Part shown: positions 1 to 64,000 of the stretch, in pieces
Layout of the letters: every line of letters begins with the position of its first letter
Numbering within the stretch: the stretch's first letter is position 1
Origin: Halegenticoccus soli
GTDB taxonomy: Archaea > Halobacteriota > Halobacteria > Halobacteriales > Haloferacaceae
Assembly: GCF_002844195.1 (NCBI RefSeq)
Contig: NZ_PEND01000002.1
Coordinates: 434,001 to 498,000, forward strand
Direction of reading: 5' to 3'
Length of the DNA stretch: 64,000 nucleotides
Program-made: the position numbers and the translations under genes
The notes under the pieces: model-generated
What the model saw: only the letters and a program-made list of their open reading frames with translations
What the model was told of the DNA's origin: nothing
Databases searched by the model: none

Positions 1-285
1 CAGGATGCCGTCCTCGAACTCGGCGACGAGTTCGTAGGTCAGTTTCCCGTCGGCGGTGACGCCCGCCGGCAGGATCTCCCCGTCGAGGCGGTCGGCGACG
101 CCGTCGTGCTCGCCGCGGAGTCGCCGTTCGGCCTCCTCGAAGTGCTCCATCGCGGCACCGACCGAGTGGTGGAACTCCACGAGCGCCCCGTGGGCGCGGT
201 AGAACCGCTCCAGTCCCCGCTCTATCTCCTCGATCGCCGCCCGTTCGTCCTCGGTCAGGTCGTCGATCGCGTCGGAATCGCTCAT
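1..285 (-). CDS. hypothetical acidic helical protein (3' end cut by window)
   Basis: Starts at an ATG (283-285) and reads without a stop off the left edge, so only the first 95 residues are visible. The product begins MSDSDAIDDLTEDERAAIEE and is rich in Glu, Asp and Arg with almost no hydrophobic segment, as expected for a cytosolic haloarchaeal helical or coiled-coil protein. No catalytic motif is visible and I do not recognise the family. It points away from the tRNA-Phe gene on its right. The reading frame is well supported by haloarchaeal composition (GC-rich third positions, acidic product); the function is unknown. Confidence 0.6.
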   Translation of the reverse strand, partial: MSDSDAIDDLTEDERAAIEEIERGLERFYRAHGALVEFHHSVGAAMEHFEEAERRLRGEHDGVADRLDGEILPAGVTADGKLTYELVAEFEDGIL

Positions 286-397
286 GCGCTCCGTACTCGG
301 GTCGGACAGTTAGGGATTGCCTCGACTGTGCGGCTCGCCGTGGCTCGCTTCGATCGTCGGCAGAGTCGTTGATCGCTGTATCGTTCGGGAAGGATCG

Positions 398-489
398 TGC
401 CGCCTCCCGGATTGTGAACCTCGCCGAGACGTTCCTGCTCACTTCGTTGCGCGGGCTGCGACTCGTCTGGTTCAAATCGCGGTCGGGAG
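398..489. repeat. degenerate copy of tRNA-Phe 3' end plus inverted T-arm copy
   Basis: Bases 398-420 repeat the last 22 nt of the tRNA-Phe gene (545-567) in the same orientation, with a single extra G inside the T-loop. A second, inverted T-arm-like copy lies at 469-489, starting GGTTCAAATC. The two form an imperfect inverted repeat. The rest of the 286-544 gap contains no gene that I can support. Confidence 0.7.
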
Positions 490-544
490 CAGTTTCACTG
501 CTCACATCTCGGTCGCTTCGCTCCCTCGATAGTTCGCAGGAAAA

Positions 545-618
545 TGCCGCCTCCCGGATTTGAACCGGGGACAGCTCGATCTTCAGTCGAGTGCTCTCCC
601 AGTCTGAGCTAAGGCGGC
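545..618 (-). tRNA. tRNA-Phe (GAA)
   Basis: A 74-nt cloverleaf on the minus strand. The 7-bp acceptor stem is GCCGCCT/AGGCGGC with discriminator A. The anticodon arm CTCGA-CTGAAGA-TCGAG gives anticodon GAA, and the T-arm CCCGG-TTCAAAT-CCGGG is canonical. CCA is not encoded, which fits the CCA-adding enzyme gene at 13894-15345. No intron. A degraded copy of the 3' end lies about 125 nt further downstream. Confidence 0.97.
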
Positions 619-672
619 GCACTCGGAACGAGGACGAAGGGAGCAAAAAGGATTTCGAAACGGGGCGGTGCC

Positions 673-1242
673 CTACGCGACTTTTCGCCGCCTCGCGAAC
701 GTTTCCCTCCCGCCGTCCCACCTGACCGTCGCCGTGACCCGCACGTAGCCGTCGTTCCGCCTGATCTTGTCCGCGTCGAGGGGACCGACCCTGACGCGCT
801 TCGTGCGCCTGATCCGCTCCCCGCTCGCCATCGGTCCGAGGCGCTCTCGGTCCCGCCAGAGCACGTCGTCGCGGACGGACATCCGCGCGCGGATCCTGAC
901 GTTCTCGGCTCTGCCGGGGCCCGTGTTCCTGATGGTCACGGCAACGTCTCGACAGCCCGGCCCGCACTCTTCGACCGCTCCGAGGGCCAGGCGGAACCGC
1001 CGTCGCTCCCGATCCGATCCGGTCTGTCCGCCTTGCCCGCTGCGGGGCCCGCCGTTCGGTCCCCCGCCGCCGTCGTCCGGCTGCCTCGCGGCTCCGGCGG
1101 TCGACGCGGCCGCCGATCTCTCGACCGCCGTTCCGTTCGCCGATTCGTCGGTCTCGCCGTCCGGCTGGCGCGTGACCGCGCGCGCCACCCCCGAAACGGC
1201 GACGAGCCCCACCGCCTGGCCGAGTACGTGTCTCCGTTTCAT
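673..1242 (-). CDS. secreted protein with C-terminal Ig-like (CARDB-type) domain
   Basis: I chose the ATG at 1240-1242 (product begins MKRRHVLGQAVGLVAVSGVA) over longer upstream starts because it puts a twin-arginine-like basic stretch and a hydrophobic signal segment at the N-terminus. A Gly/Ser/Asp-rich linker of about 60 residues follows. The last ~90 residues (AVTIRNTGPGRAENVRIRA...) have the alternating pattern and the 'NTG' turn typical of CARDB or other beta-sandwich domains found in exported archaeal proteins. The product is 189 aa. It probably sits on or outside the membrane. No enzymatic motif is visible, and it stands alone between tRNA-Phe and tRNA-Val. Confidence 0.7.
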   Translation of the reverse strand: MKRRHVLGQAVGLVAVSGVARAVTRQPDGETDESANGTAVERSAAASTAGAARQPDDGGGGPNGGPRSGQGGQTGSDRERRRFRLALGAVEECGPGCRDVAVTIRNTGPGRAENVRIRARMSVRDDVLWRDRERLGPMASGERIRRTKRVRVGPLDADKIRRNDGYVRVTATVRWDGGRETFARRRKVA

Positions 1243-1421
1243 CGAACTCGATCTCCTCCCTGGTCCGGTACCGCGCGGTTTCGTGCGGGTGAGTCGTCCG
1301 CCCCACGCCATCTGTACCTGCCACCGCGACGGTTGAATACGTTCTGTCTCCCTCTCGGATACGTTCCAATCCAAGAACGGTTTGGGGGTTTCGGGGCGGG
1401 TGTCTCGTGAGCCGCAGAAAC

Positions 1422-1450
1422 GTGGGTTCGGGCGGGACTAATTCGAATCC
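1422..1450. repeat. degenerate copy of tRNA-Val 3' end
   Basis: Same-orientation partial copy of the tRNA-Val acceptor/T-arm end (1498-1520). The first ~14 nt (GTGGGYTCGGGCGG) match with one transition, and the T-loop is expanded by a few bases before ATTCGAA. It lies 48 nt beyond the 3' end of the tRNA. Confidence 0.55.
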
Positions 1451-1498
1451 TTCCTCGCGTCCACGATTCACGCCTCGCTGTCGCTCGGCGAAAAGGAG

Positions 1499-1572
1499 TG
1501 GGCTCGGGCGGATTCGAACCACCGATTTCGGCCTTGTAAAGGCCGCGTCATGACCAGCTAGACCACGAGCCC
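1499..1572 (-). tRNA. tRNA-Val (TAC)
   Basis: A 74-nt cloverleaf on the minus strand. The acceptor stem is GGGCTCG/CGAGCCC with discriminator A. The anticodon arm CGGCC-TTTACAA-GGCCG gives anticodon TAC (codon GTA). The T-arm contains GGTTCGAATCC. No intron and no encoded CCA. Confidence 0.96.
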
Positions 1573-1655
1573 GCGATTCAATAACTCGACCCCGGCCGAA
1601 TAACTGTTACTTTCTGCCCCGGAACGTTTACGCGACTCCCTCCCGTTTCTCCGGT

Positions 1656-2270
1656 GTGGCATCCCGACGCGTCCTCGCCGCCATCGCCGCCGTGCTGCTC
1701 CTGGCAGTCGTCGGTGCCGGCGCGGCCTACGCCTTCGGCCTCTTTTCGCCCGGCGAGTACGAGCGGACGACCGTCACCGTCGTCGACGAGAACGGGACCG
1801 AACTCGCCACCGTCGACGTTCGGATCGCCGACACCTACGCCAAGCGGTACACCGGCCTGAGCAACACCACGTCGCTCGACGACGGCGAGGGCATGCTGTT
1901 CGTCCACCCCGAGGAGGACAGACAGGCGTACGTCATGCGCGACATGGACTTCCCGCTCGACATCGTCTTCGTCGACGCCAACGGCACCATCACGCGGATC
2001 CACCACGCGCCCCTCCCGCCCGAAGGGACGAGCGGTGCCGAGCTGAAGCGGTACGAAGGCCGTGGGAAGTACGTCCTCGAAGTTCCGTACGGCTACACGA
2101 ACAGGACCGGCATCGAGGAGGGCGACCGGATCAGGATCGGGGGGAAACCCGCCTCCGAGTACGCCGGGACGGGCGCGTCGTTCGTCTCGCCGCCGTTCGT
2201 CTCATCTCCGTTCGTCTCACCGCCGGCCAACGCGGCCGCCCCGCGGATACCGGTGCATTTCGATTCGTAG
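1656..2270 (+). CDS. DUF192 family exported protein
   Basis: The GTG start (1656) gives a 204-aa product with one N-terminal hydrophobic segment (residues ~6-28, signal peptide or anchor). The following ~130 residues form a DUF192 domain: the family hallmarks RYTGLSNTTSLDDGEGMLFV, MRDMDFPLDIVFVD and the 'APLPPEG' turn are all recognisable. The molecular function of the family is not established. The C-terminal tail carries three tandem FVSPP-type pentapeptides encoded by 15-bp repeats. The frame runs right up to a following ABC exporter gene (38 nt gap) on the same strand, so the two could be co-transcribed. Domain call strong; role unknown. Confidence 0.88.
   Translation: MASRRVLAAIAAVLLLAVVGAGAAYAFGLFSPGEYERTTVTVVDENGTELATVDVRIADTYAKRYTGLSNTTSLDDGEGMLFVHPEEDRQAYVMRDMDFPLDIVFVDANGTITRIHHAPLPPEGTSGAELKRYEGRGKYVLEVPYGYTNRTGIEEGDRIRIGGKPASEYAGTGASFVSPPFVSSPFVSPPANAAAPRIPVHFDS
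2181..2225 (+). repeat. three tandem 15-bp units (FVS[PS]P)
   Basis: Three consecutive 15-bp units beginning TTCGTCTC encode FVSPP, FVSSP and FVSPP in the tail of the DUF192 protein. The array is in frame and would change length by five residues per slippage event. Confidence 0.85.
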
Positions 2271-2308
2271 CCAACGCTTTTCATCTGTCAATCCGTCCAC
2301 GGTTGATA

Positions 2309-4249
2309 ATGGGTGTCCCCGCCGACGAAGACGATCCGTTCGAGAAACAACGGGAGCGCACGGACAACGCCATGCGCCGGCTGTTCCGCGAGTACGGCCC
2401 CGAGAACGCCGTTCCGCTCGTCGTCGGCGTCGTCGCGAGCGTCCTCGCCCGGGTGCTCGACCTGATCCCGCCGGTGATCCTCGGCGTCACCATCGACGCC
2501 GTCTTTCGGAACGAGAAAACCTACGCCGAGGCGCTGCCCGTGATCCCGCCGTCGGTGAGTCAGCCGTACGTCCCCGACTCCGCGGCCGGCCAACTGTACT
2601 TTTCCGTCGGCCTCGTGGTTCTCGGCTTCTTCGGCGGGGCGGTCTTTCACTGGTGCCGGAACTGGGGGTGGAACGCCTTCGCGCAGAACATCCAGCACGC
2701 CGTCCGAACCGACACCTACGACAAGATGCAGCGGCTGAACCTGGATTTCTTCGCCGACAAGCAGACGGGCGAGATGATGTCCATCCTCTCGAACGACGTG
2801 AACCGCTTAGAGCGGTTCCTCAACGACGGGATGAACGCCTTCTTCCGGCTGTCGGTGATGGTCGTCGCGATCGCGGTCATCCTCCTCGACATGAACTGGC
2901 AGCTGGCGCTCATCGCGCTGCTCCCGGTGCCGCTCATCGCCCTCTTCACGTGGAAGTTCATCGAGATCATCCAGCCGAAGTACGCCGAGGTCCGCTCGTC
3001 CGTCGGCCGGCTGAACTCCCGACTGGAGAACAACCTCGGCGGCATCCAGGTCATCAAGACGTCGAACACGGAGAACTACGAGTCCGACCGCGTCGACGAC
3101 GTGTCGTTCGACTACTACGACGCCAACTGGGACGCCATCTCCACTCGGATCAAGTTCTTCCCGGGCCTTCGCATCCTGGCCGGCGTCGGCTTCGCGCTCA
3201 CCTTCTTCGCCGGCGGACTGTGGGTGCTCAACGGAGGCGGGCCCGGACCACTGAGCGGGGCTTTCTCGGCGGGCGTCTTCGTCACGTTCATCCTCCTCAC
3301 CCAGCAGTTCATCTGGCCCATGGCGCAGTTCGGGCAGATCATCAACATGTACCAGCGCGCACGCGCCTCCAGCGCCCGCATCTTCGGGCTCATGGACGAG
3401 CCGAGCCGCCTGGCCGAACAGCCCGACGCCGAGGACCTCGTCGTGGACGAGGGCCGGGTCGAGTACGACGACGTCACCTTCGGCTACGACGACGGCGAGA
3501 CGATCGTCGAGGGGATCTCCTTCGAGGTCGACGGCGGCGACACGCTCGCGCTCGTCGGGCCGACCGGCGCGGGCAAATCGACGGTCCTCAAGCTCCTCAT
3601 GCGGATGTACGACGTGGACGAGGGCTCCATCCGCGTCGACGGGCGGGACGTCCGGGACGTGACGCTCACGAGCCTCCGGCGGTCGATCGGCTACGTGAGC
3701 CAGGAGACGTTCATGTTCTACGGCACGGTGAAGGACAACATCTCCTACGGGACGTTCGACGCGAGCGACGAGGAGATCATCGAGGCCGCGAAGGCGGCGG
3801 AGGCGCACGACTTCGTCACGAACCTCCCGGAGGGCTACGACACGATGGTCGGCGAGCGGGGGGTGAAGCTCTCCGGCGGCCAGCGCCAGCGCCTTTCGAT
3901 CGCCCGCGCGATCCTGAAGGATCCGGAGATCCTCGTGCTCGACGAGGCGACGTCGGACGTCGACACCGAGACGGAGATGCTCATCCAGCGGAGCCTCGAT
4001 CGCCTCACGGCCGACCGGACGACGTTCGCCATCGCCCACCGCCTCTCGACGATCAGGGACGCCGATTCGATCGTCGTCCTGGAGGACGGACGGATCGTCG
4101 AGCGCGGCTCGCACGGCGAACTCCTCGAAGAGGACGGGCTGTACGCCCACCTCTGGGGCGTGCAAGCGGGCGAGATCGACGAGTTACCGCAGGAGTTCAT
4201 AGAGCGGGCGAGCCGCCGACAGGCGCGCACTGAGGCCGTCGACGACTAA
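2309..4249 (+). CDS. ABC transporter, fused permease-ATPase (type IV exporter fold)
   Basis: A 646-aa half-transporter. I chose the ATG at 2309 (MGVPADEDD) because a TTG-ATA precedes it in frame without justification for a longer protein. The N-terminal ~330 residues hold the transmembrane exporter domain (six predicted helices). The C-terminal ATPase has Walker A GPTGAGKST, signature LSGGQRQR, Walker B ILVLDEATS and the switch histidine in IAHRLSTI. The architecture is that of MsbA/LmrA-type homodimeric exporters of lipids, drugs or peptides; the substrate cannot be read from the sequence. It ends 3 nt before the convergent stop of the next gene. Haloarchaea commonly carry one such exporter with this acidic N-terminus. 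Confidence 0.93.
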   Translation: MGVPADEDDPFEKQRERTDNAMRRLFREYGPENAVPLVVGVVASVLARVLDLIPPVILGVTIDAVFRNEKTYAEALPVIPPSVSQPYVPDSAAGQLYFSVGLVVLGFFGGAVFHWCRNWGWNAFAQNIQHAVRTDTYDKMQRLNLDFFADKQTGEMMSILSNDVNRLERFLNDGMNAFFRLSVMVVAIAVILLDMNWQLALIALLPVPLIALFTWKFIEIIQPKYAEVRSSVGRLNSRLENNLGGIQVIKTSNTENYESDRVDDVSFDYYDANWDAISTRIKFFPGLRILAGVGFALTFFAGGLWVLNGGGPGPLSGAFSAGVFVTFILLTQQFIWPMAQFGQIINMYQRARASSARIFGLMDEPSRLAEQPDAEDLVVDEGRVEYDDVTFGYDDGETIVEGISFEVDGGDTLALVGPTGAGKSTVLKLLMRMYDVDEGSIRVDGRDVRDVTLTSLRRSIGYVSQETFMFYGTVKDNISYGTFDASDEEIIEAAKAAEAHDFVTNLPEGYDTMVGERGVKLSGGQRQRLSIARAILKDPEILVLDEATSDVDTETEMLIQRSLDRLTADRTTFAIAHRLSTIRDADSIVVLEDGRIVERGSHGELLEEDGLYAHLWGVQAGEIDELPQEFIERASRRQARTEAVDD

Positions 4250-4252
4250 CCG

Positions 4253-4576
4253 TCAGAAGGATTCGTTTTCCGATCCCTCGCCTTCCGTCTCGACGCCCCG
4301 GTCGCTGTAGCGGTCGCGACCGACGGCCTCGCTGCCGACCATGTTGAAGACGGCCTGTCTCACCTCTTCGGCCTCCTGGAACTTCTCGCCGCTCTCCTGC
4401 TGGTACGGTTCGAGGATGTCGCCGAACGTCCGCGACCCGTCCGGCATTTCGAGCTCGTAGTCCCCGTACTCGTCGACGAGTTCCGACGCGGTGGCCGGGT
4501 ACTCGTGGCCGTCCAGCTCGTCGTCGAGCTCGCCGAACTCAACGCCCTGCTCGCGGGAGTCTCCCTCGTCGCTCAT
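4253..4576 (-). CDS. small acidic haloarchaeal protein (probably DUF5789 family)
   Basis: 107 aa from ATG 4574-4576, very acidic. It has a conserved-looking core (ELDGHEYPATASELVDEYGD, then FGDILEPY and VRQAVFNMVGSEAVGRDRYSDRG) that matches my recollection of a small haloarchaeal family called DUF5789; this was not checked. No membrane segment or metal motif. It is convergent with the ABC exporter, with stop codons 3 nt apart, and divergent from the creatininase gene. Function unknown. Confidence 0.75.
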   Translation of the reverse strand: MSDEGDSREQGVEFGELDDELDGHEYPATASELVDEYGDYELEMPDGSRTFGDILEPYQQESGEKFQEAEEVRQAVFNMVGSEAVGRDRYSDRGVETEGEGSENESF

Positions 4577-4701
4577 GGTTTCTTCGATTACACGGTCGTC
4601 GCCTCGACACTAACGCCTTTGGGCCAGTCCGCCCGTTCCCGTCCGCGTCGGTGGCCGCTGTCCCCCCATCGTTACATACCGCCGCCGCCGATGCCACTCG
4701 T

Positions 4702-5439
4702 ATGCGCCTCTCGGAACTCACCTGGACGGACGTGGCCGACCTCGACGCCGATCTCGCGCTCCTGCCGGTCGGCAGCACCGAACAGCACGGCCCCCACGCG
4801 CCGCTCGGAACCGACACGCTGAACGCAGTCGCCGTCGCGGAGGCCGCGGCGGAGGCGTACGAGGACGAGGTCGTCGTCGCCCCGGCGATCCCGGTCGCCG
4901 TCGCCGAGGAGCACCGGCAGTTCCCCGGCACGCTCTGGGTGACGCCGGAGACGTTTCGGAGCTACGTCCGGGAAACCGTCGCCAGTCTGGCCGACCACGG
5001 GCTCGAACGCGTGGTCGTCGTCAACGGCCACGGCGGGAACGTCGACGCCCTCCGCGAGGTGACCGGAACGATCACGCGACGCGACGACGCCTACGCCGTC
5101 TCGTTCACCTGGTTCGAGGCGGTCGGCGAGCACAAGACCCTGATGGGGCACGGCGGGGCGCTCGAAACGGCGATGCTCAGACACGCCGCGCCGGAACTCG
5201 TTCGCGAGGATCAGATCGAGGAGGCCCGGGCCGGCGCGAGCGACGGCTGGGGCGACTGGGTCTCGGGCGTCAACCTCGCGCACGACTCCGCCGAGTTCAC
5301 CGACAACGGCGTCGTCGGCGACCCGGCCGAGGGCGACGCGGCGCTCGGCGCGGAGCTTCTCGAGCTCGCGGCCGACGCGCTCTGTGCGCTCCTCGCCGCC
5401 GTCGCGGAGCGGGACACGTCCCGTCCCGCGCGCCGGTAG
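4702..5439 (+). CDS. creatininase-family metal-dependent amidohydrolase (possible ArfB)
   Basis: 245 aa from ATG 4702 (MRLSELTWTD). Metal-binding and catalytic family signatures are visible: the PVGSTEQHGPHAPLGTD segment near residue 22, EEHRQFPGT, and the NGHGGN motif. The last strongly typifies creatininase/MftE enzymes, which bind two divalent metals. In archaea one member of this family, ArfB, is the formylamino-pyrimidine deformylase of riboflavin/F420 precursor synthesis. This gene could be that enzyme, but the neighbours neither support nor exclude it. Cytosolic, stands alone. Confidence 0.85.
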   Translation: MRLSELTWTDVADLDADLALLPVGSTEQHGPHAPLGTDTLNAVAVAEAAAEAYEDEVVVAPAIPVAVAEEHRQFPGTLWVTPETFRSYVRETVASLADHGLERVVVVNGHGGNVDALREVTGTITRRDDAYAVSFTWFEAVGEHKTLMGHGGALETAMLRHAAPELVREDQIEEARAGASDGWGDWVSGVNLAHDSAEFTDNGVVGDPAEGDAALGAELLELAADALCALLAAVAERDTSRPARR

Positions 5440-5477
5440 CGTAGTCCGACTCGGGACCGCTCTTCTCCGGTTCCGGA

Positions 5478-5933
5478 CTACTCCTCTTCCTCTTCGTCCT
5501 CCTCGCTCTCCTCGTCTCCTTCCTCCGCTTCGTCACCCGTCGACTCGCCCGCCTCGTCGAGCGCGCTCCGGAGCTCCGGGATGGTGCTCGTCAACCCGCC
5601 GACCTGCTCGCGCGCCCCCTCCAGCATCTCGACGACCTCCTCGACGGCTTCGATCTCCGCCTTGAGGTCGTCGGCGTCCTCGAACGCGTCGGCGCGCTCG
5701 CCCAGCGTGTACCACTTCTTCGCCTGCCGCAGGTGTTCCTCGGCGTCGCCCGCACTCAGGGCCGACCGCAGGCCGTTCAGCACGCCCAGGACGTTTTCGG
5801 CCTCGGTCTCCCAGACGTCGTCCCCGCCCGGGAGCGCCTCCCACGCCGCCTCCAGGTGCGCTTCGACGTCCTCGCGCATCTCCGCGGCCGCCTCGCCGAA
5901 CAGCTCGTCGTCGCCAAGCGTTGACTGGCTCAT
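5478..5933 (-). CDS. acidic helical protein (probably DUF5790 family)
   Basis: 151 aa from ATG 5931-5933 (MSQSTLGDDELFGEAAAEMREDV...). The first 110 residues are amphipathic helices with heptad-like leucines. The last 30 are an almost pure Glu/Asp tail. The start resembles a small haloarchaeal family I recall as DUF5790; not checked. No catalytic motif. It lies upstream of mptD on the same strand order, but 115 nt separate them, and each has room for its own promoter. Confidence 0.75.
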   Translation of the reverse strand: MSQSTLGDDELFGEAAAEMREDVEAHLEAAWEALPGGDDVWETEAENVLGVLNGLRSALSAGDAEEHLRQAKKWYTLGERADAFEDADDLKAEIEAVEEVVEMLEGAREQVGGLTSTIPELRSALDEAGESTGDEAEEGDEESEEDEEEEE

Positions 5934-6048
5934 ACCTCCCGCTTGTACGCCTCACCGTTTAAATACGCGCCCGAAAGTGAAAGTGAAATCGCGCAACTCG
6001 TCCCCCCGAGGCGCGCGTCTTCCCGACCTCGCCGCCCCGGCGACGTAC

Positions 6049-6393
6049 TCACTTCTCGTCGACCGAGACGAGCTTCATCAGCGGGTACCCCTCCTCCATC
6101 TCCATGCGCGTGCGCACCGACACGTCCTCGTACCGGATCCGCATCTCCGCCTCCACGAACCGCCCCGTGAGCTCCGCGTAACCGTGCTCGTGTTCGATCG
6201 CCGCGGCCACCTCCTCGTCCAGGATCTCGACGGTCACGGACTCGCAGAACGGCTGGTTCTCTATGGCCTCCTCCATCGCGCGTTCGAGGCTCCGCGCGCT
6301 GTCGGGGCTCACCGGCGTCCCCGCGAACTGGTGGTACAGCGATCCGAACTTGATCCCGGCTTCGAAACACGCCCGCTCGGCGTTCGTCGGCAT
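6049..6393 (-). CDS. mptD: archaeal dihydroneopterin aldolase MptD
   Basis: 114 aa. The sequence MPTNAERACFEAGIKFGSLYHQF at the start and the central EHEHGYAELTGRFVEAEM region match the archaeal dihydroneopterin aldolase family (MptD, formerly DUF372). The enzyme cleaves dihydroneopterin to 6-hydroxymethyl-dihydropterin and glycolaldehyde, an early step towards folate/methanopterin-type cofactors. This small archaeal enzyme is unrelated to bacterial FolB. It is a single gene, divergent from azf with 149 nt between them. The length fits the family. Confidence 0.9.
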   Translation of the reverse strand: MPTNAERACFEAGIKFGSLYHQFAGTPVSPDSARSLERAMEEAIENQPFCESVTVEILDEEVAAAIEHEHGYAELTGRFVEAEMRIRYEDVSVRTRMEMEEGYPLMKLVSVDEK

Positions 6394-6542
6394 GGTGAGA
6401 CCGAACGGGGCGGACGGCTAAGTTCTGTCGTCGCGCGGCGGTTTCGCGCCCGACGAGTCGGGAAAGGGGACTGACAGTTCCGCCGGCGAGCGCCCGCGAA
6501 ACCGGACCTTACTTAGCCTCCTCTTTTCCAATATCTACCCGA

Positions 6543-7304
6543 ATGGACGACCCGGTTCTGCTGACGGGTGCCGGCGGGCGCGTCGGACAGGCGATCCTGC
6601 GCGACCTGGCGACCGAATACGACTGGCGGCTCCTCGATCGCGAATCGCTGCCGCGCGAGCGGCTCCCCGAGGGCGTCGACCGCGACGCGATGTACGTCGC
6701 GGACGTGACGGACTACGAGACGGTCCGCGAGGCGGCGGAGGGCGTCGGTGCGGTCATCCACCTGGCCGGCGACCCGCGGCCCCAGGCCCCCTGGGACAGC
6801 GTCCTTCGGAACAACATCGACGGGACGCAGAAGGTCTTTCAGGCCGCCGTAGACGCCGGCGTCGAGAAGGTCGCGTTCGCCTCCTCGAACCACGCCGTCG
6901 GCGCGTACGAGACGGAGGAACGGACCCCGGAGATGTACCGCCCCGATCACGCGTTCCAGCTCGACGGGACGGAGCTCCCCCGGCCGAGCAACCTCTACGG
7001 CGTGAGCAAGGCGGCCGGCGAAACGCTCGGCCGGTACTATCACGACGAGCACGGCCTGTCCGTCGTCTGCGTGCGCATCGGCAACCTCACGCGCGGCCAC
7101 CCGCCGTGGGACTACGAGCGCGGCCAGGCGATGTGGCTCTCCTACCGCGACTGCGCGCACCTCTTCGATCGCTGTCTCGAGGCCGACTACGGCTACGAGA
7201 TCGTCTACGGCATCAGCGACAACGACCGGAAGTACTACTCCATCGACCGCGCGCGGGACGTTCTGGGGTACGAGCCGCAGGACAACTCCGCCGAGTTCGA
7301 GTGA
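6543..7304 (+). CDS. azf: NAD-dependent glucose-6-phosphate dehydrogenase (Azf)
   Basis: 253 aa, extended short-chain dehydrogenase/epimerase fold. The N-terminal Rossmann motif is GAGGRVGQAIL, and the YxxxK catalytic pair lies in NLYGVSKAAGETLGRYYHDEHG. The sequences LAGDPRPQAPWDSVLRNNIDGT and FASSNHAVGAYETEERTPE strongly recall Haloferax volcanii Azf, the archaeal zwischenferment that starts the haloarchaeal oxidative pentose-phosphate pathway with NAD+. A TATA-like CTTACTTAG lies about 30 nt upstream of the ATG, consistent with a leaderless transcript. Generic annotation tools may call it only 'NAD-dependent epimerase'. Confidence 0.85.
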   Translation: MDDPVLLTGAGGRVGQAILRDLATEYDWRLLDRESLPRERLPEGVDRDAMYVADVTDYETVREAAEGVGAVIHLAGDPRPQAPWDSVLRNNIDGTQKVFQAAVDAGVEKVAFASSNHAVGAYETEERTPEMYRPDHAFQLDGTELPRPSNLYGVSKAAGETLGRYYHDEHGLSVVCVRIGNLTRGHPPWDYERGQAMWLSYRDCAHLFDRCLEADYGYEIVYGISDNDRKYYSIDRARDVLGYEPQDNSAEFE

Positions 7305-7340
7305 TCTCGACTCGCGGGGGACGACCGGTCGCGTCAGCCC

Positions 7341-7637
7341 TCAGTGTTCTTCGCCCTCTTCCATCGCCCCGCGTTCCACCAGGTAGTCCGTGATGCTCTC
7401 TCTCGCCCGGTCGAGGTGCGTCCGCGGCTCCTCGTCGACCTCGTTCTCCAGAGCGCTGACTTTCTCGACCACCTCTTCGAGGCGATCGGCGCGCGGGGTT
7501 TCGCCCTCGGTCTTTTCGGTCTCGGTCATCTCCAGCAGCCCCTCGTCGATGGAGCGAATCTGTTCCTGCGTCTCGCCGTCCTGGAGATCCGCGGCCCGCT
7601 GAAGCTCCTCCCGGGCGTTCGTGAGATGGTCGGACAT
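7341..7637 (-). CDS. small haloarchaeal coiled-coil protein
   Basis: 98 aa from ATG 7635-7637 (MSDHLTNAREELQRAADL). It is predicted to be all helix, with two heptad stretches (LEEVVEKVSALENEVDEE) and no cysteines or membrane segment. I recall similar short 'hypothetical' proteins in most haloarchaeal genomes but cannot name the family with confidence. It is convergent with azf (36 nt) and divergent from the wHTH gene that follows; the promoters for both must sit in the 70-nt gap. Confidence 0.75.
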   Translation of the reverse strand: MSDHLTNAREELQRAADLQDGETQEQIRSIDEGLLEMTETEKTEGETPRADRLEEVVEKVSALENEVDEEPRTHLDRARESITDYLVERGAMEEGEEH

Positions 7638-7707
7638 CGCACCGGTAACTTCGCGCCGGAGGCGGATAGGTGTGGGGTCTCAAGGTGTTCGCGGACGAAG
7701 GACGGAC

Positions 7708-8715
7708 ATGGTCACGGACACGCTCACCGAGGCGGACCGCGCGGTGCTCGCCTCGCTCTTCGACGGGCCGAGGGACGTCCCCGGCCTCGCGGCCCGGACG
7801 GACTGGACCCCCGAGGAACTCACAGAGCGCGCCGAGTACTTCGCGGACAACGGACTCGTGCGCGAACGGGACGACGGCCGCATCGAACTCACGGCTAGCG
7901 GCCGGCGGATCGTGTTGGCCCCCGGCGACGGGAGCGCGGACGACGACATCGACCTGCCCGAGCGCGCGAGGGAGGCGCTGGCGGCGCTCGGGCTCCGGGC
8001 CGACCAGGCCGACGCGGTCCGGCACGCGTTCGCGTTCCTCGCGTACTGGGGCGAGGCGACGGCCGCCGAGCTCAGGGAGGGCGTCTACACCGAAGCGCCG
8101 GCCGGGTACGGATCGCCCGACGACTGGTGGACCGACTGCGTGCGCGACGCCCTGGCCGCCCTCCCGGAGGTCGAACCGCCCGCGGAGGACGGCGGCCCGT
8201 GGCGGTACGCGCGGGACGCGGAGGGCGCGGATCCGGCGGCCGAAGGCTGGAAGATGCTCGACACGACCGCCCCGCACGAGCCGTACACGAGCCTGACGCA
8301 CGTGCTGACCGACGAGTCGGCGTCTGCCGCCGAGCGCGCCGCGGTCGTCGCCGCCTTCGAAACCCTCCGCGAGCGGGGCGAGACCGACGACGAGTCGATC
8401 CGCGAGGCCGCGCGCCGCTGCGAGCACGGGGACGAACTCGACGAAGAGTGGTTCGAGGGCCGGTTGATCGAACTACTCGGATCCGTTCCCTTCGTCTTCC
8501 GCACGTCCGACGGTCGCTGGACCTACGTGTCGATGCGCGGCAGGGCCGACGTGGCGGCCGAGGGGACCGCCCCCGAGCCGTCGCCCGCCCCCGACAGGGG
8601 CGCGGAGGACGTGGGGGTGATCGCGGCCGCGGAGGACGTCGAGGACGCGGAGAGTGCGGAGGACGCCGAGGGCGCAGAGAGTACGGAGCACACCGGAGAC
8701 GCGGACGACCGTTGA
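7708..8715 (+). CDS. winged-helix domain protein of unknown function
   Basis: 335 aa from ATG 7708 (MVTDTLTEADRAVLASLFDG). Residues 1-75 form a winged helix-turn-helix (ADRAVLASLF...VPGLAARTDWTPEELTERAEYFADNGLVRER), followed by two further helical regions, one around residue 255 that may be another helix-turn-helix. The C-terminal ~60 residues are a low-complexity Ala/Glu/Asp tail with 'EDAE' repeats. No enzymatic motif. It could be a DNA-binding regulator, but the long middle part (~residues 90-270) is not a sensor domain I recognise. Confidence 0.7.
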   Translation: MVTDTLTEADRAVLASLFDGPRDVPGLAARTDWTPEELTERAEYFADNGLVRERDDGRIELTASGRRIVLAPGDGSADDDIDLPERAREALAALGLRADQADAVRHAFAFLAYWGEATAAELREGVYTEAPAGYGSPDDWWTDCVRDALAALPEVEPPAEDGGPWRYARDAEGADPAAEGWKMLDTTAPHEPYTSLTHVLTDESASAAERAAVVAAFETLRERGETDDESIREAARRCEHGDELDEEWFEGRLIELLGSVPFVFRTSDGRWTYVSMRGRADVAAEGTAPEPSPAPDRGAEDVGVIAAAEDVEDAESAEDAEGAESTEHTGDADDR

Positions 8716-8737
8716 GCCGCGGCGACGTCTCCGCGGC

Positions 8738-9355
8738 TCACTCGAACAACCCGTCGACGTCGCTCTCGCGCTGTTCCCGCCGCTCGACGTGCTCGCGGAG
8801 CCGCCGGTAGACGATCGCCCGATCGCGTTCCCCCGCGGCGAAGTCCATGACGAACGCGATGTACCGGGTCCGCGCGCCCGCCGCCCGCTCCTCGCGGGCG
8901 AACTCGACGGCGTCGGCGAGCACCTCCTCGTCGAACCGATCGTCCTCCTCGGCGAGCGCCCGCGCGGCGACGGCCGCCGCCTCGAAGTCGAGGTCGGAGA
9001 GCGTCGGTGCGCGCCCGTCGATTTTCAGCGCCGGCGGCCGGGCGCGCTCTACGCGCTCTGGATCGGTCGCGAGCGCGGCGAGGTACTTCCTGACGCCCTC
9101 CACGTCGACGCCGCGGTACGTCGGGGGCAGATCCGCGAGGTACTCGCCCGCGCTCTCGGCGAGGCCGGTCGCCCCGAGCCAGTTTCCCCGGCGCGCGTGG
9201 TAGACCGCCGCCGTGAACTGAATCAGCCCGTGGAGGAACCGCTCGTCGTCGCTTCCCCGCTCCAGACCGAGCCAGCGGTCCTCCCAGGCGTCGTGGGCGG
9301 CGTGGTACTCCCCGGCGTTGTAGACGGCGATACCCGCCCGCAGCGCGTCGTCCAT
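8738..9355 (-). CDS. DUF309 family protein
   Basis: 205 aa. I chose ATG 9353-9355 (MDDALRAGIAVYNAGEYHAAHDAWED). The AGEYHAAHDAWE... segment, then RFLHGLIQFTAAVYHARRGN and GATGLAESAGEYL, are the hallmark of the DUF309 helical fold, whose His/Glu residues suggest a metal or small-ligand site. The biochemical role of the family is unknown. Longer in-frame starts to 9469 add residues with no family character. It overlaps no neighbour and is convergent with the wHTH gene. Confidence 0.88.
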   Translation of the reverse strand: MDDALRAGIAVYNAGEYHAAHDAWEDRWLGLERGSDDERFLHGLIQFTAAVYHARRGNWLGATGLAESAGEYLADLPPTYRGVDVEGVRKYLAALATDPERVERARPPALKIDGRAPTLSDLDFEAAAVAARALAEEDDRFDEEVLADAVEFAREERAAGARTRYIAFVMDFAAGERDRAIVYRRLREHVERREQRESDVDGLFE

Positions 9356-9519
9356 ACCGATCGTACCGCGTCGCGCCGGAAAACGGTGACGAGCGGGCGG
9401 TAGGAACATCAGTCTGTGCCCTCTCCGTCCGTTGTCGCCGTCGGTGTCGTCAGATCCCGAGCGTCCCACTGGGAGACATGTTTATCTTGGTACCTGTCGA
9501 ACTGGCTGTCAGATTCCGT

Positions 9520-9714
9520 ATGAGTGGTCGGAGATCGGACCGAGGTCGGGAGTGCGGCCCGGGGAACCACGTGTACGAGATGCGTTCCTCGCGGGAACTG
9601 GAACCGCCCGAGCATTTCGAGGAGGACGACGTTTTCGTCGAACTGACGCTCGTAGTCGAAGAGATGATCTGTACGCGGTGCGGCAAGGAGCGAAAGATAG
9701 TGACGCACGAGTAG
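9520..9714 (+). CDS. 64-aa putative zinc-ribbon protein
   Basis: Starts at ATG 9520 (MSGRRSDRGRECGPGNHVYEM). Cys12, His17 and the CTRC pair (Cys51, Cys54) could bind one zinc ion, giving a C-H-C-C arrangement. The core ELTLVVEEMICTRCGKERK reads like a small beta-ribbon. Upstream, TTTATCTTGG at 9481-9490 is a plausible TATA element. The family is not recognised; the size suggests a regulatory or RNA-binding zinc microprotein, but that is inference. Confidence 0.65.
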   Translation: MSGRRSDRGRECGPGNHVYEMRSSRELEPPEHFEEDDVFVELTLVVEEMICTRCGKERKIVTHE

Positions 9715-9824
9715 TGCTAGAACTCGATGCAAGTCGCCCTTCACGGATCTATCCCTCGGCGCGCCAGTGAAGGCGCCGACGTCACCAGTGACCGCTCCAC
9801 TCGCGGTGACGTGCTGAAGAGAAA

Positions 9825-9867
9825 CGTCCTGACGGAGGTTCACGCGAGTGAACCACGTCAGGGCGCG
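9825..9867. repeat. tRNA-Arg 3'-end copy folded into a hairpin
   Basis: Bases 9825-9839 repeat the 3' end of tRNA-Arg (CGTCCTGACGGAG). The T-arm of this copy is turned into a perfect GGTTCAC...GTGAACC stem, and an outer CCTGACG...CGTCAGG arm extends it to about 9867. On the minus strand it lies immediately downstream of tRNA-Arg, so it could also act as a 3' processing or termination hairpin. Confidence 0.65.
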
Positions 9868-9878
9868 AACGAAGTGAG

Positions 9879-9951
9879 CGTCCTGACGGAGATTTGAACT
9901 CCGGTCCCTGGCTCCGCAAGCCAAGAGGATAGTCCACTACCCTATCAGGAC
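9879..9951 (-). tRNA. tRNA-Arg (GCG)
   Basis: A 73-nt cloverleaf on the minus strand. The acceptor stem is GTCCTGA/TCAGGAC with discriminator G. The anticodon arm TTGGC-TTGCGGA-GCCAG gives GCG (codon CGC, frequent in this GC-rich genome). T-arm CGGAG-TTCAAAT-CTCCG. No intron, no encoded CCA. Confidence 0.96.
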
Positions 9952-10073
9952 TCATACTCGGATACACGGGAGTGGCATAAGACGGTTACGATGTTGCCGC
10001 CCCGTGTTTCGAAGGCACAAAGAACCTTTTGACCATACGAAAGTGCTTTGAAAAGAGGCGACGACGTAGGGGT

Positions 10074-10766
10074 ATGAAACGACGAACGCTCCTCGCCACT
10101 GCGGCAGCGGCGACGGGTCTGGGGCTCGCGGGCTGCGTCTCCGACGGGGAGCAACCGGGCACCGGCGGGAACGACGACGAAGAAGGGACTTCGGCGGAGC
10201 AGCCCTCCGGCGGGACCGACGCACCCGACGGCGGAACAGACGCGCCAACCGAGGGCACCGGCGAACCGACAGCCGACGCCGACACCGACACGCCGGCAGC
10301 GGATACCGACGCGCCGACCGACGGAACGACCGACGCGCCGGCGGACGAAACCGGGACCGACGACGCGACCGAGACTCCGACGGACGGCTCGGACGGCGCG
10401 TCGGCTACCCCCTCCCAACCGTCGATCTCCGACCGATCGTTCGCCGAGACCGGTGACTGCTCGGAGCCGGAGACCGCCGAGATCGCGTACGGCGAGTCGT
10501 CCGTCGCGGCGACCGGCTGCATCCGCGGGCCGAACGGCTGTTCGGCGGCGAGGCTGAACGGCGCGACGCTCGACGGCGGAACGCTCGAAATCGTCGTCGG
10601 GATCGAGGACACGCGGGACGAAAACGAGGTGTGCACGGAGGCGATCGTCCACCTCGGCTACGAGGCGACCGTCGAGTTCGACGGCGGGCTCCCGGAGAAA
10701 ACGATCGTGATCCACGACGGGATGGACGGACGGAAGACCGTCGCCACCGCCGAGCGACCCGCGTGA
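10074..10766 (+). CDS. Tat lipoprotein with long Thr/Asp-rich linker
   Basis: 230 aa from ATG 10074 (MKRRTLLATAAAATGLGLAGC). The N-terminus is a basic KRR, hydrophobic stretch and lipobox LAGC, so Cys21 should be lipidated after Tat-type export. Residues ~25-130 are a low-complexity spacer rich in Thr, Asp, Gly and Pro (repeats of 'GTDAP', 'DTDAPTDGT'), typical of haloarchaeal surface lipoproteins. The C-terminal ~95 residues form a small compact domain with four cysteines (CSEPE, TGCIRGPNGC, EVC) that may pair as disulfides outside the cell. Unknown ligand. Upstream, AT-rich sequence (GAACCTTTTGACC) marks the promoter region. Confidence 0.82.
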   Translation: MKRRTLLATAAAATGLGLAGCVSDGEQPGTGGNDDEEGTSAEQPSGGTDAPDGGTDAPTEGTGEPTADADTDTPAADTDAPTDGTTDAPADETGTDDATETPTDGSDGASATPSQPSISDRSFAETGDCSEPETAEIAYGESSVAATGCIRGPNGCSAARLNGATLDGGTLEIVVGIEDTRDENEVCTEAIVHLGYEATVEFDGGLPEKTIVIHDGMDGRKTVATAERPA

Positions 10767-10883
10767 GGATCGGTTCGGGCGTAGGTTTATCACCGAAGGC
10801 GAGACCAGTACCACCCGTGACGGGGCCGACGCGAGGGAGGAGAAAATCGATAGACTGGCCGGCGGTATCGGCGCAAAGACAAC

Positions 10884-10892
10884 GCTTAAGCG
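10884..10892 (+). promoter_or_regulatory. TATA-like element of the RPA gene
   Basis: GCTTAAGC centred about 32 nt before the RPA ATG (10921), embedded in GC-rich sequence; the spacing fits a near-leaderless transcript. Confidence 0.5.
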
Positions 10893-10920
10893 CGGCCCTT
10901 GCCTGGATTTCGACACGATT

Positions 10921-12372
10921 ATGGGTGTAATTGAGGACGTGTACGAGGACCTCGACACCGACGTGCCCTTCGAGGAGTTCGAGGCCGCGGTCGCGGACAA
11001 GGTCGAGCAGATGGGGGGGCTCGCGGACGAGGAGACGGCGGCGATGCTCATCGCCCACGAGCTGAAGGACGAGGAGGTCAACGGCATCGCCGACATCGAA
11101 CCGGGCATGGACGAGGTGAAGTTCATGGGCAAGGTCGTCAGCATCGGCGAGCTGCGAACCTTCGAGCGCGACGGGGACGACGAGGACGGGCGCGTCGTCA
11201 ACGTCGAGGTCGCGGACGAGACCGGCCGCATCCGCGTCTCGTTCTGGGACGCGATGGCGCAGTCCATCGCGGACGGCGAGCTCGAAGTCGGCCAGGTGCT
11301 CCGGATCAAGGGCCGCCCGAAGGACGGCTTCAACGGCGTCGAGGTGAGCGTCGACAAGGCCGAACCGGACGAGGACGCCGAGATCGACGTGCAGGTCCTC
11401 GACGTGTACCGCGTCGACGATCTCTCGCTCGGGCTCTCCGACGTCAACCTCAAGGGGACGGTCCTCGACACCGACTCGGTCCGCACGTTCAAACGCGACG
11501 ACGGGTCCGAGGGGCGGGTCGCGAACCTCACGCTGGGGGACGAAACCGGCCGCGTGCGCGTGACGCTGTGGGACGACAAGGCGGACCTCGCCGAGGAGTT
11601 CGCCCCCGGCGACTCCGTCGTGGTCGTCGACGGCTACGTCCGCGAGCGCGACGGAGATCTCGAACTCCACGTCGGGTCGCGGGGTGCCGTCGAGGGGATC
11701 GACGAGGAGATCGAGTACGTCCCGGACACCGCGGACATCGGCTCGCTGGAGATCGGCCAGACGGTCGACATCGCGGGCGGCGTGATCGAGACCGACCCGA
11801 AGCGCACGTTCGAGCGAAAGGACGGCTCGGAGGGGCAGGTCAGGAACATCCGCGTCAAGGACGACACCGGCGAGATCCGCGTCGCGCTGTGGGGGGAGAA
11901 GGCGGACGCCGACGTCGACCTCGCGGACCACGTCGTCCTCACGGACGTGGAGATCAAAGACGGCTGGCAGGAGGACCTCGAAGCCTCAGCGGGCTGGCGG
12001 TCGACGGTCTCCGTTACCGCTCGGAATCGCTCGGAGGGAGACGCCGCAGACTCCGCCGCCGCCGCCGCGAGCGGGCAGGGGCTCGACGCGTTCAGCGGCG
12101 ACTCCGCGGACTCGGGGTCGGGGTCGGGAGCGTCCGAGACCTCCGCGTCGTCCGACGCCGGTGTCGGCGGTTCGTCCGGGGCGTCGGATCCGGCGAACGG
12201 CGAGACGGTCGAGTTCACGGGAACGGTCGTCCAGGCCGGCTCTCCCGTCGTTCTGGACAACGGCACCGAGACGCGGAGCGTCGACACCGACGAGAGCCTC
12301 CGCCTCGGTCAGGAGGTGACCGTCCGCGGTCAGCTTAGGGAGGGTCGTATCGACGCCGAGGAAGTCTTCTGA
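10921..12372 (+). CDS. rpa2: single-stranded DNA-binding protein RPA (Haloferax RPA2-like)
   Basis: 483 aa. Three OB-folds are visible in tandem (roughly residues 70-160, 170-260, 275-360), each with the RPA-type core: GRIRVSFWDAMAQ, GRVRVTLWDDKAD and GEIRVALWGEKAD. A low-complexity Ser/Ala/Gly linker follows, then a fourth short OB-like strand set at the C-terminus (VEFTGTVVQAGSPVVLDNG). It binds ssDNA in replication, repair and recombination. Start ATG 10921 follows the TATA-like element. The gene stands alone, unlike rpa1/rpa3 genes which pair with an RPA-associated protein gene. It lies directly upstream of the histone gene, as I recall for H. volcanii rpa2. Confidence 0.92.
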   Translation: MGVIEDVYEDLDTDVPFEEFEAAVADKVEQMGGLADEETAAMLIAHELKDEEVNGIADIEPGMDEVKFMGKVVSIGELRTFERDGDDEDGRVVNVEVADETGRIRVSFWDAMAQSIADGELEVGQVLRIKGRPKDGFNGVEVSVDKAEPDEDAEIDVQVLDVYRVDDLSLGLSDVNLKGTVLDTDSVRTFKRDDGSEGRVANLTLGDETGRVRVTLWDDKADLAEEFAPGDSVVVVDGYVRERDGDLELHVGSRGAVEGIDEEIEYVPDTADIGSLEIGQTVDIAGGVIETDPKRTFERKDGSEGQVRNIRVKDDTGEIRVALWGEKADADVDLADHVVLTDVEIKDGWQEDLEASAGWRSTVSVTARNRSEGDAADSAAAAASGQGLDAFSGDSADSGSGSGASETSASSDAGVGGSSGASDPANGETVEFTGTVVQAGSPVVLDNGTETRSVDTDESLRLGQEVTVRGQLREGRIDAEEVF

Positions 12373-12431
12373 GCGATCGCGTCGGCGTCCTCGCGAACCG
12401 GACAGTTCAATGGCGGAGAACGCCTTAACGG

Positions 12432-12443
12432 AAAGGATTATAC
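12432..12443 (+). promoter_or_regulatory. BRE/TATA box of the histone-HDAC unit
   Basis: AAAGGATTATAC lies about 28 nt upstream of the histone ATG (12468), the correct spacing for TFB/TBP-driven leaderless transcription. Confidence 0.65.
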
Positions 12444-12467
12444 ACGGCACGCGCTGGATATGTGGGT

Positions 12468-12899
12468 ATGAGTGTTGAGTTGCCGTTCGCCCCGGTGGAC
12501 ACTATCATCCGCCGTAACGCCGGCGACCTCCGGGTGAGCGCCGACGCGTCCGAGGAGCTCGCCCGGCGGATTCAAGAGCACGGCGCGGCGCTCGCACGGG
12601 ACGCCGCCGAGCGGGCGACGGCCGACGGACGGAAGACGCTGATGGCGGCGGACTTCGGCGTCGAACAGGTCGTCGACCGCTCGCAGCTCGAACTCCCGGT
12701 CGCTCCGGTCGACCGCATCGCCCGCCTCGAAATCGACAGCCGCTACCGCGTCGCCATGGACGCCCGCATCGCCCTCGCAGACATTCTCGAAGATTACGCC
12801 AACAACGTCGCGGCCGCCGCCGCGAAACTCGCCCGCCACGCGGATCGGCGAACGATCCAGGCGGAGGACATCGAGACGTACTTCTCCCTGTTCGAATAG
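12468..12899 (+). CDS. archaeal histone, tandem (two histone folds in one chain)
   Basis: 143 aa from ATG 12468 (MSVELPFAPVDTIIRRNA). It contains two fused histone folds, residues ~1-68 and ~75-143; each begins with the signature LPFAPVDTIIRR / LPVAPVDRIARLE and continues through ...A.. DGRKTLMAADF / ADRRTIQAEDIE. Haloarchaea encode this pseudo-dimeric form instead of separate monomers. Studies in halophiles found it non-essential and low in abundance, acting more as a regulator than a genome packer. The stop is only 2 nt before the ATG of a histone-deacetylase-family gene, so the two are very likely translated from one mRNA. Confidence 0.95.
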   Translation: MSVELPFAPVDTIIRRNAGDLRVSADASEELARRIQEHGAALARDAAERATADGRKTLMAADFGVEQVVDRSQLELPVAPVDRIARLEIDSRYRVAMDARIALADILEDYANNVAAAAAKLARHADRRTIQAEDIETYFSLFE

Positions 12900-12901
12900 G
12901 A

Positions 12902-13915
12902 ATGAAATTCGGCTACAGCGACGTCTGCCTCGAGCACGACACCGGAAGCCGCCATCCGGAAACGCCCGACCGCCTCAGGGCGATCCGGCGCGGGTTAGCG
13001 AAGCGTCACGGCGTCGAGTACGTGGAGGCCGATCCCGCGACGGAGGACGCTGTAGCCGCCGTCCACGACCCCGGATACGTCGAGGAGGTCCGCGAGTTCT
13101 GCGCGAGTGGCGGCGGGAGCTGGGACCCTGACACCGTCGCCTGCGAGGAGACGTGGGACGCGGCGCTCATGAGCGCCGGGCTGGCTCAGTGGGCCGCCGC
13201 CGCCGCGCTGGAGGGCGACTCGGGCCGGGAGACGCCGTTCTCGCTCGGCCGCCCGCCGGGCCACCACGCCGTCGCGGACGACGCGATGGGCTTTTGCTTC
13301 TTCAACAACGCCGCGGTCGCCGCACAGAGCGCGCTCGACGCGGGCGACGCCGAGCGCGTGGCGGTGTTCGACTGGGACGTCCACCACGGCAACGGGACGC
13401 AGGACATCTTCTACGACCGCGGCGACGTGTTCTACGCCTCGATCCACGAGGACGGACTCTACCCCGGCACGGGTCGAATCGAGGAGACGGGCGAGGGGGC
13501 CGGCGAAGAGACCACGCTGAACGTCCCGCTGCCCGCCGGGAGAGCGGACGAGGACTACCTGCTCGTCGTCGACGAGGTGCTCGGTCCCGCGCTCGATCGG
13601 TTCGATCCCGACCTCCTGCTCATCAGCGCGGGGTTCGACGCCCACCGGCACGACCCCATCTCCCGCATGCGCGTCTCCACGGAGGGGTACGCGCTCCTGA
13701 CGGACCGCGTTCGCGGCGTCGCGGACGACGTCGGCGCGGCGCTCGCGTTCGTCCTCGAAGGCGGGTACGGCCTCGACACGCTCGCGGAGGGCGTTTCGAT
13801 GGTCCACGAGACCTTCGACGGCCGCAAGCCCATGGAGCCCGAGGACGAGGCCGACGACGACACACGGGATCTCGTCGAGGAGATCCGCGAGATTCAGGGC
13901 CTCGGGTCGAAGTAA
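12902..13915 (+). CDS. hdaI: histone deacetylase family (class II-like/acetoin utilisation) protein
   Basis: 337 aa. Zn-dependent deacetylase motifs are all present: RHPETPDRLRAI, PPGHHA with the catalytic His pair, DWDVHHGNGTQ (metal ligands), SAGFDAHRHD (metal ligand Asp) and LEGGYG. Substrates may be acetylated lysines on proteins or small acetylated amines. It directly follows the histone gene (2 nt), arguing for co-expression. The last 22 nt overlap the 3' end of the convergent cca gene. The symbol follows H. volcanii usage from memory. Confidence 0.9.
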   Translation: MKFGYSDVCLEHDTGSRHPETPDRLRAIRRGLAKRHGVEYVEADPATEDAVAAVHDPGYVEEVREFCASGGGSWDPDTVACEETWDAALMSAGLAQWAAAAALEGDSGRETPFSLGRPPGHHAVADDAMGFCFFNNAAVAAQSALDAGDAERVAVFDWDVHHGNGTQDIFYDRGDVFYASIHEDGLYPGTGRIEETGEGAGEETTLNVPLPAGRADEDYLLVVDEVLGPALDRFDPDLLLISAGFDAHRHDPISRMRVSTEGYALLTDRVRGVADDVGAALAFVLEGGYGLDTLAEGVSMVHETFDGRKPMEPEDEADDDTRDLVEEIREIQGLGSK

Positions 13916-15345
13916 TCCGCGAGTTCGCCGCCGAACTCGTCCGCCAGTTCCGCGACCTCTCGACCGACGAGCACGTCGTACCCCCGTCGGAGTTCCCGCT
14001 CGACCCGCGCTCCGAGGGCCACATCGAACAGCGATTCGCTCCGCAGGAATTCCGCGGCCGTCGTGAACTCCCGGTCCCGCTCGACGACGTACCGATCGTC
14101 GACGAGGAACGGGCCGTACACGTCCTCGTCCTCGTACTTTCCGAAGAACCCCTCCGCGTGCTGTCGGACGTGCACCGGCGGCCCTTCGTGCCGTTCGATC
14201 GCCGGAAGCGAGGCGACCGCCAGCTCGACGAACAGCACCGCCCGCTCGTCCGCGAACGTCGCGGCGCGGAGGGGGGCGAACCCTCGTCGGTCGAGCTCCG
14301 AGACGACCCCGTCGAGCGACTTGTGGAGCTGCGGGTAGAGCTGGTCCTCGACGACGTCCGGCGCGTCGAAGACGACGGCGACGGGTGCGGTGCCGCGGGC
14401 GTCGACGCGCGCTTCGACCTCGGACTCCGCGAGCGGGGCCCGGTTCGGCGGGAAGAACAGCTCCTCCCGCGGGTCGTCGAGCAGTTCCCTGGCGTAGTGT
14501 TGCAGGCGGGCGACGTTCTCCGCCGAGAGGACGGCCGCGACGTTCCGTTCGGGGTCCGTGGGATCGATGACGACCACGGGGTCGTCGAACGATTTCCGAC
14601 CGTGGTCCTCCGGGTCGAGTTCGACGGGGGGGTGCCAGTCGGCCGCGGCCTCGATCAGCGGTTCAAACCCGCCGTATTCGAGGACGAGCAGTTCCGACAG
14701 GTACCCCGAGAAGCCTCGCGTTCGGAGGTCGCTCCCGTACGCGCCGATCCCCTTCAGGAATCGCTTGAAGATCCGGACGTCGCCGGCGAGGTCGTCGTCG
14801 AGGCGCGCGTCGAGGTAGGCGTTGTGGAACGGCGTTCGATCGACCGCGGACCGGATGTCGGTCGCGGCGGGCACGCCGTAACACGGCACGAGATCGACGT
14901 CGAACCCCTCGAACTCGCCGGTGACGTAGGGGTGTTCGGCGAACTCCTCGCGGCCGTCCGGCAGGACGGCGCGTCCGACTTCGAGTCCGTAGCGCTCCAG
15001 TTCCTCCCGCGGGAGCGACGGCGGGAAGCGGACGAAGAGGTCGATGTCGCGGTCGCCGGCGAGCCACGTCCCGCGGGCGGTGCTCCCCACCTGTAGCACG
15101 TCGCCCTCGACGGGGAGGTCGGCGATCACGGCCTCGACGCGCGCCGAAAGCGCCTCCGCGGCCGCCGCGAGACGCTCTCTTTCGTCCTGGCTCGGATCGA
15201 CGCGCTCGCGGACGGCCGCGACGACGCGGTCGAGATCGGAGGACGAGACGGTTTCGTCGCCGTCGAGATCGGAGGATGAACCGGCTTCGTCGCCGGGATC
15301 ACCCCCCGGTTTCGTCTCGTCGCTATCGTCGTCGGTGCCGGTCAT
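13894..15345 (-). CDS. cca: CCA tRNA nucleotidyltransferase (archaeal class I)
   Basis: 483 aa. The nucleotidyltransferase core has GSTARGTWLAGDRDIDLFV (GS...DxD) followed by DVDLVPCY with the third acidic residue, then the RIFKRFLKGIGAYGSDLRTRGFSGYLSELLVLEYG helical domain and the C-terminal RNA-binding region of archaeal class I CCA enzymes. It adds or repairs the 3' CCA of tRNAs, needed because none of the five tRNA genes here encodes CCA. The first ~40 residues are a halophile-specific acidic extension containing an 11-residue duplication. The 3' end overlaps the convergent hdaI gene by 22 nt. Confidence 0.93.
   Translation of the reverse strand: MTGTDDDSDETKPGGDPGDEAGSSSDLDGDETVSSSDLDRVVAAVRERVDPSQDERERLAAAAEALSARVEAVIADLPVEGDVLQVGSTARGTWLAGDRDIDLFVRFPPSLPREELERYGLEVGRAVLPDGREEFAEHPYVTGEFEGFDVDLVPCYGVPAATDIRSAVDRTPFHNAYLDARLDDDLAGDVRIFKRFLKGIGAYGSDLRTRGFSGYLSELLVLEYGGFEPLIEAAADWHPPVELDPEDHGRKSFDDPVVVIDPTDPERNVAAVLSAENVARLQHYARELLDDPREELFFPPNRAPLAESEVEARVDARGTAPVAVVFDAPDVVEDQLYPQLHKSLDGVVSELDRRGFAPLRAATFADERAVLFVELAVASLPAIERHEGPPVHVRQHAEGFFGKYEDEDVYGPFLVDDRYVVERDREFTTAAEFLRSESLFDVALGARVERELRRGYDVLVGREVAELADEFGGELADYFDPRP
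15229..15294 (-). repeat. two tandem 33-bp units inside cca
   Basis: Two adjacent 33-bp copies (each starting GTCGAGATCGGAGGA on the + strand) encode an 11-residue duplication (...SSSDLDGDETV / SSSDLDRV...) in the acidic N-terminal tail of the CCA enzyme. Confidence 0.85.
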
Positions 15346-15441
15346 GTCCGCGGGTTTCGTTGCGGGCGGCGAAAGGGTGTCGGTGCGTCCGGGGTGAAAA
15401 CGAAAGCCCTATCAAATAACCTCGAATACGGTAGAGTGCGA

Positions 15442-15514
15442 GCCGTCGTAGCTCAGTTGGTAGAGCACCTCGCTGTTAACGAGGTGGTCCCAGGTTCGAG
15501 CCCTGGCGACGGCG
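15442..15514 (+). tRNA. tRNA-Asn (GTT)
   Basis: A 73-nt cloverleaf. The acceptor stem is GCCGTCG/CGACGGC with discriminator G. The anticodon arm CCTCG-CTGTTAA-CGAGG gives GTT. T-arm CCAGG-TTCGAGC-CCTGG. No intron. No 3'-end copy is evident downstream, unlike the minus-strand tRNAs. Confidence 0.97.
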
Positions 15515-15649
15515 CTTCTTCGCACATCGACGCTCGAAGGACTATCGCCTCTCGGCTTCGACGACTCCTGTCCAGATCGGACGTCCGTATTTGACTGACT
15601 TGTATTTGCAGCCTCAACGGATAGTCACGCGCAGTTCGATTTTCGGCGT

Positions 15650-15754
15650 ATGCGTTCAGTCGTCGGCGCCGTTCGGTCGGTGCTCCGCTCGGTGATCAAC
15701 CTGCTGATCTTCGTCGTGACGCTCCCCCTCCGGTTGCTCCGGCGGATCCTGTGA
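15650..15754 (+). CDS. 34-aa cationic membrane microprotein
   Basis: The ATG at 15650 opens a 35-codon frame ending in TGA at 15752-15754. The product (starting MRSVVGAVRSVLRSVINLL) is one hydrophobic helix flanked by arginines at both ends (LPLRLLRRIL at the C-terminus). This is an amphipathic or membrane-inserted peptide, strikingly basic for a halophile. It sits in the gap between tRNA-Asn and tRNA-Met, and TATTTGCAGCC/GATTTTCGGC upstream is AT-richer than average. I recall similar very short haloarchaeal membrane proteins but cannot name a family. Coding status is inferred. Confidence 0.5.
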   Translation: MRSVVGAVRSVLRSVINLLIFVVTLPLRLLRRIL

Positions 15755-15833
15755 CCCGTATGTGGCGTCTCGGTGGAACCTTCACCGCGAGAGAGTAACG
15801 CTCAAGAGGGCCGCACCGGTAGTCGTTCCTGTC

Positions 15834-15970
15834 GGGCCCTTAGCTCAGTCTGGTTAGAGCGCTCGGCTCATAATGGCACCCGAAGCGGCGTCTTGACCTC
15901 GAACGCGAGGTTCGACGGTTCGGCGTCATGGGACACCGAGTGGTCGTTGGTTCGAATCCGACAGGGCCCA
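15834..15970 (+). tRNA. tRNA-Met (CAT), elongator, with 62-nt intron
   Basis: Exon 1 is 15834-15872 (acceptor GGGCCCT, anticodon loop CTCATA). Exon 2 is 15935-15970 (A CCGAG..., T-arm GGTTCGAATCC, AGGGCCC, discriminator A). The intron 15873-15934 follows position 37, the canonical archaeal site, and can pair with the exons to form a bulge-helix-bulge for the splicing endonuclease. Removing it gives a standard elongator tRNA-Met. Intron-bearing elongator tRNA-Met is a known haloarchaeal feature. Confidence 0.93.
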
Positions 15971-16097
15971 TCTGAGTGCCTGAGCGACAGCGAAGGCCGA
16001 CGTGCTCTCCCGAAGGATTCGAACGACAGAACGAGGGAGTAGAGCGACCGACGTTCGAGTCCCCGAAGCGAAGCTCGCCGTGAGGTGTCTCGGTGTT

Positions 16098-16140
16098 ACA
16101 AAAACAAAAGTACGTGAGTCGTTTTGCCGCGTAACGCGGC
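16098..16140 (-). terminator. hairpin plus T-rich tract downstream of csp
   Basis: On the minus strand, just past the cold-shock gene stop, a perfect GCCGCG-TTA-CGCGGC hairpin (16126-16140) is followed by the T-rich run ACTTTTGTTTTTGT (16098-16111). A U-tract terminator is the usual archaeal type; the hairpin may stabilise the mRNA 3' end. Confidence 0.6.
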
Positions 16141-16153
16141 GTACTAAACTGAT

Positions 16154-16348
16154 TTACAGGCGCGTGAGGTTCGTCGCGCGCGGGCCCTTGGGGGCCTGTT
16201 CGATGTCGAATTCCACTTCCGTTCCTTCCTCGAGGTCAGCGCCGCCGATGTCTTCCATGTGGAAGAACACGTCGTCGTCCGCGTCGTCCGTCGAGATGAA
16301 ACCGTAGCCGCCAGTGTCGTTGAAGAAATCAACGTTACCTTTCGCCAT
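16154..16348 (-). CDS. cspA: cold-shock domain protein
   Basis: 64 aa, a single five-stranded OB cold-shock domain. The RNA-binding motifs are GGYGFIS (RNP1) and VFFHMED (RNP2). The start ATG 16346-16348 (MAKGNVDFFNDTGGYG) is about 30 nt from a TATA-like GCCTTATCCG, giving a very short leader. It binds single-stranded nucleic acid and acts as an RNA chaperone. Haloarchaea usually carry one or several stand-alone copies. Confidence 0.94.
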   Translation of the reverse strand: MAKGNVDFFNDTGGYGFISTDDADDDVFFHMEDIGGADLEEGTEVEFDIEQAPKGPRATNLTRL

Positions 16349-16603
16349 TGCTTTTGAACACAACGGGGGTACACGGATAAGGCTTGCGAGGGTCGTAGTA
16401 CCACGATCGAGATTCAGTTGACACCCTGTTCCGAAGAGGAAGAAACAGTGAGCAAACGTACTCGGATCGTCGAACGGCGAGCGATTCGGCGACCACTCGG
16501 GCGGCGATCGATCGGACTCCTGTAGTACCCACGCTTTCGGCGGCCGTTTCGGCCGTCGAAAGTTCGAGGGGGCTTTACGGACGGCGCGTCAGAATTGACA
16601 CCC

Positions 16604-17242
16604 GTGGATCCTAACGAGGTTCGTCGTCAGTGGGAAGAGCGGTCGGGAGAGTTTTCGCCGGAATACTACGCCTACTACGGCCAGAACGAGACGAGCGAAT
16701 CGATCCGAAGAATCCTCGAACGGCGCGTCGGCCCCGACGCGGCGGTCTTAGAACTCGGTTGCGGCCCGGGTCGGCACCTCTCGTGCCTTCACGAACACGG
16801 CTTTTCGAACTTGAGCGGCGTCGATATCAACGACCGCGCGTTCGAGGTGATGGAAGACACCTACCCCGACCTCGCCGCGCGCGGAACGTTCTACGCCGAC
16901 GCCATCGAGGACGTCGTCGACACCTTCGACGATCGCCACTTCGACGCGATCTTCTCGGTCGAGACGCTCCAACACATCCACCCGGACGACGGCTGGATCT
17001 TCGAGGAACTGGCCCGGATCACGGACGAACTCCTCGTCACGGTGGAGAACGAGGGCGACGAACACCGCCGTCCGAGCGAGCCCGCGGTGAACTACATCGA
17101 CGGCGACTTTCCCTTGTACTATCGAAACTGGGGGCGGGTGTTCGCCGCGCTCGGTTTCGTCGAGGTGGAGACGGAGCGGGGGGAGAGAGACACGCTGAGG
17201 GCGTTCCGATCCCCGGAAGAGCGGGCTTCCCGCTCGGAGTGA
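16604..17242 (+). CDS. class I SAM-dependent methyltransferase
   Basis: 212 aa from GTG 16604 (MDPNEVRRQWEERSGEFSPEYYAYYG); a TTG three codons upstream is also possible. Motif I VLELGCGPGRH binds SAM, the acidic end of beta2 is GVDIN, and motif IV DAIFSVETLQHI follows. The fold is that of small-molecule methyltransferases; the N-terminal YYAYYGQNETSESI lid is not diagnostic. Lies upstream of, but not in an operon with, the arsenic genes (249 nt apart). Confidence 0.82.
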   Translation: MDPNEVRRQWEERSGEFSPEYYAYYGQNETSESIRRILERRVGPDAAVLELGCGPGRHLSCLHEHGFSNLSGVDINDRAFEVMEDTYPDLAARGTFYADAIEDVVDTFDDRHFDAIFSVETLQHIHPDDGWIFEELARITDELLVTVENEGDEHRRPSEPAVNYIDGDFPLYYRNWGRVFAALGFVEVETERGERDTLRAFRSPEERASRSE

Positions 17243-17457
17243 CTCTTCGCGCCGTCGACGACCCGCTCCCCGTGTTCGAGGATCTTCCCGGCGATTCCGC
17301 TCCGCGATCGACCGTGTGGTGCGGACGCGCCGAATGCCGCCGTGACCACGGCGGTCGGCGGCTGCAACTCCCCCGTCGTCGCTCGTCCGATCGCGCTCTC
17401 CGACTCCATTCGTCACTTGCTGTCGCCCGCGTCGGGATCACCGCGATCGAAACAGCC

Positions 17458-17493
17458 ATATTAGCACACCATAATATTAGGAATAGCTAATAT
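17458..17493 (+). promoter_or_regulatory. arsR promoter/operator (ATATTAG repeats)
   Basis: An ATATTAG at 17458-17464, about 26-30 nt before the ATG, is a likely TATA box. The palindrome ATATTAG-GAATAG-CTAATAT (17474-17493) covers the predicted transcription start and overlaps the first bases of the arsR start codon region. A perfect 7-bp inverted repeat at this place is what an autoregulatory ArsR dimer would bind. AT-rich against a GC-rich background. Confidence 0.7.
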
Positions 17494-17854
17494 GACACCC
17501 AAACGAGAGCGGTATCACGCGACGAGCGCGACCGAGTCGTGCTGTTCGACCGGTCACCGGCTTTCGGACGCCGAACTGGCCGCCGACGTCCGGCTCCTGG
17601 CGGCCGCGGGGAGCGAAACGCGGTACGAGGCGCTCCGCCTCATCGCGGACGCCGACGGAGAGGTTTGCGCCTGCGAACTCGAACCCGCCCTGGCCGTGAG
17701 TCAGGGGGCGGTCAGTCAGGCGCTTTCCCGTCTCCGCGCCGCCGGGCTGGTCACGCGGCGAAAGGACGGGCGGTGGCGCTACTACGGCGTGACGCCCGAA
17801 GCGGAACGGCTGCTGAGCGCGCTAGACGAAATTAGAGAGTCCACCCATGAGTGA
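17492..17854 (+). CDS. arsR: ArsR-family metalloregulator
   Basis: 120 aa winged helix-turn-helix. The recognition region is VSQGAVSQALSRLRAAGLVTRRKDGRWRYYGVT. Candidate thiol ligands are Cys17-Cys18 near the N-terminus (ESCCST) and the Cys-x-Cys of EVCACELEPAL in the metal-sensing helix, the classical As(III)/Cd site position. It should repress its own promoter and the downstream arsM until metalloid binding releases it. The stop overlaps the arsM start by 8 nt (translational coupling). Confidence 0.9.
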   Translation: MTPKRERYHATSATESCCSTGHRLSDAELAADVRLLAAAGSETRYEALRLIADADGEVCACELEPALAVSQGAVSQALSRLRAAGLVTRRKDGRWRYYGVTPEAERLLSALDEIRESTHE

Positions 17855-18671
17855 AGACGCGGCTTCGACGGAGGCTGAATCGGGAGATCTAACCGCGGCG
17901 GAACAGCGGCGGGCCGTCCGAGAACGGTACGCTCGCATCGCTACGGAGTCGTCCGGCTGCTGCGGCGAATCGACGGGCTGCGACGAGGCGGACGCGGACG
18001 ATCGGGCGAAACGGCTCGGCTACGCTGAAGACGACCTGGCGTCCGTCGCGGACGGAGCCAACCTGGGACTCGGCTGCGGTAACCCGAACGCCCTCGCGTC
18101 GCTTCGGGAGGGGGAAACCGTTCTCGACCTCGGTTCGGGGGGCGGCTTCGATTGCTTCCTCGCCGCTCGGGAGGTCGGCGATTCGGGTCGCGTCATCGGC
18201 GTCGACATGACGCCGGAGATGGTTGAACGGGCGCGGGAGAACGCGGAGAAGAACGACGCGCGCAACGTCGAGTTCCGTCTCGGCGAAATCGAGCACCTTC
18301 CCGTCGCCGACGGGTCCGTCGACGTCGTCATCTCCAACTGCGTCGTCAACCTCTCGCCGTCCAAGCCCCAGGTGTTCCGCGACGCGTACCGCGTTCTTCG
18401 ACCGGGCGGACGGCTCGCGATCTCGGACGTCGTGGTGACGGCGAGCCTCCCGGAAGACGTGAGGAGCGACCCCGAATCGGTCGCGGCGTGCGTCGCCGGC
18501 GCGTCGACTATCGACGCGCTCGAAGAGATGCTCGCCACCGCCGGCTTCGAGCGGGTTCGCATCTCGCCAAAGGGGGAGAGTCGGTCGTTCATCCGCGAGT
18601 GGGACGACGACCGCGACCTCGGCGACTACCTCGTCTCCGCGAGCATCGAAGGCCGAAAGCCGGCGCACTGA
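17847..18671 (+). CDS. arsM: arsenite S-adenosylmethionine methyltransferase
   Basis: 274 aa. The Cys-rich N-terminal segment SSGCCGESTGC, SAM motif VLDLGSGGGFDCFLAAREVG, GVDMTPEMVERAR, the conserved VISNCVVNLSPSK with the catalytic Cys, and VLRPGGRLAISDVV are diagnostic of ArsM. It methylates As(III) to less toxic or volatile species. Overlaps arsR by 8 nt, so the pair is one inducible detoxification operon. No arsenite pump gene (arsB/acr3/arsA) is nearby. Confidence 0.93.
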   Translation: MSEDAASTEAESGDLTAAEQRRAVRERYARIATESSGCCGESTGCDEADADDRAKRLGYAEDDLASVADGANLGLGCGNPNALASLREGETVLDLGSGGGFDCFLAAREVGDSGRVIGVDMTPEMVERARENAEKNDARNVEFRLGEIEHLPVADGSVDVVISNCVVNLSPSKPQVFRDAYRVLRPGGRLAISDVVVTASLPEDVRSDPESVAACVAGASTIDALEEMLATAGFERVRISPKGESRSFIREWDDDRDLGDYLVSASIEGRKPAH

Positions 18672-18822
18672 GCGATCCGCCGCGCTTCGGTCAGTGCGCA
18701 CGGACCCGCGTCCGCGAGTCAGCGGCGGAGGACCGTCGGGACGCGGGTCCGCCGTGGAGCCGAACGGGCATCGGCGATCGACCGAGCGAACCTATTTGCG
18801 CGTATCCGGCGACCGACTAGGT

Positions 18823-18972
18823 ATGACCGACGACCGCCGGGACTGCCCGCTCTGTGAACGACAGTTCGAACACCTCGACGACGTTCGCGTCCATCTGACC
18901 GACGATCACACGAAACAGGCCCTGGCGTACGGACTCATCGGGGCGACGGGAGGAGCAGGAAGCGATCGCTGA
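18823..18972 (+). CDS. 49-aa C2H2 zinc-finger microprotein
   Basis: ATG 18823 (MTDDRRDCPLCERQFEHLDD). Cys8, Cys11, His24 and His29 give a classical C-x2-C-x12-H-x4-H finger, with hydrophobic Phe15 and Leu18 in the expected core positions. A CTATTTGCG element about 30 nt upstream could be its TATA box. Such single-finger proteins are frequent in haloarchaea, and one has been implicated in biofilm and lipid phenotypes; the target here is unknown. Confidence 0.8.
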   Translation: MTDDRRDCPLCERQFEHLDDVRVHLTDDHTKQALAYGLIGATGGAGSDR

Positions 18973-19128
18973 TCGGCGAGTGTCGCTTTCAGATCGATTG
19001 TCCCTCTCCCTCACAGTCAAACGCGGTGACACGAATTCATCAGGTAAAACAATCTAAATTGAAGTTCGTTTCTTATTTATCATAGTCTTTGTATATCCTC
19101 ACCCAAAATCGGGACATACGGAGCACAC

Positions 19129-20607
19129 ATGGCAACCACTACCGACGCGTGGTTCGGAGCCGGCGGTGGCGACAACCGATTCGTCTACGTCACCGCCGCC
19201 CTCGCCGCGCTGAACGGGCTACTGTTCGGATTCGACACGGGCGTCATCTCCGGGGCGTTTCTCTACATCAGAGAGGCGTTCGAGATGACCTCCCTTTTCG
19301 GGATCGCGATGGATCCCTCCTGGGTGCAGGGGCTGGTGGTGAGCGGCGCGCTGATCGGGGCGGTGATCGGCGCGGCCACCGGCGGCTACCTGGCCGACAG
19401 AATCGGGCGGCGGCGGCTCATCCTGATCGCGGCCGTCGTGTTCTTCGTCGGGTCGCTGACGATGGCGATCGCGCCGAACGTCGAGGTGCTCGTCGTCGGC
19501 CGCGTCGTCGACGGCGTCGCCATCGGCTTCGCCTCCATCGTCGGGCCGCTGTACATCTCGGAGATATCGCCGCCGAAGATCCGCGGGTCGCTCGTGTCGT
19601 TCAACCAGCTCGCCATCACCAGCGGCATCCTCGCGTCCTACCTGGTGAACTACGCGGTCTCGTACTTCGTGGACTCCGTGCTCACCGGCGAGCTCGCGTG
19701 GCGCATCATGCTCGGGACGGGGATGGCCCCCGCCGTCGTCCTGCTCGTCGGCATGCTGTTCATGCCCGAGAGCCCGCGGTGGCTCGTCGAGCGCGGCCGG
19801 GAGAGCGCCGCGCGCGACGTCCTCTCGCGGACCCGCGACGAGGCGGGCGTCGAGGCGGAGCTGAACGAGATCAAACAGACCGAGGAGATTCAAGAAGAGG
19901 GGCTCTCGGAGCTGTTCGAGCCGTGGATCCGGCCGGCGCTCGTCGTCGGCATCGGGCTCGCGGCGTTCCAGCAGGTGACGGGCATCAACACGGTCATCTA
20001 CTACGCGCCGACGATCCTCGAATCGACCGGGTTCGGGAACTCCGCGTCCATCCTGGCGACCGTCGGCATCGGCGTCGTCAACGTCGCCATGACCGTCGTC
20101 GCGGTGCTGCTCATGGACCGCGCCGGCCGCCGCCCGCTGCTCATGGTCGGCCTCGCCGGGATGACGGTCACGCTCGTCGTGCTCGGTGCGGCGTTCTTCC
20201 TGCCGGGGCTGTCGGGCGTCGTGGGCTGGGCGGCCCTCGCGAGCCTGATGCTCTACGTGGCGTTCTTCGCGATCGGCCTCGGGCCGGTGTTCTGGCTCCT
20301 CATCTCCGAGATCTACCCGCTCAAGGTGCGCGGATCGGCGATGGGCGTCGTGACGGTCGTCAACTGGCTCGCGAACCTCGTCGTCGCGCAGACGTTCCTG
20401 CAGCTCGTCGACGCCTTCGGGCAGTCGGGCACGTTCTGGCTGTACGCCGCGCTAAGCGCCGTCGCGCTGGTCTTCACGTACTTCCTCGTGCCCGAAACCA
20501 AGGGCCGCTCCCTCGAAGCGATCGAGGCGGACCTGCGCGAGAGCGCGCTGGGCTCGGAGCGCACGGCGCTCGCCGAGGAAGGGACGCCGGAAGACAGTCT
20601 CGACTGA
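19129..20607 (+). CDS. MFS sugar porter (GLUT/XylE type)
   Basis: 492 aa, 12 transmembrane helices. Sugar-porter signatures include GFDTGVISGAFLYIREAF, RIGRRRLI between TM2 and TM3, PESPRWLVERGR, the QQVTGINTVIYYAPTI sugar-binding stretch in TM7, DRAGRRPLL, and the terminal VPETKGRSLEAIE. It imports a monosaccharide, probably by proton or sodium symport; the exact sugar is not readable. AT-rich upstream sequence with TTTATTTATC and GTATATCC provides the promoter. No catabolic genes adjoin it; KdgK lies 8 kb away. Confidence 0.92.
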   Translation: MATTTDAWFGAGGGDNRFVYVTAALAALNGLLFGFDTGVISGAFLYIREAFEMTSLFGIAMDPSWVQGLVVSGALIGAVIGAATGGYLADRIGRRRLILIAAVVFFVGSLTMAIAPNVEVLVVGRVVDGVAIGFASIVGPLYISEISPPKIRGSLVSFNQLAITSGILASYLVNYAVSYFVDSVLTGELAWRIMLGTGMAPAVVLLVGMLFMPESPRWLVERGRESAARDVLSRTRDEAGVEAELNEIKQTEEIQEEGLSELFEPWIRPALVVGIGLAAFQQVTGINTVIYYAPTILESTGFGNSASILATVGIGVVNVAMTVVAVLLMDRAGRRPLLMVGLAGMTVTLVVLGAAFFLPGLSGVVGWAALASLMLYVAFFAIGLGPVFWLLISEIYPLKVRGSAMGVVTVVNWLANLVVAQTFLQLVDAFGQSGTFWLYAALSAVALVFTYFLVPETKGRSLEAIEADLRESALGSERTALAEEGTPEDSLD

Positions 20608-20882
20608 GGCCCGGCGGTCACTGACCGCGGACCACCGATCGCTGATCGCCGACCGCCGGCCACCGGCCACCGCCGCTCTCCGGCCGCGGGTCTCGAATAC
20701 CGACCATCTCGTATTTCGGACGTGTTCGCCCGAGCGACGGCCGTCGTTTCGACCCGCGGTGAGCCCGAAATCCGCTCGTAAATCGCGACTGTATTAACAT
20801 CCGAGCGAAAATAGGTCGGACAACGCATCCGTCTACTGTACCAACCCAATTCCGGCGTAGGCTGCCGATTTAACGAAGGATA
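20608..20882. other. intergenic region with short GC-rich degenerate repeats
   Basis: After the transporter stop there is a CGGTCA-C-TGACCG hairpin (20617-20629 region). Short degenerate units of about ten bases follow (GATCGCTGATCGCC, GACCGCCGGCCACCGGCCACC). They may form the 3' end of the transporter mRNA. Nothing I would call a gene lies here; the sequence then shifts to AT-rich promoter DNA. Confidence 0.5.
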
Positions 20883-20928
20883 TCACTCATTTTAACACAG
20901 TATTAATTACCAGATAGTTATTTATGTA
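20883..20928 (+). promoter_or_regulatory. AT-rich promoter of the pilin gene
   Basis: A pronounced AT island (CTCATTTTAACACAG, TATTAATTACC, AGTTATTTATG) precedes a GC-rich 140-nt leader. TATA-like candidates would place transcription start near 20930-20950, well ahead of the pilin ATG at 21073. Confidence 0.6.
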
Positions 20929-21072
20929 ATGGCTTCGTGTACACGGGTGAACACGTCGGAACGGCGGGACGGTGGTCCGGCGCGCGGCCGATGCCCGGCT
21001 GCGCGCCCGGGGGGAGCCCTGGGAGGTGCCCCCGCAGCGTCCGCTGCCGGTGCGGCGTGGGAGAGGGAGATC

Positions 21073-21504
21073 ATGCAACTGAGAAAACTATTGACGGAGA
21101 ATCGCGCGGTGAGTCCGGTGATCGGCGTCATCCTGATGGTCGCCATCACCGTCATCCTGGCGGCCGTGATCGGCACGTTCGTCCTGGGACTCGGAGATCA
21201 GGTGCAGCAGACGGCTCCGCAGGCGAGCTTCTCGTTTGACTTCCATGACGGTAATCAAGTAACTATTACACATGATGGCGGAGACGCAATTGAAGAAGGG
21301 AATGACCTGACAACTGTGAGTTCAGGTTCGTTCTCAGGTTCTGATGACTGGGCTGACTCCTACGGTACAAGTAAAGTTACCGCTGGGGACTCAATAACGC
21401 GAACGCACGATACCAGCTGGGATGGGGAAACTCTCAGGGTTGTCTGGAATCGAGGCAACGACAATTCCGCAACTCTGGCCAAAGCGACGGCTCCGAGTGC
21501 GTAA
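21073..21504 (+). CDS. type IV pilin with archaeal pilin N-domain
   Basis: 143 aa from ATG 21073 (MQLRKLLTENRAVSPVIG), preceded by a Shine-Dalgarno-like GGGAGA about 10 nt upstream. The class III signal NRAVSPVIG is followed by a ~25-residue hydrophobic helix (VILMVAITVILAAVIGTFVLGL), the hallmark of haloarchaeal pilins cut by PibD and assembled into adhesion pili. The rest is a small Thr/Ser/Asp-rich beta domain. Bases from ~21230 to ~21480 are clearly AT-richer with unusual codons, while the N-terminal part keeps host composition. No pilB/pilC genes adjoin; orphan pilins using shared machinery are normal in haloarchaea. Confidence 0.88.
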   Translation: MQLRKLLTENRAVSPVIGVILMVAITVILAAVIGTFVLGLGDQVQQTAPQASFSFDFHDGNQVTITHDGGDAIEEGNDLTTVSSGSFSGSDDWADSYGTSKVTAGDSITRTHDTSWDGETLRVVWNRGNDNSATLAKATAPSA

Positions 21505-21546
21505 ATAGCGCACTCGTCCTTCTAACGCCGACAGAATTTCACCAGT

Positions 21547-22164
21547 TTACGAGTCCACGGACCCGTCCGAGACGTACGTCTCACGCACTGTCCTTGCAAG
21601 CAGCCCGTCCTTCTCGAACGCGATGTACACGACGACGAACGGCTCGTCCGCGGGTCGCATCACGAACACCTCGCGGTCGCCGTCGTCGTCCAGCCCCTCG
21701 TTCGCCCGTTCGATGAGCGGTTCGATCGGGAGCACGCCGCTTTCGAACTCTCCGAACACGTCGCGCGCGCCCGGTTGCGCCGCGAAGACGTAGAGCACGC
21801 CGTTCGGGTCGCCGTCGGTGTTGCGCGTCACGCGGGAGTTCATCGCGTCGCCGTCGGCCTCGGCCGCCATCCACGTCTCCCGGGCGGCCTCGAACAGCCC
21901 CGTCACGCCGTCGAGAAAGCGGATGCGCGTCCGCCGCAGCACGTCGATCGCCTCGAACCGCGGCGTCCCGTCGTCCCCCCAGGACAGCGTCGCGTCGACG
22001 AGGTAGCCCGGTTCGAGGCCGGCGACTGCCTCGTCGAGCGCCCCGTCGTACCCGTCGGTGCCGACGTAGGTCGGGTCGAACGACTCGGCGTCGATCAGCA
22101 GGAGCTCGTCCGGCGCGCGCGGCCGCCCGAGCACGCGGAACCGCCCGCTCGTCGAGAGTTCCAT
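21547..22164 (-). CDS. conserved haloarchaeal protein of unknown function
   Basis: 205 aa from ATG 22162-22164 (MELSTSGRFRVLGRPRAPDELLL); an in-frame ATG at 22189-22191 would add nine residues. Alternating strands in the first half (GYLVDATLSWGDDGTPRFEAIDVLRRTRIRFLDGVTG) and a helical/strand second half (ARETWMAAEADGDAMNSRVTRN) suggest a compact cytosolic fold. No motif is recognised. Convergent with the pilin gene; oriented like nhaC but 119 nt separate them. Confidence 0.7.
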   Translation of the reverse strand: MELSTSGRFRVLGRPRAPDELLLIDAESFDPTYVGTDGYDGALDEAVAGLEPGYLVDATLSWGDDGTPRFEAIDVLRRTRIRFLDGVTGLFEAARETWMAAEADGDAMNSRVTRNTDGDPNGVLYVFAAQPGARDVFGEFESGVLPIEPLIERANEGLDDDGDREVFVMRPADEPFVVVYIAFEKDGLLARTVRETYVSDGSVDS

Positions 22165-22283
22165 GCCCGGCGGTAGCCCGCCGGGAGACATAAGCCGGCC
22201 GACTCGCCGCACGGCGGCGCGGACGGGAGAGCAGACGGCGACGGACCGCCGCTCGGTCGCTCGGCCGTTCGCGACCGGGCCCC

Positions 22284-23762
22284 TCAGTCGTTCGAGACCG
22301 ACTTGACCGCGCCCGCGATACCCGCCGTCGTCTCCTCGTCCTTCCTGGTGATGCGCCAGCCGGTGAGCCCCATCGCGACGAGGATGAGCGGCGAGAGGAT
22401 GCCGAGGAAGTAGTACGGCGCGTACTGGAGCGTCGGCACGCCGAGCACGCCCGCCATGTACACGCCGCCGGCGTTCCACGGGATGAGCGCGCTTGTCGTC
22501 GTCCCGGCGGCCTCGACGGCCCGCGAGAGGTTGCGGCTCTCGAGGTCGAAGTCGTCGTACAGCCCGCGGAGGCTCATCCCCGGAACGACGATGCTCATGT
22601 ACTGCTCCGCCGCGAGGACGTTCATCCCGAAGGCCGAAACCGCGGTCCCGGCCGTCAGGCCGGCGACGCTCGACACCGCCTTGCCGAGGTGGTACGCGAG
22701 CACCGCGAGCACGCCCGTCCGTTCGAGCAGCCCGCCGAGCGCCAGCGCGGCGATGACGATGGTGATGGTCCACGCCGACCCGATGAGCCCGCCCGTGGCG
22801 AGGAGCTCGTTCACGAGTTCGACGCTCGTCTCGGGCGAGGTGCCGTTCTGCGCGACGTCCCACGCCGCGACGAACCCCTCGACGCTCAGCGCCCCCTGGA
22901 CGACGACCTGCGTCGCGACGCCGGCGAAGACGCCCGCGATCAGCGACGGGAGCGCCGGGTACCCCCGGAGCGCGAGCCCGAACGTCACGAGGAGCGGGAA
23001 GAACACGAGCGGCGTGACGGCGTAGGTGTTCGTGATCGCCGCCTGGATCTCCGCGACGCGCCCCGCGGGGATCGAGCCCGTGGCCGTCAGCCCGAGGTAG
23101 GCGTACCCAAGGAGCGACAGCCCGAGCGCGATCCCCGTTCCGACGCGCATCGTCCGAATGTGCGTCAGGAGGTCGGTGTTCGTCACCGCGGCCGCGAGGT
23201 TCGTCGTGTCCGAAAGCGGCGAGATCTTGTCGCCGGTGTACGCGCCGGTCAGCACCGCCCCGGCGGTCATCGGCTCCGGCACCCCCAGCCCCGCGCCGAT
23301 CCCGATGAACGCGACGCCGAGCGTGCCGGCGGTGGTCCACGACGAGCCGACGGCGAACGCGACGCCCGTCGCGAGGAGCGCCGTCACGGGCAGGAACACG
23401 GTCGGCGAGAGCAGGTCCAGCCCGTAGTACACGAGCGCCGGGATCGTCCCGGCGGCGGTCCACACGGCGATGAGCACGTAGATGACGAAGATGATGAGGA
23501 TCGCCTGCATCCCCATCCTGAGCCCGTCCACGATGCCCTCGTACATCCGCTGCCACGGGATGCCGACCCAGTATCGGCCGACCAGGCCGGTGAGCACGAT
23601 GCCCCACAGGAGGGGCATGTGCGCGTCGAGGCCGAGGGCGATCGCCCCGACGCTGAGGAACGCGAGCATCCCGACGACCGGGACGAGCGCCTGGGTCAGC
23701 GTCGGGCGCTCGTCCTCGGGGATGTCGTCGTATGTCAGCGGCTCGAACGATAGTGTCGCCAT
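22284..23762 (-). CDS. nhaC: NhaC-family Na+/H+ antiporter
   Basis: 492 aa from ATG 23760-23762 (MATLSFEPLTYDDIPEDERPTL); an in-frame ATG nine codons upstream lies inside a TATA-like stretch and is less likely. There are about 11-12 transmembrane helices. The conserved antiporter segments AVGSSWTTAGTLGVAFIGIG and GAYTGDKISPLSDTTNLA are characteristic of NhaC. It exchanges Na+ for H+ at the cytoplasmic membrane, important for pH and sodium homeostasis in a salt-in organism; some NhaC-type proteins instead exchange organic acids. Confidence 0.9.
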   Translation of the reverse strand: MATLSFEPLTYDDIPEDERPTLTQALVPVVGMLAFLSVGAIALGLDAHMPLLWGIVLTGLVGRYWVGIPWQRMYEGIVDGLRMGMQAILIIFVIYVLIAVWTAAGTIPALVYYGLDLLSPTVFLPVTALLATGVAFAVGSSWTTAGTLGVAFIGIGAGLGVPEPMTAGAVLTGAYTGDKISPLSDTTNLAAAVTNTDLLTHIRTMRVGTGIALGLSLLGYAYLGLTATGSIPAGRVAEIQAAITNTYAVTPLVFFPLLVTFGLALRGYPALPSLIAGVFAGVATQVVVQGALSVEGFVAAWDVAQNGTSPETSVELVNELLATGGLIGSAWTITIVIAALALGGLLERTGVLAVLAYHLGKAVSSVAGLTAGTAVSAFGMNVLAAEQYMSIVVPGMSLRGLYDDFDLESRNLSRAVEAAGTTTSALIPWNAGGVYMAGVLGVPTLQYAPYYFLGILSPLILVAMGLTGWRITRKDEETTAGIAGAVKSVSND

Positions 23763-23917
23763 ACGGCCGACGGTATTTGGTTCGCGCATTTGTATTTGTG
23801 GATCTCATGCGCGTTAGTCATCGAATGTCGTGGTGCTCGGTAGCGCCCGGCTGGGACGCGGGGCTCGGCGACTCGGAGCGGGTCGCCCCACGCGGCGATG
23901 CGGATCGCGCCCGACGC

Positions 23918-25321
23918 TCAGCCGACGTTCGCGCTCGCGCCCCGGAAGAGCGCGTCGAGGATCTCCGGCGTCGTCGGGTGGTAGGCGCGGTCGGGGAGGT
24001 CGCGCACGTCGAGGCCGAGCTCGACGACGACCTGCATCGCCTTCGCCATCACGTCGGCGTGGTAGTGCAGCCCCTGATAGCCGAGTACGGCGCCGTCGTC
24101 GGCGTCGACGACCAGCGATGCCCGCCCGCGGGGGACGTTCTTCGTCTTGAACACGCCGTCGTCCTCGGCCTTCCGCGCGACGTGCACGTAGTCCAGTCCG
24201 GCCTCCTCGGCCGATTCGACGGAGTGGCCGACGCGGGCGTACGGGTAGACGCCGGCGGCCGAGAAGATCACGTGGTGGTGGACGTTCTCGTACGGCTCCG
24301 GCGGGTCGCCGCGGGCGTGCGCCAGGAGGTTCTCCGCCGCCCTGTACCCCTGCTCCTTCGCGACGTGGAGTATCGGCTCCTTGCCGTTTGCGTCGCCGAC
24401 GACGAACGTCCGCGGATCGTCGGTGGCCTGCATCGTGTCCGAAACCCAGCCGTCCCCCGGCGACAGCGACGTGTTCTCCAGCGCGAGGCTGCCGAGGTTC
24501 GGCCGACGCCCCGTGAACAGGAACAGCGCCTCGGCGTCGACGGCGCGCGGTTCGCCGTCCGCGTCGACGTGCAACCGGACGCCCGAGTCCGTCGCCTCGA
24601 CCGACTCTTCGTGCGTATTCGTGAGGATCTCGACGCCGAACTCCTCACGGTACAGCGACAGGAGTTCGTCGCCGTACTCGGGGTCAGCCTCGTCCAGCGG
24701 CCGTTCGTCGTGTTCGATCACCGTGAGATCCCCGACGCCGGCCTCGGCGAGGTACGGGACCATCTCCAGCCCGACGTAGCCGAAGCCCATCACCACGCCG
24801 GACTCGGGGAGGTCAGTCGCGTCGAGCACGTCCGCGCTCGTCCAGTAGTCCACCTCGTCCACCCCGGGGAGGTCCGGGACGTTCACCGTCGAGCCGGTGG
24901 CGACGACGACGTAGTCGGCCTCGAACGTGCGGTCGCCGGCGGCCACGACGCGGTCGTCGAGAAAGCGCGCGGTCCCGTGGACGAACTCTACGCCGTCGAG
25001 GTCGGCGAGCTGGTGGACCGCGTTGCGGCGGTGCTCGGCGAACGCGGCGACGTGTCGGTCCTTCGTGGCGACGACCTTCCCGAGATCCAGCGTCGGCGGG
25101 TCGCCCGAGAGCCGCGGGTCGTGGCGAACCTGGTACCGGTGCGCCGCGGCCGACAGCACCTCCTTCGAGGGCATGCAGCCGCGGAGGATACACAGTCCGC
25201 CGCCCGGCTCCCCGTCGTCGACGAGAGTGAGCCGATCTAACTCTTCCCCGACCCGTTCGCTCAGCGCTTCGGCCGCGGCCACACCGGCGCTCCCGTACGC
25301 GCCGACGATGACGACGTGCAT
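23918..25321 (-). CDS. FAD pyridine-nucleotide disulfide oxidoreductase (bis-gamma-glutamylcystine reductase candidate)
   Basis: 467 aa class I disulfide reductase. FAD motif GAYGSAGVAAAEAL; redox-active disulfide in GGGLCILRGCMPSK (C-x4-C); ATG stretch VVATGSTVNVP; NAD(P) motif MGFGYVGLEM; FAD/central VVGDANG; C-terminal HPTTPE catalytic His-Glu pair. Unlike lipoamide dehydrogenase genes it is not beside 2-oxoacid dehydrogenase genes. The GGGLCILRGCMPSK variant recalls the halobacterial bis-gamma-glutamylcystine reductase, which keeps gamma-glutamylcysteine reduced in place of glutathione. Plain dihydrolipoyl dehydrogenase or mercuric-reductase-like activities remain alternatives. Confidence 0.85.
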   Translation of the reverse strand: MHVVIVGAYGSAGVAAAEALSERVGEELDRLTLVDDGEPGGGLCILRGCMPSKEVLSAAAHRYQVRHDPRLSGDPPTLDLGKVVATKDRHVAAFAEHRRNAVHQLADLDGVEFVHGTARFLDDRVVAAGDRTFEADYVVVATGSTVNVPDLPGVDEVDYWTSADVLDATDLPESGVVMGFGYVGLEMVPYLAEAGVGDLTVIEHDERPLDEADPEYGDELLSLYREEFGVEILTNTHEESVEATDSGVRLHVDADGEPRAVDAEALFLFTGRRPNLGSLALENTSLSPGDGWVSDTMQATDDPRTFVVGDANGKEPILHVAKEQGYRAAENLLAHARGDPPEPYENVHHHVIFSAAGVYPYARVGHSVESAEEAGLDYVHVARKAEDDGVFKTKNVPRGRASLVVDADDGAVLGYQGLHYHADVMAKAMQVVVELGLDVRDLPDRAYHPTTPEILDALFRGASANVG

Positions 25322-25496
25322 ACGGGTACGTTTCGTCCGGGGGGATTAGCAGTTTTGCCGATCGGACGCGCCCTCCGCAGAGCCGAGTATCTCGCGCCCG
25401 GTTCGAACGCCGTCGGCTCACGGGGCGGGGGAACCGTCACTCGGCGTGGAAACCGTCGCTCGGAGGTGAAATCGTCGCTCGGAGGCGGGATGCCGG

Positions 25497-26315
25497 TCAG
25501 AGGTACGAGCTGTCCCACTCGTCGGCGCGGTGGGTGTTTCCGCACTCCGCACACTCCATCCGGCCCAGGTCGTCCATGTCCACGTCGAGCGACCCGCAGT
25601 TGCCGCAGAAGTACCCGTACGGCTCCTCGCGCCCCTCGTCCGTGTACGCGCGGTAGAAGACCGCCTCGGTTCCCGGCTCCCGCTCGTCGGCGGCGACGTA
25701 CACCCGCGTTCCGTCCTCGTCGGTGGCGGTCTCGGGCGGTTCGACGCCCTCGTCGTCGGACTCGTGGTCGGCTTCCCCCTCCGCGTCTCCGCCCTCCTGC
25801 GTCGACTCGTCGTCCTTCGGCCCCTCGCTCTCCGCTTCACCGGACTCGGCGTAGACGTGCTCGACGAACGTGTCGTCGCCGAGATCCGCCTCCCGATCGT
25901 CGATCCGCTCGAAACCCATGCGTTCGATGAAATCACCGCCGTCGGTGCTCTCCGCGAGGACGCTCGCCTGAACGTGTCTCGCCCCGCGCTCTGCGAGCGC
26001 GTCGACGGTTTCCTCGAACAGCCGGGTTCCGATGCCCTCGCCCCGGTGTTCGGGATCCACGAAGAGCCACCTGAGGTCGCCTCTCCCCTCGCCGAGATCC
26101 CCCTCGGCGACGCCGACGACCGTTCCGTCCTTCGCGGCGACGAGGAGCGTCGCGTCGGTCGCTTCCAGCTTCCGCTCGACGCTCTCGTCGCCGAACTGGT
26201 GGTCGATGATGCTGTCGATCTCCTGCGGACTGAGGGCGTACGACGTCGTCATCGAACTCCTCACGACCTCCCGTACCCGCGCGACGTCGTCCGGTTCCGG
26301 TTCGTAAATCTCCAT
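25497..26315 (-). CDS. GNAT N-acetyltransferase with acidic linker and C-terminal zinc ribbon
   Basis: 272 aa from ATG 26313-26315 (MEIYEPEPDDVARVREVVRS). Residues ~1-150 are a GNAT domain with the acetyl-CoA pyrophosphate loop in RGEGIGTRLFEETVDAL. A ~60-residue Glu/Asp/Ser linker follows, then a zinc ribbon with CGNC...CAEC at the C-terminus. Acetylates an amine of an unknown protein or small molecule; the ribbon may recruit nucleic acid or a protein partner. A longer in-frame upstream extension has no domain character and was rejected. Confidence 0.88.
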   Translation of the reverse strand: MEIYEPEPDDVARVREVVRSSMTTSYALSPQEIDSIIDHQFGDESVERKLEATDATLLVAAKDGTVVGVAEGDLGEGRGDLRWLFVDPEHRGEGIGTRLFEETVDALAERGARHVQASVLAESTDGGDFIERMGFERIDDREADLGDDTFVEHVYAESGEAESEGPKDDESTQEGGDAEGEADHESDDEGVEPPETATDEDGTRVYVAADEREPGTEAVFYRAYTDEGREEPYGYFCGNCGSLDVDMDDLGRMECAECGNTHRADEWDSSYL

Positions 26316-26579
26316 GGTGGTTCGTGGTTTGGCGGCGTGGCGTGGTCGAACCGCGGAGCGCGAGCGGTCGAGAACCGCTCCGGCGGTCGAGGGGATCGCT
26401 CCGCGTTGCGGTGCGCTTTCTCCGCGGGTGCAACGTCGGCCGTTGCGGCAATCAGTCTGGCGGCCGACCGCGTCACCCGATCGGCGCGTCCCTCGCTCGG
26501 ACCGCCGCCGTCGCGCCCGGCCTTCCGTCTCCCGCCGCCGCATCCTTCCGGATCTACCGCCGTCGCACCGACCCCCGGT

Positions 26580-27782
26580 CTACCGCCGTCGCGTCGCCAG
26601 CGCGGCGACGGCGAGCAGCGCGGCGACGGCGACGCCGATCCCGAATCCGGGGCTGTCGGTCTCCGTTTCCGACTCGTCGGCGGACTGCCCGCCGGAGTGT
26701 TCTCCCCCGGAGCCGTCAGTCGAGTTTCCGTTCTGACCCCGCTCCGCGCTTTGCACCGCCGCCTTCGCGTGCGGCCCGGAGTACAGGCCGAGCGAGCGCG
26801 ACGAGAAGTGCGTCACCGCCATGAGCGCGTTCACGGTCCCGTTCGGGCCGGTTTCGGCCACGACGTATCGCGGGGTGTCCCCGTCGACGGCGCCGCCGAG
26901 CGCGCTGTAGGAGGGGGACTCCTCGGCGAGTCTCCCGTCCACCGTGACCGCGAGCGAGTCGACGTCGAGGAGGGTCGGCGAGACGGTCGCGAGGACCAGC
27001 GTTCCCTCCTCCGTCTCCCGATCGACGGTCAGCTCCACGGCGCCCTCGCTCCGGTTCGTCACGTCGACCGTCGTCCCGCCGTCGTACGCGACGACGTCGG
27101 CGACCGTCTCGTTCCCCCGATCCGTCACGTACACCTCGGCGGCCACCGCCCCCTGTCGAATGTAGCTCTCCTGTTGCTCCTCGGCGGTTTCGCGCTCGTC
27201 GGCGTACGAGCGAACGACGAGCTGGTCGTCGCCGTCGATGTTCGCCACGACGCTCCCGCCCTCGACGGACACCTCGCCGTCGCCGACGACGAACACGGAC
27301 GCCCGCGTGCCGTTTTCGGTCGTCACGGAGGCCGCTCCGCCCTCGTACGCGACCTCGGCGCCCTCGCTGGCGTTGAGCTGCACGTACTGGCTGCGCCCTT
27401 CGCTGCGGACGACCATCACGCCGTGTTCGTTGTCGTGAACGCGGACCGTCGCCCCGCTCTCCGTGTTCAGCGTGGCGCCGGTGGCCGTCCGATCCGCCAG
27501 CGCGACGGGACTCCCCGAGAGCGGCGCGACCGACGACAGCGACGGCCCGATGTTGATGATGCCGCCGTTGTCGACCTCGCTTCTCGCCTGCACCCGAACC
27601 GACGACAGCAGCCGCTCCCCGCCGACGGTGTAATTCGTGACGCCGGTCGCGTCGGTGCCGATGGCGACGCGGGCGCCGTCGAACGACGCCGACCCGGCGC
27701 CGGGCTGCGACTGCGCCGTCGAGACGGGCGCGAAACCCGCCGTCGCGAGCAGCACAGTCATCGCTACTGCGAGGGCTCTCAT
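26580..27782 (-). CDS. PGF-CTERM surface protein
   Basis: 400 aa from ATG 27780-27782. The signal peptide is MRALAVAMTVLLATAGFAP...AQS. The body is rich in Val, Gly, Asp and Thr and looks like a long beta-helix or repeated beta-sandwich (many short V-x-V strands, N-glycosylation sequons NYT, NAS, NRS, NET). The C-terminus is a PGF-CTERM tripartite tail: SPGFG, a hydrophobic segment (IGVAVAALLAVAALA) and TRRR. This predicts processing by archaeosortase A and lipid anchoring to the cell surface. Function outside the cell is unknown; no archaeosortase gene is in the window. Confidence 0.88.
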   Translation of the reverse strand: MRALAVAMTVLLATAGFAPVSTAQSQPGAGSASFDGARVAIGTDATGVTNYTVGGERLLSSVRVQARSEVDNGGIINIGPSLSSVAPLSGSPVALADRTATGATLNTESGATVRVHDNEHGVMVVRSEGRSQYVQLNASEGAEVAYEGGAASVTTENGTRASVFVVGDGEVSVEGGSVVANIDGDDQLVVRSYADERETAEEQQESYIRQGAVAAEVYVTDRGNETVADVVAYDGGTTVDVTNRSEGAVELTVDRETEEGTLVLATVSPTLLDVDSLAVTVDGRLAEESPSYSALGGAVDGDTPRYVVAETGPNGTVNALMAVTHFSSRSLGLYSGPHAKAAVQSAERGQNGNSTDGSGGEHSGGQSADESETETDSPGFGIGVAVAALLAVAALATRRR

Positions 27783-28193
27783 CGGGTTCGACGCTCGGCG
27801 CTCTGCGGCGTATGCTTTCTGGCCACCTATCAACCGGATGACTCCCCGTCCCCGTCGTGGGGTGTCCGTTTGGGCCCGGAGCGAGCGGGGGTCGAGATCC
27901 GTCACGGCGTCGGGTGTGACGTACTGCTTGTACGGCGCCCCACCGCCTGACGCGGCTCGGGATCGACGAGGTGATCTACTGGTCGACGCTTCGCTCGCGG
28001 TCGCCACGCTCGCGACCGCCTGGGCGTTCTGGCCCGCCGCCGACCGGAAGCTGTTCCGCGTAGTCGACGCTCGTGTCCCTCATCATCGCCGCCGAAGACC
28101 GTCCCCGAGGAGCACTCCGAGTCCGCGCGGGTGTACGATCCGCAGAATCGGGATCCGATCCGCCTATTTTCGTCTCTAGGCGCCGCCTGGGCG
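27783..28193. other. 411-bp intergenic region without a supported gene
   Basis: Open frames exist on both strands but none has a convincing start, family resemblance or acidic composition. A + strand frame reads LLVDASLAVATLATAWAFW..., which might be a decayed membrane segment. The left part holds the promoter of the PGF-CTERM gene, the right part the 3' flank of kdgK. No hairpin stands out. Confidence 0.4.
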
Positions 28194-29147
28194 CTACCGT
28201 GCGATCTCGGCGGTCTCCTCGCCGAGCACTTCCTCGACCTCCTCGCGCGTGACGACGGCGACGTCGCCCGGGATCGTGCGCTTCAGGGCCGCCGTCGCCG
28301 CGCCGTACGCCAGCGCGTCGGTGACCGCGTCGCCGGCCAGGCGGCGCGCGAGGAACGCGCCGACGAACGCGTCGCCGGTGCCCACCGGGTCGACGGTCTC
28401 CGTCTCGAAGGCCTCCTGCTCGTAGATCGTCCCGTCGTTCCAGGCCAGCGCGCCGTCCTCGCCCCGCGTCACGACGACCGTCTCGAAGCCCCACTCCTCC
28501 GCGAGCGCGGCGGCGACTTCGTCGGCGTCGCCGTCGTAGCCGAGCACGTTCTCCGCGTCGCGGATCGCCGTCACCAGCACGTCGACGGACGGGAAGAGCC
28601 CCGTCAGCGTCTCCCGGGCCTCCTCGGGCGACCACAGCTTCGACCGGTAGTTCACGTCGAGCGCCGTCGTCGCGCCGCTCTCGCCGGCGACGTCGAGGAG
28701 TTCCGCGGTGGTCCCCGCCAGCGCGTCGGAGAGCGCCGGCGTGATGCCGCTCGTGTAGAAGGTCCGCGCCTCGCGGACGCGATCGAGCGGGAGCTCCGCG
28801 GCCGTCGCGGTCGTGACGGCGCTGTCCTCGCGGTCGTAGATCACGCGCGTCCCGCGCGGAGCGGTCCCCCGCTCGACGAAGTACAGCCCCTGCCTTCCGG
28901 CGTCGCTCCAGACGATCTCGGTCTCGACGCCGTTGCCGCGGAGCTCCCGGACGACCTTGCGCCCCAGCGCCGTGTCGGGGAGCTTCGACAGCCAGGTCGC
29001 CTCCGCGCCGAGCTGGGAGGCCGCGACGGCGACGTTGCTCTCCGCGCCCGCGGGGTAGACCGCGAGCTCGTCCGTCGCCTCCAGGCGGTTCGTCCCGGGC
29101 GGCGACAGGCGGAGCATCGTCTCGCCGAACGTGAGTACGTCGGTCAT
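28194..29147 (-). CDS. kdgK: PfkB-family 2-keto-3-deoxygluconate kinase
   Basis: 317 aa from ATG 29145-29147 (MTDVLTFGETMLRLSPPG). PfkB signatures 1 and 2 are present: AGAESNVAVAASQLGAEATWL early, and DPVGTGDAFVGAFLA with the catalytic Asp near the C-terminus. The start FGETMLRLSPPG is typical of KDG kinases rather than fructokinases. It phosphorylates 2-keto-3-deoxygluconate to KDPG in the haloarchaeal semi-phosphorylative Entner-Doudoroff pathway, which complements Azf upstream in the window. Substrate is inferred from family resemblance. Confidence 0.86.
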   Translation of the reverse strand: MTDVLTFGETMLRLSPPGTNRLEATDELAVYPAGAESNVAVAASQLGAEATWLSKLPDTALGRKVVRELRGNGVETEIVWSDAGRQGLYFVERGTAPRGTRVIYDREDSAVTTATAAELPLDRVREARTFYTSGITPALSDALAGTTAELLDVAGESGATTALDVNYRSKLWSPEEARETLTGLFPSVDVLVTAIRDAENVLGYDGDADEVAAALAEEWGFETVVVTRGEDGALAWNDGTIYEQEAFETETVDPVGTGDAFVGAFLARRLAGDAVTDALAYGAATAALKRTIPGDVAVVTREEVEEVLGEETAEIAR

Positions 29148-29378
29148 CGCTCCCTCCTTCGCGTGCGGGTAAATAGCATGTGTAGTGCAAAGCCGGAGCT
29201 GATATAAGTGCTGTTCGTTGTCAGGCGAGCGACTGCGCCGGGTTCCCGCGGGCGAAACGAGCCGGATCGCCGGCCCTGATGCCGGTGCGGAATCAGCCGG
29301 CTTCCGATCCGGCGTGTTCCGTCTCCCGATCGTCGGTCCGGGTCGGCGTTTTTGCCGCTCCGCGCCGTATCTCCGCGT

Positions 29379-30380
29379 ATGCCCCCGACGACGCACCTCG
29401 GCCTGACCGGGGACGTGATGCTGGGGCGGCAGGTCGACGCGCGACAGCGGACGCGGGACGTAGACGCCGTGTGGGGCGACGTGCTCCCCCGACTCCGATC
29501 CCTCGACGGGCTGTGCATCAACCTCGAGTGCTGCCTCTCGACCCGCGGCCGGCCGTGGACCCGGACGTACCGGCCGTTCCACTTCCGGGCCGATCCCGAC
29601 CGTGCGCTCGGCGCGCTGTCCGCCGCCGGCGTGGACTACTGCAGCCTCGCGAACAACCACCTGATGGACTACGGGCCGGACGCGCTCGCCGACACGCTCG
29701 ACGCGCTGGACGGCGCTGGGATCGCCCGGGCGGGCGCCGGGCGCACCCTCGCGGAGGCGCGCGAACCCGCCTCCCTCGCCGTCGATGGCCTCGACGTCGC
29801 GTTCGTCTCGTTCACCGACAACACGCCCGAGTACGCCGCGACGGCCGACTCGCCCGGAACCGCGCACGTCAGGTTCGACCTCGACGACCGGGAGTCGCGC
29901 CGCGCCGTGGAGGCGTCCCTGTCCGCCGCCCGCGGCGCCGACCCGGACCTCCTCGTCGCCTCCCTGCACTGGGGGCCGAACATGGTCACGGAACCGCCCC
30001 CGGCGTTCCGGCGGTTCGGCCGCTGGCTCGTCGATCGGGGCGTCGACGTCGTCCACGGCCACAGCGCCCACGTCTTCCAGGGGATCGAGGTGTACGGGGG
30101 CCGACCGATCGTCTACGACGCCGGCGACTTCGTGGACGACTACGTGGTCGACCCGGAGCTGCGAAACGACCGGAGCTTCCTGTTCGACCTTCGGATCGAC
30201 GGCGACGGTACGCCGGTCGAACTCCGCCTCGCGCCCGTCGAGATACGCGACTGCGCCGTCCACCTCGCGGGCGGGGAGGCCGCCGAGTGGTGTCGAGAGC
30301 GGATGCGGGAGCTGTCGGACGCGTTCGGAACGACGTTCGATCGGGAGGGCGAGGAACTGGTGCTTCGGATCGACGACTGA
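29379..30380 (+). CDS. CapA-family (metallophosphatase-like) protein
   Basis: 333 aa from ATG 29379 (MPPTTHLGLTGDVMLGRQVD). Family motifs: GDVMLGR at the start, NLECCLS, ANNHLMDYG, and the GHSAHVFQGIEVY...PIVYDAGDFVDDY block. In bacteria, CapA/PgsA is part of poly-gamma-glutamate export; haloarchaeal homologues lack a signal peptide, as here, and their role is unsettled. The metal-binding fold suggests hydrolase activity. The gene has no pgsBC neighbours. The stop is 45 nt before the convergent mutL stop. Confidence 0.85.
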   Translation: MPPTTHLGLTGDVMLGRQVDARQRTRDVDAVWGDVLPRLRSLDGLCINLECCLSTRGRPWTRTYRPFHFRADPDRALGALSAAGVDYCSLANNHLMDYGPDALADTLDALDGAGIARAGAGRTLAEAREPASLAVDGLDVAFVSFTDNTPEYAATADSPGTAHVRFDLDDRESRRAVEASLSAARGADPDLLVASLHWGPNMVTEPPPAFRRFGRWLVDRGVDVVHGHSAHVFQGIEVYGGRPIVYDAGDFVDDYVVDPELRNDRSFLFDLRIDGDGTPVELRLAPVEIRDCAVHLAGGEAAEWCRERMRELSDAFGTTFDREGEELVLRIDD

Positions 30381-30425
30381 TCGCGGCCGCGCGGAAGGTC
30401 GCCGGTCGGGGGTAAGGAGTCGGCT

Positions 30426-32881
<2,456 letters not shown>

Positions 32882-32885
<4 letters not shown>

Positions 32886-33304
32886 GGCTCCACCTCCGCC
32901 TCGACTTCCGCCTCCAGCGCCCGTTCGAGCGCCGCCCGCTGCTGCCGCGTCGAGAGCCGGTCGCCGATCGCCGCCTCCGGCTCCTCCCACACCCAGTCCG
33001 TGTGTTCGTCGCTCAGCGTCACGGTCCGGTCGTCGGCCGCGCAGCGGTAGACGACGGAAAAGCGCCCCTTCCCGCGGTCGTTCAGCCAGGCGGCGGTGTA
33101 CACGGGTGGGCCGACTTCGACCCCGAGGCCGGTCTCCTCGCGAACCTCGCGCAGCAACCCCTCGCGGACGGTTTCGTCGCGTCCGATGCGCCCGCCCGGG
33201 AACTCCCACGCGTCGTCACCGTCGCGGAGCAGCAGCACGTCGCCGCCGGGGCCGAACAGCGCCGCCTTCTGCGTGACCGTCGCGCGGAGGGGCTCGTCCG
33301 TCAT
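32882..33304 (-). CDS. NUDIX hydrolase (MutT-like)
   Basis: 140 aa from ATG 33302-33304 (MTDEPLRATVTQKAALFGPGG). The NUDIX box GGRIGRDETVREGLLREVREETGL fits G-x5-E-x7-RE-x-x-EE-x-G. It hydrolyses a nucleoside diphosphate linked to another moiety; candidates are oxidised dNTPs (8-oxo-dGTP) given the location. Its start overlaps the mutS stop (ATGA) and its stop overlaps the mutL start (GTGA), so the three genes are translationally coupled. The C-terminal tail EAEVEAEVEP is acidic. Confidence 0.93.
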
Positions 33305-36117
33305 CGGCCGTCTCCCCCCTCGTCGGCCAGCTTCGACTGCCACTCCTGCACCCGGGCCATCAGCTCGATCGGCGACACCTCGTTGACGTTCGTGCCGGCG
33401 AGGTCGGCGAGCACGCCGTCCGCGCCGTCGCCGTAGCGGTCGCGGAGGTCGTCGCTCGCCGACTCCCGGTCCGAAACCGAACCGGCTTCAGTCTCTGCGG
33501 CGCGGGTCGGGCGCGTTCCGTCGGGTCCGCCCGCGCCGTCCGCTCTGCCAGCGCCGTTCGTTCGGCTGCCGGCCGTCGCGCCGTCGCCGGCGGCCGGCTT
33601 GAAGCTCCCCGATCCGAGGTCGAACACGGCCTGCACCGGCTCGCCCTCGCCGCTTCCCTTCGCCTCGATGGCCTTCTCGGCGCGGAGCTTGTCGAGCACG
33701 TCCGCCGCCCGGTCGACCACCGGCTTCGGCACGCCCGCGAGGTCCGCGACGTGAATCCCGTAGCTCCTGTCGGTCGGTCCCTCCCGGACGGTGCGCAGGA
33801 ACGTCACCTCGCCGTCGCGTTCGTCCGCCGCGACGTGGACGTTCCGGACCCGCTCCAGGTGGTCCGCGAGCGTCGTCAGCTCGTGGTAGTGCGTCGCGAA
33901 GAGCGTCTTCGCGCGCACCTCGTTGTGCAGGTACTCCGTCGCGGCCCACGCGATCGAGATGCCGTCGTACGTCGACGTGCCGCGGCCCACCTCGTCGAGG
34001 ATGACGAGCGAGTCCTCGGTGGCCGAGTGGAGGATGTTCGAGAGCTCCTGCATCTCGACCATGAACGTCGAGCGCCCCTGCGCGAGCTCGTCGAGCGCGC
34101 CGACCCGGGTGTAGATGCCGTCGACGAGGCCGATCGTCGCCGACCGGGCCGGGACGAAGCTCCCCACCTGCGCGAGCAGCGTGATGAGCGCCGCCTGCCG
34201 CATGTACGTCGACTTGCCGCTCATGTTCGGCCCGGTGACGATGAGGAAGCCGCGGCCGCCGTCCGCACCCTCGGCGGCGCGCTCCGAACCGGCGGCGTCG
34301 CCGACCCCGTCCATGTGCAGGTCGTTCGGAACGAACTCCGTCGTCCGCTCGACGACCGGGTGGCGGCCGGCTTCGATGCGGAGCGGCCCGGGCTCCGTCA
34401 GCTCCGGCCGGACCCAGCTGTTGCCCGCCGCGTGCGCGGCGAGCGAGGCCAGCGCGTCGACCTCCGCGAGCGCCCGCCCCACGTCCTGCAGCAGGGCGGC
34501 CCGCTCCGCGACGCGTTCGCGGAGATCGCAGAAGAGCTCGTATTCGAGGTCGCCGCGGGACTCTTCGAGCCGCAGCACCTCGCGCTCGCGTTCCTCCAGC
34601 TCGTCGGTGACGTACCGCTTCGAGTTCTTCAGCGTCTTGATCTCCCGGAACTCCTCGGGCACCCGGTCGGCCTGCGACCGGCCGACCTGGATGTAGAATC
34701 CGTCCGTCTTGTTCCGGTCGACCGTCACGTGGTGGACGCCGTACCGCGACTTCACGCGCTCTTCGAGGGTGTCGAGCCACCGCTTCGCGTCCTCGTGGCG
34801 CTCGATGAGTTCGTCGAGGCCGTCGTCGTAGCCCCGCTCGAACAGCCCGCCCTGCGTCACGGTCTTCGGCGGATCCTCTGCGAGCGCGTCGGCGAGCTCG
34901 TCGCGCAGCTCGCGGGCGGCCTCTCGATCCGGTCGGTCGATCACCTCGGCGAGCGGCGAGTCGGCGAGTTCGGTCCCCTCGATCGCCTCCGCGAGCGCCG
35001 GGAGGATCGCGAGCGTGTCCCGGATCGACAGCAGGTCGTGCGCGCCCGCGCTCCCGCTGGCCGTGCGGCTCGCCAGCCGTTCGAGGTCGTACGCGCCGTC
35101 GAGCGCGTCTCGGACGCGCTTGCGAGCGAGGGCCGCCGACGCCAGCGCCTCCACGCAGTCCTGCCGCCGCTCGATCTCCGGCAGCGACCGCGTCGGGCGC
35201 GTCAGCCACTCCCGAAGCAGCCGGCCGCCGGGGCTCGTGACGGTGTGGTCGAGCGCGTCGAGCAGCGACCCCTCGCGCCGACCCTGCATCGTCTCCGTGA
35301 GTTCGAGGTTGCGCTGGGTCGTGGCGTCGAGTTCGACGTGGTCGCTCGTCCGGTACGCCTGCAGGCGGGTCATCGATCGGGCGACGCCGACGCCCGTCTC
35401 CTCGACGTACGACAGCGCCGCGCCGGCCGCCCGGACCGCGTCCTCGGCGTCGAGGCCGACGCTGTCGAGCGTCCGATCGCCGAACTGCTCGGTCAGGGCG
35501 TGCCGCGCCCGCCCGGGCGCGAAGCTCTCTGCGTCGTGCAGCGACAGCGACGCGTCGGTTCCCTCGCGGAGCGCCGCGAGGAAGCCGTCGTCGCTCCGGA
35601 GCGTCGGGCCGGGGAGGACCTCGACGGGGTCGAACCGGTACAGTTCGGCGTGCGCGTCGTTCTCGGTGTCGGCCGCCGTGACGAGAAACCGGCCGGTGGT
35701 GATGTCGGCGAAGGCGAGCCCGTACGTCCCGTCGTCGTCCCTGACGACGGCCGCGAGGTACTGCGCCTCGGCGTCGGTCGTCTCCAGGAGGGTGCCCGGC
35801 GTGACGACGCGCGTGATCGACCGGGCGAGGTCGCCGTCGTCGGTCTCGTACTGGTCCGCGACGGCGACCCGGTAGCCGCGCTCGACGAGGGCCTTGAGGT
35901 ACGGCGTCAGGTCGTCAACCGGGACGCCGGCCATCGGGTACGAGGAGCCGTGGGAGGACTTCTGCGAGACCTTGAGGTCGAGTTCCGTGCCGACCGTCTC
36001 GGCGTCGTCGGCGAAGAACTCGTAGAAGTCGCCGCACTGCATCGCCAGGAGGTCGGCGGCGGTCTCCTCCTTGAGGGCGAGGAACTGCCCGACGATCCCC
36101 TGTCCCTGTGCGCTCAT
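33301..36117 (-). CDS. mutS: DNA mismatch repair protein MutS
   Basis: 938 aa, full-length MutS1 type. The mismatch-reading Phe-x-Glu lies in CGDFYEFF (residues ~28-35), followed by connector, lever/clamp domains and the ABC ATPase with Walker A GPNMSGKST and DEVGRGTSTYDG. A composition-biased insertion (KPAAGDGATAGSRTNGAG...) lies between the ATPase and the C-terminal helical tail (NEVSPIELMARVQEWQSKL), a place where halophile proteins often carry acidic or Gly-rich extensions. First gene of the mutS-NUDIX-mutL unit; ATG 36115-36117. Confidence 0.97.
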   Translation of the reverse strand: MSAQGQGIVGQFLALKEETAADLLAMQCGDFYEFFADDAETVGTELDLKVSQKSSHGSSYPMAGVPVDDLTPYLKALVERGYRVAVADQYETDDGDLARSITRVVTPGTLLETTDAEAQYLAAVVRDDDGTYGLAFADITTGRFLVTAADTENDAHAELYRFDPVEVLPGPTLRSDDGFLAALREGTDASLSLHDAESFAPGRARHALTEQFGDRTLDSVGLDAEDAVRAAGAALSYVEETGVGVARSMTRLQAYRTSDHVELDATTQRNLELTETMQGRREGSLLDALDHTVTSPGGRLLREWLTRPTRSLPEIERRQDCVEALASAALARKRVRDALDGAYDLERLASRTASGSAGAHDLLSIRDTLAILPALAEAIEGTELADSPLAEVIDRPDREAARELRDELADALAEDPPKTVTQGGLFERGYDDGLDELIERHEDAKRWLDTLEERVKSRYGVHHVTVDRNKTDGFYIQVGRSQADRVPEEFREIKTLKNSKRYVTDELEEREREVLRLEESRGDLEYELFCDLRERVAERAALLQDVGRALAEVDALASLAAHAAGNSWVRPELTEPGPLRIEAGRHPVVERTTEFVPNDLHMDGVGDAAGSERAAEGADGGRGFLIVTGPNMSGKSTYMRQAALITLLAQVGSFVPARSATIGLVDGIYTRVGALDELAQGRSTFMVEMQELSNILHSATEDSLVILDEVGRGTSTYDGISIAWAATEYLHNEVRAKTLFATHYHELTTLADHLERVRNVHVAADERDGEVTFLRTVREGPTDRSYGIHVADLAGVPKPVVDRAADVLDKLRAEKAIEAKGSGEGEPVQAVFDLGSGSFKPAAGDGATAGSRTNGAGRADGAGGPDGTRPTRAAETEAGSVSDRESASDDLRDRYGDGADGVLADLAGTNVNEVSPIELMARVQEWQSKLADEGGDGR

Positions 36118-36258
36118 ACGTCACAACGAGTCGCCGTCGGGTAAAACGCTGTGGGTTCCGCGCGTTCCGAACCGCGCGACCGCGCGCTCCTGCCCGATCG
36201 ATCCGGGGGTGAAATCCACGGCGACTCCGACGGGTGAGCCGCTCGGTTCCCCGTCCCC

Positions 36259-37563
36259 TCAGAGCGGCGATTGCATCGTCGGTTCCAGCACGTCGTACGG
36301 GTCGAGCGTTTCGTCCGCTCCCCAGTGCTGCTCGCCGGGGGTGTCGTGGTTCAGTTCGAGCACCGTGAGGCCCTTCCCGATGTCGCTGCCGACGGTGTAG
36401 CGGGTCGGCCCCTCAGTCGGCAGATCCACGGCCGCCCAGTAGGCGGTTCCGGGGGGCGCGAACGCCGCGAGTTCCCGCGGGTTCGTCGGGTCCTCGATGT
36501 CGTACGCCCGGAGACCGCCCTGGTAGAACGAGGCGAACAGCTTCGAGTCGGTGACGTCGAAGTTGTGGCTGGTTCGCAGGGCGTCCGTCGGGCGCTCCGG
36601 CGCCGGGACGTAGCCGACGTGCCCCTCGTAAGGGGAGCCCGGCGTCGAGTCGGTCGAGACGTCGCTCGTGTCGAAGATCCGGATCCCGCCGTGGTCGCCG
36701 GGGATCGCGGTGTCTTCGAACGGCCCGGGGAACGTCTCCGCGCCGACGAGCGTGTAGTCCCCGTCGGGCGTCGGCCGGACGTAGTGGGCGTTCGTCTTCT
36801 CGCCGCCGAGGTACCGACGGTACCGCTCGGCCGTGTCGGCCGGTTTCTCCCCGGCGTCCGCCGCCGCCCCGAAGTGCGCCACGGCGGTCGGATCGGTCGG
36901 GTCGGTCACGTCGGCGACGACGACCCCCGCGTCCCAGAAACACATGTACGCGAGGCCGTCCTGCACGTAGATGTCGTGGATAGGGTTGATGCCGGCCTCC
37001 GCCATGTCCTCGTGTGCGTCGCGGAGCATCCACGCGCCCTCGGAGCCCCGCTCGTCGCCTTCGAGGCTCACGGGGTTCTCGGGGTCGCTAATGTCGACGA
37101 CGACCATCCGCGAGTGCTCGAAGTCGTCGTTGACGCAGAGGTACGCGTAGTCGCCGTCGAGAAAGCAGTTGTGAACGCCGCTCGCGGCGTCGTAGAAGGA
37201 CAGTTCGACGGGCGTCGTCGGGTCGCCCACGTCGAAGAACGTCACCCCGCCGGCGCTTCCGTCGTCCGCGAGGCCGGCGACGTCGCCGTCGACCTTGACG
37301 TCCTTGTTGTCGTCGCCGCGACCGGGCGCGACGCCGCCCACGACGGGGAGCGTCGGGTCGCTCAAGTCGACTGTCGCGATGGCCGCGCCGTTCGCCGTGT
37401 ACGCCCAGTCGCCCTGGACGACGACCTCCTGAACCCCGGCGTCGAGCGCCTCGCCGACGAGTTCGTAGTTCCAGGTCGATTCCGCTGACGCCGCGCTCGA
37501 CAGCGTCAGACCGCCGAACGCAGCACCGGTCGCCTTGATGAAGTCGCGTCTCTCGTAGCGCAT
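36259..37563 (-). CDS. Tat-exported LVIVD-repeat beta-propeller protein
   Basis: 434 aa from ATG 37561-37563 (MRYERRDFIKATGAAFGGLTLSS): twin-arginine motif ERRDFIK and hydrophobic core, with a likely AxA cleavage near residue 28. The mature part has repeated ~40-residue units such as GDWAYTAN...ATVDLSDP..., GDYAYLCVNDD...MVVVDISDPENPVSL, and GLAYMCFWDAGVVVADVTDP, the LVIVD repeats of a surface beta-propeller. It is probably periplasmic or cell-surface. Function of the family is unknown; no transmembrane anchor or lipobox seen. Confidence 0.88.
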   Translation of the reverse strand: MRYERRDFIKATGAAFGGLTLSSAASAESTWNYELVGEALDAGVQEVVVQGDWAYTANGAAIATVDLSDPTLPVVGGVAPGRGDDNKDVKVDGDVAGLADDGSAGGVTFFDVGDPTTPVELSFYDAASGVHNCFLDGDYAYLCVNDDFEHSRMVVVDISDPENPVSLEGDERGSEGAWMLRDAHEDMAEAGINPIHDIYVQDGLAYMCFWDAGVVVADVTDPTDPTAVAHFGAAADAGEKPADTAERYRRYLGGEKTNAHYVRPTPDGDYTLVGAETFPGPFEDTAIPGDHGGIRIFDTSDVSTDSTPGSPYEGHVGYVPAPERPTDALRTSHNFDVTDSKLFASFYQGGLRAYDIEDPTNPRELAAFAPPGTAYWAAVDLPTEGPTRYTVGSDIGKGLTVLELNHDTPGEQHWGADETLDPYDVLEPTMQSPL

Positions 37564-37715
37564 GATCGTTCCCTTCGAGTCGGGTTTCGCCGCCGAACGC
37601 GCCGGCGCGAGCCGGTCGGCCCGCCCGAACGTTGTTTCGCCGGATACAGTCCCGATAAAATGATAGTGATATTAATTCCACCGGCCGCCAGTCGATCGAA
37701 TCGCGGTTCGATTCT

Positions 37716-39119
37716 CTACGCGTCGGCGGATTCGACGGCGTCGCACAGCGTCAGCGTCCGCTCGACCAGCGTTTCGACGTCGGACGCGAGCAGTTTCACG
37801 ATGGCCTCCTTGCCGACCTCGCCGCGGTCGATCACGGCCGCCGGGGACTCGTCGGCGCTCTCGAAGGCCTTCCGCGCGCCCCACTGCATCGTGCTCCCCT
37901 CGCGCTCCTTCACCGCCGCCGGCTCCGCCGCGCGGTCGAACTCCGACGTCGGCCCGTCGAGCGCCGCCAGCGCGTCCTCCACGTCGTCGTCGAACCGGCA
38001 GTTCACCGCGAAGCGGATCGATGGGTCGACCTCGCGGGCCGCGAGGAGGAACCGCGCCACGTGGCTCGACGCGCCCAGGCGGACGCCGCGGTTCGGCTTG
38101 ACGCCGGAGAGCGTCCGGGTTATCCGCCCCTCGACGGCGGCGGTTTCCGGGACCGCCTCGGCGTAGGGCGTCGCCCCGACGACGTTCATGCCCACCTCGG
38201 GGACGAGCGCGCTCACGTCCCGGTCGACGAACCGCTCGACGATCCCCTCGACCCGCTCGATCGTTCGGTGGCGGTCGGCCTCCTCCCGGAGCGCGACGAG
38301 GTGGTGGACCGCGCCAGGACCCTCGCCCACGTCGAGCGAGTACCTGACCGCGCGCTCCATGAAGGAGACGCTCGCGGCGACCGCCGCGTCGAGCGGCTCG
38401 CCGAGGGCCAGGCGCGAGGCGATCGCGCTCGCGAGGGTGCAACCCGACCCGTGGCTCGCCTCGGTGTCGATCCGCGGGTGCTCGAACCGTTCGACCCCCT
38501 CTTCGGTCGCGAGCGTGTCGATCACGGTTTCGCCGCCGAGGTGGGATCCCCGAGACGATATATCGTCGTCGAGGTGTCCGCCCTTCACGAGCGCCGCCTC
38601 GACGCCCGTCTCCAGGAGCGCCTCGCCCACCTCCCGGGCCGACTCGGCGTCGGTCACGTCGACGCCCGCGAGCACCGCGGCCTCGTCGGCGTTCGGGGTG
38701 ACGAGCGTCGCCTCCCCGAGCAGGTCGCCGTAGGCGTCCTCGGCCTCTTCGGTGAGCAGCCGGTCGCCGGAGGCGGCCACCATCACGGGGTCGACCACGA
38801 CGGGGCCCTCGAAGTCCGCGAGGAGCTCCGTCACCGCCTCGATCACCTCCCGCGTCGCCAGCATCCCCGTCTTGACCGCGCCGAGGTCGAAGTCCTCGGC
38901 GACGGCCTCGTACTGGGCGCGGATCTCCTCGACCGGCAGGACGAACGAGGACCGCACGCCGCGCGTGTTCTGCGCCGTCGTCGCCGTGATCACGGAGGTG
39001 CCGAAGACGCCGTGGGCCTCCATCGTCTTCAGGTCCGCCTGGACGCCCGCGCCGCCGCCGGAGTCGCTTCCGGCGATCGTCAGCGCCGCGGGCGGTCTGA
39101 CGGGAGCGGCCTTCCGCAT
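37716..39119 (-). CDS. thiDN: ThiD-ThiN fusion: HMP-P kinase / thiamine-phosphate synthase
   Basis: 467 aa. The N-terminal ~265 residues are ThiD ([54 protein letters not shown]), phosphorylating hydroxymethylpyrimidine phosphate. The C-terminal ~190 residues are ThiN ([57 protein letters not shown]), the archaeal thiamine-phosphate synthase replacing ThiE. The start ATG overlaps the stop of the AIR-synthase-like gene (ATGA). Cytosolic. Thiamine operons in archaea can be regulated by TPP riboswitches or ThiR, but I saw no THI element upstream. Confidence 0.94.
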
Positions 39120-40162
39120 CACTCGCTCTCCCCGTCGTCGCCTTCCTCGGCCAGCCTGCCCATGTACTCCTCGAACGCGCCCCAGAACGGGTCGACCTCG
39201 GGGTGGTCGACGGGCTCGCCGTCGACGCGGAGGCCGGACCCGTCGCGGACCTCGCCCGCGACGGCCGCCGGGATCCCCTCGTCGTCGAGGGCGGCGACCA
39301 CCTCGTCCGCGCCGTCCGGATCGACCGCGAGCAGGAGCGTCCCCTCGCTGATCGACTTCCAGGGGTCGATGCCGAAGAACTCGCAGGCTTCGCGCACGCC
39401 CGGCAGCACCGGGATCGCGTCGCGGTCGACGTCGATTCCGACGCCCGCGGCGCGGGCCATCTCGTAGAGGCCGCCGTAAATGCCGCACTCGGTGGCGTCG
39501 TGCATCGCGGTCACCGGGCCGGCCGACGCCGCGACGAGCGCGTCCCTGACGGGGCTCATGTCGTAGAAGCGATCCTTCGCGGCCTCGACGACCTCGTCGT
39601 CCAGCGCCCCCATGAGCGGCTCGAACTGGATGGACATGAGCCCGGTCGCTTCCACCGCCGGCCCCTTCGTGACGATCACGGCGTCGCCGACGCGCGCCCC
39701 GTCGGGCCGGACGAGGTCGTCGGGGTCGCCGACGGCGATGCTCGTCGCGCCGCCGACCATCGGGTAGTTACAGCCCGCGTAGCGCGCCGTGTGCCCGGTG
39801 ACGACGGCGACGCCGAGGTCGCGGGCCTCCCGGTCGAACGTCTCCAGCACCGTCCGGATCTGCTCGTCCGTGATCTCCGGCGGGAGGTTGAAATCGACGC
39901 TCAGGTGCGTCGGCGCCAGGCCCGAGACGGACACGTCGCTCACGAGGATGTGGAAGGCGAACCACGCCGCCCGCTCGAAGCCCAGCGAGGGCATGATGAA
40001 CACGGGATCCGTCGCCAGCGCGACCGCCCGCCCGCCGACCTCCATCACGCCGAAGTCGACCCCGTGTTTCGGGCCGAGCGTCACGTCCTCGCGGTCCGCC
40101 CCGAGGTTCGGGTAGACGTACTCGTCGAAGAACGCGCGGTCGATCTTTCCGAGTTCGGTCAT
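39119..40162 (-). CDS. AIR synthase (PurM/HypE/ThiL superfamily) protein
   Basis: 347 aa from ATG 40160-40162 ([24 protein letters not shown]). Superfamily signatures: the N-terminal ATP-binding Gly-rich [14 protein letters not shown], the [19 protein letters not shown] motif, [19 protein letters not shown], and [19 protein letters not shown]. It is closest in look to HypE-like stand-alone proteins, not to classical ThiL or PurM. It is translationally coupled to thiDN (4-nt overlap), so a phosphotransfer role in thiamine or pyrimidine metabolism is plausible but unproved. Confidence 0.87.
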
Positions 40163-40305
40163 ACCGAGTGGTATCGGAGGGTGATACTTAGCCGTAGTGG
40201 TCGGGAAAGCGGCGCGTCGGCGGCCGAACCGTCGAAACCGCCGCTCCGGGGCGAACGCGCCGTCCGGTGCGGAGATTTTTAACGCCCCCGCGCGTTCTAC
40301 CGCTC

Positions 40306-40764
40306 ATGAATCGCCCATTCAGTGCCATCGCAGGTGGCGTGGCCGGTATCTCGCTGATGTCGGTCCTGCTGCTCCTCCTGGAGGTCGAAACCCGCGAGGC
40401 GATCGGGCTGTTCGCCGCCGTCGCGCGGTTCGTCGGCATGCCCGGGAACCTCTTTCTGGGGTTCGTCATTTTCCTCCTCGCCGGCGCGGTCGCGTGGCCG
40501 CTTCTGTTCCTCGCCCTGGAGGACTACCTCCCGGGCGGACCGGACCCGGCGACGCGCGGCATGGCGTTCGCGTCGATCCTCTGGATCGCGTTCGTGGTCG
40601 CCGGACGGGGGGACATAAGCGGCGCGCTGTTCGTCGTCTACGCGGGGCTCACGCTCGTCGCCCACCTGGCCTACGGGTTCACGCTCGGCGCGGTGTACGC
40701 GCGGCTGTCGTCGGGCGACGAGTCGAGAGGCGAGCAGACCGGCTCGTTCGAGGCGTCCCGCTGA
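40306..40764 (+). CDS. four-helix haloarchaeal membrane protein upstream of coxA
   Basis: 152 aa from ATG 40306 (MNRPFSAIAGGVAGISLMSV). Four hydrophobic helices (residues ~5-25, 45-75, 85-105, 110-130) with short loops, no cofactor ligands. A TATA-like GATTTTTAAC lies ~30 nt before the start. I recall similar small membrane proteins (possibly DUF6789) beside haloarchaeal terminal oxidase genes; a role in oxidase assembly is inferred from position only. 119 nt separate it from coxA. Confidence 0.75.
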   Translation: MNRPFSAIAGGVAGISLMSVLLLLLEVETREAIGLFAAVARFVGMPGNLFLGFVIFLLAGAVAWPLLFLALEDYLPGGPDPATRGMAFASILWIAFVVAGRGDISGALFVVYAGLTLVAHLAYGFTLGAVYARLSSGDESRGEQTGSFEASR

Positions 40765-40854
40765 CGACCGTCTCGAACGACCGTGTGCGTTCGAGAACCG
40801 CTCGAATCGAGGCCGAGAGAGTAGTTATTTCCCTCCCCGGTTCATAGTGCGCGC

Positions 40855-40899
40855 ATGGTCCTCGGGACTCCGGTACGCAGGACGTGGTCCCCGTGGTAA
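40855..40899 (+). other. short upstream frame overlapping the coxA start
   Basis: ATG 40855 opens a 14-codon frame ending TAA at 40897-40899, in a different frame from coxA and overlapping its GTG start. It sits about 28 nt downstream of the TATA-like GTAGTTATTT (40821-40830), the position expected for a leaderless start codon. Could be a coupling or attenuating upstream frame, or an artefact. Confidence 0.35.
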
Positions 40900-42635
40900 C
40901 GCTTCTCTCCGGGCTGCTGGCCGTCACGGCGCTGCTGTTCGTCCTCGCCGTCGCGGCGATCCACCGCGACGGCTGGCGAGGGGACGTCGCGTCCGACGGC
41001 GGGTACCTCCCCGGCACGATCTTCGAGCGCGAGAAGCCGGCGGGCTTCTACCGCTGGCTGACGACCGTCGACCACAAGGACATCGGCATCATGTACATCC
41101 TGTTCGGCGTCGCCGCCGGGCTGTGGGGCGCGACCGACGGGATGATGATCCGGGCGGAGCTTTTCACCCCGACGACGGACATCTGGAACGCCGAAACCTA
41201 CAACGCGGTCTTCACGATGCACGGGCTCACGATGCTCCTCTTCATGGTGACGCCCGTGTTCACGGGGGTCGCGAACTACTTCGTGCCGATCCTCGTCGAC
41301 GCCGACGACATGGCGTTCCCGCGGATCAACGCCATCGCCTTCTGGCTCCTCCCGCCGTCGCTGCTGCTCGCCCGCGGGGGGCTCATAACGGAGGTGATCG
41401 GGAAGGTTCTCGCGGCGGTCGGCCTCCAGCTCGACGTGCTGTTCGCGCTCGAACCGCCGGCGATCGGGTGGACGATGTACACCCCGCTGTCGGCGCAGAT
41501 GGTCAACCCCCAGATCGACCTGCTCCTGCTCGGACTCCACCTGAGCGGGCTCGCCACGGTGATGGGCGCGATCAACATCATCGTCACCATCTTCACCGAA
41601 CGCAGTGAGGAGGTCACCTGGGCCAACCTCGACATCTTCTCGTGGACGATGCTCACCACGAGCGGGCTCATCGTGTTCGCCTTCCCCGTGCTGGGGAGCG
41701 CGCTGCTCATGCTGCTCCTGGACCGCAACTTCGGGACGACGTTCTTCGCGGTCGACGGCGGCGGGCCGATCCTCTGGCAGCACCTGTTCTGGTTCTTCGG
41801 CCATCCCGAGGTGTACATCCTCGTCCTGCCCGCGTTCGGGCTCGTCAGCCTCATCCTCCCGAAGTTCGCGGGACGGCGGCTGTTCGGGTTCAAGTTCATA
41901 GTCTACTCGACGCTCGCGATCGGCGTGCTCTCGTTCGGCGTGTGGGCCCACCACATGTTCACGACCGGTATCGATCCGCGGCTCCGCGCCAGCTTCATGG
42001 CGATCTCCATCGCCATCGCGATCCCGAGCGCCGTCAAAACGTTCAACTGGATGGCCACGCTGTGGGGCGGGCGGGTTCGGCTCACCGCCCCGATGATCTT
42101 TTGCGTCGGGGGCATCGGCCTCTTCATCGTGGGCGGGGTCACGGGGATCTTCCTGGCGTCGATCCCGGTCGACCTCGTGCTGCACGACACCTACTACGTG
42201 GTCGGCCACTTCCACTTCATCGTGGTCGGGATCATCGCGTTCGCGATGTTCGCCGCCAACTACTACTGGTTCCCGCTGCTCACGGGCCGGATGTACGATC
42301 AGACGCTCGGGCGCATCCACGCGTATCTGAGCATCGTCGGCGTGTTCCTCACGTTCATGCCCCTGCTTCTGGTCGGGCAGCTCGGCCTCCCGCGCCGGTA
42401 CGCGTCGTACCCCGCGGAGTTCGTCTTCGTCTCGCTCCAGCAGGTGGCGACGGTCGGCGCGTTCATCCTCGGGCTGAGCCTCATCATCTGGATGGTGAAC
42501 ATGGTGCAGTCGTACCGGCTGGGGCACATCGTGACCGACGCGGACGTGTGGGACCTCAAGGCGACGGGGCAGTTCACCCGCGAGTGGCAGTGGTTCGAAA
42601 AGCGCCTCGAAGAGCGGACGCGGATGCGCCGGTGA
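40884..42635 (+). CDS. coxA: cytochrome c oxidase subunit I (aa3-type, A-family)
   Basis: 583 aa from GTG 40884 (GTG 40893 also possible). About 13 transmembrane helices. Heme and CuB ligands: TMHGLTMLLFM (low-spin heme His), WFFGHPEVYILVLP with the His-Tyr cross-link pair and the Glu typical of A-type oxidases, WAHHMFTTG (CuB His pair), and VVGHFHFIVVG (both heme His). It reduces O2 to water while pumping protons. Subunit II (CuA) and subunit III genes are not adjacent, and the C-terminus is not fused to subunit III. The start codon choice is the least certain point because no upstream ATG is in frame. Confidence 0.95.
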   Translation: MVPVVTLLSGLLAVTALLFVLAVAAIHRDGWRGDVASDGGYLPGTIFEREKPAGFYRWLTTVDHKDIGIMYILFGVAAGLWGATDGMMIRAELFTPTTDIWNAETYNAVFTMHGLTMLLFMVTPVFTGVANYFVPILVDADDMAFPRINAIAFWLLPPSLLLARGGLITEVIGKVLAAVGLQLDVLFALEPPAIGWTMYTPLSAQMVNPQIDLLLLGLHLSGLATVMGAINIIVTIFTERSEEVTWANLDIFSWTMLTTSGLIVFAFPVLGSALLMLLLDRNFGTTFFAVDGGGPILWQHLFWFFGHPEVYILVLPAFGLVSLILPKFAGRRLFGFKFIVYSTLAIGVLSFGVWAHHMFTTGIDPRLRASFMAISIAIAIPSAVKTFNWMATLWGGRVRLTAPMIFCVGGIGLFIVGGVTGIFLASIPVDLVLHDTYYVVGHFHFIVVGIIAFAMFAANYYWFPLLTGRMYDQTLGRIHAYLSIVGVFLTFMPLLLVGQLGLPRRYASYPAEFVFVSLQQVATVGAFILGLSLIIWMVNMVQSYRLGHIVTDADVWDLKATGQFTREWQWFEKRLEERTRMRR

Positions 42636-42702
42636 GTCGGCGGTGACGCGTCGGTGACGCGTCCGCCCCGTCGGCGCTGATCGGCCGCCGGACGGGTTCC
42701 GA

Positions 42703-43338
42703 TCAGACGCCCTCGACGAGCCGTTTCAGCTGCTCCGGCGGAACCGCACCGCGCGCCGCGTAGCCGTCGTAGGCGAACGTGGGCACGCCCGTGACGCCTC
42801 GCTGCTGCGCTTCGCGGAAGCGCGCGTTCACCTCCTCGCGGAGCGTCCCGTCGTCGAGCGCCGAGCGGATCTCGTCGCCGTCGACGCCCGCGTCGTCCGC
42901 CAGCTCCGCGAGCAGCTCCTCGTCGCCGATGTCCCTTCCCTCCCGCCACAGCGCCTCGAAGATCGCGACGTCGAAGTCCAGCCACGTCTCGTACGGGTAG
43001 TGTTCCTTGACGTAGTACGAGGCGATCTGCGCGGGAAGCGAGTCGACGTCGGTTGCGAGGTCCTGCTCCATGTCGACCCCGTACCGCTCCCGAAGCCGGC
43101 GCACGTTCTGTCTGGCCTGCTCGTAGTACTGGTCGTCCTTCCCGTCGGCGGCGGAGTGGTCGATCTCGCCGTCCGGCCCCCGCTTCTGACTTCGGAGGTC
43201 GAACGGGTGCCAGTCCACCTCCAGTTCCTCCTCCCTCGATTCCTGGTACTGTCGCAGGGAGCGACGCCCGAGATAACAGAACGGGCACACGTAATCCGAG
43301 TACACCGTGATCCGCTCCTCGTCCCGTTGTTCCGACAT
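42703..43338 (-). CDS. FrnE-like DsbA-family thiol oxidoreductase
   Basis: 211 aa from ATG 43336-43338 (MSEQRDEERITVYSDYVCPFCYLG). The thioredoxin-fold N-terminus has the redox motif CPFC; the helical insertion and the cis-Pro region GVTGVPTFAYDGYAARGAVPPEQL match FrnE. No signal peptide, so cytosolic. It may act as a disulfide isomerase or a 2-hydroxychromene-carboxylate-isomerase-like enzyme. It is convergent with coxA (67 nt between stops). A link to oxidase biogenesis is possible but not shown. Confidence 0.9.
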   Translation of the reverse strand: MSEQRDEERITVYSDYVCPFCYLGRRSLRQYQESREEELEVDWHPFDLRSQKRGPDGEIDHSAADGKDDQYYEQARQNVRRLRERYGVDMEQDLATDVDSLPAQIASYYVKEHYPYETWLDFDVAIFEALWREGRDIGDEELLAELADDAGVDGDEIRSALDDGTLREEVNARFREAQQRGVTGVPTFAYDGYAARGAVPPEQLKRLVEGV

Positions 43339-43447
43339 GGTACCGCGTCGTAGTCGCCGACCGTAAAAGAGGCCGATCCGGAAGTGCGGCGCGGCCGCAC
43401 GAGCGCGGTCGCGTCGGCCACGGCCCACCGCCCGCCGGTCCGCGGTG

Positions 43448-43568
43448 CCTCGCCTCTCTTCCACCCTTCGTGACCTCGATCTCTTCCGCCCCTCGTGGCC
43501 CTCATCTCTCTCTCGCGTCTCGTGACCCTCGCCTCTCTCGCGCCCCTCGTCGCTCTCGCCTCCGTTTC
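43448..43568. repeat. pyrimidine-rich 26-bp tandem repeat, ~4.5 units
   Basis: Consecutive imperfect 26-27 bp units beginning CCTCGCCTCTCT / CCTCGATCTCTT / CCTCATCTCTCT / CCCTCGCCTCTC, each ending near CTCGTGA. The + strand is nearly all pyrimidine except the G in the unit ends. It fills much of the 322-bp gap between the FrnE-like gene and the next membrane protein; no gene is supported there. Confidence 0.75.
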
Positions 43569-43660
43569 CGATCCTCGCGGCCGGTCGCGTCACGAATGTC
43601 ATCCGATTCAAAAGTCGGCGAAGGCTGATTATCCCCCGGAACGAACGACCGGGCACTTCG

Positions 43661-44989
43661 ATGCCGAGCGTCCGCACGTGGGTCGTCCTGGTCGTCGTCG
43701 CCGCGAGCCTCGCCACCGCCGGATACGTCGAGGGGCCGTACCAGCGGACCGCGCCGGACGAGCCCCGCGAGACGGTGCCGGACCGGCGGCTGGTCGAACC
43801 GCGGGACAACGGGAGCCACTTCTGGCCGTACACGAGCAAGCGGCGGTCGATCGACGGCCGGACGCTGGCGATCAACGTGGTGGTCCGCGGCGATCCGGAG
43901 ACGACGCGGCGGGCGCTGACCGAGCGGACGTCCATCGAGTGGAACCGGACGACCGAAAACGAGACGGACGCGACCGCGGGGGCCCACTCCGCCGACGCGG
44001 TCGAGGTCACGGACGACGGCGTCGACTGGGACGACGCGCGCGGCTCGACCCGGTACACCTACGTCGACGTCGACGGGGACGGCGAGGGGCGGTGGCTCGC
44101 GGAGAGCTACCAGCTCCACACCGGCGCGTACCTCGGCTCGCGGTACCACATCCGCGCGTACGCCGACCCGGACGGCGAGTGGACCGCGATGCAGGCCCAC
44201 CAGGAGTACTGGGACTGGTTCAGGCTCCGCCACACCGTCACGGGCGTCCAGCCCGCGGGCCGAGCCGTCGAGTCGGACTTCATCGACGAACCCTACGTGG
44301 CGGACGTCCAGCGGGTGTACCACGGCAAGCGCGGCGGCGGCAGCGACGGCTGGATGACCGTCGTGGAGCTCGCGCTCACGGTCGTCGCGGTCGGGTCGCT
44401 TCGTCCGCGAGCGGGACGGGGTCCCGCTCGCGTGGCCCGGGGGACGCTTCGCGTCCCTCGCTGTCCGCGCCGAGCCGCCGCGGGCTCGATCGAGCGCGTC
44501 CGCCGGGACCTCCCGTCGCCGGCGCGCGTCCGCGGGGAGGTCGTCGCGGCGGTGGCCGAGCACGGCCGCCGGGCGACGCTCTTTCTCGCGCTGGCGGGGC
44601 TGTATCTCGGCGTCCGGGCGGCCGGGATCGCGCTCGAAGGAGCCCTGCCGCGCGTCTCTCCGAAGATATTCGCCGCGTTCCTGTACCCGGTGCTCGCGGT
44701 CGGGACGCCGGTTCTCGCGGCCGGGATCGCGCGCCCGATCGACTCCACCGCCGCGTTCGTCCTGTCGATCGCGGGGCTCGGAACCGCGATCGTCCTCGAC
44801 TTCGGCGCGCTCGGCGTTACGGCGCTTCCCGTGCCGCTCGTCCTGCACCGCGTCGCGCTGCTCGTCTCGCTCGGCCTGATCGCCGCCGGGGCGGCGAAGC
44901 GCGACGCGGGCGAGGGGCGGACGGTCGCGGCGCTCGGCGCGGTCGGCTGGGTCGCGTGCCTGGCGCTCCCGCTGTTCGGCGCGCTGTGA
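43661..44989 (+). CDS. haloarchaeal membrane protein with large extracytoplasmic domain
   Basis: 442 aa from ATG 43661 (MPSVRTWVVLVVVAASLATAGYVEG). One N-terminal helix is followed by a ~200-residue soluble domain beginning LVEPRDNGSHFWPYTSKRRSIDGRTLAINVVV, which contains sequons (NGS, NRT, NET) and therefore probably lies outside. Then come a helix near residue 235 and five or so helices in the last 170 residues. Central motif QYHTGAY..GSRYHIRAYADPD is distinctive but not a family I can name with confidence. Likely surface-exposed; function unknown. Confidence 0.78.
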   Translation: MPSVRTWVVLVVVAASLATAGYVEGPYQRTAPDEPRETVPDRRLVEPRDNGSHFWPYTSKRRSIDGRTLAINVVVRGDPETTRRALTERTSIEWNRTTENETDATAGAHSADAVEVTDDGVDWDDARGSTRYTYVDVDGDGEGRWLAESYQLHTGAYLGSRYHIRAYADPDGEWTAMQAHQEYWDWFRLRHTVTGVQPAGRAVESDFIDEPYVADVQRVYHGKRGGGSDGWMTVVELALTVVAVGSLRPRAGRGPARVARGTLRVPRCPRRAAAGSIERVRRDLPSPARVRGEVVAAVAEHGRRATLFLALAGLYLGVRAAGIALEGALPRVSPKIFAAFLYPVLAVGTPVLAAGIARPIDSTAAFVLSIAGLGTAIVLDFGALGVTALPVPLVLHRVALLVSLGLIAAGAAKRDAGEGRTVAALGAVGWVACLALPLFGAL

Positions 44990-45043
44990 CGGGACGAGGC
45001 GGAACTCGGACGACGGAGCGGAGCGCGCGGCGGACGGTCGCCG

Positions 45044-46657
45044 TCAGTCCCGTTTGACCCGGAAGATCACGACCCCGTCGTTCGCGAACACCTGCTCGTA
45101 CCTGTCGGAGAGCCGCAGCGCCCGTTCGAGCGAGCCGTACTGGACCTCGTAGTCGCCGCGAATCGTGTATCCTCCCCGGGGGACGTACAGGTAGTCCGGA
45201 TCGGAACCGCTCTCCGCGAGCCACCGGTTCACGCACGACTCGGCGGAGCACGCGGAGATGTTCGTGTAGGCGTCTAATTGATCGTAGTACGCCTCCGAGC
45301 TGACCCACTCGACCCCCCACGGGCCGATCAGGATGGTCCGGTGCGTGATCGCCGGGAACCACTCGGCCGCGTCGCCCATCACGACGAACGTGGCGTCGGG
45401 CCGAGTCTGCGAGGCGGCCCACTCCATCGCCTCCACGTCCTCCTCGTCGACGAACGACGGCGTCTCCGTGCCGACCTCGTCGGTCATGTCGTACGCGAGG
45501 TAGCCGATCCCGGCCGGCGCCGCGACGAGGAGGAACGCGACGAAAACCGGCGCGAACCGCCGCGGCGCGACCGTCCGCGGCAGCCGCCGCCGGCCGAGTT
45601 CGACGGCGGCGGCGACGATGACGATCAACCCGACCAGGTAGGCGAACCGCGACTGTCGGACCGCGAACTCGGCCACGAGGTACCAGAGCGGGAGGAAGAC
45701 GTGCCCGGAGACGAGCAGGTAGACCGCGCCGAGCAGCGGTACGATCGCCCACGGGAAGAGCCCCGAGACGAACTCGTAGAGGCCGCCGCCGATACCGCCG
45801 TGGGTTCCCGACGCCGCGAAGAAGACCGTCGGGCCGAACGAGGAGACGACATGGATCCACCACGGGGCCGCGAGGATCACCGCGCCGACGCCGACGACCG
45901 CGCCCCGCAGGAGGCCGGCGACCGACCGGTCGAGCGTCAGCCACGTGAGCAGGTACGTCAGCACGAAGAACAGCGTGTACGTCGGGTGCGTGAGCACGGT
46001 CAGGAGGAAGAAGCCGAGGGAGGCGACGACCCACCGACGCTCCCCCGACCGGAACATGTGGTAGCCGGTGTAGATGCCGCAGAGCGCGAACAGCACCGCG
46101 GGCGCGCGGACGATGCCCCCGGCCGAGATGTGCCACTTGAGGATCTGGGGGTTCACGGCGATGAGCGTCGCCGCGGCCGTCGCCTGCGCTCGGGAGCCCT
46201 GCAGATCCCGGACGAGGAGGTACACCGGAACGAGGTACGCGATCGTCACGAGCCCCGGCAGGAACCGGCTGTAGGTGAACGGATCGACCCCGGTCAGATC
46301 CGTGATCACCGCCGCGACGTAGAACATGAGCGGCGGGTACGCGAAGGGGACGCCGCGTGCGGTGTAGTAGGGGATCCACTCCGGGAGCGCGTAGCCGTGT
46401 CCGACGATCTCCTCGGCGATGAGCATGTACAGCCCCGCGCCGAATGCGGGGTACTGGTGCGTCGCCAGGTAGAGGAGGTAGACGGCCGTTCCGACGGCGA
46501 GAACGGGCGCGAGCCAGACGGCGTCGGCCGTCCCGAGGAGCGTCTCCTCGTCCCGCTTCGTCGCGGTGGCCGGCCACGCGAACCGCGCCGTCCGCTTCGG
46601 CGTCTCGCTCGCCGCGGTCGACGACTCCTGCCCGGTCGATTCTGTCGAGTCTGTCAT
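45044..46657 (-). CDS. GT-C-like polytopic membrane protein (putative glycosyltransferase)
   Basis: 537 aa from ATG 46655-46657. A ~40-residue Thr/Ser/Lys cytosolic start is followed by about 10-11 hydrophobic helices and a ~130-residue C-terminal soluble domain (EDVEAMEWAASQTRPDATFVVMGDAAEWFP...). This order, with a first outside loop (YPAFGAGLYMLIAEEIVGHGYALPEWIPYY), resembles GT-C/ArnT-like lipid-linked sugar transferases. No clear DxD is seen in loop 1, so catalysis is inferred. It follows the sulfotransferase-like gene by 36 nt on the same strand, so an operon is likely. Confidence 0.8.
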   Translation of the reverse strand: MTDSTESTGQESSTAASETPKRTARFAWPATATKRDEETLLGTADAVWLAPVLAVGTAVYLLYLATHQYPAFGAGLYMLIAEEIVGHGYALPEWIPYYTARGVPFAYPPLMFYVAAVITDLTGVDPFTYSRFLPGLVTIAYLVPVYLLVRDLQGSRAQATAAATLIAVNPQILKWHISAGGIVRAPAVLFALCGIYTGYHMFRSGERRWVVASLGFFLLTVLTHPTYTLFFVLTYLLTWLTLDRSVAGLLRGAVVGVGAVILAAPWWIHVVSSFGPTVFFAASGTHGGIGGGLYEFVSGLFPWAIVPLLGAVYLLVSGHVFLPLWYLVAEFAVRQSRFAYLVGLIVIVAAAVELGRRRLPRTVAPRRFAPVFVAFLLVAAPAGIGYLAYDMTDEVGTETPSFVDEEDVEAMEWAASQTRPDATFVVMGDAAEWFPAITHRTILIGPWGVEWVSSEAYYDQLDAYTNISACSAESCVNRWLAESGSDPDYLYVPRGGYTIRGDYEVQYGSLERALRLSDRYEQVFANDGVVIFRVKRD

Positions 46658-46693
46658 CCGAGATTCACTTCCTGTTGGTTCATTCCTTCGAAA

Positions 46694-48100
46694 CTACTTT
46701 CTCCGCAGTTGCAGCGGCGATCGAACGGCGACGGCGAGCTTCCTCCGACGCCACTCGGTGACGGCCAGGGTCGCGCTTCCGACGACGAACGTGAACAGCG
46801 CGACGATCTCGAGCGCGCCCATCCAGCGCGGCAGGGCGTAGGCGATCGCGTTCACGACCTTCGGGGGAACCGCGGCTTCGATCCGGAGCCACGCGGAGCC
46901 CACCGCGCCGACGTCGCTCCGCTCGTCGGCGCGCTCCGAGGGCAGGTCCAGCGACTTCGCGCTGGGGCCCCCGGCGGATTCGTCGCCCGTGCCGAGGCGC
47001 TCCGCCTCGTACGGGAAGCCGACGTCGGCGCTCCAGACGACCTCGCCCCGCCGGTCGACTTCGAGCACCCTGTCGCCGTTCGAGTCGGTCATGAGCGTGT
47101 GGCCGTTCGGGAGGCGGTCGGCGTCGCGGACCCACTGCATCCGCGGGTCGCTCCACTCCCACGTCTTCACCCACTCGCCGTTCTCGCGCTGGTACTCGAC
47201 AACGCGGCTGTTCTCGCTGTCGGCGACGAGGACTGCCGGGCCGCCCTCCTCCGGCGGGATGTAATCGGGGTTGTGCTGCTCGTACAGCGTCTCGTGGTCG
47301 TCGTCCTCGCCGAGCGTCCACTCCTCCATCAATCCCCGTTCGAGGTCGATGAAGACGACGCTGTCCTGGTTCCTGAGGCTCGCCATGACGACCGCTCGCC
47401 CGTCGATCTCGACGTACTCGACGTCGTTGACGTGGGTCCAGTCCTCGGGGTACGGACCGCCGCTCTCGGTCGAATAGTCCGCCTGCGCGTCCCAGGACCA
47501 CTCGATCAGTTCGGTCGTCGTGTTGACGATGAACACGCGGTCCTGGTCGATGTCCGCGACGAGGTACCGGTGTTCGTCGATCCGATCCCCGTCGTGCCAG
47601 CGCGTCGAGTGCTTGTCGGGCGTGATCCGCGCGTAGACGTCGGTCACCTCGCCCGTCGTGAGGTTGACCCGCTCGATCCCGTTGCGCGTACAGACGGTGG
47701 ACGCGTTGCAGTCCTCCTCGCTCAGGTGGTCCGCGTAGAGGTACTCGACGGTCGCTCTCGTCCTCGGGACGGGATCCACGTCCCAGTACCGGGTGTGGGA
47801 GTTGTTGTAGTAGTAGACGCTCCCGTCGGGAGCGAACGCGACGAGTTCGGCCTGCGCCCGCGGGCCGGAGCCGTCGTTGGAGACGAACGCGTTCGAGTCG
47901 GTGCCGACGACGGTGATGTTCTCGCGGGGCTCGGCGACGGGACTCCTGTCGCCGGTTCTGAACGCCTCTTCGGCCGATTGATCGCCCTGGATCTGCTGTC
48001 CGGCCAGCACCTCGCCGGTGACGTAGCCGGTGAGGAGTACCAGCGCTGACAGGCAGACCAGGCTCACGAGGATCGACCGCTTCACTCGCCGCGGCGACAT
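46694..48100 (-). CDS. membrane-anchored arylsulfotransferase-like beta-propeller
   Basis: 468 aa from ATG 48098-48100 (MSPRRVKRSILVSLVCLSALVLLTG). N-terminal helix, then ~370 residues of propeller blades (GTDSNAFVSNDG..AELVAFAPDGSVYYYNNSHTRYWDVDPVP; VYARITPDKHSTRWHDGDRIDEHRYLVADIDQDRVFIVN; DADRLPNGHTLMTDSNGDRVLEVDRRGEVVWS), and a C-terminal helix (GALEIVALFTFVVGSATLAV) before a basic tail. The pattern matches archaeal arylsulfotransferase-family propellers. Two flanking helices place the propeller outside the membrane. Sulfation or other glycan modification is an inference. First gene of the two-gene unit with the GT-C-like protein. Confidence 0.8.
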   Translation of the reverse strand: MSPRRVKRSILVSLVCLSALVLLTGYVTGEVLAGQQIQGDQSAEEAFRTGDRSPVAEPRENITVVGTDSNAFVSNDGSGPRAQAELVAFAPDGSVYYYNNSHTRYWDVDPVPRTRATVEYLYADHLSEEDCNASTVCTRNGIERVNLTTGEVTDVYARITPDKHSTRWHDGDRIDEHRYLVADIDQDRVFIVNTTTELIEWSWDAQADYSTESGGPYPEDWTHVNDVEYVEIDGRAVVMASLRNQDSVVFIDLERGLMEEWTLGEDDDHETLYEQHNPDYIPPEEGGPAVLVADSENSRVVEYQRENGEWVKTWEWSDPRMQWVRDADRLPNGHTLMTDSNGDRVLEVDRRGEVVWSADVGFPYEAERLGTGDESAGGPSAKSLDLPSERADERSDVGAVGSAWLRIEAAVPPKVVNAIAYALPRWMGALEIVALFTFVVGSATLAVTEWRRRKLAVAVRSPLQLRRK

Positions 48101-48260
48101 ACGTTCCGTATGACGATGCGGAATATGTAACTTCTTGCTATGTGCTCCGGAAAGTGGAGCTCCGGTGATACTAGCGGTGACCGGTACGGTCACACCGGAT
48201 GAGAACGTGAGCCACAGAACTGTTATTGCGCCGCCCGCTAAACGTTCCGGGAAGCAGTAC

Positions 48261-50081
48261 ATGTCCTCGACCGACGGTCGAAGCGAACTCCGAGGGACGC
48301 GGAGAGCGGTGCTCGCCAGCGTCGCTGCCGCGTCGGCCGCCGGGACGTCCGGGTGCGTAAAGCGCCTCCGGAACGTCGTCGGGCGCGAGCCCTCGCGGCA
48401 GATCTCGCTCGAAATCAAGACCGTGCCGGCGGACAGCGACCCGTACGCCAGCCGGATCGCCCGCCACCTCGCGGAGAACCTGGAGACGGCGGGCGTCGCC
48501 GCCCGCGTCGTGCCGGTCGAGGTCGAAGAGCTCTACCGGCAGGTGCTCATCAACCAGCAGTTCGACCTGTACGTCGGCCAGTACCCCGAGGCGCGTCACC
48601 TCGACCCGGATTCGCTGTACGGCCTGTTGCACTCGCGGTTCAGCTCCGAATCGGGGTGGCAGAACCCGTTCGGGTACACCAACCTCACCGTCGACGAACT
48701 GCTCGAAGAACAGCGAACCACCGCCGGGAAGGCGCGCCGCGAGGCGGCGGCGGAGTTACAGCGGACGGTCGCACAGACGGTTCCGTTCCTCACGGTGGCG
48801 TTTCCCGACGTGCTCTGCGCCGTCCGGACCGACCGCTTCACCAAGTGGCGGACGTTCGGTCCGAACTCGGCGGTCGGGCTACTGTCGCTCGAACGCCTGC
48901 CCGGCGCGGACTTCTCCTCCGACTTCGCGTCCGACGGCGCGGAACTGCGGCTCGCGACGACCGACCCCCGGATCACCGAGAACAGAAACCCGATCGCCGC
49001 CGAGTTCCGCCGGCTCGGGACGTTCATCGACCTGCTCTACGACTCGCTCTGTCGCCGGTACAGCGGGACCGTCAACCCGTGGCTCGCGGAGACGGTGACC
49101 TGGGCGACGGACGGCCGGGCCCCGACGGTCAACGTCCGGCTCCGCGACGGGCTCTCGTGGCACGACGGGACCCCTCTCACGGCCGACGACGTCGCGTTCA
49201 CCTACGCGTTCCTGGCCGACACGACGCTCGGCGCGGACGAGGGTTCCATTCCCGCACCGCGCTTCCGCGGCCGCGTCTCGCTCGTCGACAACGTGTCCGT
49301 CACCGACGACCGGACCGTCCGGATTCGGTTCTTACCCGGGTCCGAGGCGGTCGCCGACCGCGCCCTGACGATCCCGCTGCTCCCCGAGCACGTCTGGTCG
49401 GAGAAGACGGGGAAAGCCAGCATCGCGGGGATCGAAGTCAACGGCGAGACCACCGAGGCGCTGATCTGGAACAATCCGAACCCCGTGGGGAGCGGCCCGT
49501 TCCGGTTCGAACGGAGCAAGCCGGACGAGTCGCTCGTCCTCTCGCTCTTCGACGACCACTTCCTCGTCCGCGACCGGGGCGGCGAGGATCCGACCGGCCT
49601 CCCCGCGCGGCCGGCGTTCGATCGCCTCCGCGTGCAGGTCGTTTCGTCGGACGTGTCCGCGGTCGAACTGGTCTCGAACGACGACGCCGACGCGACGATC
49701 TCCAACCTCAGCGCGGAGACGGTGCCCCGGATCGCGCGGTCGCCCGACCTCGATCTGATCGCCCACCGGTCGCAGTCGTTCTACCACGTCGGCTTCAACG
49801 CGCGGCAGGCGCCGCTTTCCAACCCCCGGTTCCGCCACACGGTCGCACGGCTCGTCGACAAGTCGTTCCTCGTCCGGGACGTGTTCGGCTGGTACGCCGC
49901 GCCGGCGGCGAGCCCCCTCGCGGAGACCCGGTGGCTCCCCGAGGACCTCGCGTGGGCCGGCGCCGATCCCGTGACGCCCTTCCTCGGCGAGGCCGGGGAG
50001 GTCTCGCCCGAGCGGGCCCGCTCGGCGTTTCGCGAAGCCGGCTACCAGTACAGCGAGAACGGCAAACTCCTCACACGCTGA
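48261..50081 (+). CDS. SBP_bac_5-type solute-binding lipoprotein with permuted domain order
   Basis: 606 aa from ATG 48261 (MSSTDGRSELRGTRRAVLAS). Tat-like RGTRR and lipobox SGC (Cys32) give a lipidated extracellular protein. Residues ~228-606 contain the usual beginning and middle of a dipeptide/nickel-type binding protein (LRLATTDP, FIDLLYDSLCRR, RLRDGLSWHDGTPLTADDVAFTYAFL, NPNPVGSGPFRFERSK, FYHVGFNARQAPLSNPRFRHTVARLVDK). They stop at AFREAGYQYSENGKLLTR, where the fold normally continues. The missing end (SLEIKTVPADSDPYASRIARHLAENL, LINQQFDLYVGQYPE, GYTNLTVDELLEEQR, FLTVAFPDVLCAVR) is at residues 48-210 instead. This is a circular permutation. No permease or ATPase genes adjoin; a PAP2 gene follows after 11 nt. 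Confidence 0.88.
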   Translation: MSSTDGRSELRGTRRAVLASVAAASAAGTSGCVKRLRNVVGREPSRQISLEIKTVPADSDPYASRIARHLAENLETAGVAARVVPVEVEELYRQVLINQQFDLYVGQYPEARHLDPDSLYGLLHSRFSSESGWQNPFGYTNLTVDELLEEQRTTAGKARREAAAELQRTVAQTVPFLTVAFPDVLCAVRTDRFTKWRTFGPNSAVGLLSLERLPGADFSSDFASDGAELRLATTDPRITENRNPIAAEFRRLGTFIDLLYDSLCRRYSGTVNPWLAETVTWATDGRAPTVNVRLRDGLSWHDGTPLTADDVAFTYAFLADTTLGADEGSIPAPRFRGRVSLVDNVSVTDDRTVRIRFLPGSEAVADRALTIPLLPEHVWSEKTGKASIAGIEVNGETTEALIWNNPNPVGSGPFRFERSKPDESLVLSLFDDHFLVRDRGGEDPTGLPARPAFDRLRVQVVSSDVSAVELVSNDDADATISNLSAETVPRIARSPDLDLIAHRSQSFYHVGFNARQAPLSNPRFRHTVARLVDKSFLVRDVFGWYAAPAASPLAETRWLPEDLAWAGADPVTPFLGEAGEVSPERARSAFREAGYQYSENGKLLTR

Positions 50082-50092
50082 TCTCCGTCGCC

Positions 50093-50896
50093 ATGAGTTT
50101 CCTCACGATACTCGCGGAAGTCGTCGCGGTGGTGGCCGCGATGGTCGCCCTGGCCGCGGTCGGAATCGTCGGCGCGGACCGGCTTCGGCGGCTCCGCCGG
50201 ACCGCCCGCCTCCGCCTGCGCGCCGTCGCGCCGCAACTCGCCGTCCTCGCGGTCGTCCTGCTCGTCAACAGCGCCATCAGGGACGTGGTGCCGGAGTTCT
50301 CCTGGATCATCGGCTGGAACATCACGGGGTACATCTTCGCCCTCGAGGGGACGTTCGTCGCGTTCGTCCAGTCGTTCGCCTCCCCGCCGCTGACCGCCTA
50401 CTTCTCGTTCGTCTACGTCTACGGGTACGTGTTCCTCCTCGTGTTCCCGCTCCTCGCGTACGCCGCGCTCGACGACGCCCGCCCGCTCCGGGAGCTCGTC
50501 ATCGCGTACAGCCTCAACTACGGGCTCGGCCTGCTCTGTTACGTCCTGTTCATCGCCTACGGCCCGCGGAACCTGCTGTCCGACCTCGTCGAGTCGCTCC
50601 TGTACACGACGTACCCGCGCTACCAGCTGTTGACGAGCCGCGTGAACACCAACACGAACGTGTTCCCGTCGCTCCACACCTCGCTGTCGATCACGGTCGC
50701 GATGCTGGCGTGGCTCTCGCGCGATCAGTATCCGAAGTGGACCGCGATCGCGACGTTCGGGGCGCTGAGCGTGGTGATCGCGACGATGTACCTCGGGATC
50801 CACTGGGCGACCGACGTGCTCGCGGGGCTCCTGCTGAGCGCGGCCAGCGTCGCCCTCGCCAGGCGGTGGGTCGGGGACGGGAGCTGGCGGTCCTGA
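50093..50896 (+). CDS. PAP2-superfamily membrane phosphatase / phosphotransferase
   Basis: 267 aa from ATG 50093 (MSFLTILAEVVAVVAAMVAL), six or seven hydrophobic helices. The catalytic block NVFPSLHTSLSITVAM with FPSLHTS (PAP2 motif 2) and GIHWATDVLAG (motif 3 His...Asp) are present; the first motif is weaker (YTTYPRYQ). It resembles archaeal inositol-phosphoceramide-synthase-like (Aur1/Ipt1) PAP2 proteins. It acts on phospholipid or isoprenoid phosphates in the membrane. Only 11 nt after the binding-protein gene, so co-transcription is likely. Confidence 0.88.
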   Translation: MSFLTILAEVVAVVAAMVALAAVGIVGADRLRRLRRTARLRLRAVAPQLAVLAVVLLVNSAIRDVVPEFSWIIGWNITGYIFALEGTFVAFVQSFASPPLTAYFSFVYVYGYVFLLVFPLLAYAALDDARPLRELVIAYSLNYGLGLLCYVLFIAYGPRNLLSDLVESLLYTTYPRYQLLTSRVNTNTNVFPSLHTSLSITVAMLAWLSRDQYPKWTAIATFGALSVVIATMYLGIHWATDVLAGLLLSAASVALARRWVGDGSWRS

Positions 50897-50956
50897 GCGC
50901 CCGTCAGCCGTCAGACCCGCCTCCCAGTCCGCCGTCGAAGCCCCGCCGCCGGGCGG

Positions 50957-51328
50957 TCAGTCGCGCTCCCCGATCGGAGCGTCCAGCCACTCCTGCGCCC
51001 ACGCCTCGATCTCGTCGAAGACGGGGCAGAGCGACCGACCCTTCGGCGTGAGGCTGTAGTACGTCGCGACGGGCGCGTCCTCCTCCAGCCGCCGGTCGAC
51101 GAACCCCATCTCCCGGAGGTCGTCGAGCACGCGGGAGAGCGTCCGCGAGCTCGCCCCCGTCGATCGCTTGAGCTCGTTGAACCGCTTTTCGCCCTCCTGG
51201 AGGTCGTACAGGACGATGAGCCGCCACTGCGAGCCGATCTGCTCCAGTGAGTCGATGACGAAGCACGCCTCTTCGGAGTACCGATCCGCCGCTTCCCGTC
51301 CGTTCGCGTCCACTGGCACTGCTGTCAC
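50957..51328 (-). CDS. HxlR-family redox/quinone-responsive regulator
   Basis: 123 aa from GTG 51326-51328, chosen because a TATATA box (51353-51358 region) lies ~25-28 nt upstream, the leaderless spacing. The wHTH reads CFVIDSLEQIGSQWRLIVLYDLQEGEKRFNELKRSTGASSRTLSRVLDDLREMGFVDRR. A single N-terminal Cys22 (SEEACFV) stands where the redox-sensing Cys of Bacillus YodB/CatR (HxlR/DUF24) is found. It probably represses the divergent dioxygenase-DoxX pair until oxidised or alkylated by quinones. The second Cys in GRSLCPVF may be the intermolecular partner. Confidence 0.85.
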   Translation of the reverse strand: MTAVPVDANGREAADRYSEEACFVIDSLEQIGSQWRLIVLYDLQEGEKRFNELKRSTGASSRTLSRVLDDLREMGFVDRRLEEDAPVATYYSLTPKGRSLCPVFDEIEAWAQEWLDAPIGERD

Positions 51329-51385
51329 CTGGTTACGGGATTGTCCGCGAGGGTATATACAGGTTCGGAGGCGTACCTGGTAACG
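51327..51385. promoter_or_regulatory. shared promoter/operator of HxlR and dioxygenase genes
   Basis: Two near-identical ACCTGGTWACG sites, 51327-51337 and 51375-51385, sit 48 bp apart on either side of the TATATA box of the regulator gene. Direct repeats at this distance over the promoter are candidate HxlR binding sites. The dioxygenase start is 82 nt further right. Confidence 0.5.
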
Positions 51386-51467
51386 TAGTGAAAGCGCCGG
51401 CGCCGGCTGCGGCGATCGGCACGAGCACACGAACAGTACGACCAAAATCAACCCCCAGAATCACACC

Positions 51468-52589
51468 ATGACAATCGAAACACCCGGAATTCACCACGTC
51501 ACGGCGATCGCGGGCGATCCCCAGACGAACGTCGACTTCTACACCGACGCGCTGGGGCTCCGACTCGTGAAGCGGACCGTGAACTTCGACGACCCGACCA
51601 CCTACCACCTCTACTACGGCGACGAGGTCGGCCGCCCGGGGACGATACTCACGTTCTTCCCCTTCGAGGGCGCCCGTCCCGGTCGCGCGGGAACGGGGCA
51701 GGCGCGGACCGTCGCCTTCCTCGTCCCACCGTCGTCGCTCGACTACTGGATCGACCGGTTCGACGAGCGCGGCGTCGAGCACGAAGATCCGGCATCGCGG
51801 TTCGACGAGCGCGCCGTCGCGTTCCGCGACCCCGACGGCCTCCGCCTCGAACTGGTCGCTCACTCCGCGGCCGACGCCGTCGAGCCGTGGGCCGACGGCC
51901 CCGTCCCGGCGGAGCACGCCGTCCGCGGCTTCTTCGGCGTCTCGCTCTCCCTCGCCGACGGGGGGCCGACCGCCGACCTGCTCCGCGCGATGGGCTTCGA
52001 GTCCGTCGGCGAGGAGGGCGGTCGAGCCCGCTACCGCGCAACCGACGCGGCGGGCGTCGACGCGGCGGATGGCGGGACGGTGGACGACGGGGCCGCGGAC
52101 GGCGACCGCGCGGCCGTCCCGGGGACCGTCGTCGATCTCGCCGTCGACCCCGACGCCCCGCGCGGCCGCGTGGGCGTGGACGCCGTCCACCACGTCGCCT
52201 TCCGCGCGCCCGACGACGAGACGCAGCTCGCCTGGCGCGAGGAGCTGACCGACCGCGGGCTGGGGGTCACGCCGGTCCGCGACCGACAGTACTTCCGCTC
52301 GATCTACTTCCGCGAGCCGGGCGGCGTCCTGTTCGAGATTGCGACGGACCCGCCGGGGTTCGCGCTCGACGAGGAAGTCGAAGCGCTCGGCGCAGACCTG
52401 AAGCTGCCGCCGTGGCTCGAAGACGACCGCGAACGGCTGGAAGCCCGCCTCCCGCCGATCGAGGCTCCGACCGGCGGGCGAGCGGCGACCGACGGCGGCG
52501 AGGTCGCCTCCGCCGATTCGGGGGATCCGGCCGATCCGACCGATCCGGTCGATCCCGGCGGGACCGAGGGAGGTGACGCCGATGAGTGA
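51468..52589 (+). CDS. VOC ring-cleaving dioxygenase (MhqO/CatE-like)
   Basis: 373 aa from ATG 51468 (MTIETPGIHHVTAIAGDPQTN). Two vicinal-oxygen-chelate halves: residues ~7-130 with metal ligand His in IHHVTAI, and ~135-330 with VHHVAFRAP; Glu ligands are in RLELVAH and LFEIATDP. The fold matches putative hydroquinone/catechol ring-cleaving dioxygenases. The tail (GDPADPTDPVDPGG) is low complexity. Overlaps the DoxX gene by 8 nt, so one operon, divergent from HxlR. Confidence 0.88.
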   Translation: MTIETPGIHHVTAIAGDPQTNVDFYTDALGLRLVKRTVNFDDPTTYHLYYGDEVGRPGTILTFFPFEGARPGRAGTGQARTVAFLVPPSSLDYWIDRFDERGVEHEDPASRFDERAVAFRDPDGLRLELVAHSAADAVEPWADGPVPAEHAVRGFFGVSLSLADGGPTADLLRAMGFESVGEEGGRARYRATDAAGVDAADGGTVDDGAADGDRAAVPGTVVDLAVDPDAPRGRVGVDAVHHVAFRAPDDETQLAWREELTDRGLGVTPVRDRQYFRSIYFREPGGVLFEIATDPPGFALDEEVEALGADLKLPPWLEDDRERLEARLPPIEAPTGGRAATDGGEVASADSGDPADPTDPVDPGGTEGGDADE

Positions 52590-52974
52590 AACCGACGACG
52601 GCTCCAACGCGCCGCCGTCGCTCCTCGGACGGCTGCTTTTCGCCGGGGTTCTCGCGTTCTCGGGGCTCGACAACCTCCGAAACCTCGACGACACCGTCGC
52701 GTACGCCGAGGCGAGCGGCCTTCCGAAGGCCGACGCGCTCGTCCCGTTCGCCAGCGGGCTACTTGTCGCCGGGAGCGTCGGCGTCGCGCTGTGGCGGCTC
52801 CCGACGCTCGCGGCCGGCGCGGTCGTCTCGTTCCTCGCCGGCGTCACGCCGGTCATGCACGACTTCTGGAACTACGAGGGCGAGGAGCGCCAGGGACAGC
52901 GGATCCACTTCCTGAAGAACCTCGGCCTCCTGGGCGCGGCGCTGGCGTTTCTCGCGCGCGGTCGCCGCGAGTAG
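52582..52974 (+). CDS. DoxX-family membrane protein (CatD/MhqP-like)
   Basis: 130 aa from ATG 52582, overlapping the dioxygenase stop. Four helices with the DoxX core GRLLFAGVLAFSGLDNLRNL, AGSVGVALWRLPTLAAGAVVSFLAGVTPVMHDFWNYEGEERQGQRIHFLKNLGLLGAAL. The MHDFWN segment carries the conserved His/Asp/Trp of the family. It may act with quinones at the membrane. A close paralogue lies at 60123-60608. Confidence 0.88.
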   Translation: MSETDDGSNAPPSLLGRLLFAGVLAFSGLDNLRNLDDTVAYAEASGLPKADALVPFASGLLVAGSVGVALWRLPTLAAGAVVSFLAGVTPVMHDFWNYEGEERQGQRIHFLKNLGLLGAALAFLARGRRE

Positions 52975-53101
52975 CGGCTTTCGCGCGGCGGGACGCCTCG
53001 GCGACCGAATCGGAGTGCGCGGGGGTGAAGCGTCGCGGGAATCGCGGCGTCGTACCGCCGAGTGACAGGTATATCCGCTCAGCGGGCCTACTAGACGGGA
53101 T

Positions 53102-53566
53102 ATGCGAGTACGCAGTCACACGACCTCAGTCGCTCCGTCCCGAACGTCGATCGTCGAACGCGGGCTGATCGCGCTCGCGCTCGCGGTCCTCGCGAACGCG
53201 CTGATCCGCGGCATCGCCGTCGCCCTCGTTTCGGGTGCCGAGTCGGTCGACCCGCTCGGGTGGGGTCCCGTCCTCGTCAGCACGGCGGTCGCGGCGACGA
53301 TGGCGACGGGCGTCTACGCCGCGCTCGTCCGCTTCACCGGCAGGCCGACCCGGAACTTCGTCGCCCTCGCGGCGGTCGTCCTCGTCGCCTCGCTGATCCC
53401 GATCGCCACGGTCGCCCCGTCGATCCCCGGCGTGACGACGCCGGTGCTCGGCGCGCTCGTCGCCATGCACGTCGCGAGCGCCGTCGCGATCGTCGCGGCG
53501 CTCACCGGCGCGGTGAACCGACGAACCGTCGGGCTCCGCGCCCGGAGCGGCGCGAAGCCGCGCTGA
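53102..53566 (+). CDS. four-helix membrane protein (DUF6069-like)
   Basis: 154 aa from ATG 53102 (MRVRSHTTSVAPSRTSIVERG). Four hydrophobic helices (residues ~20-45, 55-75, 85-105, 115-140) and a basic C-terminus. The spacing and the ALIRGIAVALVSGAE and RFTGRPTRNFVALAAVVLVASLIP segments match my recollection of DUF6069. Role unknown. Alone between DoxX and a frameshifted gene on the other strand. Confidence 0.75.
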   Translation: MRVRSHTTSVAPSRTSIVERGLIALALAVLANALIRGIAVALVSGAESVDPLGWGPVLVSTAVAATMATGVYAALVRFTGRPTRNFVALAAVVLVASLIPIATVAPSIPGVTTPVLGALVAMHVASAVAIVAALTGAVNRRTVGLRARSGAKPR

Positions 53567-53594
53567 ATCCTCCGCCTCTCGGAACCGAGTCCGC

Positions 53595-54072
53595 TCAGAA
53601 CCGGTTCCGCCACCGCTCGGTCCGGAGCACCTCGTCTTTCATCGCCGAGGCCAGCTCCTTCGCCCGCTCCTCGCCGAACTCGTCGGTGAGGTCCTCGACG
53701 GCCGACTCCCACGACCCGCCGATCGACGACCAGTACTCCAGGACGCTCTCGCGGTCCCAGCCGTCGGGCAGGTCGTCGAGGCCGTTCACGTCCTCGCTCA
53801 CGACGTCCGTCAGCGCCTCGCCGTCCACCTCCGGGGGGGGAGTCGTCGTCGAACGACGTCGCCCGCATCGCGGACGCGCGGTAGACCGCCGAACCGGGGG
53901 ATTCGAGGCCGACGACGTGCGCCGGGCGGTCCGCGCGGGCCTCGACCGCCGCGAGGTCGCCGTCGCCCTCCGGAAACTCGAAGTCGTCGGTCAGCACCGC
54001 CGCGACGACCCCGCGCCCGTCCGGTGTCGCCACCGCGTCGCCCTCGTCGTACCGAGTGTCGTCCTCGGACAT
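53595..54072 (-). pseudogene. conserved hypothetical gene interrupted by a G8 frameshift
   Basis: The N-terminal part (MSEDDTRYDEGDAVATPDGRG..., from ATG 54070-54072) and the C-terminal part (VDGEALTDVVSEDVNGLDDL...EVLRTERWRNRF, stop at 53595-53597) are both acidic and haloarchaeal but lie in different frames. The switch falls in a run of eight G (53833-53840). Removing one base makes a single ~158-residue protein reading DDDSPPEVDGEALTD. Either a sequencing or assembly error or a real, possibly phase-variable, mutation. The function of the family is unknown. Confidence 0.75.
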
Positions 54073-54202
54073 ACCGTCGCGTAGGGTGACAGAACCCGTG
54101 GCCCTTACGGCCGAACCGTCCCCCGCCCGCTACTCGCCGTCAGACTTTCTCCGTCGGCCGTCGGTCCATCACCGTTCGCCACCTGTTCCTCGACGCTCGT
54201 CG

Positions 54203-54649
54203 TCAGTTCCCGGCCGTTCGTCGTTCGCCGTCCACCGGGCCTCCCCACGCGGTGTCCCCATGCCCGCCGCCCGTCTTGTACACGCCGCGGGCGGTCGCCA
54301 CGCGCGTCCCCTCGGCGTCCCGGACGACCACGTCCGCCACCGCCACGCTGCCGCCGTCCCTGACGACCTCCGCATCCGCGACCAGGTCGGTCCGCGCGGG
54401 CGCGAGGTAATCCATCCGCATGTCGACGGTCGGCGTCGGCGCGCGGTGCAGCGAGATGACCGCCGCGCCGCCGACCGTGTCGGCGAGCGAGTACGCGACG
54501 CCCCCGTGGGCGACGGCCCGTCCGGGGACCGAGGAGTGCTCCGAGCCGAGTTCGAGCGACCCCTCGGCGCACCCGTCGGCCGCGACGCTCACTTCGATAC
54601 CCAGGTGTTCGCAGAACGGCATCGCCGTGATCAGCTCCGGGAGGGTCAT
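54203..54649 (-). CDS. PaaI-family hotdog thioesterase
   Basis: 148 aa from ATG 54647-54649 (MTLPELITAMPFCEHLGIEV). Hotdog-fold signatures: GRAVAHGGVAYSLADTVGGAA with HGG and the catalytic Asp, followed by TVDMRMDYLAPARTDLVADAEVVRDG and VATARGVYKTGG. It hydrolyses an aryl- or acyl-CoA thioester, as PaaI does for phenylacetyl-CoA pathway intermediates. Stands alone; substrate not predictable. Confidence 0.87.
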   Translation of the reverse strand: MTLPELITAMPFCEHLGIEVSVAADGCAEGSLELGSEHSSVPGRAVAHGGVAYSLADTVGGAAVISLHRAPTPTVDMRMDYLAPARTDLVADAEVVRDGGSVAVADVVVRDAEGTRVATARGVYKTGGGHGDTAWGGPVDGERRTAGN

Positions 54650-54762
54650 GCGCGGGCTTCTCGGCCGGACGGCATACGAGTACCGGACGCCGCCGCTCCG
54701 CCGTCGTCGCCGCGCGGCGAGACGTGACCGGATTTATCCCGCCGGCGCGCGTCCGCTAACGC

Positions 54763-55767
54763 GTGGCCCCGTCCGTCATCGTCGATCTCGCGCTCCTCGT
54801 CGTCGGCGTCGTCGCCCTCTGGGGCGGGTCGAGGCTGTTCGTCGACGGGGCGGTCGACCTCGCCCGTCGGCTCGGCCTCTCCGAACTCGTCATCGGCCTG
54901 ACCGTCGTGGCCGTCGGAACCTCCGCGCCAGAGCTCGCGGTCACGGTCGACGCGGCGCTCGTCGGCGCGGCCGACCTGGCGGTCGGCAACGTCGTCGGGA
55001 GCGACATCTACAACACGGCCGTCATCCTCGGCGTCGTCACCCTCGTCCGGGCGGTTCAGGTCTCACGCCGAATGCTGCGCCGGGACGGTTTCGTGCTGCT
55101 CGCGACGACGGCGCTCCTGCTCGCCGTCGTGTGGGACCTGCGGGTGTCGCAGTTCGAAGGGGCGCTGCTGCTCGCGCTGTTCGGCGCGTACCTCCTCCTG
55201 TTGCTCCGGCTCGCGCCCGACGCGGCCGAACCGGATCCGAAATCGGAGTCGGAGTCAGCGCCGGGATCGGCGTCCGACTCGGAGTCGAAACCGGCGTCCG
55301 GGAACCCGACGGCCGGAGGCGAGCGGCGGGGGATCGTCGACCTCGCGCTGCTCGCCGTCGGTCTCGCCGTCGTCGTCGCCGGCGGGCACCTCCTCGTCGA
55401 GAGCGCGGTGTCCCTCGCCCGCGACGCCGGCGTGTCCGAGTGGCTCATCGGCGCGACGGTCGTCGCCGCCGGCACCTCGACGCCCGAGCTCGCCGTGTCG
55501 CTCGTCGCGCTCTCGCGCGGCCGGACGAACGTCTCGGTCGGCAACGTCATCGGGAGCAACGTGTTCAACGTCCTCTTCGTGCTCGGCGTCGCCGCGACGA
55601 TCGCGCCGCTTTCGGTCTCCCGGGCGGCGTTCGACAGCGCCCTCTGGCTCCTCGGGCTGACGGTCCTGCTCGTCGTCGCGCTCTGGTCCGGCCGGCGGCT
55701 CTCGCGCCCCGAAGGCGGGCTGCTCGTCGGATCGGAGGCGCTCCGGTGGGTACTCGGATTCCTCTAG
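54763..55767 (+). CDS. CaCA-family Na+/Ca2+ (cation) antiporter
   Basis: 334 aa from GTG 54763. Two inverted halves of about five helices each bear the alpha-repeats GTSAPELAVTVDAALVGAADLAVGN..GSDIYN and GTSTPELAVSLVALSRGRTNVSVGNVIGSNVFN, with the transport Glu and Asn residues. The cytosolic loop between them is short, Asp/Glu/Ser-rich and halophile-like. Exchanges Ca2+ (or another cation) against Na+. Convergent with ubaA (27 nt). Confidence 0.92.
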   Translation: MAPSVIVDLALLVVGVVALWGGSRLFVDGAVDLARRLGLSELVIGLTVVAVGTSAPELAVTVDAALVGAADLAVGNVVGSDIYNTAVILGVVTLVRAVQVSRRMLRRDGFVLLATTALLLAVVWDLRVSQFEGALLLALFGAYLLLLLRLAPDAAEPDPKSESESAPGSASDSESKPASGNPTAGGERRGIVDLALLAVGLAVVVAGGHLLVESAVSLARDAGVSEWLIGATVVAAGTSTPELAVSLVALSRGRTNVSVGNVIGSNVFNVLFVLGVAATIAPLSVSRAAFDSALWLLGLTVLLVVALWSGRRLSRPEGGLLVGSEALRWVLGFL

Positions 55768-55794
55768 AACACGCTCCGTCTCGGCCCGACGGCC

Positions 55795-56607
55795 CTACTC
55801 CGCCTCGACCGCGCAGCCGCCGGCGTACTCGATCCCCTCGATCGAGTCGATGGGGTTCTCGCCGCAGACGGGGCAGTCCGGGTTCCGCCGGTACGGCACC
55901 GTCTCGAAGCTCATGTCCATCGCGTCGTAGAACAGCAGTCGCCCCTCCAGCACCTCGCCCTCGCCGAGGAGGAGCTTCACCGCCTCCGTCGCCTGCACGC
56001 AGCCGACCGTGCCCGGGAGGACGCCCAGGACGCCCGTCGTCGCGCAGTCGGGCACGGTCCCCGGCTCCGGAGCCTCGGGGAACAGACACCGGTAGCACGG
56101 CCCGCCCGGGACGAGCGTCGTCGCCTGCCCCTCGAACTTGTAGATGGCCCCGTGGACGACCGGCACGCCCGCCAGGCGGGCGGCGTCGTTGACCAGGTAG
56201 CGCGTCGGGAAGTTGTCCGAGGCGTCGACGACGATGTCGTACCCTTCGAGGAGCGACCCGACGTTCTCCGGCCCGAGGCGCGTCTCGTACGTCTCGACCG
56301 TCACGTCCGGGTTCAGTCGCTCGACGAACGCGGCGGCGCTTTCGACCTTCGGGACGCCCACGTCCGCGTCGGCGTGGATCACCTGCCGCTGGAGGTTCGA
56401 CCGCTCGACCACGTCGTCGTCGACGATCCCCAGCGTCCCGACGCCCGCGGCCGCGAGGTACTGGATGACCGGCGCGCCGAGCCCTCCCGCCCCGATGACC
56501 AGCGCCCGCCCGTTCAACAGCTTCTCCTGGCCCTCCGGGCCCACCTCGTCCATGATGATGTGCCGGGAGTAGCGGTCGAGCTGCGTCGCGTCGAGTGAGA
56601 GGCTCAT
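55795..56607 (-). CDS. ubaA: SAMP-activating E1 enzyme UbaA (ThiF/MoeB family)
   Basis: 270 aa from ATG 56605-56607 (MSLSLDATQLDRYSRHIIMDEVG). Adenylation site GAGGLGAPVIQYLAAAGVG, LGIVDDDVVERSNLQRQ, active-site Cys in PDCATTGVLG, and the zinc site formed by CYRC and CPVC. In Haloferax UbaA adenylates ubiquitin-like SAMPs for protein conjugation and for sulfur transfer to molybdopterin and tRNA wobble uridine. Here the window also holds TusA/rhodanese genes 3 kb away that could feed sulfur to such systems. No SAMP gene is adjacent. Confidence 0.93.
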   Translation of the reverse strand: MSLSLDATQLDRYSRHIIMDEVGPEGQEKLLNGRALVIGAGGLGAPVIQYLAAAGVGTLGIVDDDVVERSNLQRQVIHADADVGVPKVESAAAFVERLNPDVTVETYETRLGPENVGSLLEGYDIVVDASDNFPTRYLVNDAARLAGVPVVHGAIYKFEGQATTLVPGGPCYRCLFPEAPEPGTVPDCATTGVLGVLPGTVGCVQATEAVKLLLGEGEVLEGRLLFYDAMDMSFETVPYRRNPDCPVCGENPIDSIEGIEYAGGCAVEAE

Positions 56608-56663
56608 GGGCGTATCTTTCGGGCGATCCGGTATAAGGTCACGGCTCGCGCCGCGCTTCTGAT

Positions 56664-56760
56664 AGGGAGTGTCGGAGGAGTTCGTAACTTCTCGACGAAG
56701 AACCGAGAGGCGTCACCCAGGGACGAGCTTCGGCACCGCCGGCTGGCTCCGATACTCCCT
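56664..56760. ncRNA. 97-bp stem-bounded element, candidate structured RNA or MITE-like remnant
   Basis: AGGGAGTGTCGGAG (56664-56677) pairs with CTCCGATACTCCCT (56747-56760) over 14 bp, with a single G-U wobble. Inside, CTTCTCGACGAAG and GCGTCACCCAGGGACG can form further hairpins. No target-site duplication or transposase is seen. It lies between divergent ubaA and the SprT gene. RNA versus mobile-remnant status is undecided; strand not known. Confidence 0.3.
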
Positions 56761-56829
56761 GCGAACGCCGGCGCGTCTGACGCGCCCTTAAGCCACGGGA
56801 GGGAGAACCGACGAACGATCCGCCGAACG

Positions 56830-57390
56830 ATGGTGTCAGACGACGCGCCGAAGACGCACGACGAGCTCCTGTCGCGGGCGGCGTCCTACGCCGCGACGGT
56901 CGACGTCGACCTCGACCGCTCCGCGGTCGACTGGGAGGTGTCGACGCGGGCGAAGCGCCGGGCGGGCGCGTGCCTGTACGACCGCCGGACCGGCGACGTG
57001 ACGATCCGGCTCACGTGGGACGCCTACCGCGCGTACGGGTGGGAGCGGTTCACCGAGGTCATCCGCCACGAGCTGATCCACGCGTGGGAATACCGGCGGT
57101 TCGGCGAGTCGAATCACGGCCCGCGGTTCCGGCGGAAGGCGCGCGAACTCGACGCCTCAGTCCGCTGTCCGCGGTTCAGCGAGGGACGGCTCCGGCTCGT
57201 CTGCGCGGACGACGGCTGCTCGTGGACCGCCGAGCGACACCGCGCCTCGAAGGCGGTGACGCGCCCGGAGCGCCGGCGGTGCGGCTCGTGCCGGTCCCCC
57301 TACGAGGTCGAACACGTGGCAACGGGACTGACCTGGCGGACCAACGCGGGGTATCGGCGCGCCCGAAAGCGGATCGGGGACGAGTGGTAA
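56830..57390 (+). CDS. SprT-like zinc metalloprotease
   Basis: 186 aa from ATG 56830 (MVSDDAPKTHDELLSRAASY). The HELIHAWEY motif (HExxH) with a downstream histidine in GESNHGPRFRRKARELD builds the zinc site of SprT/SPRTN proteases. The C-terminal CADDGCSWTAERHRASKAV...RRCGSCRSPYEVEH is a zinc ribbon likely to contact DNA. The human homologue SPRTN removes DNA-protein crosslinks; an equivalent archaeal role is plausible. Followed by a short same-strand pair of small genes. Confidence 0.9.
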   Translation: MVSDDAPKTHDELLSRAASYAATVDVDLDRSAVDWEVSTRAKRRAGACLYDRRTGDVTIRLTWDAYRAYGWERFTEVIRHELIHAWEYRRFGESNHGPRFRRKARELDASVRCPRFSEGRLRLVCADDGCSWTAERHRASKAVTRPERRRCGSCRSPYEVEHVATGLTWRTNAGYRRARKRIGDEW

Positions 57391-57464
57391 GCGCGCCCCG
57401 ACCCCCGCGCCGGCGGCGTCAGACCGTCGAAACAGCTAACCTCTCGAGGCGACGAGAGTCGGAC

Positions 57465-57647
57465 ATGTCGGCTGCGGTCCTCCTCGCCCTGTTCGTCCTC
57501 GTCGGCGTCGGCGGCGGCCTCGCGCTGTACTTCCTCGTCGACGCGGAGACGAGCGGCCGACCGATCGCGGATCGCGACACCGCCGAGCGGTCGGTCAGGC
57601 GCGACGTCGACGAAGCGGAGCGCGACCCGCCCTCGAACCGCCGATGA
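57465..57647 (+). CDS. 60-aa single-pass membrane protein
   Basis: ATG 57465 (MSAAVLLALFVLVGVGGGLA). One N-terminal helix (residues 3-25) with glycine-zipper character, then a charged cytosolic or external tail (RRDVDEAERDPPSNRR). The stop overlaps the ATG of the following gene (ATGA), so the two are translationally coupled. Unknown function. Confidence 0.7.
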   Translation: MSAAVLLALFVLVGVGGGLALYFLVDAETSGRPIADRDTAERSVRRDVDEAERDPPSNRR

Positions 57648-57937
57648 CCGAAGACCAATCCCTCGCGGAGCTCCTCGCCGACCTGCACGCGCACCTCGAA
57701 GCGACGGCGGAGCTGCCGATCCGCCGCGAGGCGAACCTGTGGCTCGGCGAGGCGGAGGCCGTCGCCGCGGACGTCGCCGGGGGCGACGCGAGCGAGGAGA
57801 CGGTCCGCGCGCGGGTCGAACAGATACGGACGCTCCTGGAGCGGATCGACGAGACCGAGAACGCCGCGGCGGACGAGCGCGTCGAGGCGGCCCTCGAACT
57901 CGCCGCGGCCGTCGAAAACCGGCTCGGGCGGCGGTAG
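57644..57937 (+). CDS. small acidic helical protein
   Basis: 97 aa from ATG 57644 (MTEDQSLAELLADLHAHLEA), coupled to the membrane microprotein ahead of it. Predicted as three amphipathic helices with heptad leucines (VRARVEQIRTLLERIDE). No motif. Probably a soluble partner of the preceding membrane protein, by position only. Confidence 0.72.
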   Translation: MTEDQSLAELLADLHAHLEATAELPIRREANLWLGEAEAVAADVAGGDASEETVRARVEQIRTLLERIDETENAAADERVEAALELAAAVENRLGRR

Positions 57938-58239
57938 GTCGCCGGTAACCCCCGGGTCGATTCGACCGTGGGTCTTCGGCGGGTCGACGATAGGTCTTCG
58001 GTGGATCGCCGGTGAGTCGCCGGACGATCCGGCCGGCGTCGTCGGCTCCCACAAGTATCTCCGATTCCTCGGACGCGGCGGGCGTCGTCGTCGTCCCGCC
58101 GCCGCCGGGCGGTTTCTCCGAAGACGGCTCGGAAGCGCCCCCGTACCGCTTTCTTCGCGCCGTTCGCCCCGTCACGGCTGACGGCAGCGATGCCGGACTC
58201 AGTGCGGTTTTTCCGTTCGATCCCCCTACCCCGCTCCGA
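57938..58239. repeat. 302-bp gap with two 22-bp GGTCTTCGG repeats
   Basis: Imperfect 22-bp units at 57970-57991 (GGGTCTTCGGCGGGTCGACGAT, one base longer than allowed here, so read by its ends GGGTCTTCGG...CGACGAT) and 57992-58013 (AGGTCTTCGG...CGCCGGT) are followed by related GAGTCGCCGG. The remainder is GC-rich leader of the YeeE gene without a supported frame; an in-frame extension of YeeE through it (to 58012) lacks membrane-protein character. Confidence 0.55.
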
Positions 58240-59409
58240 ATGGTGTCGAACGCTCTCGTCGCGGTCGTCGTCGGCCTCGGCCTCGGCGTGTTCCTGCAGA
58301 AGGGTCGCTTCTGCTTCGTCCACGCGTTCCGCGACCTCTTCGCGTTCAAGGACACCCGGGTCACGAAGGCCGTGCTGGTCGCGACGACGCTCACGATGCT
58401 GTTCTGGAGCGTCGCGTACGCCCTCGGCTACTACCGGGAGTTCTGGACGCCCGGGTGGGGGCTGACGGGGCTCGTCGGCGGGTTCGTCTTCGGCGTGGGG
58501 ATGACCTACGCCGGGGGCTGCGCATCCGGAACGCTGTACCGCGCGGGCCAGGGGTACCTCCACTTCTGGCTCACCCTCCTGTTCATGGGCGTCGGCTACG
58601 TCGCGTTCACCGTCGCCTTCCCGACGCTCGAACCGGCGTACTTCGAGCCGCTGACGTTCGGCGCGGGGGCGTCACTGTTCGCGCTCTCGCCGATCCCCGC
58701 CCCGGCGCTGGCGCTGCTCGTCGCCGCCGGGGTCGTGCTCGTCTACGCGACGATCGTCGGGCGGGCGCGGGAGCCCCGCGGCGATCGACCCCACGGACGG
58801 GCGGCGAAGCTCACCCTCGCCGCCGCGCTCGCGCCCGTCGCCGGACTCCGGTCGCTCGCACGCGGGACGAAGGCGTACCTACGCGGCTTCGCGGAGATCG
58901 ACGACTGGAAGGCGGCGTCCAGGCGCCCCTGGGACCCCCGGACGGCCGCGCTCGGGATCACGGCGCTGGCGGTGCTGTGGTTCACGCAGGTGTCGATCGT
59001 CGGCGTGACGGGCCCCGAAGCGCGGTGGACGGGGTACCTGCTCCAGCAGGTCGGCGTGGACGCCGGAAGCTTCGAGTACTGGGGCTCGGTCCTGTTCCAG
59101 GGCGAGGGGATCGGGATCACCGTCGACATGCTGATGATCGCGTCGGTGATCGTCGGCGCGTTCCTCGCGGCGGTCTGGAGCGGCGACTTCTCCGTCCGCG
59201 TCCCGAAGCGCCGGCGCGTTCCGAACGCCGTCGTCGGCGGGTTCCTGATGGGCGCGGGCTCGCGGCTCGCCCCGGGCTGCAACATCGGGAACGTCTACTC
59301 CGGGCTCGCGGAGCTTTCGATCCACTCGTTCGTGGCGACGATCGGCATCGTCGCCGGCGTGTACGCCACGACCCACTGGATCTACCGCGAGGTCGGCTGC
59401 GCGATCTGA
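58240..59409 (+). CDS. YeeE/YedE (TsuA-like) thiosulfate/sulfur uptake protein
   Basis: 389 aa from ATG 58240 (MVSNALVAVVVGLGLGVFLQ), about nine to ten helices in two related halves. The conserved transport cysteines appear as GRFCFVHAFRD, GGCASGTLYRAG and LAPGCNIGNVYSG, the three-Cys pathway that hands thiosulfate sulfur through the TsuA pore. It is followed by tusA (51 nt) and a rhodanese, so imported thiosulfate could be taken straight into a persulfide relay. A longer frame upstream is not membrane-like. Confidence 0.9.
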   Translation: MVSNALVAVVVGLGLGVFLQKGRFCFVHAFRDLFAFKDTRVTKAVLVATTLTMLFWSVAYALGYYREFWTPGWGLTGLVGGFVFGVGMTYAGGCASGTLYRAGQGYLHFWLTLLFMGVGYVAFTVAFPTLEPAYFEPLTFGAGASLFALSPIPAPALALLVAAGVVLVYATIVGRAREPRGDRPHGRAAKLTLAAALAPVAGLRSLARGTKAYLRGFAEIDDWKAASRRPWDPRTAALGITALAVLWFTQVSIVGVTGPEARWTGYLLQQVGVDAGSFEYWGSVLFQGEGIGITVDMLMIASVIVGAFLAAVWSGDFSVRVPKRRRVPNAVVGGFLMGAGSRLAPGCNIGNVYSGLAELSIHSFVATIGIVAGVYATTHWIYREVGCAI

Positions 59410-59460
59410 ACGAACGGACAGACAACCGTCGAAGACACACACCGACACGAAACACCAATC

Positions 59461-59760
59461 ATGAGCGGACCTTCGCTCGACGACTTCGTCGACATGCCCG
59501 ACGAGGTCGACGACGAGACGGCCGAACGGCTCGCAGAACAGGCGGTCGAGACGCAGGACATGACCGGCGAGGTCTGTCCGTACCCGCAGGTCGAGGCGAA
59601 GAAGGCGATTCAGCGCCTCGACTCGGGGGATCTGCTGCTGCAGGAGACGGACCACGTCCCCTCGACCGAGAACGTCCCGCGGGCCGTCGGCGACGCGGTC
59701 GACGCCCGCGTCTGGCGCAGCGGCGACGGACTGTACCGCATCTTCCTCCGGAAGCGATAG
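59461..59760 (+). CDS. tusA: TusA-family sulfur carrier
   Basis: 99 aa from ATG 59461. The CPYP motif in GEVCPYPQVEAKKAIQRL carries the persulfide-forming Cys on the first helix; the rest folds as the TusA alpha/beta sandwich (ENVPRAVGDAVDARVW...YRIFL). The N-terminal ~35 residues are an acidic extension (SLDDFVDMPDEVDDE). Two nucleotides before the rhodanese ATG, so the pair is co-translated. Confidence 0.92.
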   Translation: MSGPSLDDFVDMPDEVDDETAERLAEQAVETQDMTGEVCPYPQVEAKKAIQRLDSGDLLLQETDHVPSTENVPRAVGDAVDARVWRSGDGLYRIFLRKR

Positions 59761-59762
59761 CC

Positions 59763-60065
59763 ATGGTCGCCGAAACCCCGCCCGAGGAAGTCCGTGCCCG
59801 GCTCGAAGCCGGCGAGGGGTTCGACCTCGTCGACATCCGTGACGCCGATGCGTACGACGAGGCGCACATCCCCGGCGCGGAGAACGTCCCCCTCGACGAC
59901 CTGGAGGACGCCGTCGACGACCGGGAGTGGGCCGACGAGGTTATCGTCGCCTGTTACGTCGGCGAGAGCTCCGTACAGGTGGCGCGGTTTCTCGACGCCC
60001 GCACGGACGCCGAGGTGTCGAGCATGGCCGGCGGCTACGACGCGTGGCGCGGCGACCTGGAGTAG
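59763..60065 (+). CDS. rhodanese-like sulfurtransferase
   Basis: 100 aa from ATG 59763 (MVAETPPEEVRARLEAGEGF). Single rhodanese domain: VDIRDADAYDEAHIPGAENVPLDD and the active-site loop CYVGESSVQVA, whose Cys forms a persulfide. It starts 2 nt after tusA. It should move sulfane sulfur between the importer, TusA and an acceptor. Confidence 0.92.
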   Translation: MVAETPPEEVRARLEAGEGFDLVDIRDADAYDEAHIPGAENVPLDDLEDAVDDREWADEVIVACYVGESSVQVARFLDARTDAEVSSMAGGYDAWRGDLE

Positions 60066-60122
60066 TCGAACCCGCCTTCCGCGTCGCAAACGGCTAAGTG
60101 CGCGACCGTGGTACGACCTCGC

Positions 60123-60608
60123 ATGAGCGACGTGTTACGAACCGTGCTTCCCGTGAGTGAGTCGACGGAGTCGGAGCGCGCCGACCGAGAGGAGCCGGCG
60201 GCGGAGACCGACGACGAGAGCGGAGCGAAAGCGGGGTCGGGCGGCCCGCTCTTCCTCCTCGCCAGACTCCTCTTCGGCGGCGTTCTGGCGTTCATGGGGC
60301 TCAACCACTTTCTGAACCCCGAGTCGATGATCGGCTACGCGGAGTCGAAGGGCGTCCCCAACGCCTCGCTCGCGGTGCCGTTCTCGGGCGGCATGCTCGT
60401 CTTCGGCGGGCTGGGAATCGCGCTGTGGCGACTCCCGACGCTCGCGGCCGGCGCGGTCGCGACGTTCTTCGTCGGCGTCACTCCGAAGATGCACGACTTC
60501 TGGAACTACGAGGGCGAGGAAAAGCAGGACCAGCAGATTCAGTTCATGAAGAACCTCGGCCTCCTCGGCGGGGCGCTCGCCTTCCTCGTCCGCGCCGGGC
60601 GCGAGTGA
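60123..60608 (+). CDS. DoxX-family membrane protein (paralogue of 52582-52974)
   Basis: 161 aa from ATG 60123. An acidic ~45-residue N-terminal tail (ESTESERADREEPAAETDDE) precedes four helices: ARLLFGGVLAFMGLNHFLNPESM, FGGLGIALWRLPTLAAGAVATFFVGVTPKMHDFWNYEGEEKQDQQIQFMKNLGLLGGALAF. The block IALWRLPTLAAGAV...TPxMHDFWNYEGEE is nearly the same as in the other DoxX. DoxA/DoxD relatives form thiosulfate:quinone oxidoreductase, which suits this sulfur cluster. 57 nt after the rhodanese. Confidence 0.88.
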   Translation: MSDVLRTVLPVSESTESERADREEPAAETDDESGAKAGSGGPLFLLARLLFGGVLAFMGLNHFLNPESMIGYAESKGVPNASLAVPFSGGMLVFGGLGIALWRLPTLAAGAVATFFVGVTPKMHDFWNYEGEEKQDQQIQFMKNLGLLGGALAFLVRAGRE

Positions 60609-60723
60609 CAGTCCGGAGGCGTCGAACCCCCGGCGAGACACCTCGTCCCAGGTTTTCGGTCGGTTCCGGCAGACGACTCGCCCACCGGAAGGCCTGTCCG
60701 GCGCGCGACCCTCGGTTCGGTCG

Positions 60724-61743
60724 ATGACCGACACCAACCGCCGATTTCTGCTCTCGAAGCGCCCCGAGGGGAAGCCGGAACCGGACGCGTTCGAGCTGGT
60801 CGAGACCGACGTTCCGGAGCCCGGTCCGGGGGAGGTGCTCGTCCGGACGCTGTACCTCTCGGTGGACCCGTACATGCGCGGTCGAATGCGCGACCGCGAG
60901 TCCTACGCCGAGCCGTGGGCGGTCGGCGATCCGCTCCGCGGCGGAGTCGTCGGCGAGGTTGAGGCGTCGAACCACGGCGACTTCGAGCCGGGCGACGTCG
61001 TCGTCGGCAACCTGGAGTGGGCGGACTACGCCGCCGTCGACGGCGACGACCTGCGGTCGGTTGACCCCGACCTCGCGCCGATCTCCACCGCGCTCGGCGT
61101 GCTCGGGATGCCCGGTCGGACCGCCTACTTCGGGATGCTGGAGGTCGCGCACCCGAGACCGGGCGACACCGTCGTGGTCTCCGGCGCGGCGGGCGCGGTG
61201 GGCTCGGTCGCCGGCCAGATCGCCCGGATGGGGGACTGTCGCGTCGTCGGAATCGCCGGCTCGGACGAGAAGACGTCGTTCCTGACCGACGAACTCGGCT
61301 TCGACGGTGCGATCAACTATGCCGCGACCGACGACTACCGCGCGGCGCTGGACGAGGCGGCCCCCGACGGGGTCGACGTCTACTTCGACAACGTCGGCGG
61401 CGAGATCACCGACGCGGTCTTCTCGCGGCTGAACGTGGACGCGCGGGTCGCGGTGTGCGGCCAGATCGCGCTGTACAACGAGAAGTCGGTGCCGACCGGA
61501 CCGCGGAAGCTCGGGACGCTCATCGAGACGCGCGCGAGGGTGCGGGGCTTTCTGGTCAGCGACTTCGCGGCGCGGTTCGATCGCGCGACGGAGCGGCTGG
61601 GCCGCTGGGTGCGGAGCGGCGACCTCCGGTACCGGGAAACGGTGACGGAGGGGCTGGAGAACGCGCCGGAGGCGTTCATCGGGCTGTTCGAGGGCGAGAA
61701 CGTCGGCAAGCAGCTGGTGAAGGTGGGCGACCGGAGCGGGTGA
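60724..61743 (+). CDS. NADPH-dependent MDR-family reductase (CurA/LTB4-dehydrogenase type)
   Basis: 339 aa from ATG 60724 (MTDTNRRFLLSKRPEGKPEPD). The N-terminal SVDPYMRGRM motif and the NADPH site GAAGAVGSVAGQIARMGDCRVVGIAGS are typical of zinc-independent medium-chain reductases that reduce activated double bonds (PTGR/CurA). C-terminal VTEGLENAPEAFIGLFEGENVGKQLVKV also matches. Detoxification of enones or quinones is likely. Independent transcription unit. Confidence 0.9.
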   Translation: MTDTNRRFLLSKRPEGKPEPDAFELVETDVPEPGPGEVLVRTLYLSVDPYMRGRMRDRESYAEPWAVGDPLRGGVVGEVEASNHGDFEPGDVVVGNLEWADYAAVDGDDLRSVDPDLAPISTALGVLGMPGRTAYFGMLEVAHPRPGDTVVVSGAAGAVGSVAGQIARMGDCRVVGIAGSDEKTSFLTDELGFDGAINYAATDDYRAALDEAAPDGVDVYFDNVGGEITDAVFSRLNVDARVAVCGQIALYNEKSVPTGPRKLGTLIETRARVRGFLVSDFAARFDRATERLGRWVRSGDLRYRETVTEGLENAPEAFIGLFEGENVGKQLVKVGDRSG

Positions 61744-61843
61744 GAGGGCCGCCCCTCCCCGGTCGGTCGCCGAAAAAGTCGAAACGTCGGAGGAGCGGGA
61801 GATCGGGACCCGCCGGATCGTACCCGTCGGATCGTCCCCGCCG

Positions 61844-62434
61844 CTACTTCCCGCGCGCCTTGCCGCTCGTGACGCTGGGCCGGACGTGCTCGGTCCCCTT
61901 GCCGCGGTTGTTGAGCCCGCGGTTGTCCTTGCCCGCGTTGGTCAGCCCGCGGAAGGCGCGGCCCTTGTGCTTGTCCGAGCAGATCCAGTTGAGGTCGTCG
62001 TCGTTCTGGATCGCGGCGTGGTTCGGGTCGACGAGGATCACCTCGAACCACTTCTGCGACCCGTCCTCGCCCACCCAGTAGGAGTTGAGCACGCGGAGGT
62101 TCGGGTACTTGCGGGCGACGCGCTCCTCGCCGATGCGCTGGATGCTCTTGCGCCGCGTGATGCGGTTGACGCCCTGGCGCTTCGACCGCCGGCCCGCGCG
62201 GAAGCGCTCCTTGCGCGCCGTCCCCTTCCGGACGGCGACGCGGACCACGATCACGCCCTGCTTGGCCTTGTAGCCGAGCTCGCGCGCCTTGTCGAGTCGG
62301 GTCGGCCGGTCGATGCGCTCGATCGCGCCCTGGCGCCGCCATTCCTGCTTTCGCTGCCACTGGAGCTCCCCGAGCTTCCCGTCGTCGGGGTTCTTCCAGG
62401 CGTCCTTGATGTGCGAGTAGAAGCTTCGTGCCAT
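61844..62434 (-). CDS. rpl15e: 50S ribosomal protein L15e
   Basis: 196 aa from ATG 62432-62434 (MARSFYSHIKDAWKNPDDGK), full length for archaeal L15e and strongly basic, with GRRSKRQGVNRITRRKSIQRIGEER and the terminal NRGLNNRGKGTEHVRPS. It is unique to archaea and eukaryotes. Its codons are those of a highly expressed gene. Single gene with its own promoter region in the 245-bp gap to the right. Confidence 0.97.
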   Translation of the reverse strand: MARSFYSHIKDAWKNPDDGKLGELQWQRKQEWRRQGAIERIDRPTRLDKARELGYKAKQGVIVVRVAVRKGTARKERFRAGRRSKRQGVNRITRRKSIQRIGEERVARKYPNLRVLNSYWVGEDGSQKWFEVILVDPNHAAIQNDDDLNWICSDKHKGRAFRGLTNAGKDNRGLNNRGKGTEHVRPSVTSGKARGK

Positions 62435-62679
62435 CGTGTATCACCACGGGCGCTTGCGATTCAACCGGACTCCGGCGGCTTCGCCGCCCTCGAAGGCGCG
62501 ACGATCCGACGGCCCGCCGATCGGTCCGTCGGCGGCGCGCCCGCCGGTCACATTTCGTCCCGTCCCGGACGGATCCGGTTACGGGTGCCCGCTGGCGGCC
62601 CGTCGTCCAGCGAGTTATCGGACGTTCTTCGGAGCGCCGTTTAAGGGCTTCGAAAGCAACCGTCGCGACCGCGCGCGAT

Positions 62680-63687
62680 TCAGCCCTCAGAGTCGCGCAG
62701 GACGACCGGTCCGATTGCGAGGGTCCGCTTCGCGACGGTCGCGACGCGGAGGACGTAGGAGACGAACAGGAAGAAGGGGATCAGCGTGACGGTGAACGCC
62801 GCGCCGACGATCCAGAGGATGGTGGAGACGCCGAGGACCGCGCCGCCGAACGACTGTCCCTTCACGAACGCGAGCATGCCGCCCGCGACGAGCAGCGCCG
62901 GGATCGCGGCGTACAGGATCAGTTGCGAGAGGTCGACGAGCGCCCACTGGAAGTACAGGGTTTTGACGTGCTCGCGGACCGGGCCGAACATCGACAGCGC
63001 GGTCCGGAGCTCTTCGAGCGTCTCCCGCGTCTTTCGATTCAGGTCGTCGCCGTGCTTGTCCCGGATGCGCTCGACCTGGTGGATCTTCCAGGAGTAATTG
63101 AAGTTGAGGGCGGCGAAGAGCACGCCGAACGTCCCGAACTCGGCGTCTTCGAGCTGGTCCTTGACGATCTCGGAGTTGCCCGTGAGGCTGTCCGTGAACT
63201 CGTCGACCTCCCTCCGCAGCGTCTCGTTGTCGCTGTCCGCCACGCTCTCTGTGAGCTCGTTCGCCCGAGCTTCGGTCGCGTCGATCAGCTTGCGGAGGAG
63301 CGTCGACGGATCCGACGGCGTCGTCTCGCCGATGACCTCGCCGACGAACGCCCGCACGTCCATCGTGTCGCTCATGCGGCGGTGCTGGTCGCCCAGCGGG
63401 CCGTTCTCCTGGGAGATGACGAGCTGGCTGATGGTGACGACGAGCGTGACGCCGGTGATGACCGCGCTGAGCATCGTGGAGAACATCGTCCCGATCGTGT
63501 CGCTTCCCGTCACCGTCGACCGGAACGGCGGGTAGATCACCGCCCCGAAGAGGACGAACAGGGCGAAGAACGCGGCCGCGATGGCACCCGTGACGACGAG
63601 CCGATTGGCGCCGAGCAGCAGCCAGAGCTTGGCCCGGCTCTCGCCGGCCCGCTCGCGCATCGTGTTCTCGGTGCTGACGTCACTCAT
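62680..63687 (-). CDS. four-helix haloarchaeal membrane protein with central cytosolic domain
   Basis: 335 aa from ATG 63685-63687 (MSDVSTENTMRERAGESRAK). Two helices near residues 25-50 and 65-90, a ~130-residue charged domain (EDAEFGTFGVLFAALNFNYSWKIHQVERIRDKHGDD), then two or three helices near the C-terminus. Overlaps the upstream DUF4177 gene by 8 nt. I recall similar haloarchaeal proteins of unknown function; no channel or enzyme signature seen. Confidence 0.75.
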   Translation of the reverse strand: MSDVSTENTMRERAGESRAKLWLLLGANRLVVTGAIAAAFFALFVLFGAVIYPPFRSTVTGSDTIGTMFSTMLSAVITGVTLVVTISQLVISQENGPLGDQHRRMSDTMDVRAFVGEVIGETTPSDPSTLLRKLIDATEARANELTESVADSDNETLRREVDEFTDSLTGNSEIVKDQLEDAEFGTFGVLFAALNFNYSWKIHQVERIRDKHGDDLNRKTRETLEELRTALSMFGPVREHVKTLYFQWALVDLSQLILYAAIPALLVAGGMLAFVKGQSFGGAVLGVSTILWIVGAAFTVTLIPFFLFVSYVLRVATVAKRTLAIGPVVLRDSEG

Positions 63688-63955
63688 CGTCTCCCACCTC
63701 GTCGACGTGAACGGTCGGCTCGTCGTCGCTCACCTCGCCGGCGTTTCCGGCCGGCTCGTCGTCTCCCACCTCGCCGGCGGGTCGCTTCAGGACGAGGTAC
63801 TTCGTCCCGCCGCCGACGTACTCGACCGAGCAGACGAGCTCCCAGCCGTCCGCGCCCAGCTCGTTCAGCGCCTCCTTGGGGTCCTCGGCCTCCTTCTTCG
63901 TCACGCCCCGCGGCGGCCGAACCGTCTCGTACTCCCAGCGTCGCGACTCGTCCAT
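63680..63955 (-). CDS. DUF4177 domain protein
   Basis: 91 aa from ATG 63953-63955. Residues ~7-58 (RRWEYETVRPPRG...ALNELGADGWELVCSV..GGTKYLVLKRP) are a DUF4177 domain, a small alpha/beta fold of unknown role. The last ~33 residues are an acidic tail made of AGEVSDDEP-type repeats. It is translationally coupled to the membrane protein that follows. Confidence 0.85.
   Translation of the reverse strand: MDESRRWEYETVRPPRGVTKKEAEDPKEALNELGADGWELVCSVEYVGGGTKYLVLKRPAGEVGDDEPAGNAGEVSDDEPTVHVDEVGDDE
63685..63784 (-). repeat. 36-bp repeats in DUF4177 gene tail (three units)
   Basis: Units at 63685-63720, 63721-63756 and 63757-63784 (partial) encode acidic DEPxxxAGEVSD-like repeats. The middle unit is 33/36 identical to the one at the mutL start (32837-32872). 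Confidence 0.8.
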
Positions 63956-64000
63956 GGGTCGTGTTGGGTGCGGAGAATATTAGGGCTGTTCGCCGATCGA

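Follow-up and report, generated by a model that had tools for sequence, protein, structure and literature searches.

Codon-usage break between anchor and head of a haloarchaeal PilA-type pilin, and a predicted structured leader in pilin mRNAs

Does a break in codon usage within a single gene record the replacement of a part of that gene, or does it reflect a lasting difference in how its parts evolve? We addressed this question at a pilin gene of Halegenticoccus soli, which lies in a 64,000-nucleotide stretch of contig NZ_PEND01000002.1 (positions 434,001 to 498,000), hereafter the window. The open reading frame at 21073-21504 (+) is intact, and its 143-aa product matches PF07790 (Pilin_N) with an E-value of 3.2e-26 and 92.4 bits, against a curated cut-off of 25.2. 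Residues 1-135 align with chain 8fj5_A of the solved relative 8fj5 (E 3e-33) and residues 8-112 with 8gi2_A, the Natrinema PilA2 (E 8.5e-13), although the exposed head is only moderately similar to either. The processing site of a class III signal peptide, ENRAVSP, is present and is of the (R/D)AVS type tabulated in PMC4371748; RAVSP occurs in 89 of the 256 pilins that we collected. Moreover, the H-domain is near-invariant, with residues 12-34 identical across seven aligned pilins. Judged from its sequence, the product is a PilA-type archaeal type IV pilin, and the host genome contains nine PF00482 matches for PilC-like proteins, six of them over the cut-off, any of which could serve it. The parts of the gene and its neighbours are listed in the table.

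The adhesion pilins PilA1-6 of Haloferax volcanii, which also belong to PF07790, share with the window pilin a near-identical H-domain, the RAVS processing motif and a variable head. Unlike H. volcanii, the window genome has a single such pilin at the thresholds used, and this pilin differs from PilA1-6 in its extreme codon shift and in the absence of an N-X-S/T glycosylation site from its head (21208-21501). Such sites are lacking in 3 of 36 pilins that carry a GETxRVVW motif and in 87 of 256 pilins overall.

Table. Features of the pilin locus in the window (coordinates are window positions)
Feature	Coordinates	Strand	Remarks
Upstream gene	19129..20607	+	Counterpart also upstream in the congener
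Predicted TATA-like promoter element	20921..20928	+	Consensus score 10.2; transcription predicted to begin at about 20948
Predicted structured 5' leader of the pilin mRNA	20945..21072	+	Terminal stem of 20952-20958 (CACGTCG) with 21053-21059 (CGGCGTG), which leaves 13 nt to the start codon
Predicted PilA-type archaeal type IV pilin, 143 aa	21073..21504	+	PF07790, 8fj5
Prepilin leader peptide MQLRKLLTENR	21073..21105	+	Codons AT-shifted as at ordinary gene starts
H-domain (AVSPVIGVILMVAITVILAAVIGTFVLGLGD)	21106..21198	+	Codon usage near the host's
Exposed head	21244..21501	+	AT-shifted codons, GC3 about 0.44
Conserved neighbour gene without known function	21550..22164	-	82% identity to the congener gene; marker of the syntenic locus

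Third-position GC (GC3) in the pilin gene drops from about 0.81 to 0.44 at a changepoint at codon 57 (21244; permutation p about 0.002), with near-equal support over codons 52-59 (21229-21250). The first-pass annotation, made from the letters alone, had placed a turn to AT-rich codons at about 21230, and was right about both position and direction. For a 91-codon head, the same residues written in the codon usage of the window would give a GC3 of 0.91 ± 0.03, and 0.46 was observed; total GC was 0.51 against an expected 0.66. A GC3 as low as this was found in none of 2440 91-codon windows from the other predicted genes of the window, the minimum being 0.48. The expected GC3 was computed for the amino acids of the head as they stand, and residue composition was therefore rejected as the cause of the drop. 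The same annotation had described the N-terminal domain as host-like and GC-rich, which holds for the H-domain but not for the N part as a whole, where GC3 is 0.80 against an expected 0.915 ± 0.04, mainly through a dip within the first ten codons. Ordinary window genes also dip at codons 2-11 (mean -0.161, n=31), and their last 90 codons stay at expectation (mean 0.001, SD 0.045, lowest -0.105, n=31). A start-of-gene effect, considered as a cause of the AT shift, accounts for codons 2-11 only.

The break is not peculiar to this gene. We gathered 174 distinct pilin genes from 112 loci and used the 147 with enough neighbouring coding sequence for GC3, building the host codon expectation from a few kb around each gene with a simple gene caller. 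Mean GC3, observed minus locally expected, was -0.196 for the signal peptide and -0.009 for the H-domain; the linker stood at -0.085 and the head at -0.160, and heads were AT-shifted in 131 of the 147 pilins. Held-out pilins from two other families (60 of 88 scored) gave -0.227 for the head, negative in 56 of 60, and -0.065 for the H-domain; archaellin heads shifted in the same direction but less (-0.084, 29 of 39 negative). These data indicate that haloarchaeal pilins normally combine a GC-rich anchor with an AT-rich head, and that archaellins do so weakly. Therefore, an AT-rich head cannot by itself date or prove a domain swap, and composition alone is no sign of a single replacement, which corrects a tempting inference and raises the question of why GC maintenance fails in variable heads.

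The shift is distributed over the head in a graded manner. The most conserved third of head columns deviates by -0.136 and the most variable third by -0.218 (Spearman rho -0.34), and in the window head the corresponding values are -0.38 for the conserved half and -0.57 for the variable half. Since conserved and variable columns are both shifted, the region as a whole is affected, more strongly where columns vary more, and residue turnover is not the whole cause. The slope of GC3 on host GC3 is 0.69 for heads and 0.72 for H-domains, with 177 of 197 heads below expectation. A common AT-rich donor pool, which would give a head slope near zero, is thus not supported, and a shared AT-rich donor is unlikely because heads and anchors follow host GC3 alike. 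The break had originally been read as the trace of a replaced exposed domain. In view of its family-wide occurrence and of heads that track their hosts, this reading does not follow from composition, although the part of it that has the anchor kept while the head turns over stands. Nevertheless, the shift in the window gene ranks first among the 147 (head GC3 0.43 against 0.91), and the general regime alone does not explain this rank.

A head replaced by recombination at the conserved H-domain, with an AT-richer head acquired from another haloarchaeon and leader, anchor and locus retained, would account for the outlier, and we regard this as possible, although the odds are somewhat against it. 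The locus is indeed conserved: in the congener Halegenticoccus tardaugens (loci L062 and L003), a pilin gene lies at the same place, with the conserved downstream gene on the opposite strand. The protein of this neighbour gene is 82% identical between window and congener and at most 71% identical elsewhere, and among the best 30 of 136 genomes with the neighbour gene, checked over flanks of about 1.5 kb, a pilin lies beside it in these two only. No leader at any locus matches that of the window better than the leader of the congener gene (score 24.4, next 5.2), and yet the congener head comes 168th among at most 174 in similarity to the window head, with 38% identity where heads from other genera reach up to 52%. 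A head search at 1e-3 found matches in 88 of 170 genomes of the family, the congener not among them. Tandem pilins with near-identical anchors in many relatives, and related pilins on 43 plasmid records as a possible transfer route, fit an exchange of heads as well. However, holding the two heads as one clade cost 19 log units but was not rejected (p-AU=0.204) in an AU test on 49 of 168 heads, pooled from the 28 closest to either head, and the congener head sits on a very long branch of the head tree, so that the changed lineage may be the congener's and a fast change of its head also fits. The anchor is too invariant for a tree and its silent sites are too diverged (third-position identity to the congener 0.53). 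No close donor head was found in 170 genomes of the family and 391 of the class; the best reaches 53% protein identity, and for this reason no donor is named. That head GC3 follows the host likewise speaks against an imported head. The earlier proposal that the exposed domain was exchanged while the assembly domain stayed fixed is thus partly supported: the anchor is retained and the congener head is very different, but the exchange itself is unproven.

Two further explanations were weighed. Selection for unstructured mRNA or for translation speed, acting on an exported protein with high expression, would agree with AT3-rich heads throughout the family and with a start-codon region that is more open in pilin leaders than in controls (0.62 against 0.46 unpaired). 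However, the H-domain is not shifted, and at fixed codon content the order of codons does not lower folding: over 171 heads the mean z is -0.49, which means slightly more structure, with 55 heads above zero. Selection against mRNA structure in heads is therefore unsupported by the codon-order test, and we consider this explanation improbable. Antigenic variation that draws on silent cassettes within the genome, as in Neisseria, is much less probable still. Gonococcal PilE has a constant N part and a variable head, and the layout of the window pilin is alike; but searches of its own genome with the head at E 1e-3 and with PF07790 at E 0.001 returned one match each, and found no silent cassettes, second copy or partial copies.

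We consider the best overall explanation, at about even odds, to be that the codon break marks the border of two evolutionary regimes. In a putative adhesion pilin of the PilA type, the conserved H-domain would build the filament core and the exposed head would turn over fast; the anchor would keep the codon usage of the host, and the variable head module would maintain GC-rich codon usage poorly. As to the cause, we infer that heads too diverged to recombine with one another may escape homogenising gene conversion. Because it is common to haloarchaeal pilins, the break would mainly be a lasting regional property rather than the scar of a single event. An additional head replacement in the window lineage or that of the congener is plausible, though unproven, because the shift is exceptionally strong here and the congener head at the same locus is very different.

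Carriage by phages was also considered. Relatives of the window pilin among virus records and IMG/VR were confined to one virus, Saline Natrinema sp. J7-1 virus 2, with two records, and to a single IMG/VR contig, all of them distant, and no phage link of the window pilin was found in these collections. In NC_074646.1, one of the records of this virus, the pilin-like stretch at 6114-6416 (44% over residues 9-109) has no annotated feature. Virus pressure on pilins is supported in another archaeon, Sulfolobus islandicus, in which pilin loss is reported to give virus resistance (PMC7217056).

The region upstream of the pilin gene provides a more novel lead than the composition of the head. Transcript starts were predicted from the TATA-like score alone, and pairing was scored as the number of pairs expected between the initial 22 nt of a leader and its last 34 nt (minus the final few), compared with 20 dinucleotide shuffles. 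Among 172 pilins with 200 nt upstream, 96 unique leaders had a good TATA score at a distance of 45-150 nt, some of them inside tandem pilin arrays. These leaders averaged 9.92 expected pairs against 4.40 in shuffles; 72% reached at least 8 pairs (22% of shuffles), and 34 of the 96 beat all 20 shuffles. By comparison, 44 control genes taken from these loci and from the window gave 4.76 against 4.82 (1 of 44 beating all shuffles), and a wider control gave 4.78 against 4.77 (2 of 63). The result was repeated in 35 leaders of the held-out families, with 10.10 pairs against 4.57, 26 leaders reaching 8 and 13 beating all shuffles. Leaders with at least 8 pairs occur in 16 of the 19 genus labels among named loci. 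An initial scan that did not use the promoter had found a modest excess (mean 9.69 against 8.94; a score of at least 12 in 14% against 6%). Archaellin leaders are weak in this respect (6.34 against 4.98; 2 of 23 above all shuffles), and several archaellin genes (L149, L152, L155, L158, L162) have short leader hairpins that end before the start codon.

Further analysis exchanged the arms of the stem between leaders, since each arm would be expected to fit its own partner best if pairing persists as sequences diverge. Across 61 dissimilar leaders, pairing with the own partner was favoured by 4.60 kcal/mol over pairing with an exchanged one (permutation p 0.0002), against 0.97 ± 0.30 with shuffled arms; the TATA threshold in this set was 8.7 instead of 9.2, to take in the congener. 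For 21 held-out leaders the advantage was 3.92 (p 0.0002), against 0.20 with shuffled arms. The window leader taken alone is unexceptional (total -74.3 kcal/mol, z -1.72, with 8 of 200 shuffles folding as well). MAFFT/RNAalifold failed to give a consensus for 13 leaders (3 pairs, -0.8 kcal/mol), and the 12-pair helix obtained from another seven leaders says little on covariation because it is mostly invariant. Rfam had no match in window positions 20500-22000 at E up to 1 and none at gathering in 20 pilin loci.

Based on these folding predictions, we lean slightly towards the view that haloarchaeal PilA-type pilin mRNAs carry a previously undescribed structured leader of about 45-150 nt. Its 5' end would be closed by a long-range stem, the other strand of which would end roughly 8-15 nt before the open start codon, with a stem sequence that varies by lineage and a pairing that is kept. 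No description of such a pilin leader was recognised in the mostly open-access literature covered on pilin UTRs and stem-loops, structured RNAs of Halobacteria and pilin leader motifs. In H. volcanii, 72% of protein-coding transcripts are leaderless and highly expressed genes typically so (PMC4983044). The pilA4-pilA3 transcript of this species starts with a 5'-UTR exceeding 100 nt, which is described as rare for haloarchaea and was found by dRNA-Seq, RNA-Seq and Northern blot (PMC6490895); it thus resembles the predicted window transcript in being a pilin mRNA with a long leader; the available sections of that paper describe no structure for it. They also report that H. volcanii pilin transcripts are least abundant in stationary phase, with four- to sixfold more in growing cells. 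In four of our Haloferax loci (L011, L014, L015 and L023), a DAVS pilin comes after a RAVS pilin and the predicted leader measures 107-117 nt; these loci are likely the pilA4-pilA3 counterparts. Halobacterium salinarum pil-1 likewise has a putative stem-loop in the 5'-UTR of a pilus gene (PMC4292770); that stem-loop precedes pilB1 rather than a pilin and masks the SD and the start codon, whereas the start region of the window gene stays open.

Such a leader could shield the mRNA from archaeal RNase J-type 5'-to-3' exonucleases or be a growth-dependent control point. In bacteria, 5'-terminal stem-loops counteract mRNA degradation, as stated in PMC3792030, the reference list of which cites euryarchaeal RNase J-like 5'-to-3' exonucleases; by analogy, protection from 5'-to-3' decay may extend to the pilin leader. 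The question raised is whether archaeal surface-filament mRNAs are controlled, in their stability or their translation, by a closed leader that is conserved.

Several other features were observed at and around the locus. The upstream gene at 19129..20607 is presumably a sugar-transporter-like MFS gene, and at the congener locus we take the upstream gene to be a sugar transporter and the gene beyond one further gene downstream to be an NhaC-like transporter. Locus L062 of the congener also contains a second, unlike pilin-like gene (2201-2686, 161 aa) upstream of the orthologous pilin, which is absent from the window. Elsewhere in the window, GC drops to 0.61-0.56 over 15500-16500, after a tRNA-Asn gene at 15442. 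Two adjacent genes at 17492-18671, which we assume to encode an ArsR-type regulator and an arsenite-methyltransferase-like protein, have GC3 values of 0.79 and 0.83, lower than most of the window.

Follow-up and report, generated by a model that had tools for sequence, protein, structure and literature searches.

Background

The one class of solute-binding proteins (SBPs) in which natural permutation was previously known is a sugar-binding one. TpMglB-2 (Tp0684), from Treponema pallidum, is a naturally permuted ligand-binding protein, and a "Cluster Bc" has been proposed for such proteins (PMC4990184). For the SBPs of the OppA/DppA class, or those of the haloarchaea, we found no described case of permutation in the literature open to us without subscription, and sequence searches of the PDB returned no solved permuted family-5 SBP among the matches listed. 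The analysis reported here indicates that permutation in the OppA/DppA class appears to be common among haloarchaea, where it is masked by profile-based annotation, the named relatives that we found being all labelled "ABC transporter substrate-binding protein". The gene from which the analysis began encodes a predicted lipoprotein and lies in a stretch of 64,000 nucleotides from the haloarchaeon Halegenticoccus soli (positions 434,001 to 498,000 of contig NZ_PEND01000002.1), which is referred to below as the window.

The gene and its product

The features of the gene, of its product and of the neighbouring genes are collected in Table 1. An alternative start codon of the SBP gene, a TTG located further 5', would give a product of 648 aa. 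Among 86 relatives, the signal-peptide residues R14, R15, G31 and C32 are each at least 95% conserved, and the alignment of these relatives also indicates that the core motifs of the SBP_bac_5 fold have been retained in the family. The open reading frame, the Tat-type signal, the lipobox and the fold segments on which the initial annotation had drawn are all present as it described them. The linker that joins the old C and N termini is about 17 residues long in the window's SBP, close to the roughly 15 residues first proposed, and ranges from 14 to 77 residues across the family, as measured by the counted span.

Table 1. Location of the permuted SBP gene, the parts of its product and the adjoining genes within the window
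Feature	Position	Strand	Remarks
Permuted SBP_bac_5 lipoprotein gene	48261..50081	+	606 aa, ATG start
Tat-type signal peptide and lipobox, residues 1-32	48261..48356	+	RR14-15, GC31-32, from sequence
Part A, residues 46-212	48396..48896	+	Usual C-terminal portion of the fold, with the remainder of the second lobe plus the closing strand
Linker between old C and N termini, residues 211-227	48891..48941	+	Lower pLDDT in the AlphaFold2 model
Part B, residues 228-606	48942..50078	+	Usual N-terminal part of the fold
PAP2-superfamily membrane enzyme	50093..50896	+	267 aa; PF14378 E=2.6e-14, PF01569 E=3.8e-13
Arylsulfotransferase-like gene (ASST)	46694..48100	-	Divergent from the SBP gene; PF05935, PF14269; in 21/59 loci
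Membrane protein, PTPS_related	45044..46657	-	PF10131; in 27/59 loci
Membrane protein X	43661..44989	+	Neighbour in 21/59 loci, often immediately 5' of the SBP gene on the same strand

A circular permutant of the OppA/DppA-type fold

By sequence, the protein is a member of the SBP_bac_5 family (PF00496; 156.8 bits as compared to a curated cut-off of 32.4, E=1.1e-45), and the family profile aligns to residues 271-602 over profile positions 2-285. The native sequence gave no full-length match to PF00496 in the canonical order, but instead two alignments that are out of order with one another. The same pattern is seen against the PDB, where phmmer matched residues 258-553 of the query to residues 37-296 of 6i3g and residues 72-189 of the query to residues 352-464 of the same structure. 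When compared with ordinary SBPs by hhalign, the native sequence likewise gave two alignments (scores 419 and 122, covering template positions 2-319 and 324-467), whereas an in silico swap of the two halves brought these together into a single alignment with a score of 534 that covers the whole ordinary fold (template positions 2-467 of 473). Separate profiles for part A (residues 46-212) and part B (residues 226-604) were built from the 86 relatives. In ordinary SBPs the part A profile matches after that of part B, as in a Cellulosimicrobium protein (L071; part B at 81-395, part A at 421-562), and in the window's family it matches ahead of part B, the reverse order. A profile of the whole permuted protein, when run against ordinary genes, gave abutting matches in swapped order (in G218:C13, query 217-548 with E 5e-89, then query 46-211 with E 1e-33).

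The swapped order is far beyond what chance would produce, and the window's SBP is truly a circularly permuted form of the OppA/DppA-type fold: its halves are homologous to the halves of one fold, their order is swapped, the junctions abut and a linker connects the old termini. The permutation proposed in the initial annotation is thus borne out by the order of the profile matches and by the hhalign swap. The cut falls within the second lobe, in the loop after the "...AR.AF..AGY" helix. In the alignment with OppA, profile positions 256-577 correspond to residues 41-354 of 1b05, which places the cut near OppA residue 355-360, a region that, by the domain limits of OppA, would lie within the second lobe. 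Because the cut is in the second lobe and the new N terminus retains the Tat signal and the lipobox, the predicted lipid anchor would have shifted from the first lobe to the second, in agreement with the earlier suggestion that the lipidated Cys32 occupies a different place on the fold.

Structure prediction with AlphaFold2, for which 46 relatives were used, gave one compact protein (pLDDT 87.9, pTM 0.85), and the model points to an OppA-like fold for the window's SBP. Part A was poorly predicted when submitted alone (pLDDT 66.6, pTM 0.56), with loss of the closing strand at residues 176-189, as compared to pLDDT values of about 82-98 for its blocks inside the model of the whole protein; the models therefore argue that residues 48-210 do not form an independent domain, a reading that we have discarded. 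The top Foldseek matches for the whole model are all family-5 SBPs, matched over only about 390 columns with TM scores of 0.4-0.5, a partial coverage that is expected when an aligner that follows sequence order is applied to a permutant. Family-5 SBPs also ranked first when part A was used alone, with a weak E value of about 1e-3.

Distribution and origins of the permuted order

The same swapped order, at full or near-full length, is found in about 58 haloarchaeal loci, and the permuted-order profile gave single, near-whole-protein matches in at least 38 genomes of the Halobacteriales, out of a phylum-wide sample of 295 genomes, so that the arrangement is widespread in this order of haloarchaea. 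Among the matches listed, most genomes outside the Halobacteriales are represented by the part B match only. The genome of H. soli itself encodes a second, distant SBP with the same permuted order (L007 / L103:11498-13312, minus strand, on G000:C4), which heads a complete DppB-DppC-DppD-DppF operon. Permuted SBPs also adjoin DppBCDF-type genes in other haloarchaea (L130-L134), in the Archaeoglobaceae (L126, L127) and on plasmids of the alphaproteobacteria Ketogulonicigenium and Nitratireductor. Two of these loci have features of their own. The permuted SBP at L126:5733-7496 (minus strand) carries a C-terminal PGF...TM...RRRR tail that resembles a PGF-CTERM sorting signal, and the permuted SBP operon of Ketogulonicigenium vulgare (L136:39-13323) is surrounded by hydantoinase and oxoprolinase genes; a lactam or peptide-like ligand is hinted at for this transport-linked SBP.

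In the genus Archaeoglobus, permuted and ordinary forms of what is recognizably the same protein can be compared directly, as the permuted proteins of three genomes (G150, G141 and G194) match ordinary same-genus orthologs in three others (G122, G299 and G136). In the comparison with G122, residues 49-211 of the permuted protein correspond to residues 363-525 of the ordinary one (83%) and residues 215-539 to residues 39-363 (86%), and the two spans are separated by one clean cut, at Glu363. The permuted loci of this genus (L127, L141, L154, L164, L165, L169) adjoin DppBCDF, and the unpermuted orthologs (L155-L157, L166-L168), which are 83-86% identical, have different gene neighbourhoods. The origin of the permuted form through the fusion of two truncated SBP genes, the C-terminal piece of one parent having been joined to the N-terminal piece of another, appears very improbable in view of this comparison, since both Archaeoglobus halves match the same ordinary ortholog; the two parts also abut closely within the fold in the window's family, although for the old haloarchaeal event the parent is no longer recognizable, which leaves some room for such a fusion there.

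In trees of the de-permuted sequences, the three Archaeoglobus permuted proteins form a clade (100*) that is nested with the ordinary orthologs in a starred group (99*), apart from the haloarchaeal groups. To judge from these sequences, the Archaeoglobus permutation is an independent and recent event at the same loop. Grouping the other permuted proteins into a single clade is also rejected by an AU test (p 0.001), a result that is weakened by the long branch of L007. A single origin for all of the permuted forms is disfavoured both by this test and by the nesting of the Archaeoglobus group among ordinary orthologs, and we claim two or more origins of permutation at the same loop, a number that we limit in this way because the long-branch L007 is involved in the AU test. 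Cuts at other sites exist as well. A second site, inside part A, is found in proteins of about 710 aa from several genomes of the Archaeoglobaceae (L159, L160, L161, L173:6807-8930 and L174:5828-7945), and a third, inside part B, in two genomes sampled with the Actinomycetota (L162:4581-6341 and L163:5092-6891); the genes of both kinds adjoin DppBCDF. Since the Archaeoglobus event is nearly fresh, with unpermuted congeners that are 83-86% identical, the mechanism of permutation and its effect on fitness are open to direct experimental test.

The PAP2 partner and the possible function of the window's clade

The window's SBP belongs to a clade that forms one group in the trees (100* SH-aLRT) and that is distinguished by its gene neighbourhood. 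A PAP2 gene is present in 57 of 59 related loci. The SBP gene is followed by the PAP2 gene in 61 of 71 instances, with a gap of no more than 30 bp in 51 of the pairs and an overlap in 23; the SBP genes that lack a following PAP2 gene are nine second copies in Natrinema-type arrays and the gene of L038. Tandem SBP-PAP2-SBP(-PAP2) arrays occur in Natrinema, Natronococcus and their relatives (L040-L042, L046-L049, L051, L053-L055, L060, L070, L172). The partner is a member of the PAP2 superfamily, with PF14378 and PF01569 matches above cut-off and catalytic motifs that are conserved across 62 sequences (YGPRN, FPSLH and STMYLGIHW..DV), and is annotated on named plasmids as "phosphatase PAP2 family protein" or "inositol phosphorylceramide synthase". 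An unbiased survey of neighbours found only PAP2, the GT gene, ASST and gene X to be common. The PF10131 membrane protein is probably a GT-C-type glycosyltransferase. Membrane protein X has no Pfam match, and an LssY_C identity that had been considered for it was dropped for want of Pfam support.

Genes for DppB and DppC were found in none of the 59 related loci, with flanks of up to 6 kb, and distant ABC ATPases in only six, so that the co-located permease and ATPase genes of an ABC importer are absent from the window's clade, as had been noted for the gene itself. The initial annotation had implied a link between permutation and the loss of transport, and here it fails. Many of the permuted SBPs outside the window's clade occupy complete DppBCDF operons, among them SBPs with the same cut, one of these in the same genome, and permutation therefore does not entail transport loss and is ruled out as its cause; permutation and transport are compatible. 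A non-transport role for the window's SBP is nevertheless the reading that we favour from the gene content of these loci, and it is strengthened by the coupling of the clade to a PAP2 gene.

An importer could still be served from a distance. The SBP might hand its ligand to a DppBCDF-type importer whose genes lie elsewhere in the genome, with the PAP2 enzyme processing the same nutrient extracellularly, for example by dephosphorylation prior to uptake. SBPs that lack an operon of their own can serve transporters coded elsewhere, the genome of H. soli has at least two Dpp-type operons outside this locus, the core of the fold is conserved and same-cut permuted SBPs are found within full ABC operons. 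We nonetheless consider such an arrangement unlikely, given the constancy of PAP2 as the partner, the lack of a permease in every one of the 59 loci and the position of the clade on a long branch, distant from the transport-linked permutants. Close to the view of the initial annotation, which had suggested that the protein may be a sensor or scaffold, is a role in sensing, in which the ligand-bound SBP would regulate PAP2 or another membrane signalling protein without handing over its ligand. The tight pairing of the SBP and PAP2 genes and the absence of a transporter from the loci are consistent with this, and stimulation of membrane receptors by SBPs has been described (PMC9602780); the survey, however, found no recurrent kinase, chemoreceptor or cyclase neighbour, and we regard a sensor as quite improbable.

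The possibility to which we would give an even chance, on the basis of gene association, is that the SBP takes part, together with PAP2 and at the outer face of the membrane, in the metabolism of lipids or glycans of the cell surface. The clade may have arisen from a permuted, transport-linked ancestor, as transport-linked permutants persist in haloarchaea and alphaproteobacteria, although the region of the tree that bears on this descent is weakly supported, and it may then have been co-opted to serve the PAP2 enzyme as its binding subunit on the outer face. The SBP would be exported by the Tat pathway and anchored at the outer face via its second lobe; its cleft would bind a putative solute or lipid-linked substrate, and the SBP would offer this ligand to the PAP2 active site on the outer face of the membrane, or control that site. 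The cell-surface lipid or glycan pathway in which the pair is placed may often include the arylsulfotransferase-like and GT-like proteins; counting against the proposal, none of ASST, GT and X is found in as many as half of the 59 loci, and some of the SBP genes have no PAP2 gene behind them. The pairing of the SBP and PAP2 genes is not proof of a complex. Taken as a whole, the proposal that SBP_bac_5 proteins have been permuted repeatedly and independently (with three or more cut sites and, at one of these, at least two origins), and that one haloarchaeal lineage left ABC transport altogether and now provides a PAP2 lipid-phosphate enzyme with its extracellular subunit for binding, forming an undescribed two-component system, is offered tentatively, as somewhat less probable than its opposite. 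The loss of the transporter and the tie to PAP2 in this clade suggest that the binding fold has been put to a new purpose on the surface of archaeal cells.

Comparison with known systems

We found no earlier description of a PAP2 protein paired with a solute-binding lipoprotein. The window's partner shares the PAP2 motifs of the PAP2_3 family (PF14378), of which one relative is annotated as an inositol phosphorylceramide synthase. TpMglB-2 resembles the window's SBP in being a naturally permuted, membrane-tethered solute-binding lipoprotein, but it has the Type I / cluster B sugar-binding fold, it is cut at a different site, with strands of the N lobe having moved to the C terminus, and its role as an ABC receptor has likely been retained; all of the structural and sequence matches listed for the window's SBP are family-5 SBPs and do not place it with this fold or with Cluster Bc. 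The permuted Dpp-type SBPs (L007/L103, L126, L127, L130-L134, L136, L137) are of the same family and are swapped at the same loop, and differ in lying in or beside DppBCDF, in lacking PAP2 and in their identity to the window's SBP of roughly 20-30%. With OppA, DppA and NikA (Pfam SBP_bac_5, cluster C), the window's SBP has in common the sequence family, the predicted fold, the lipobox signal and the core motifs; it is set apart from them by its swapped halves, by an anchor predicted to be on the other lobe and by a PAP2 enzyme in place of the ABC partner.
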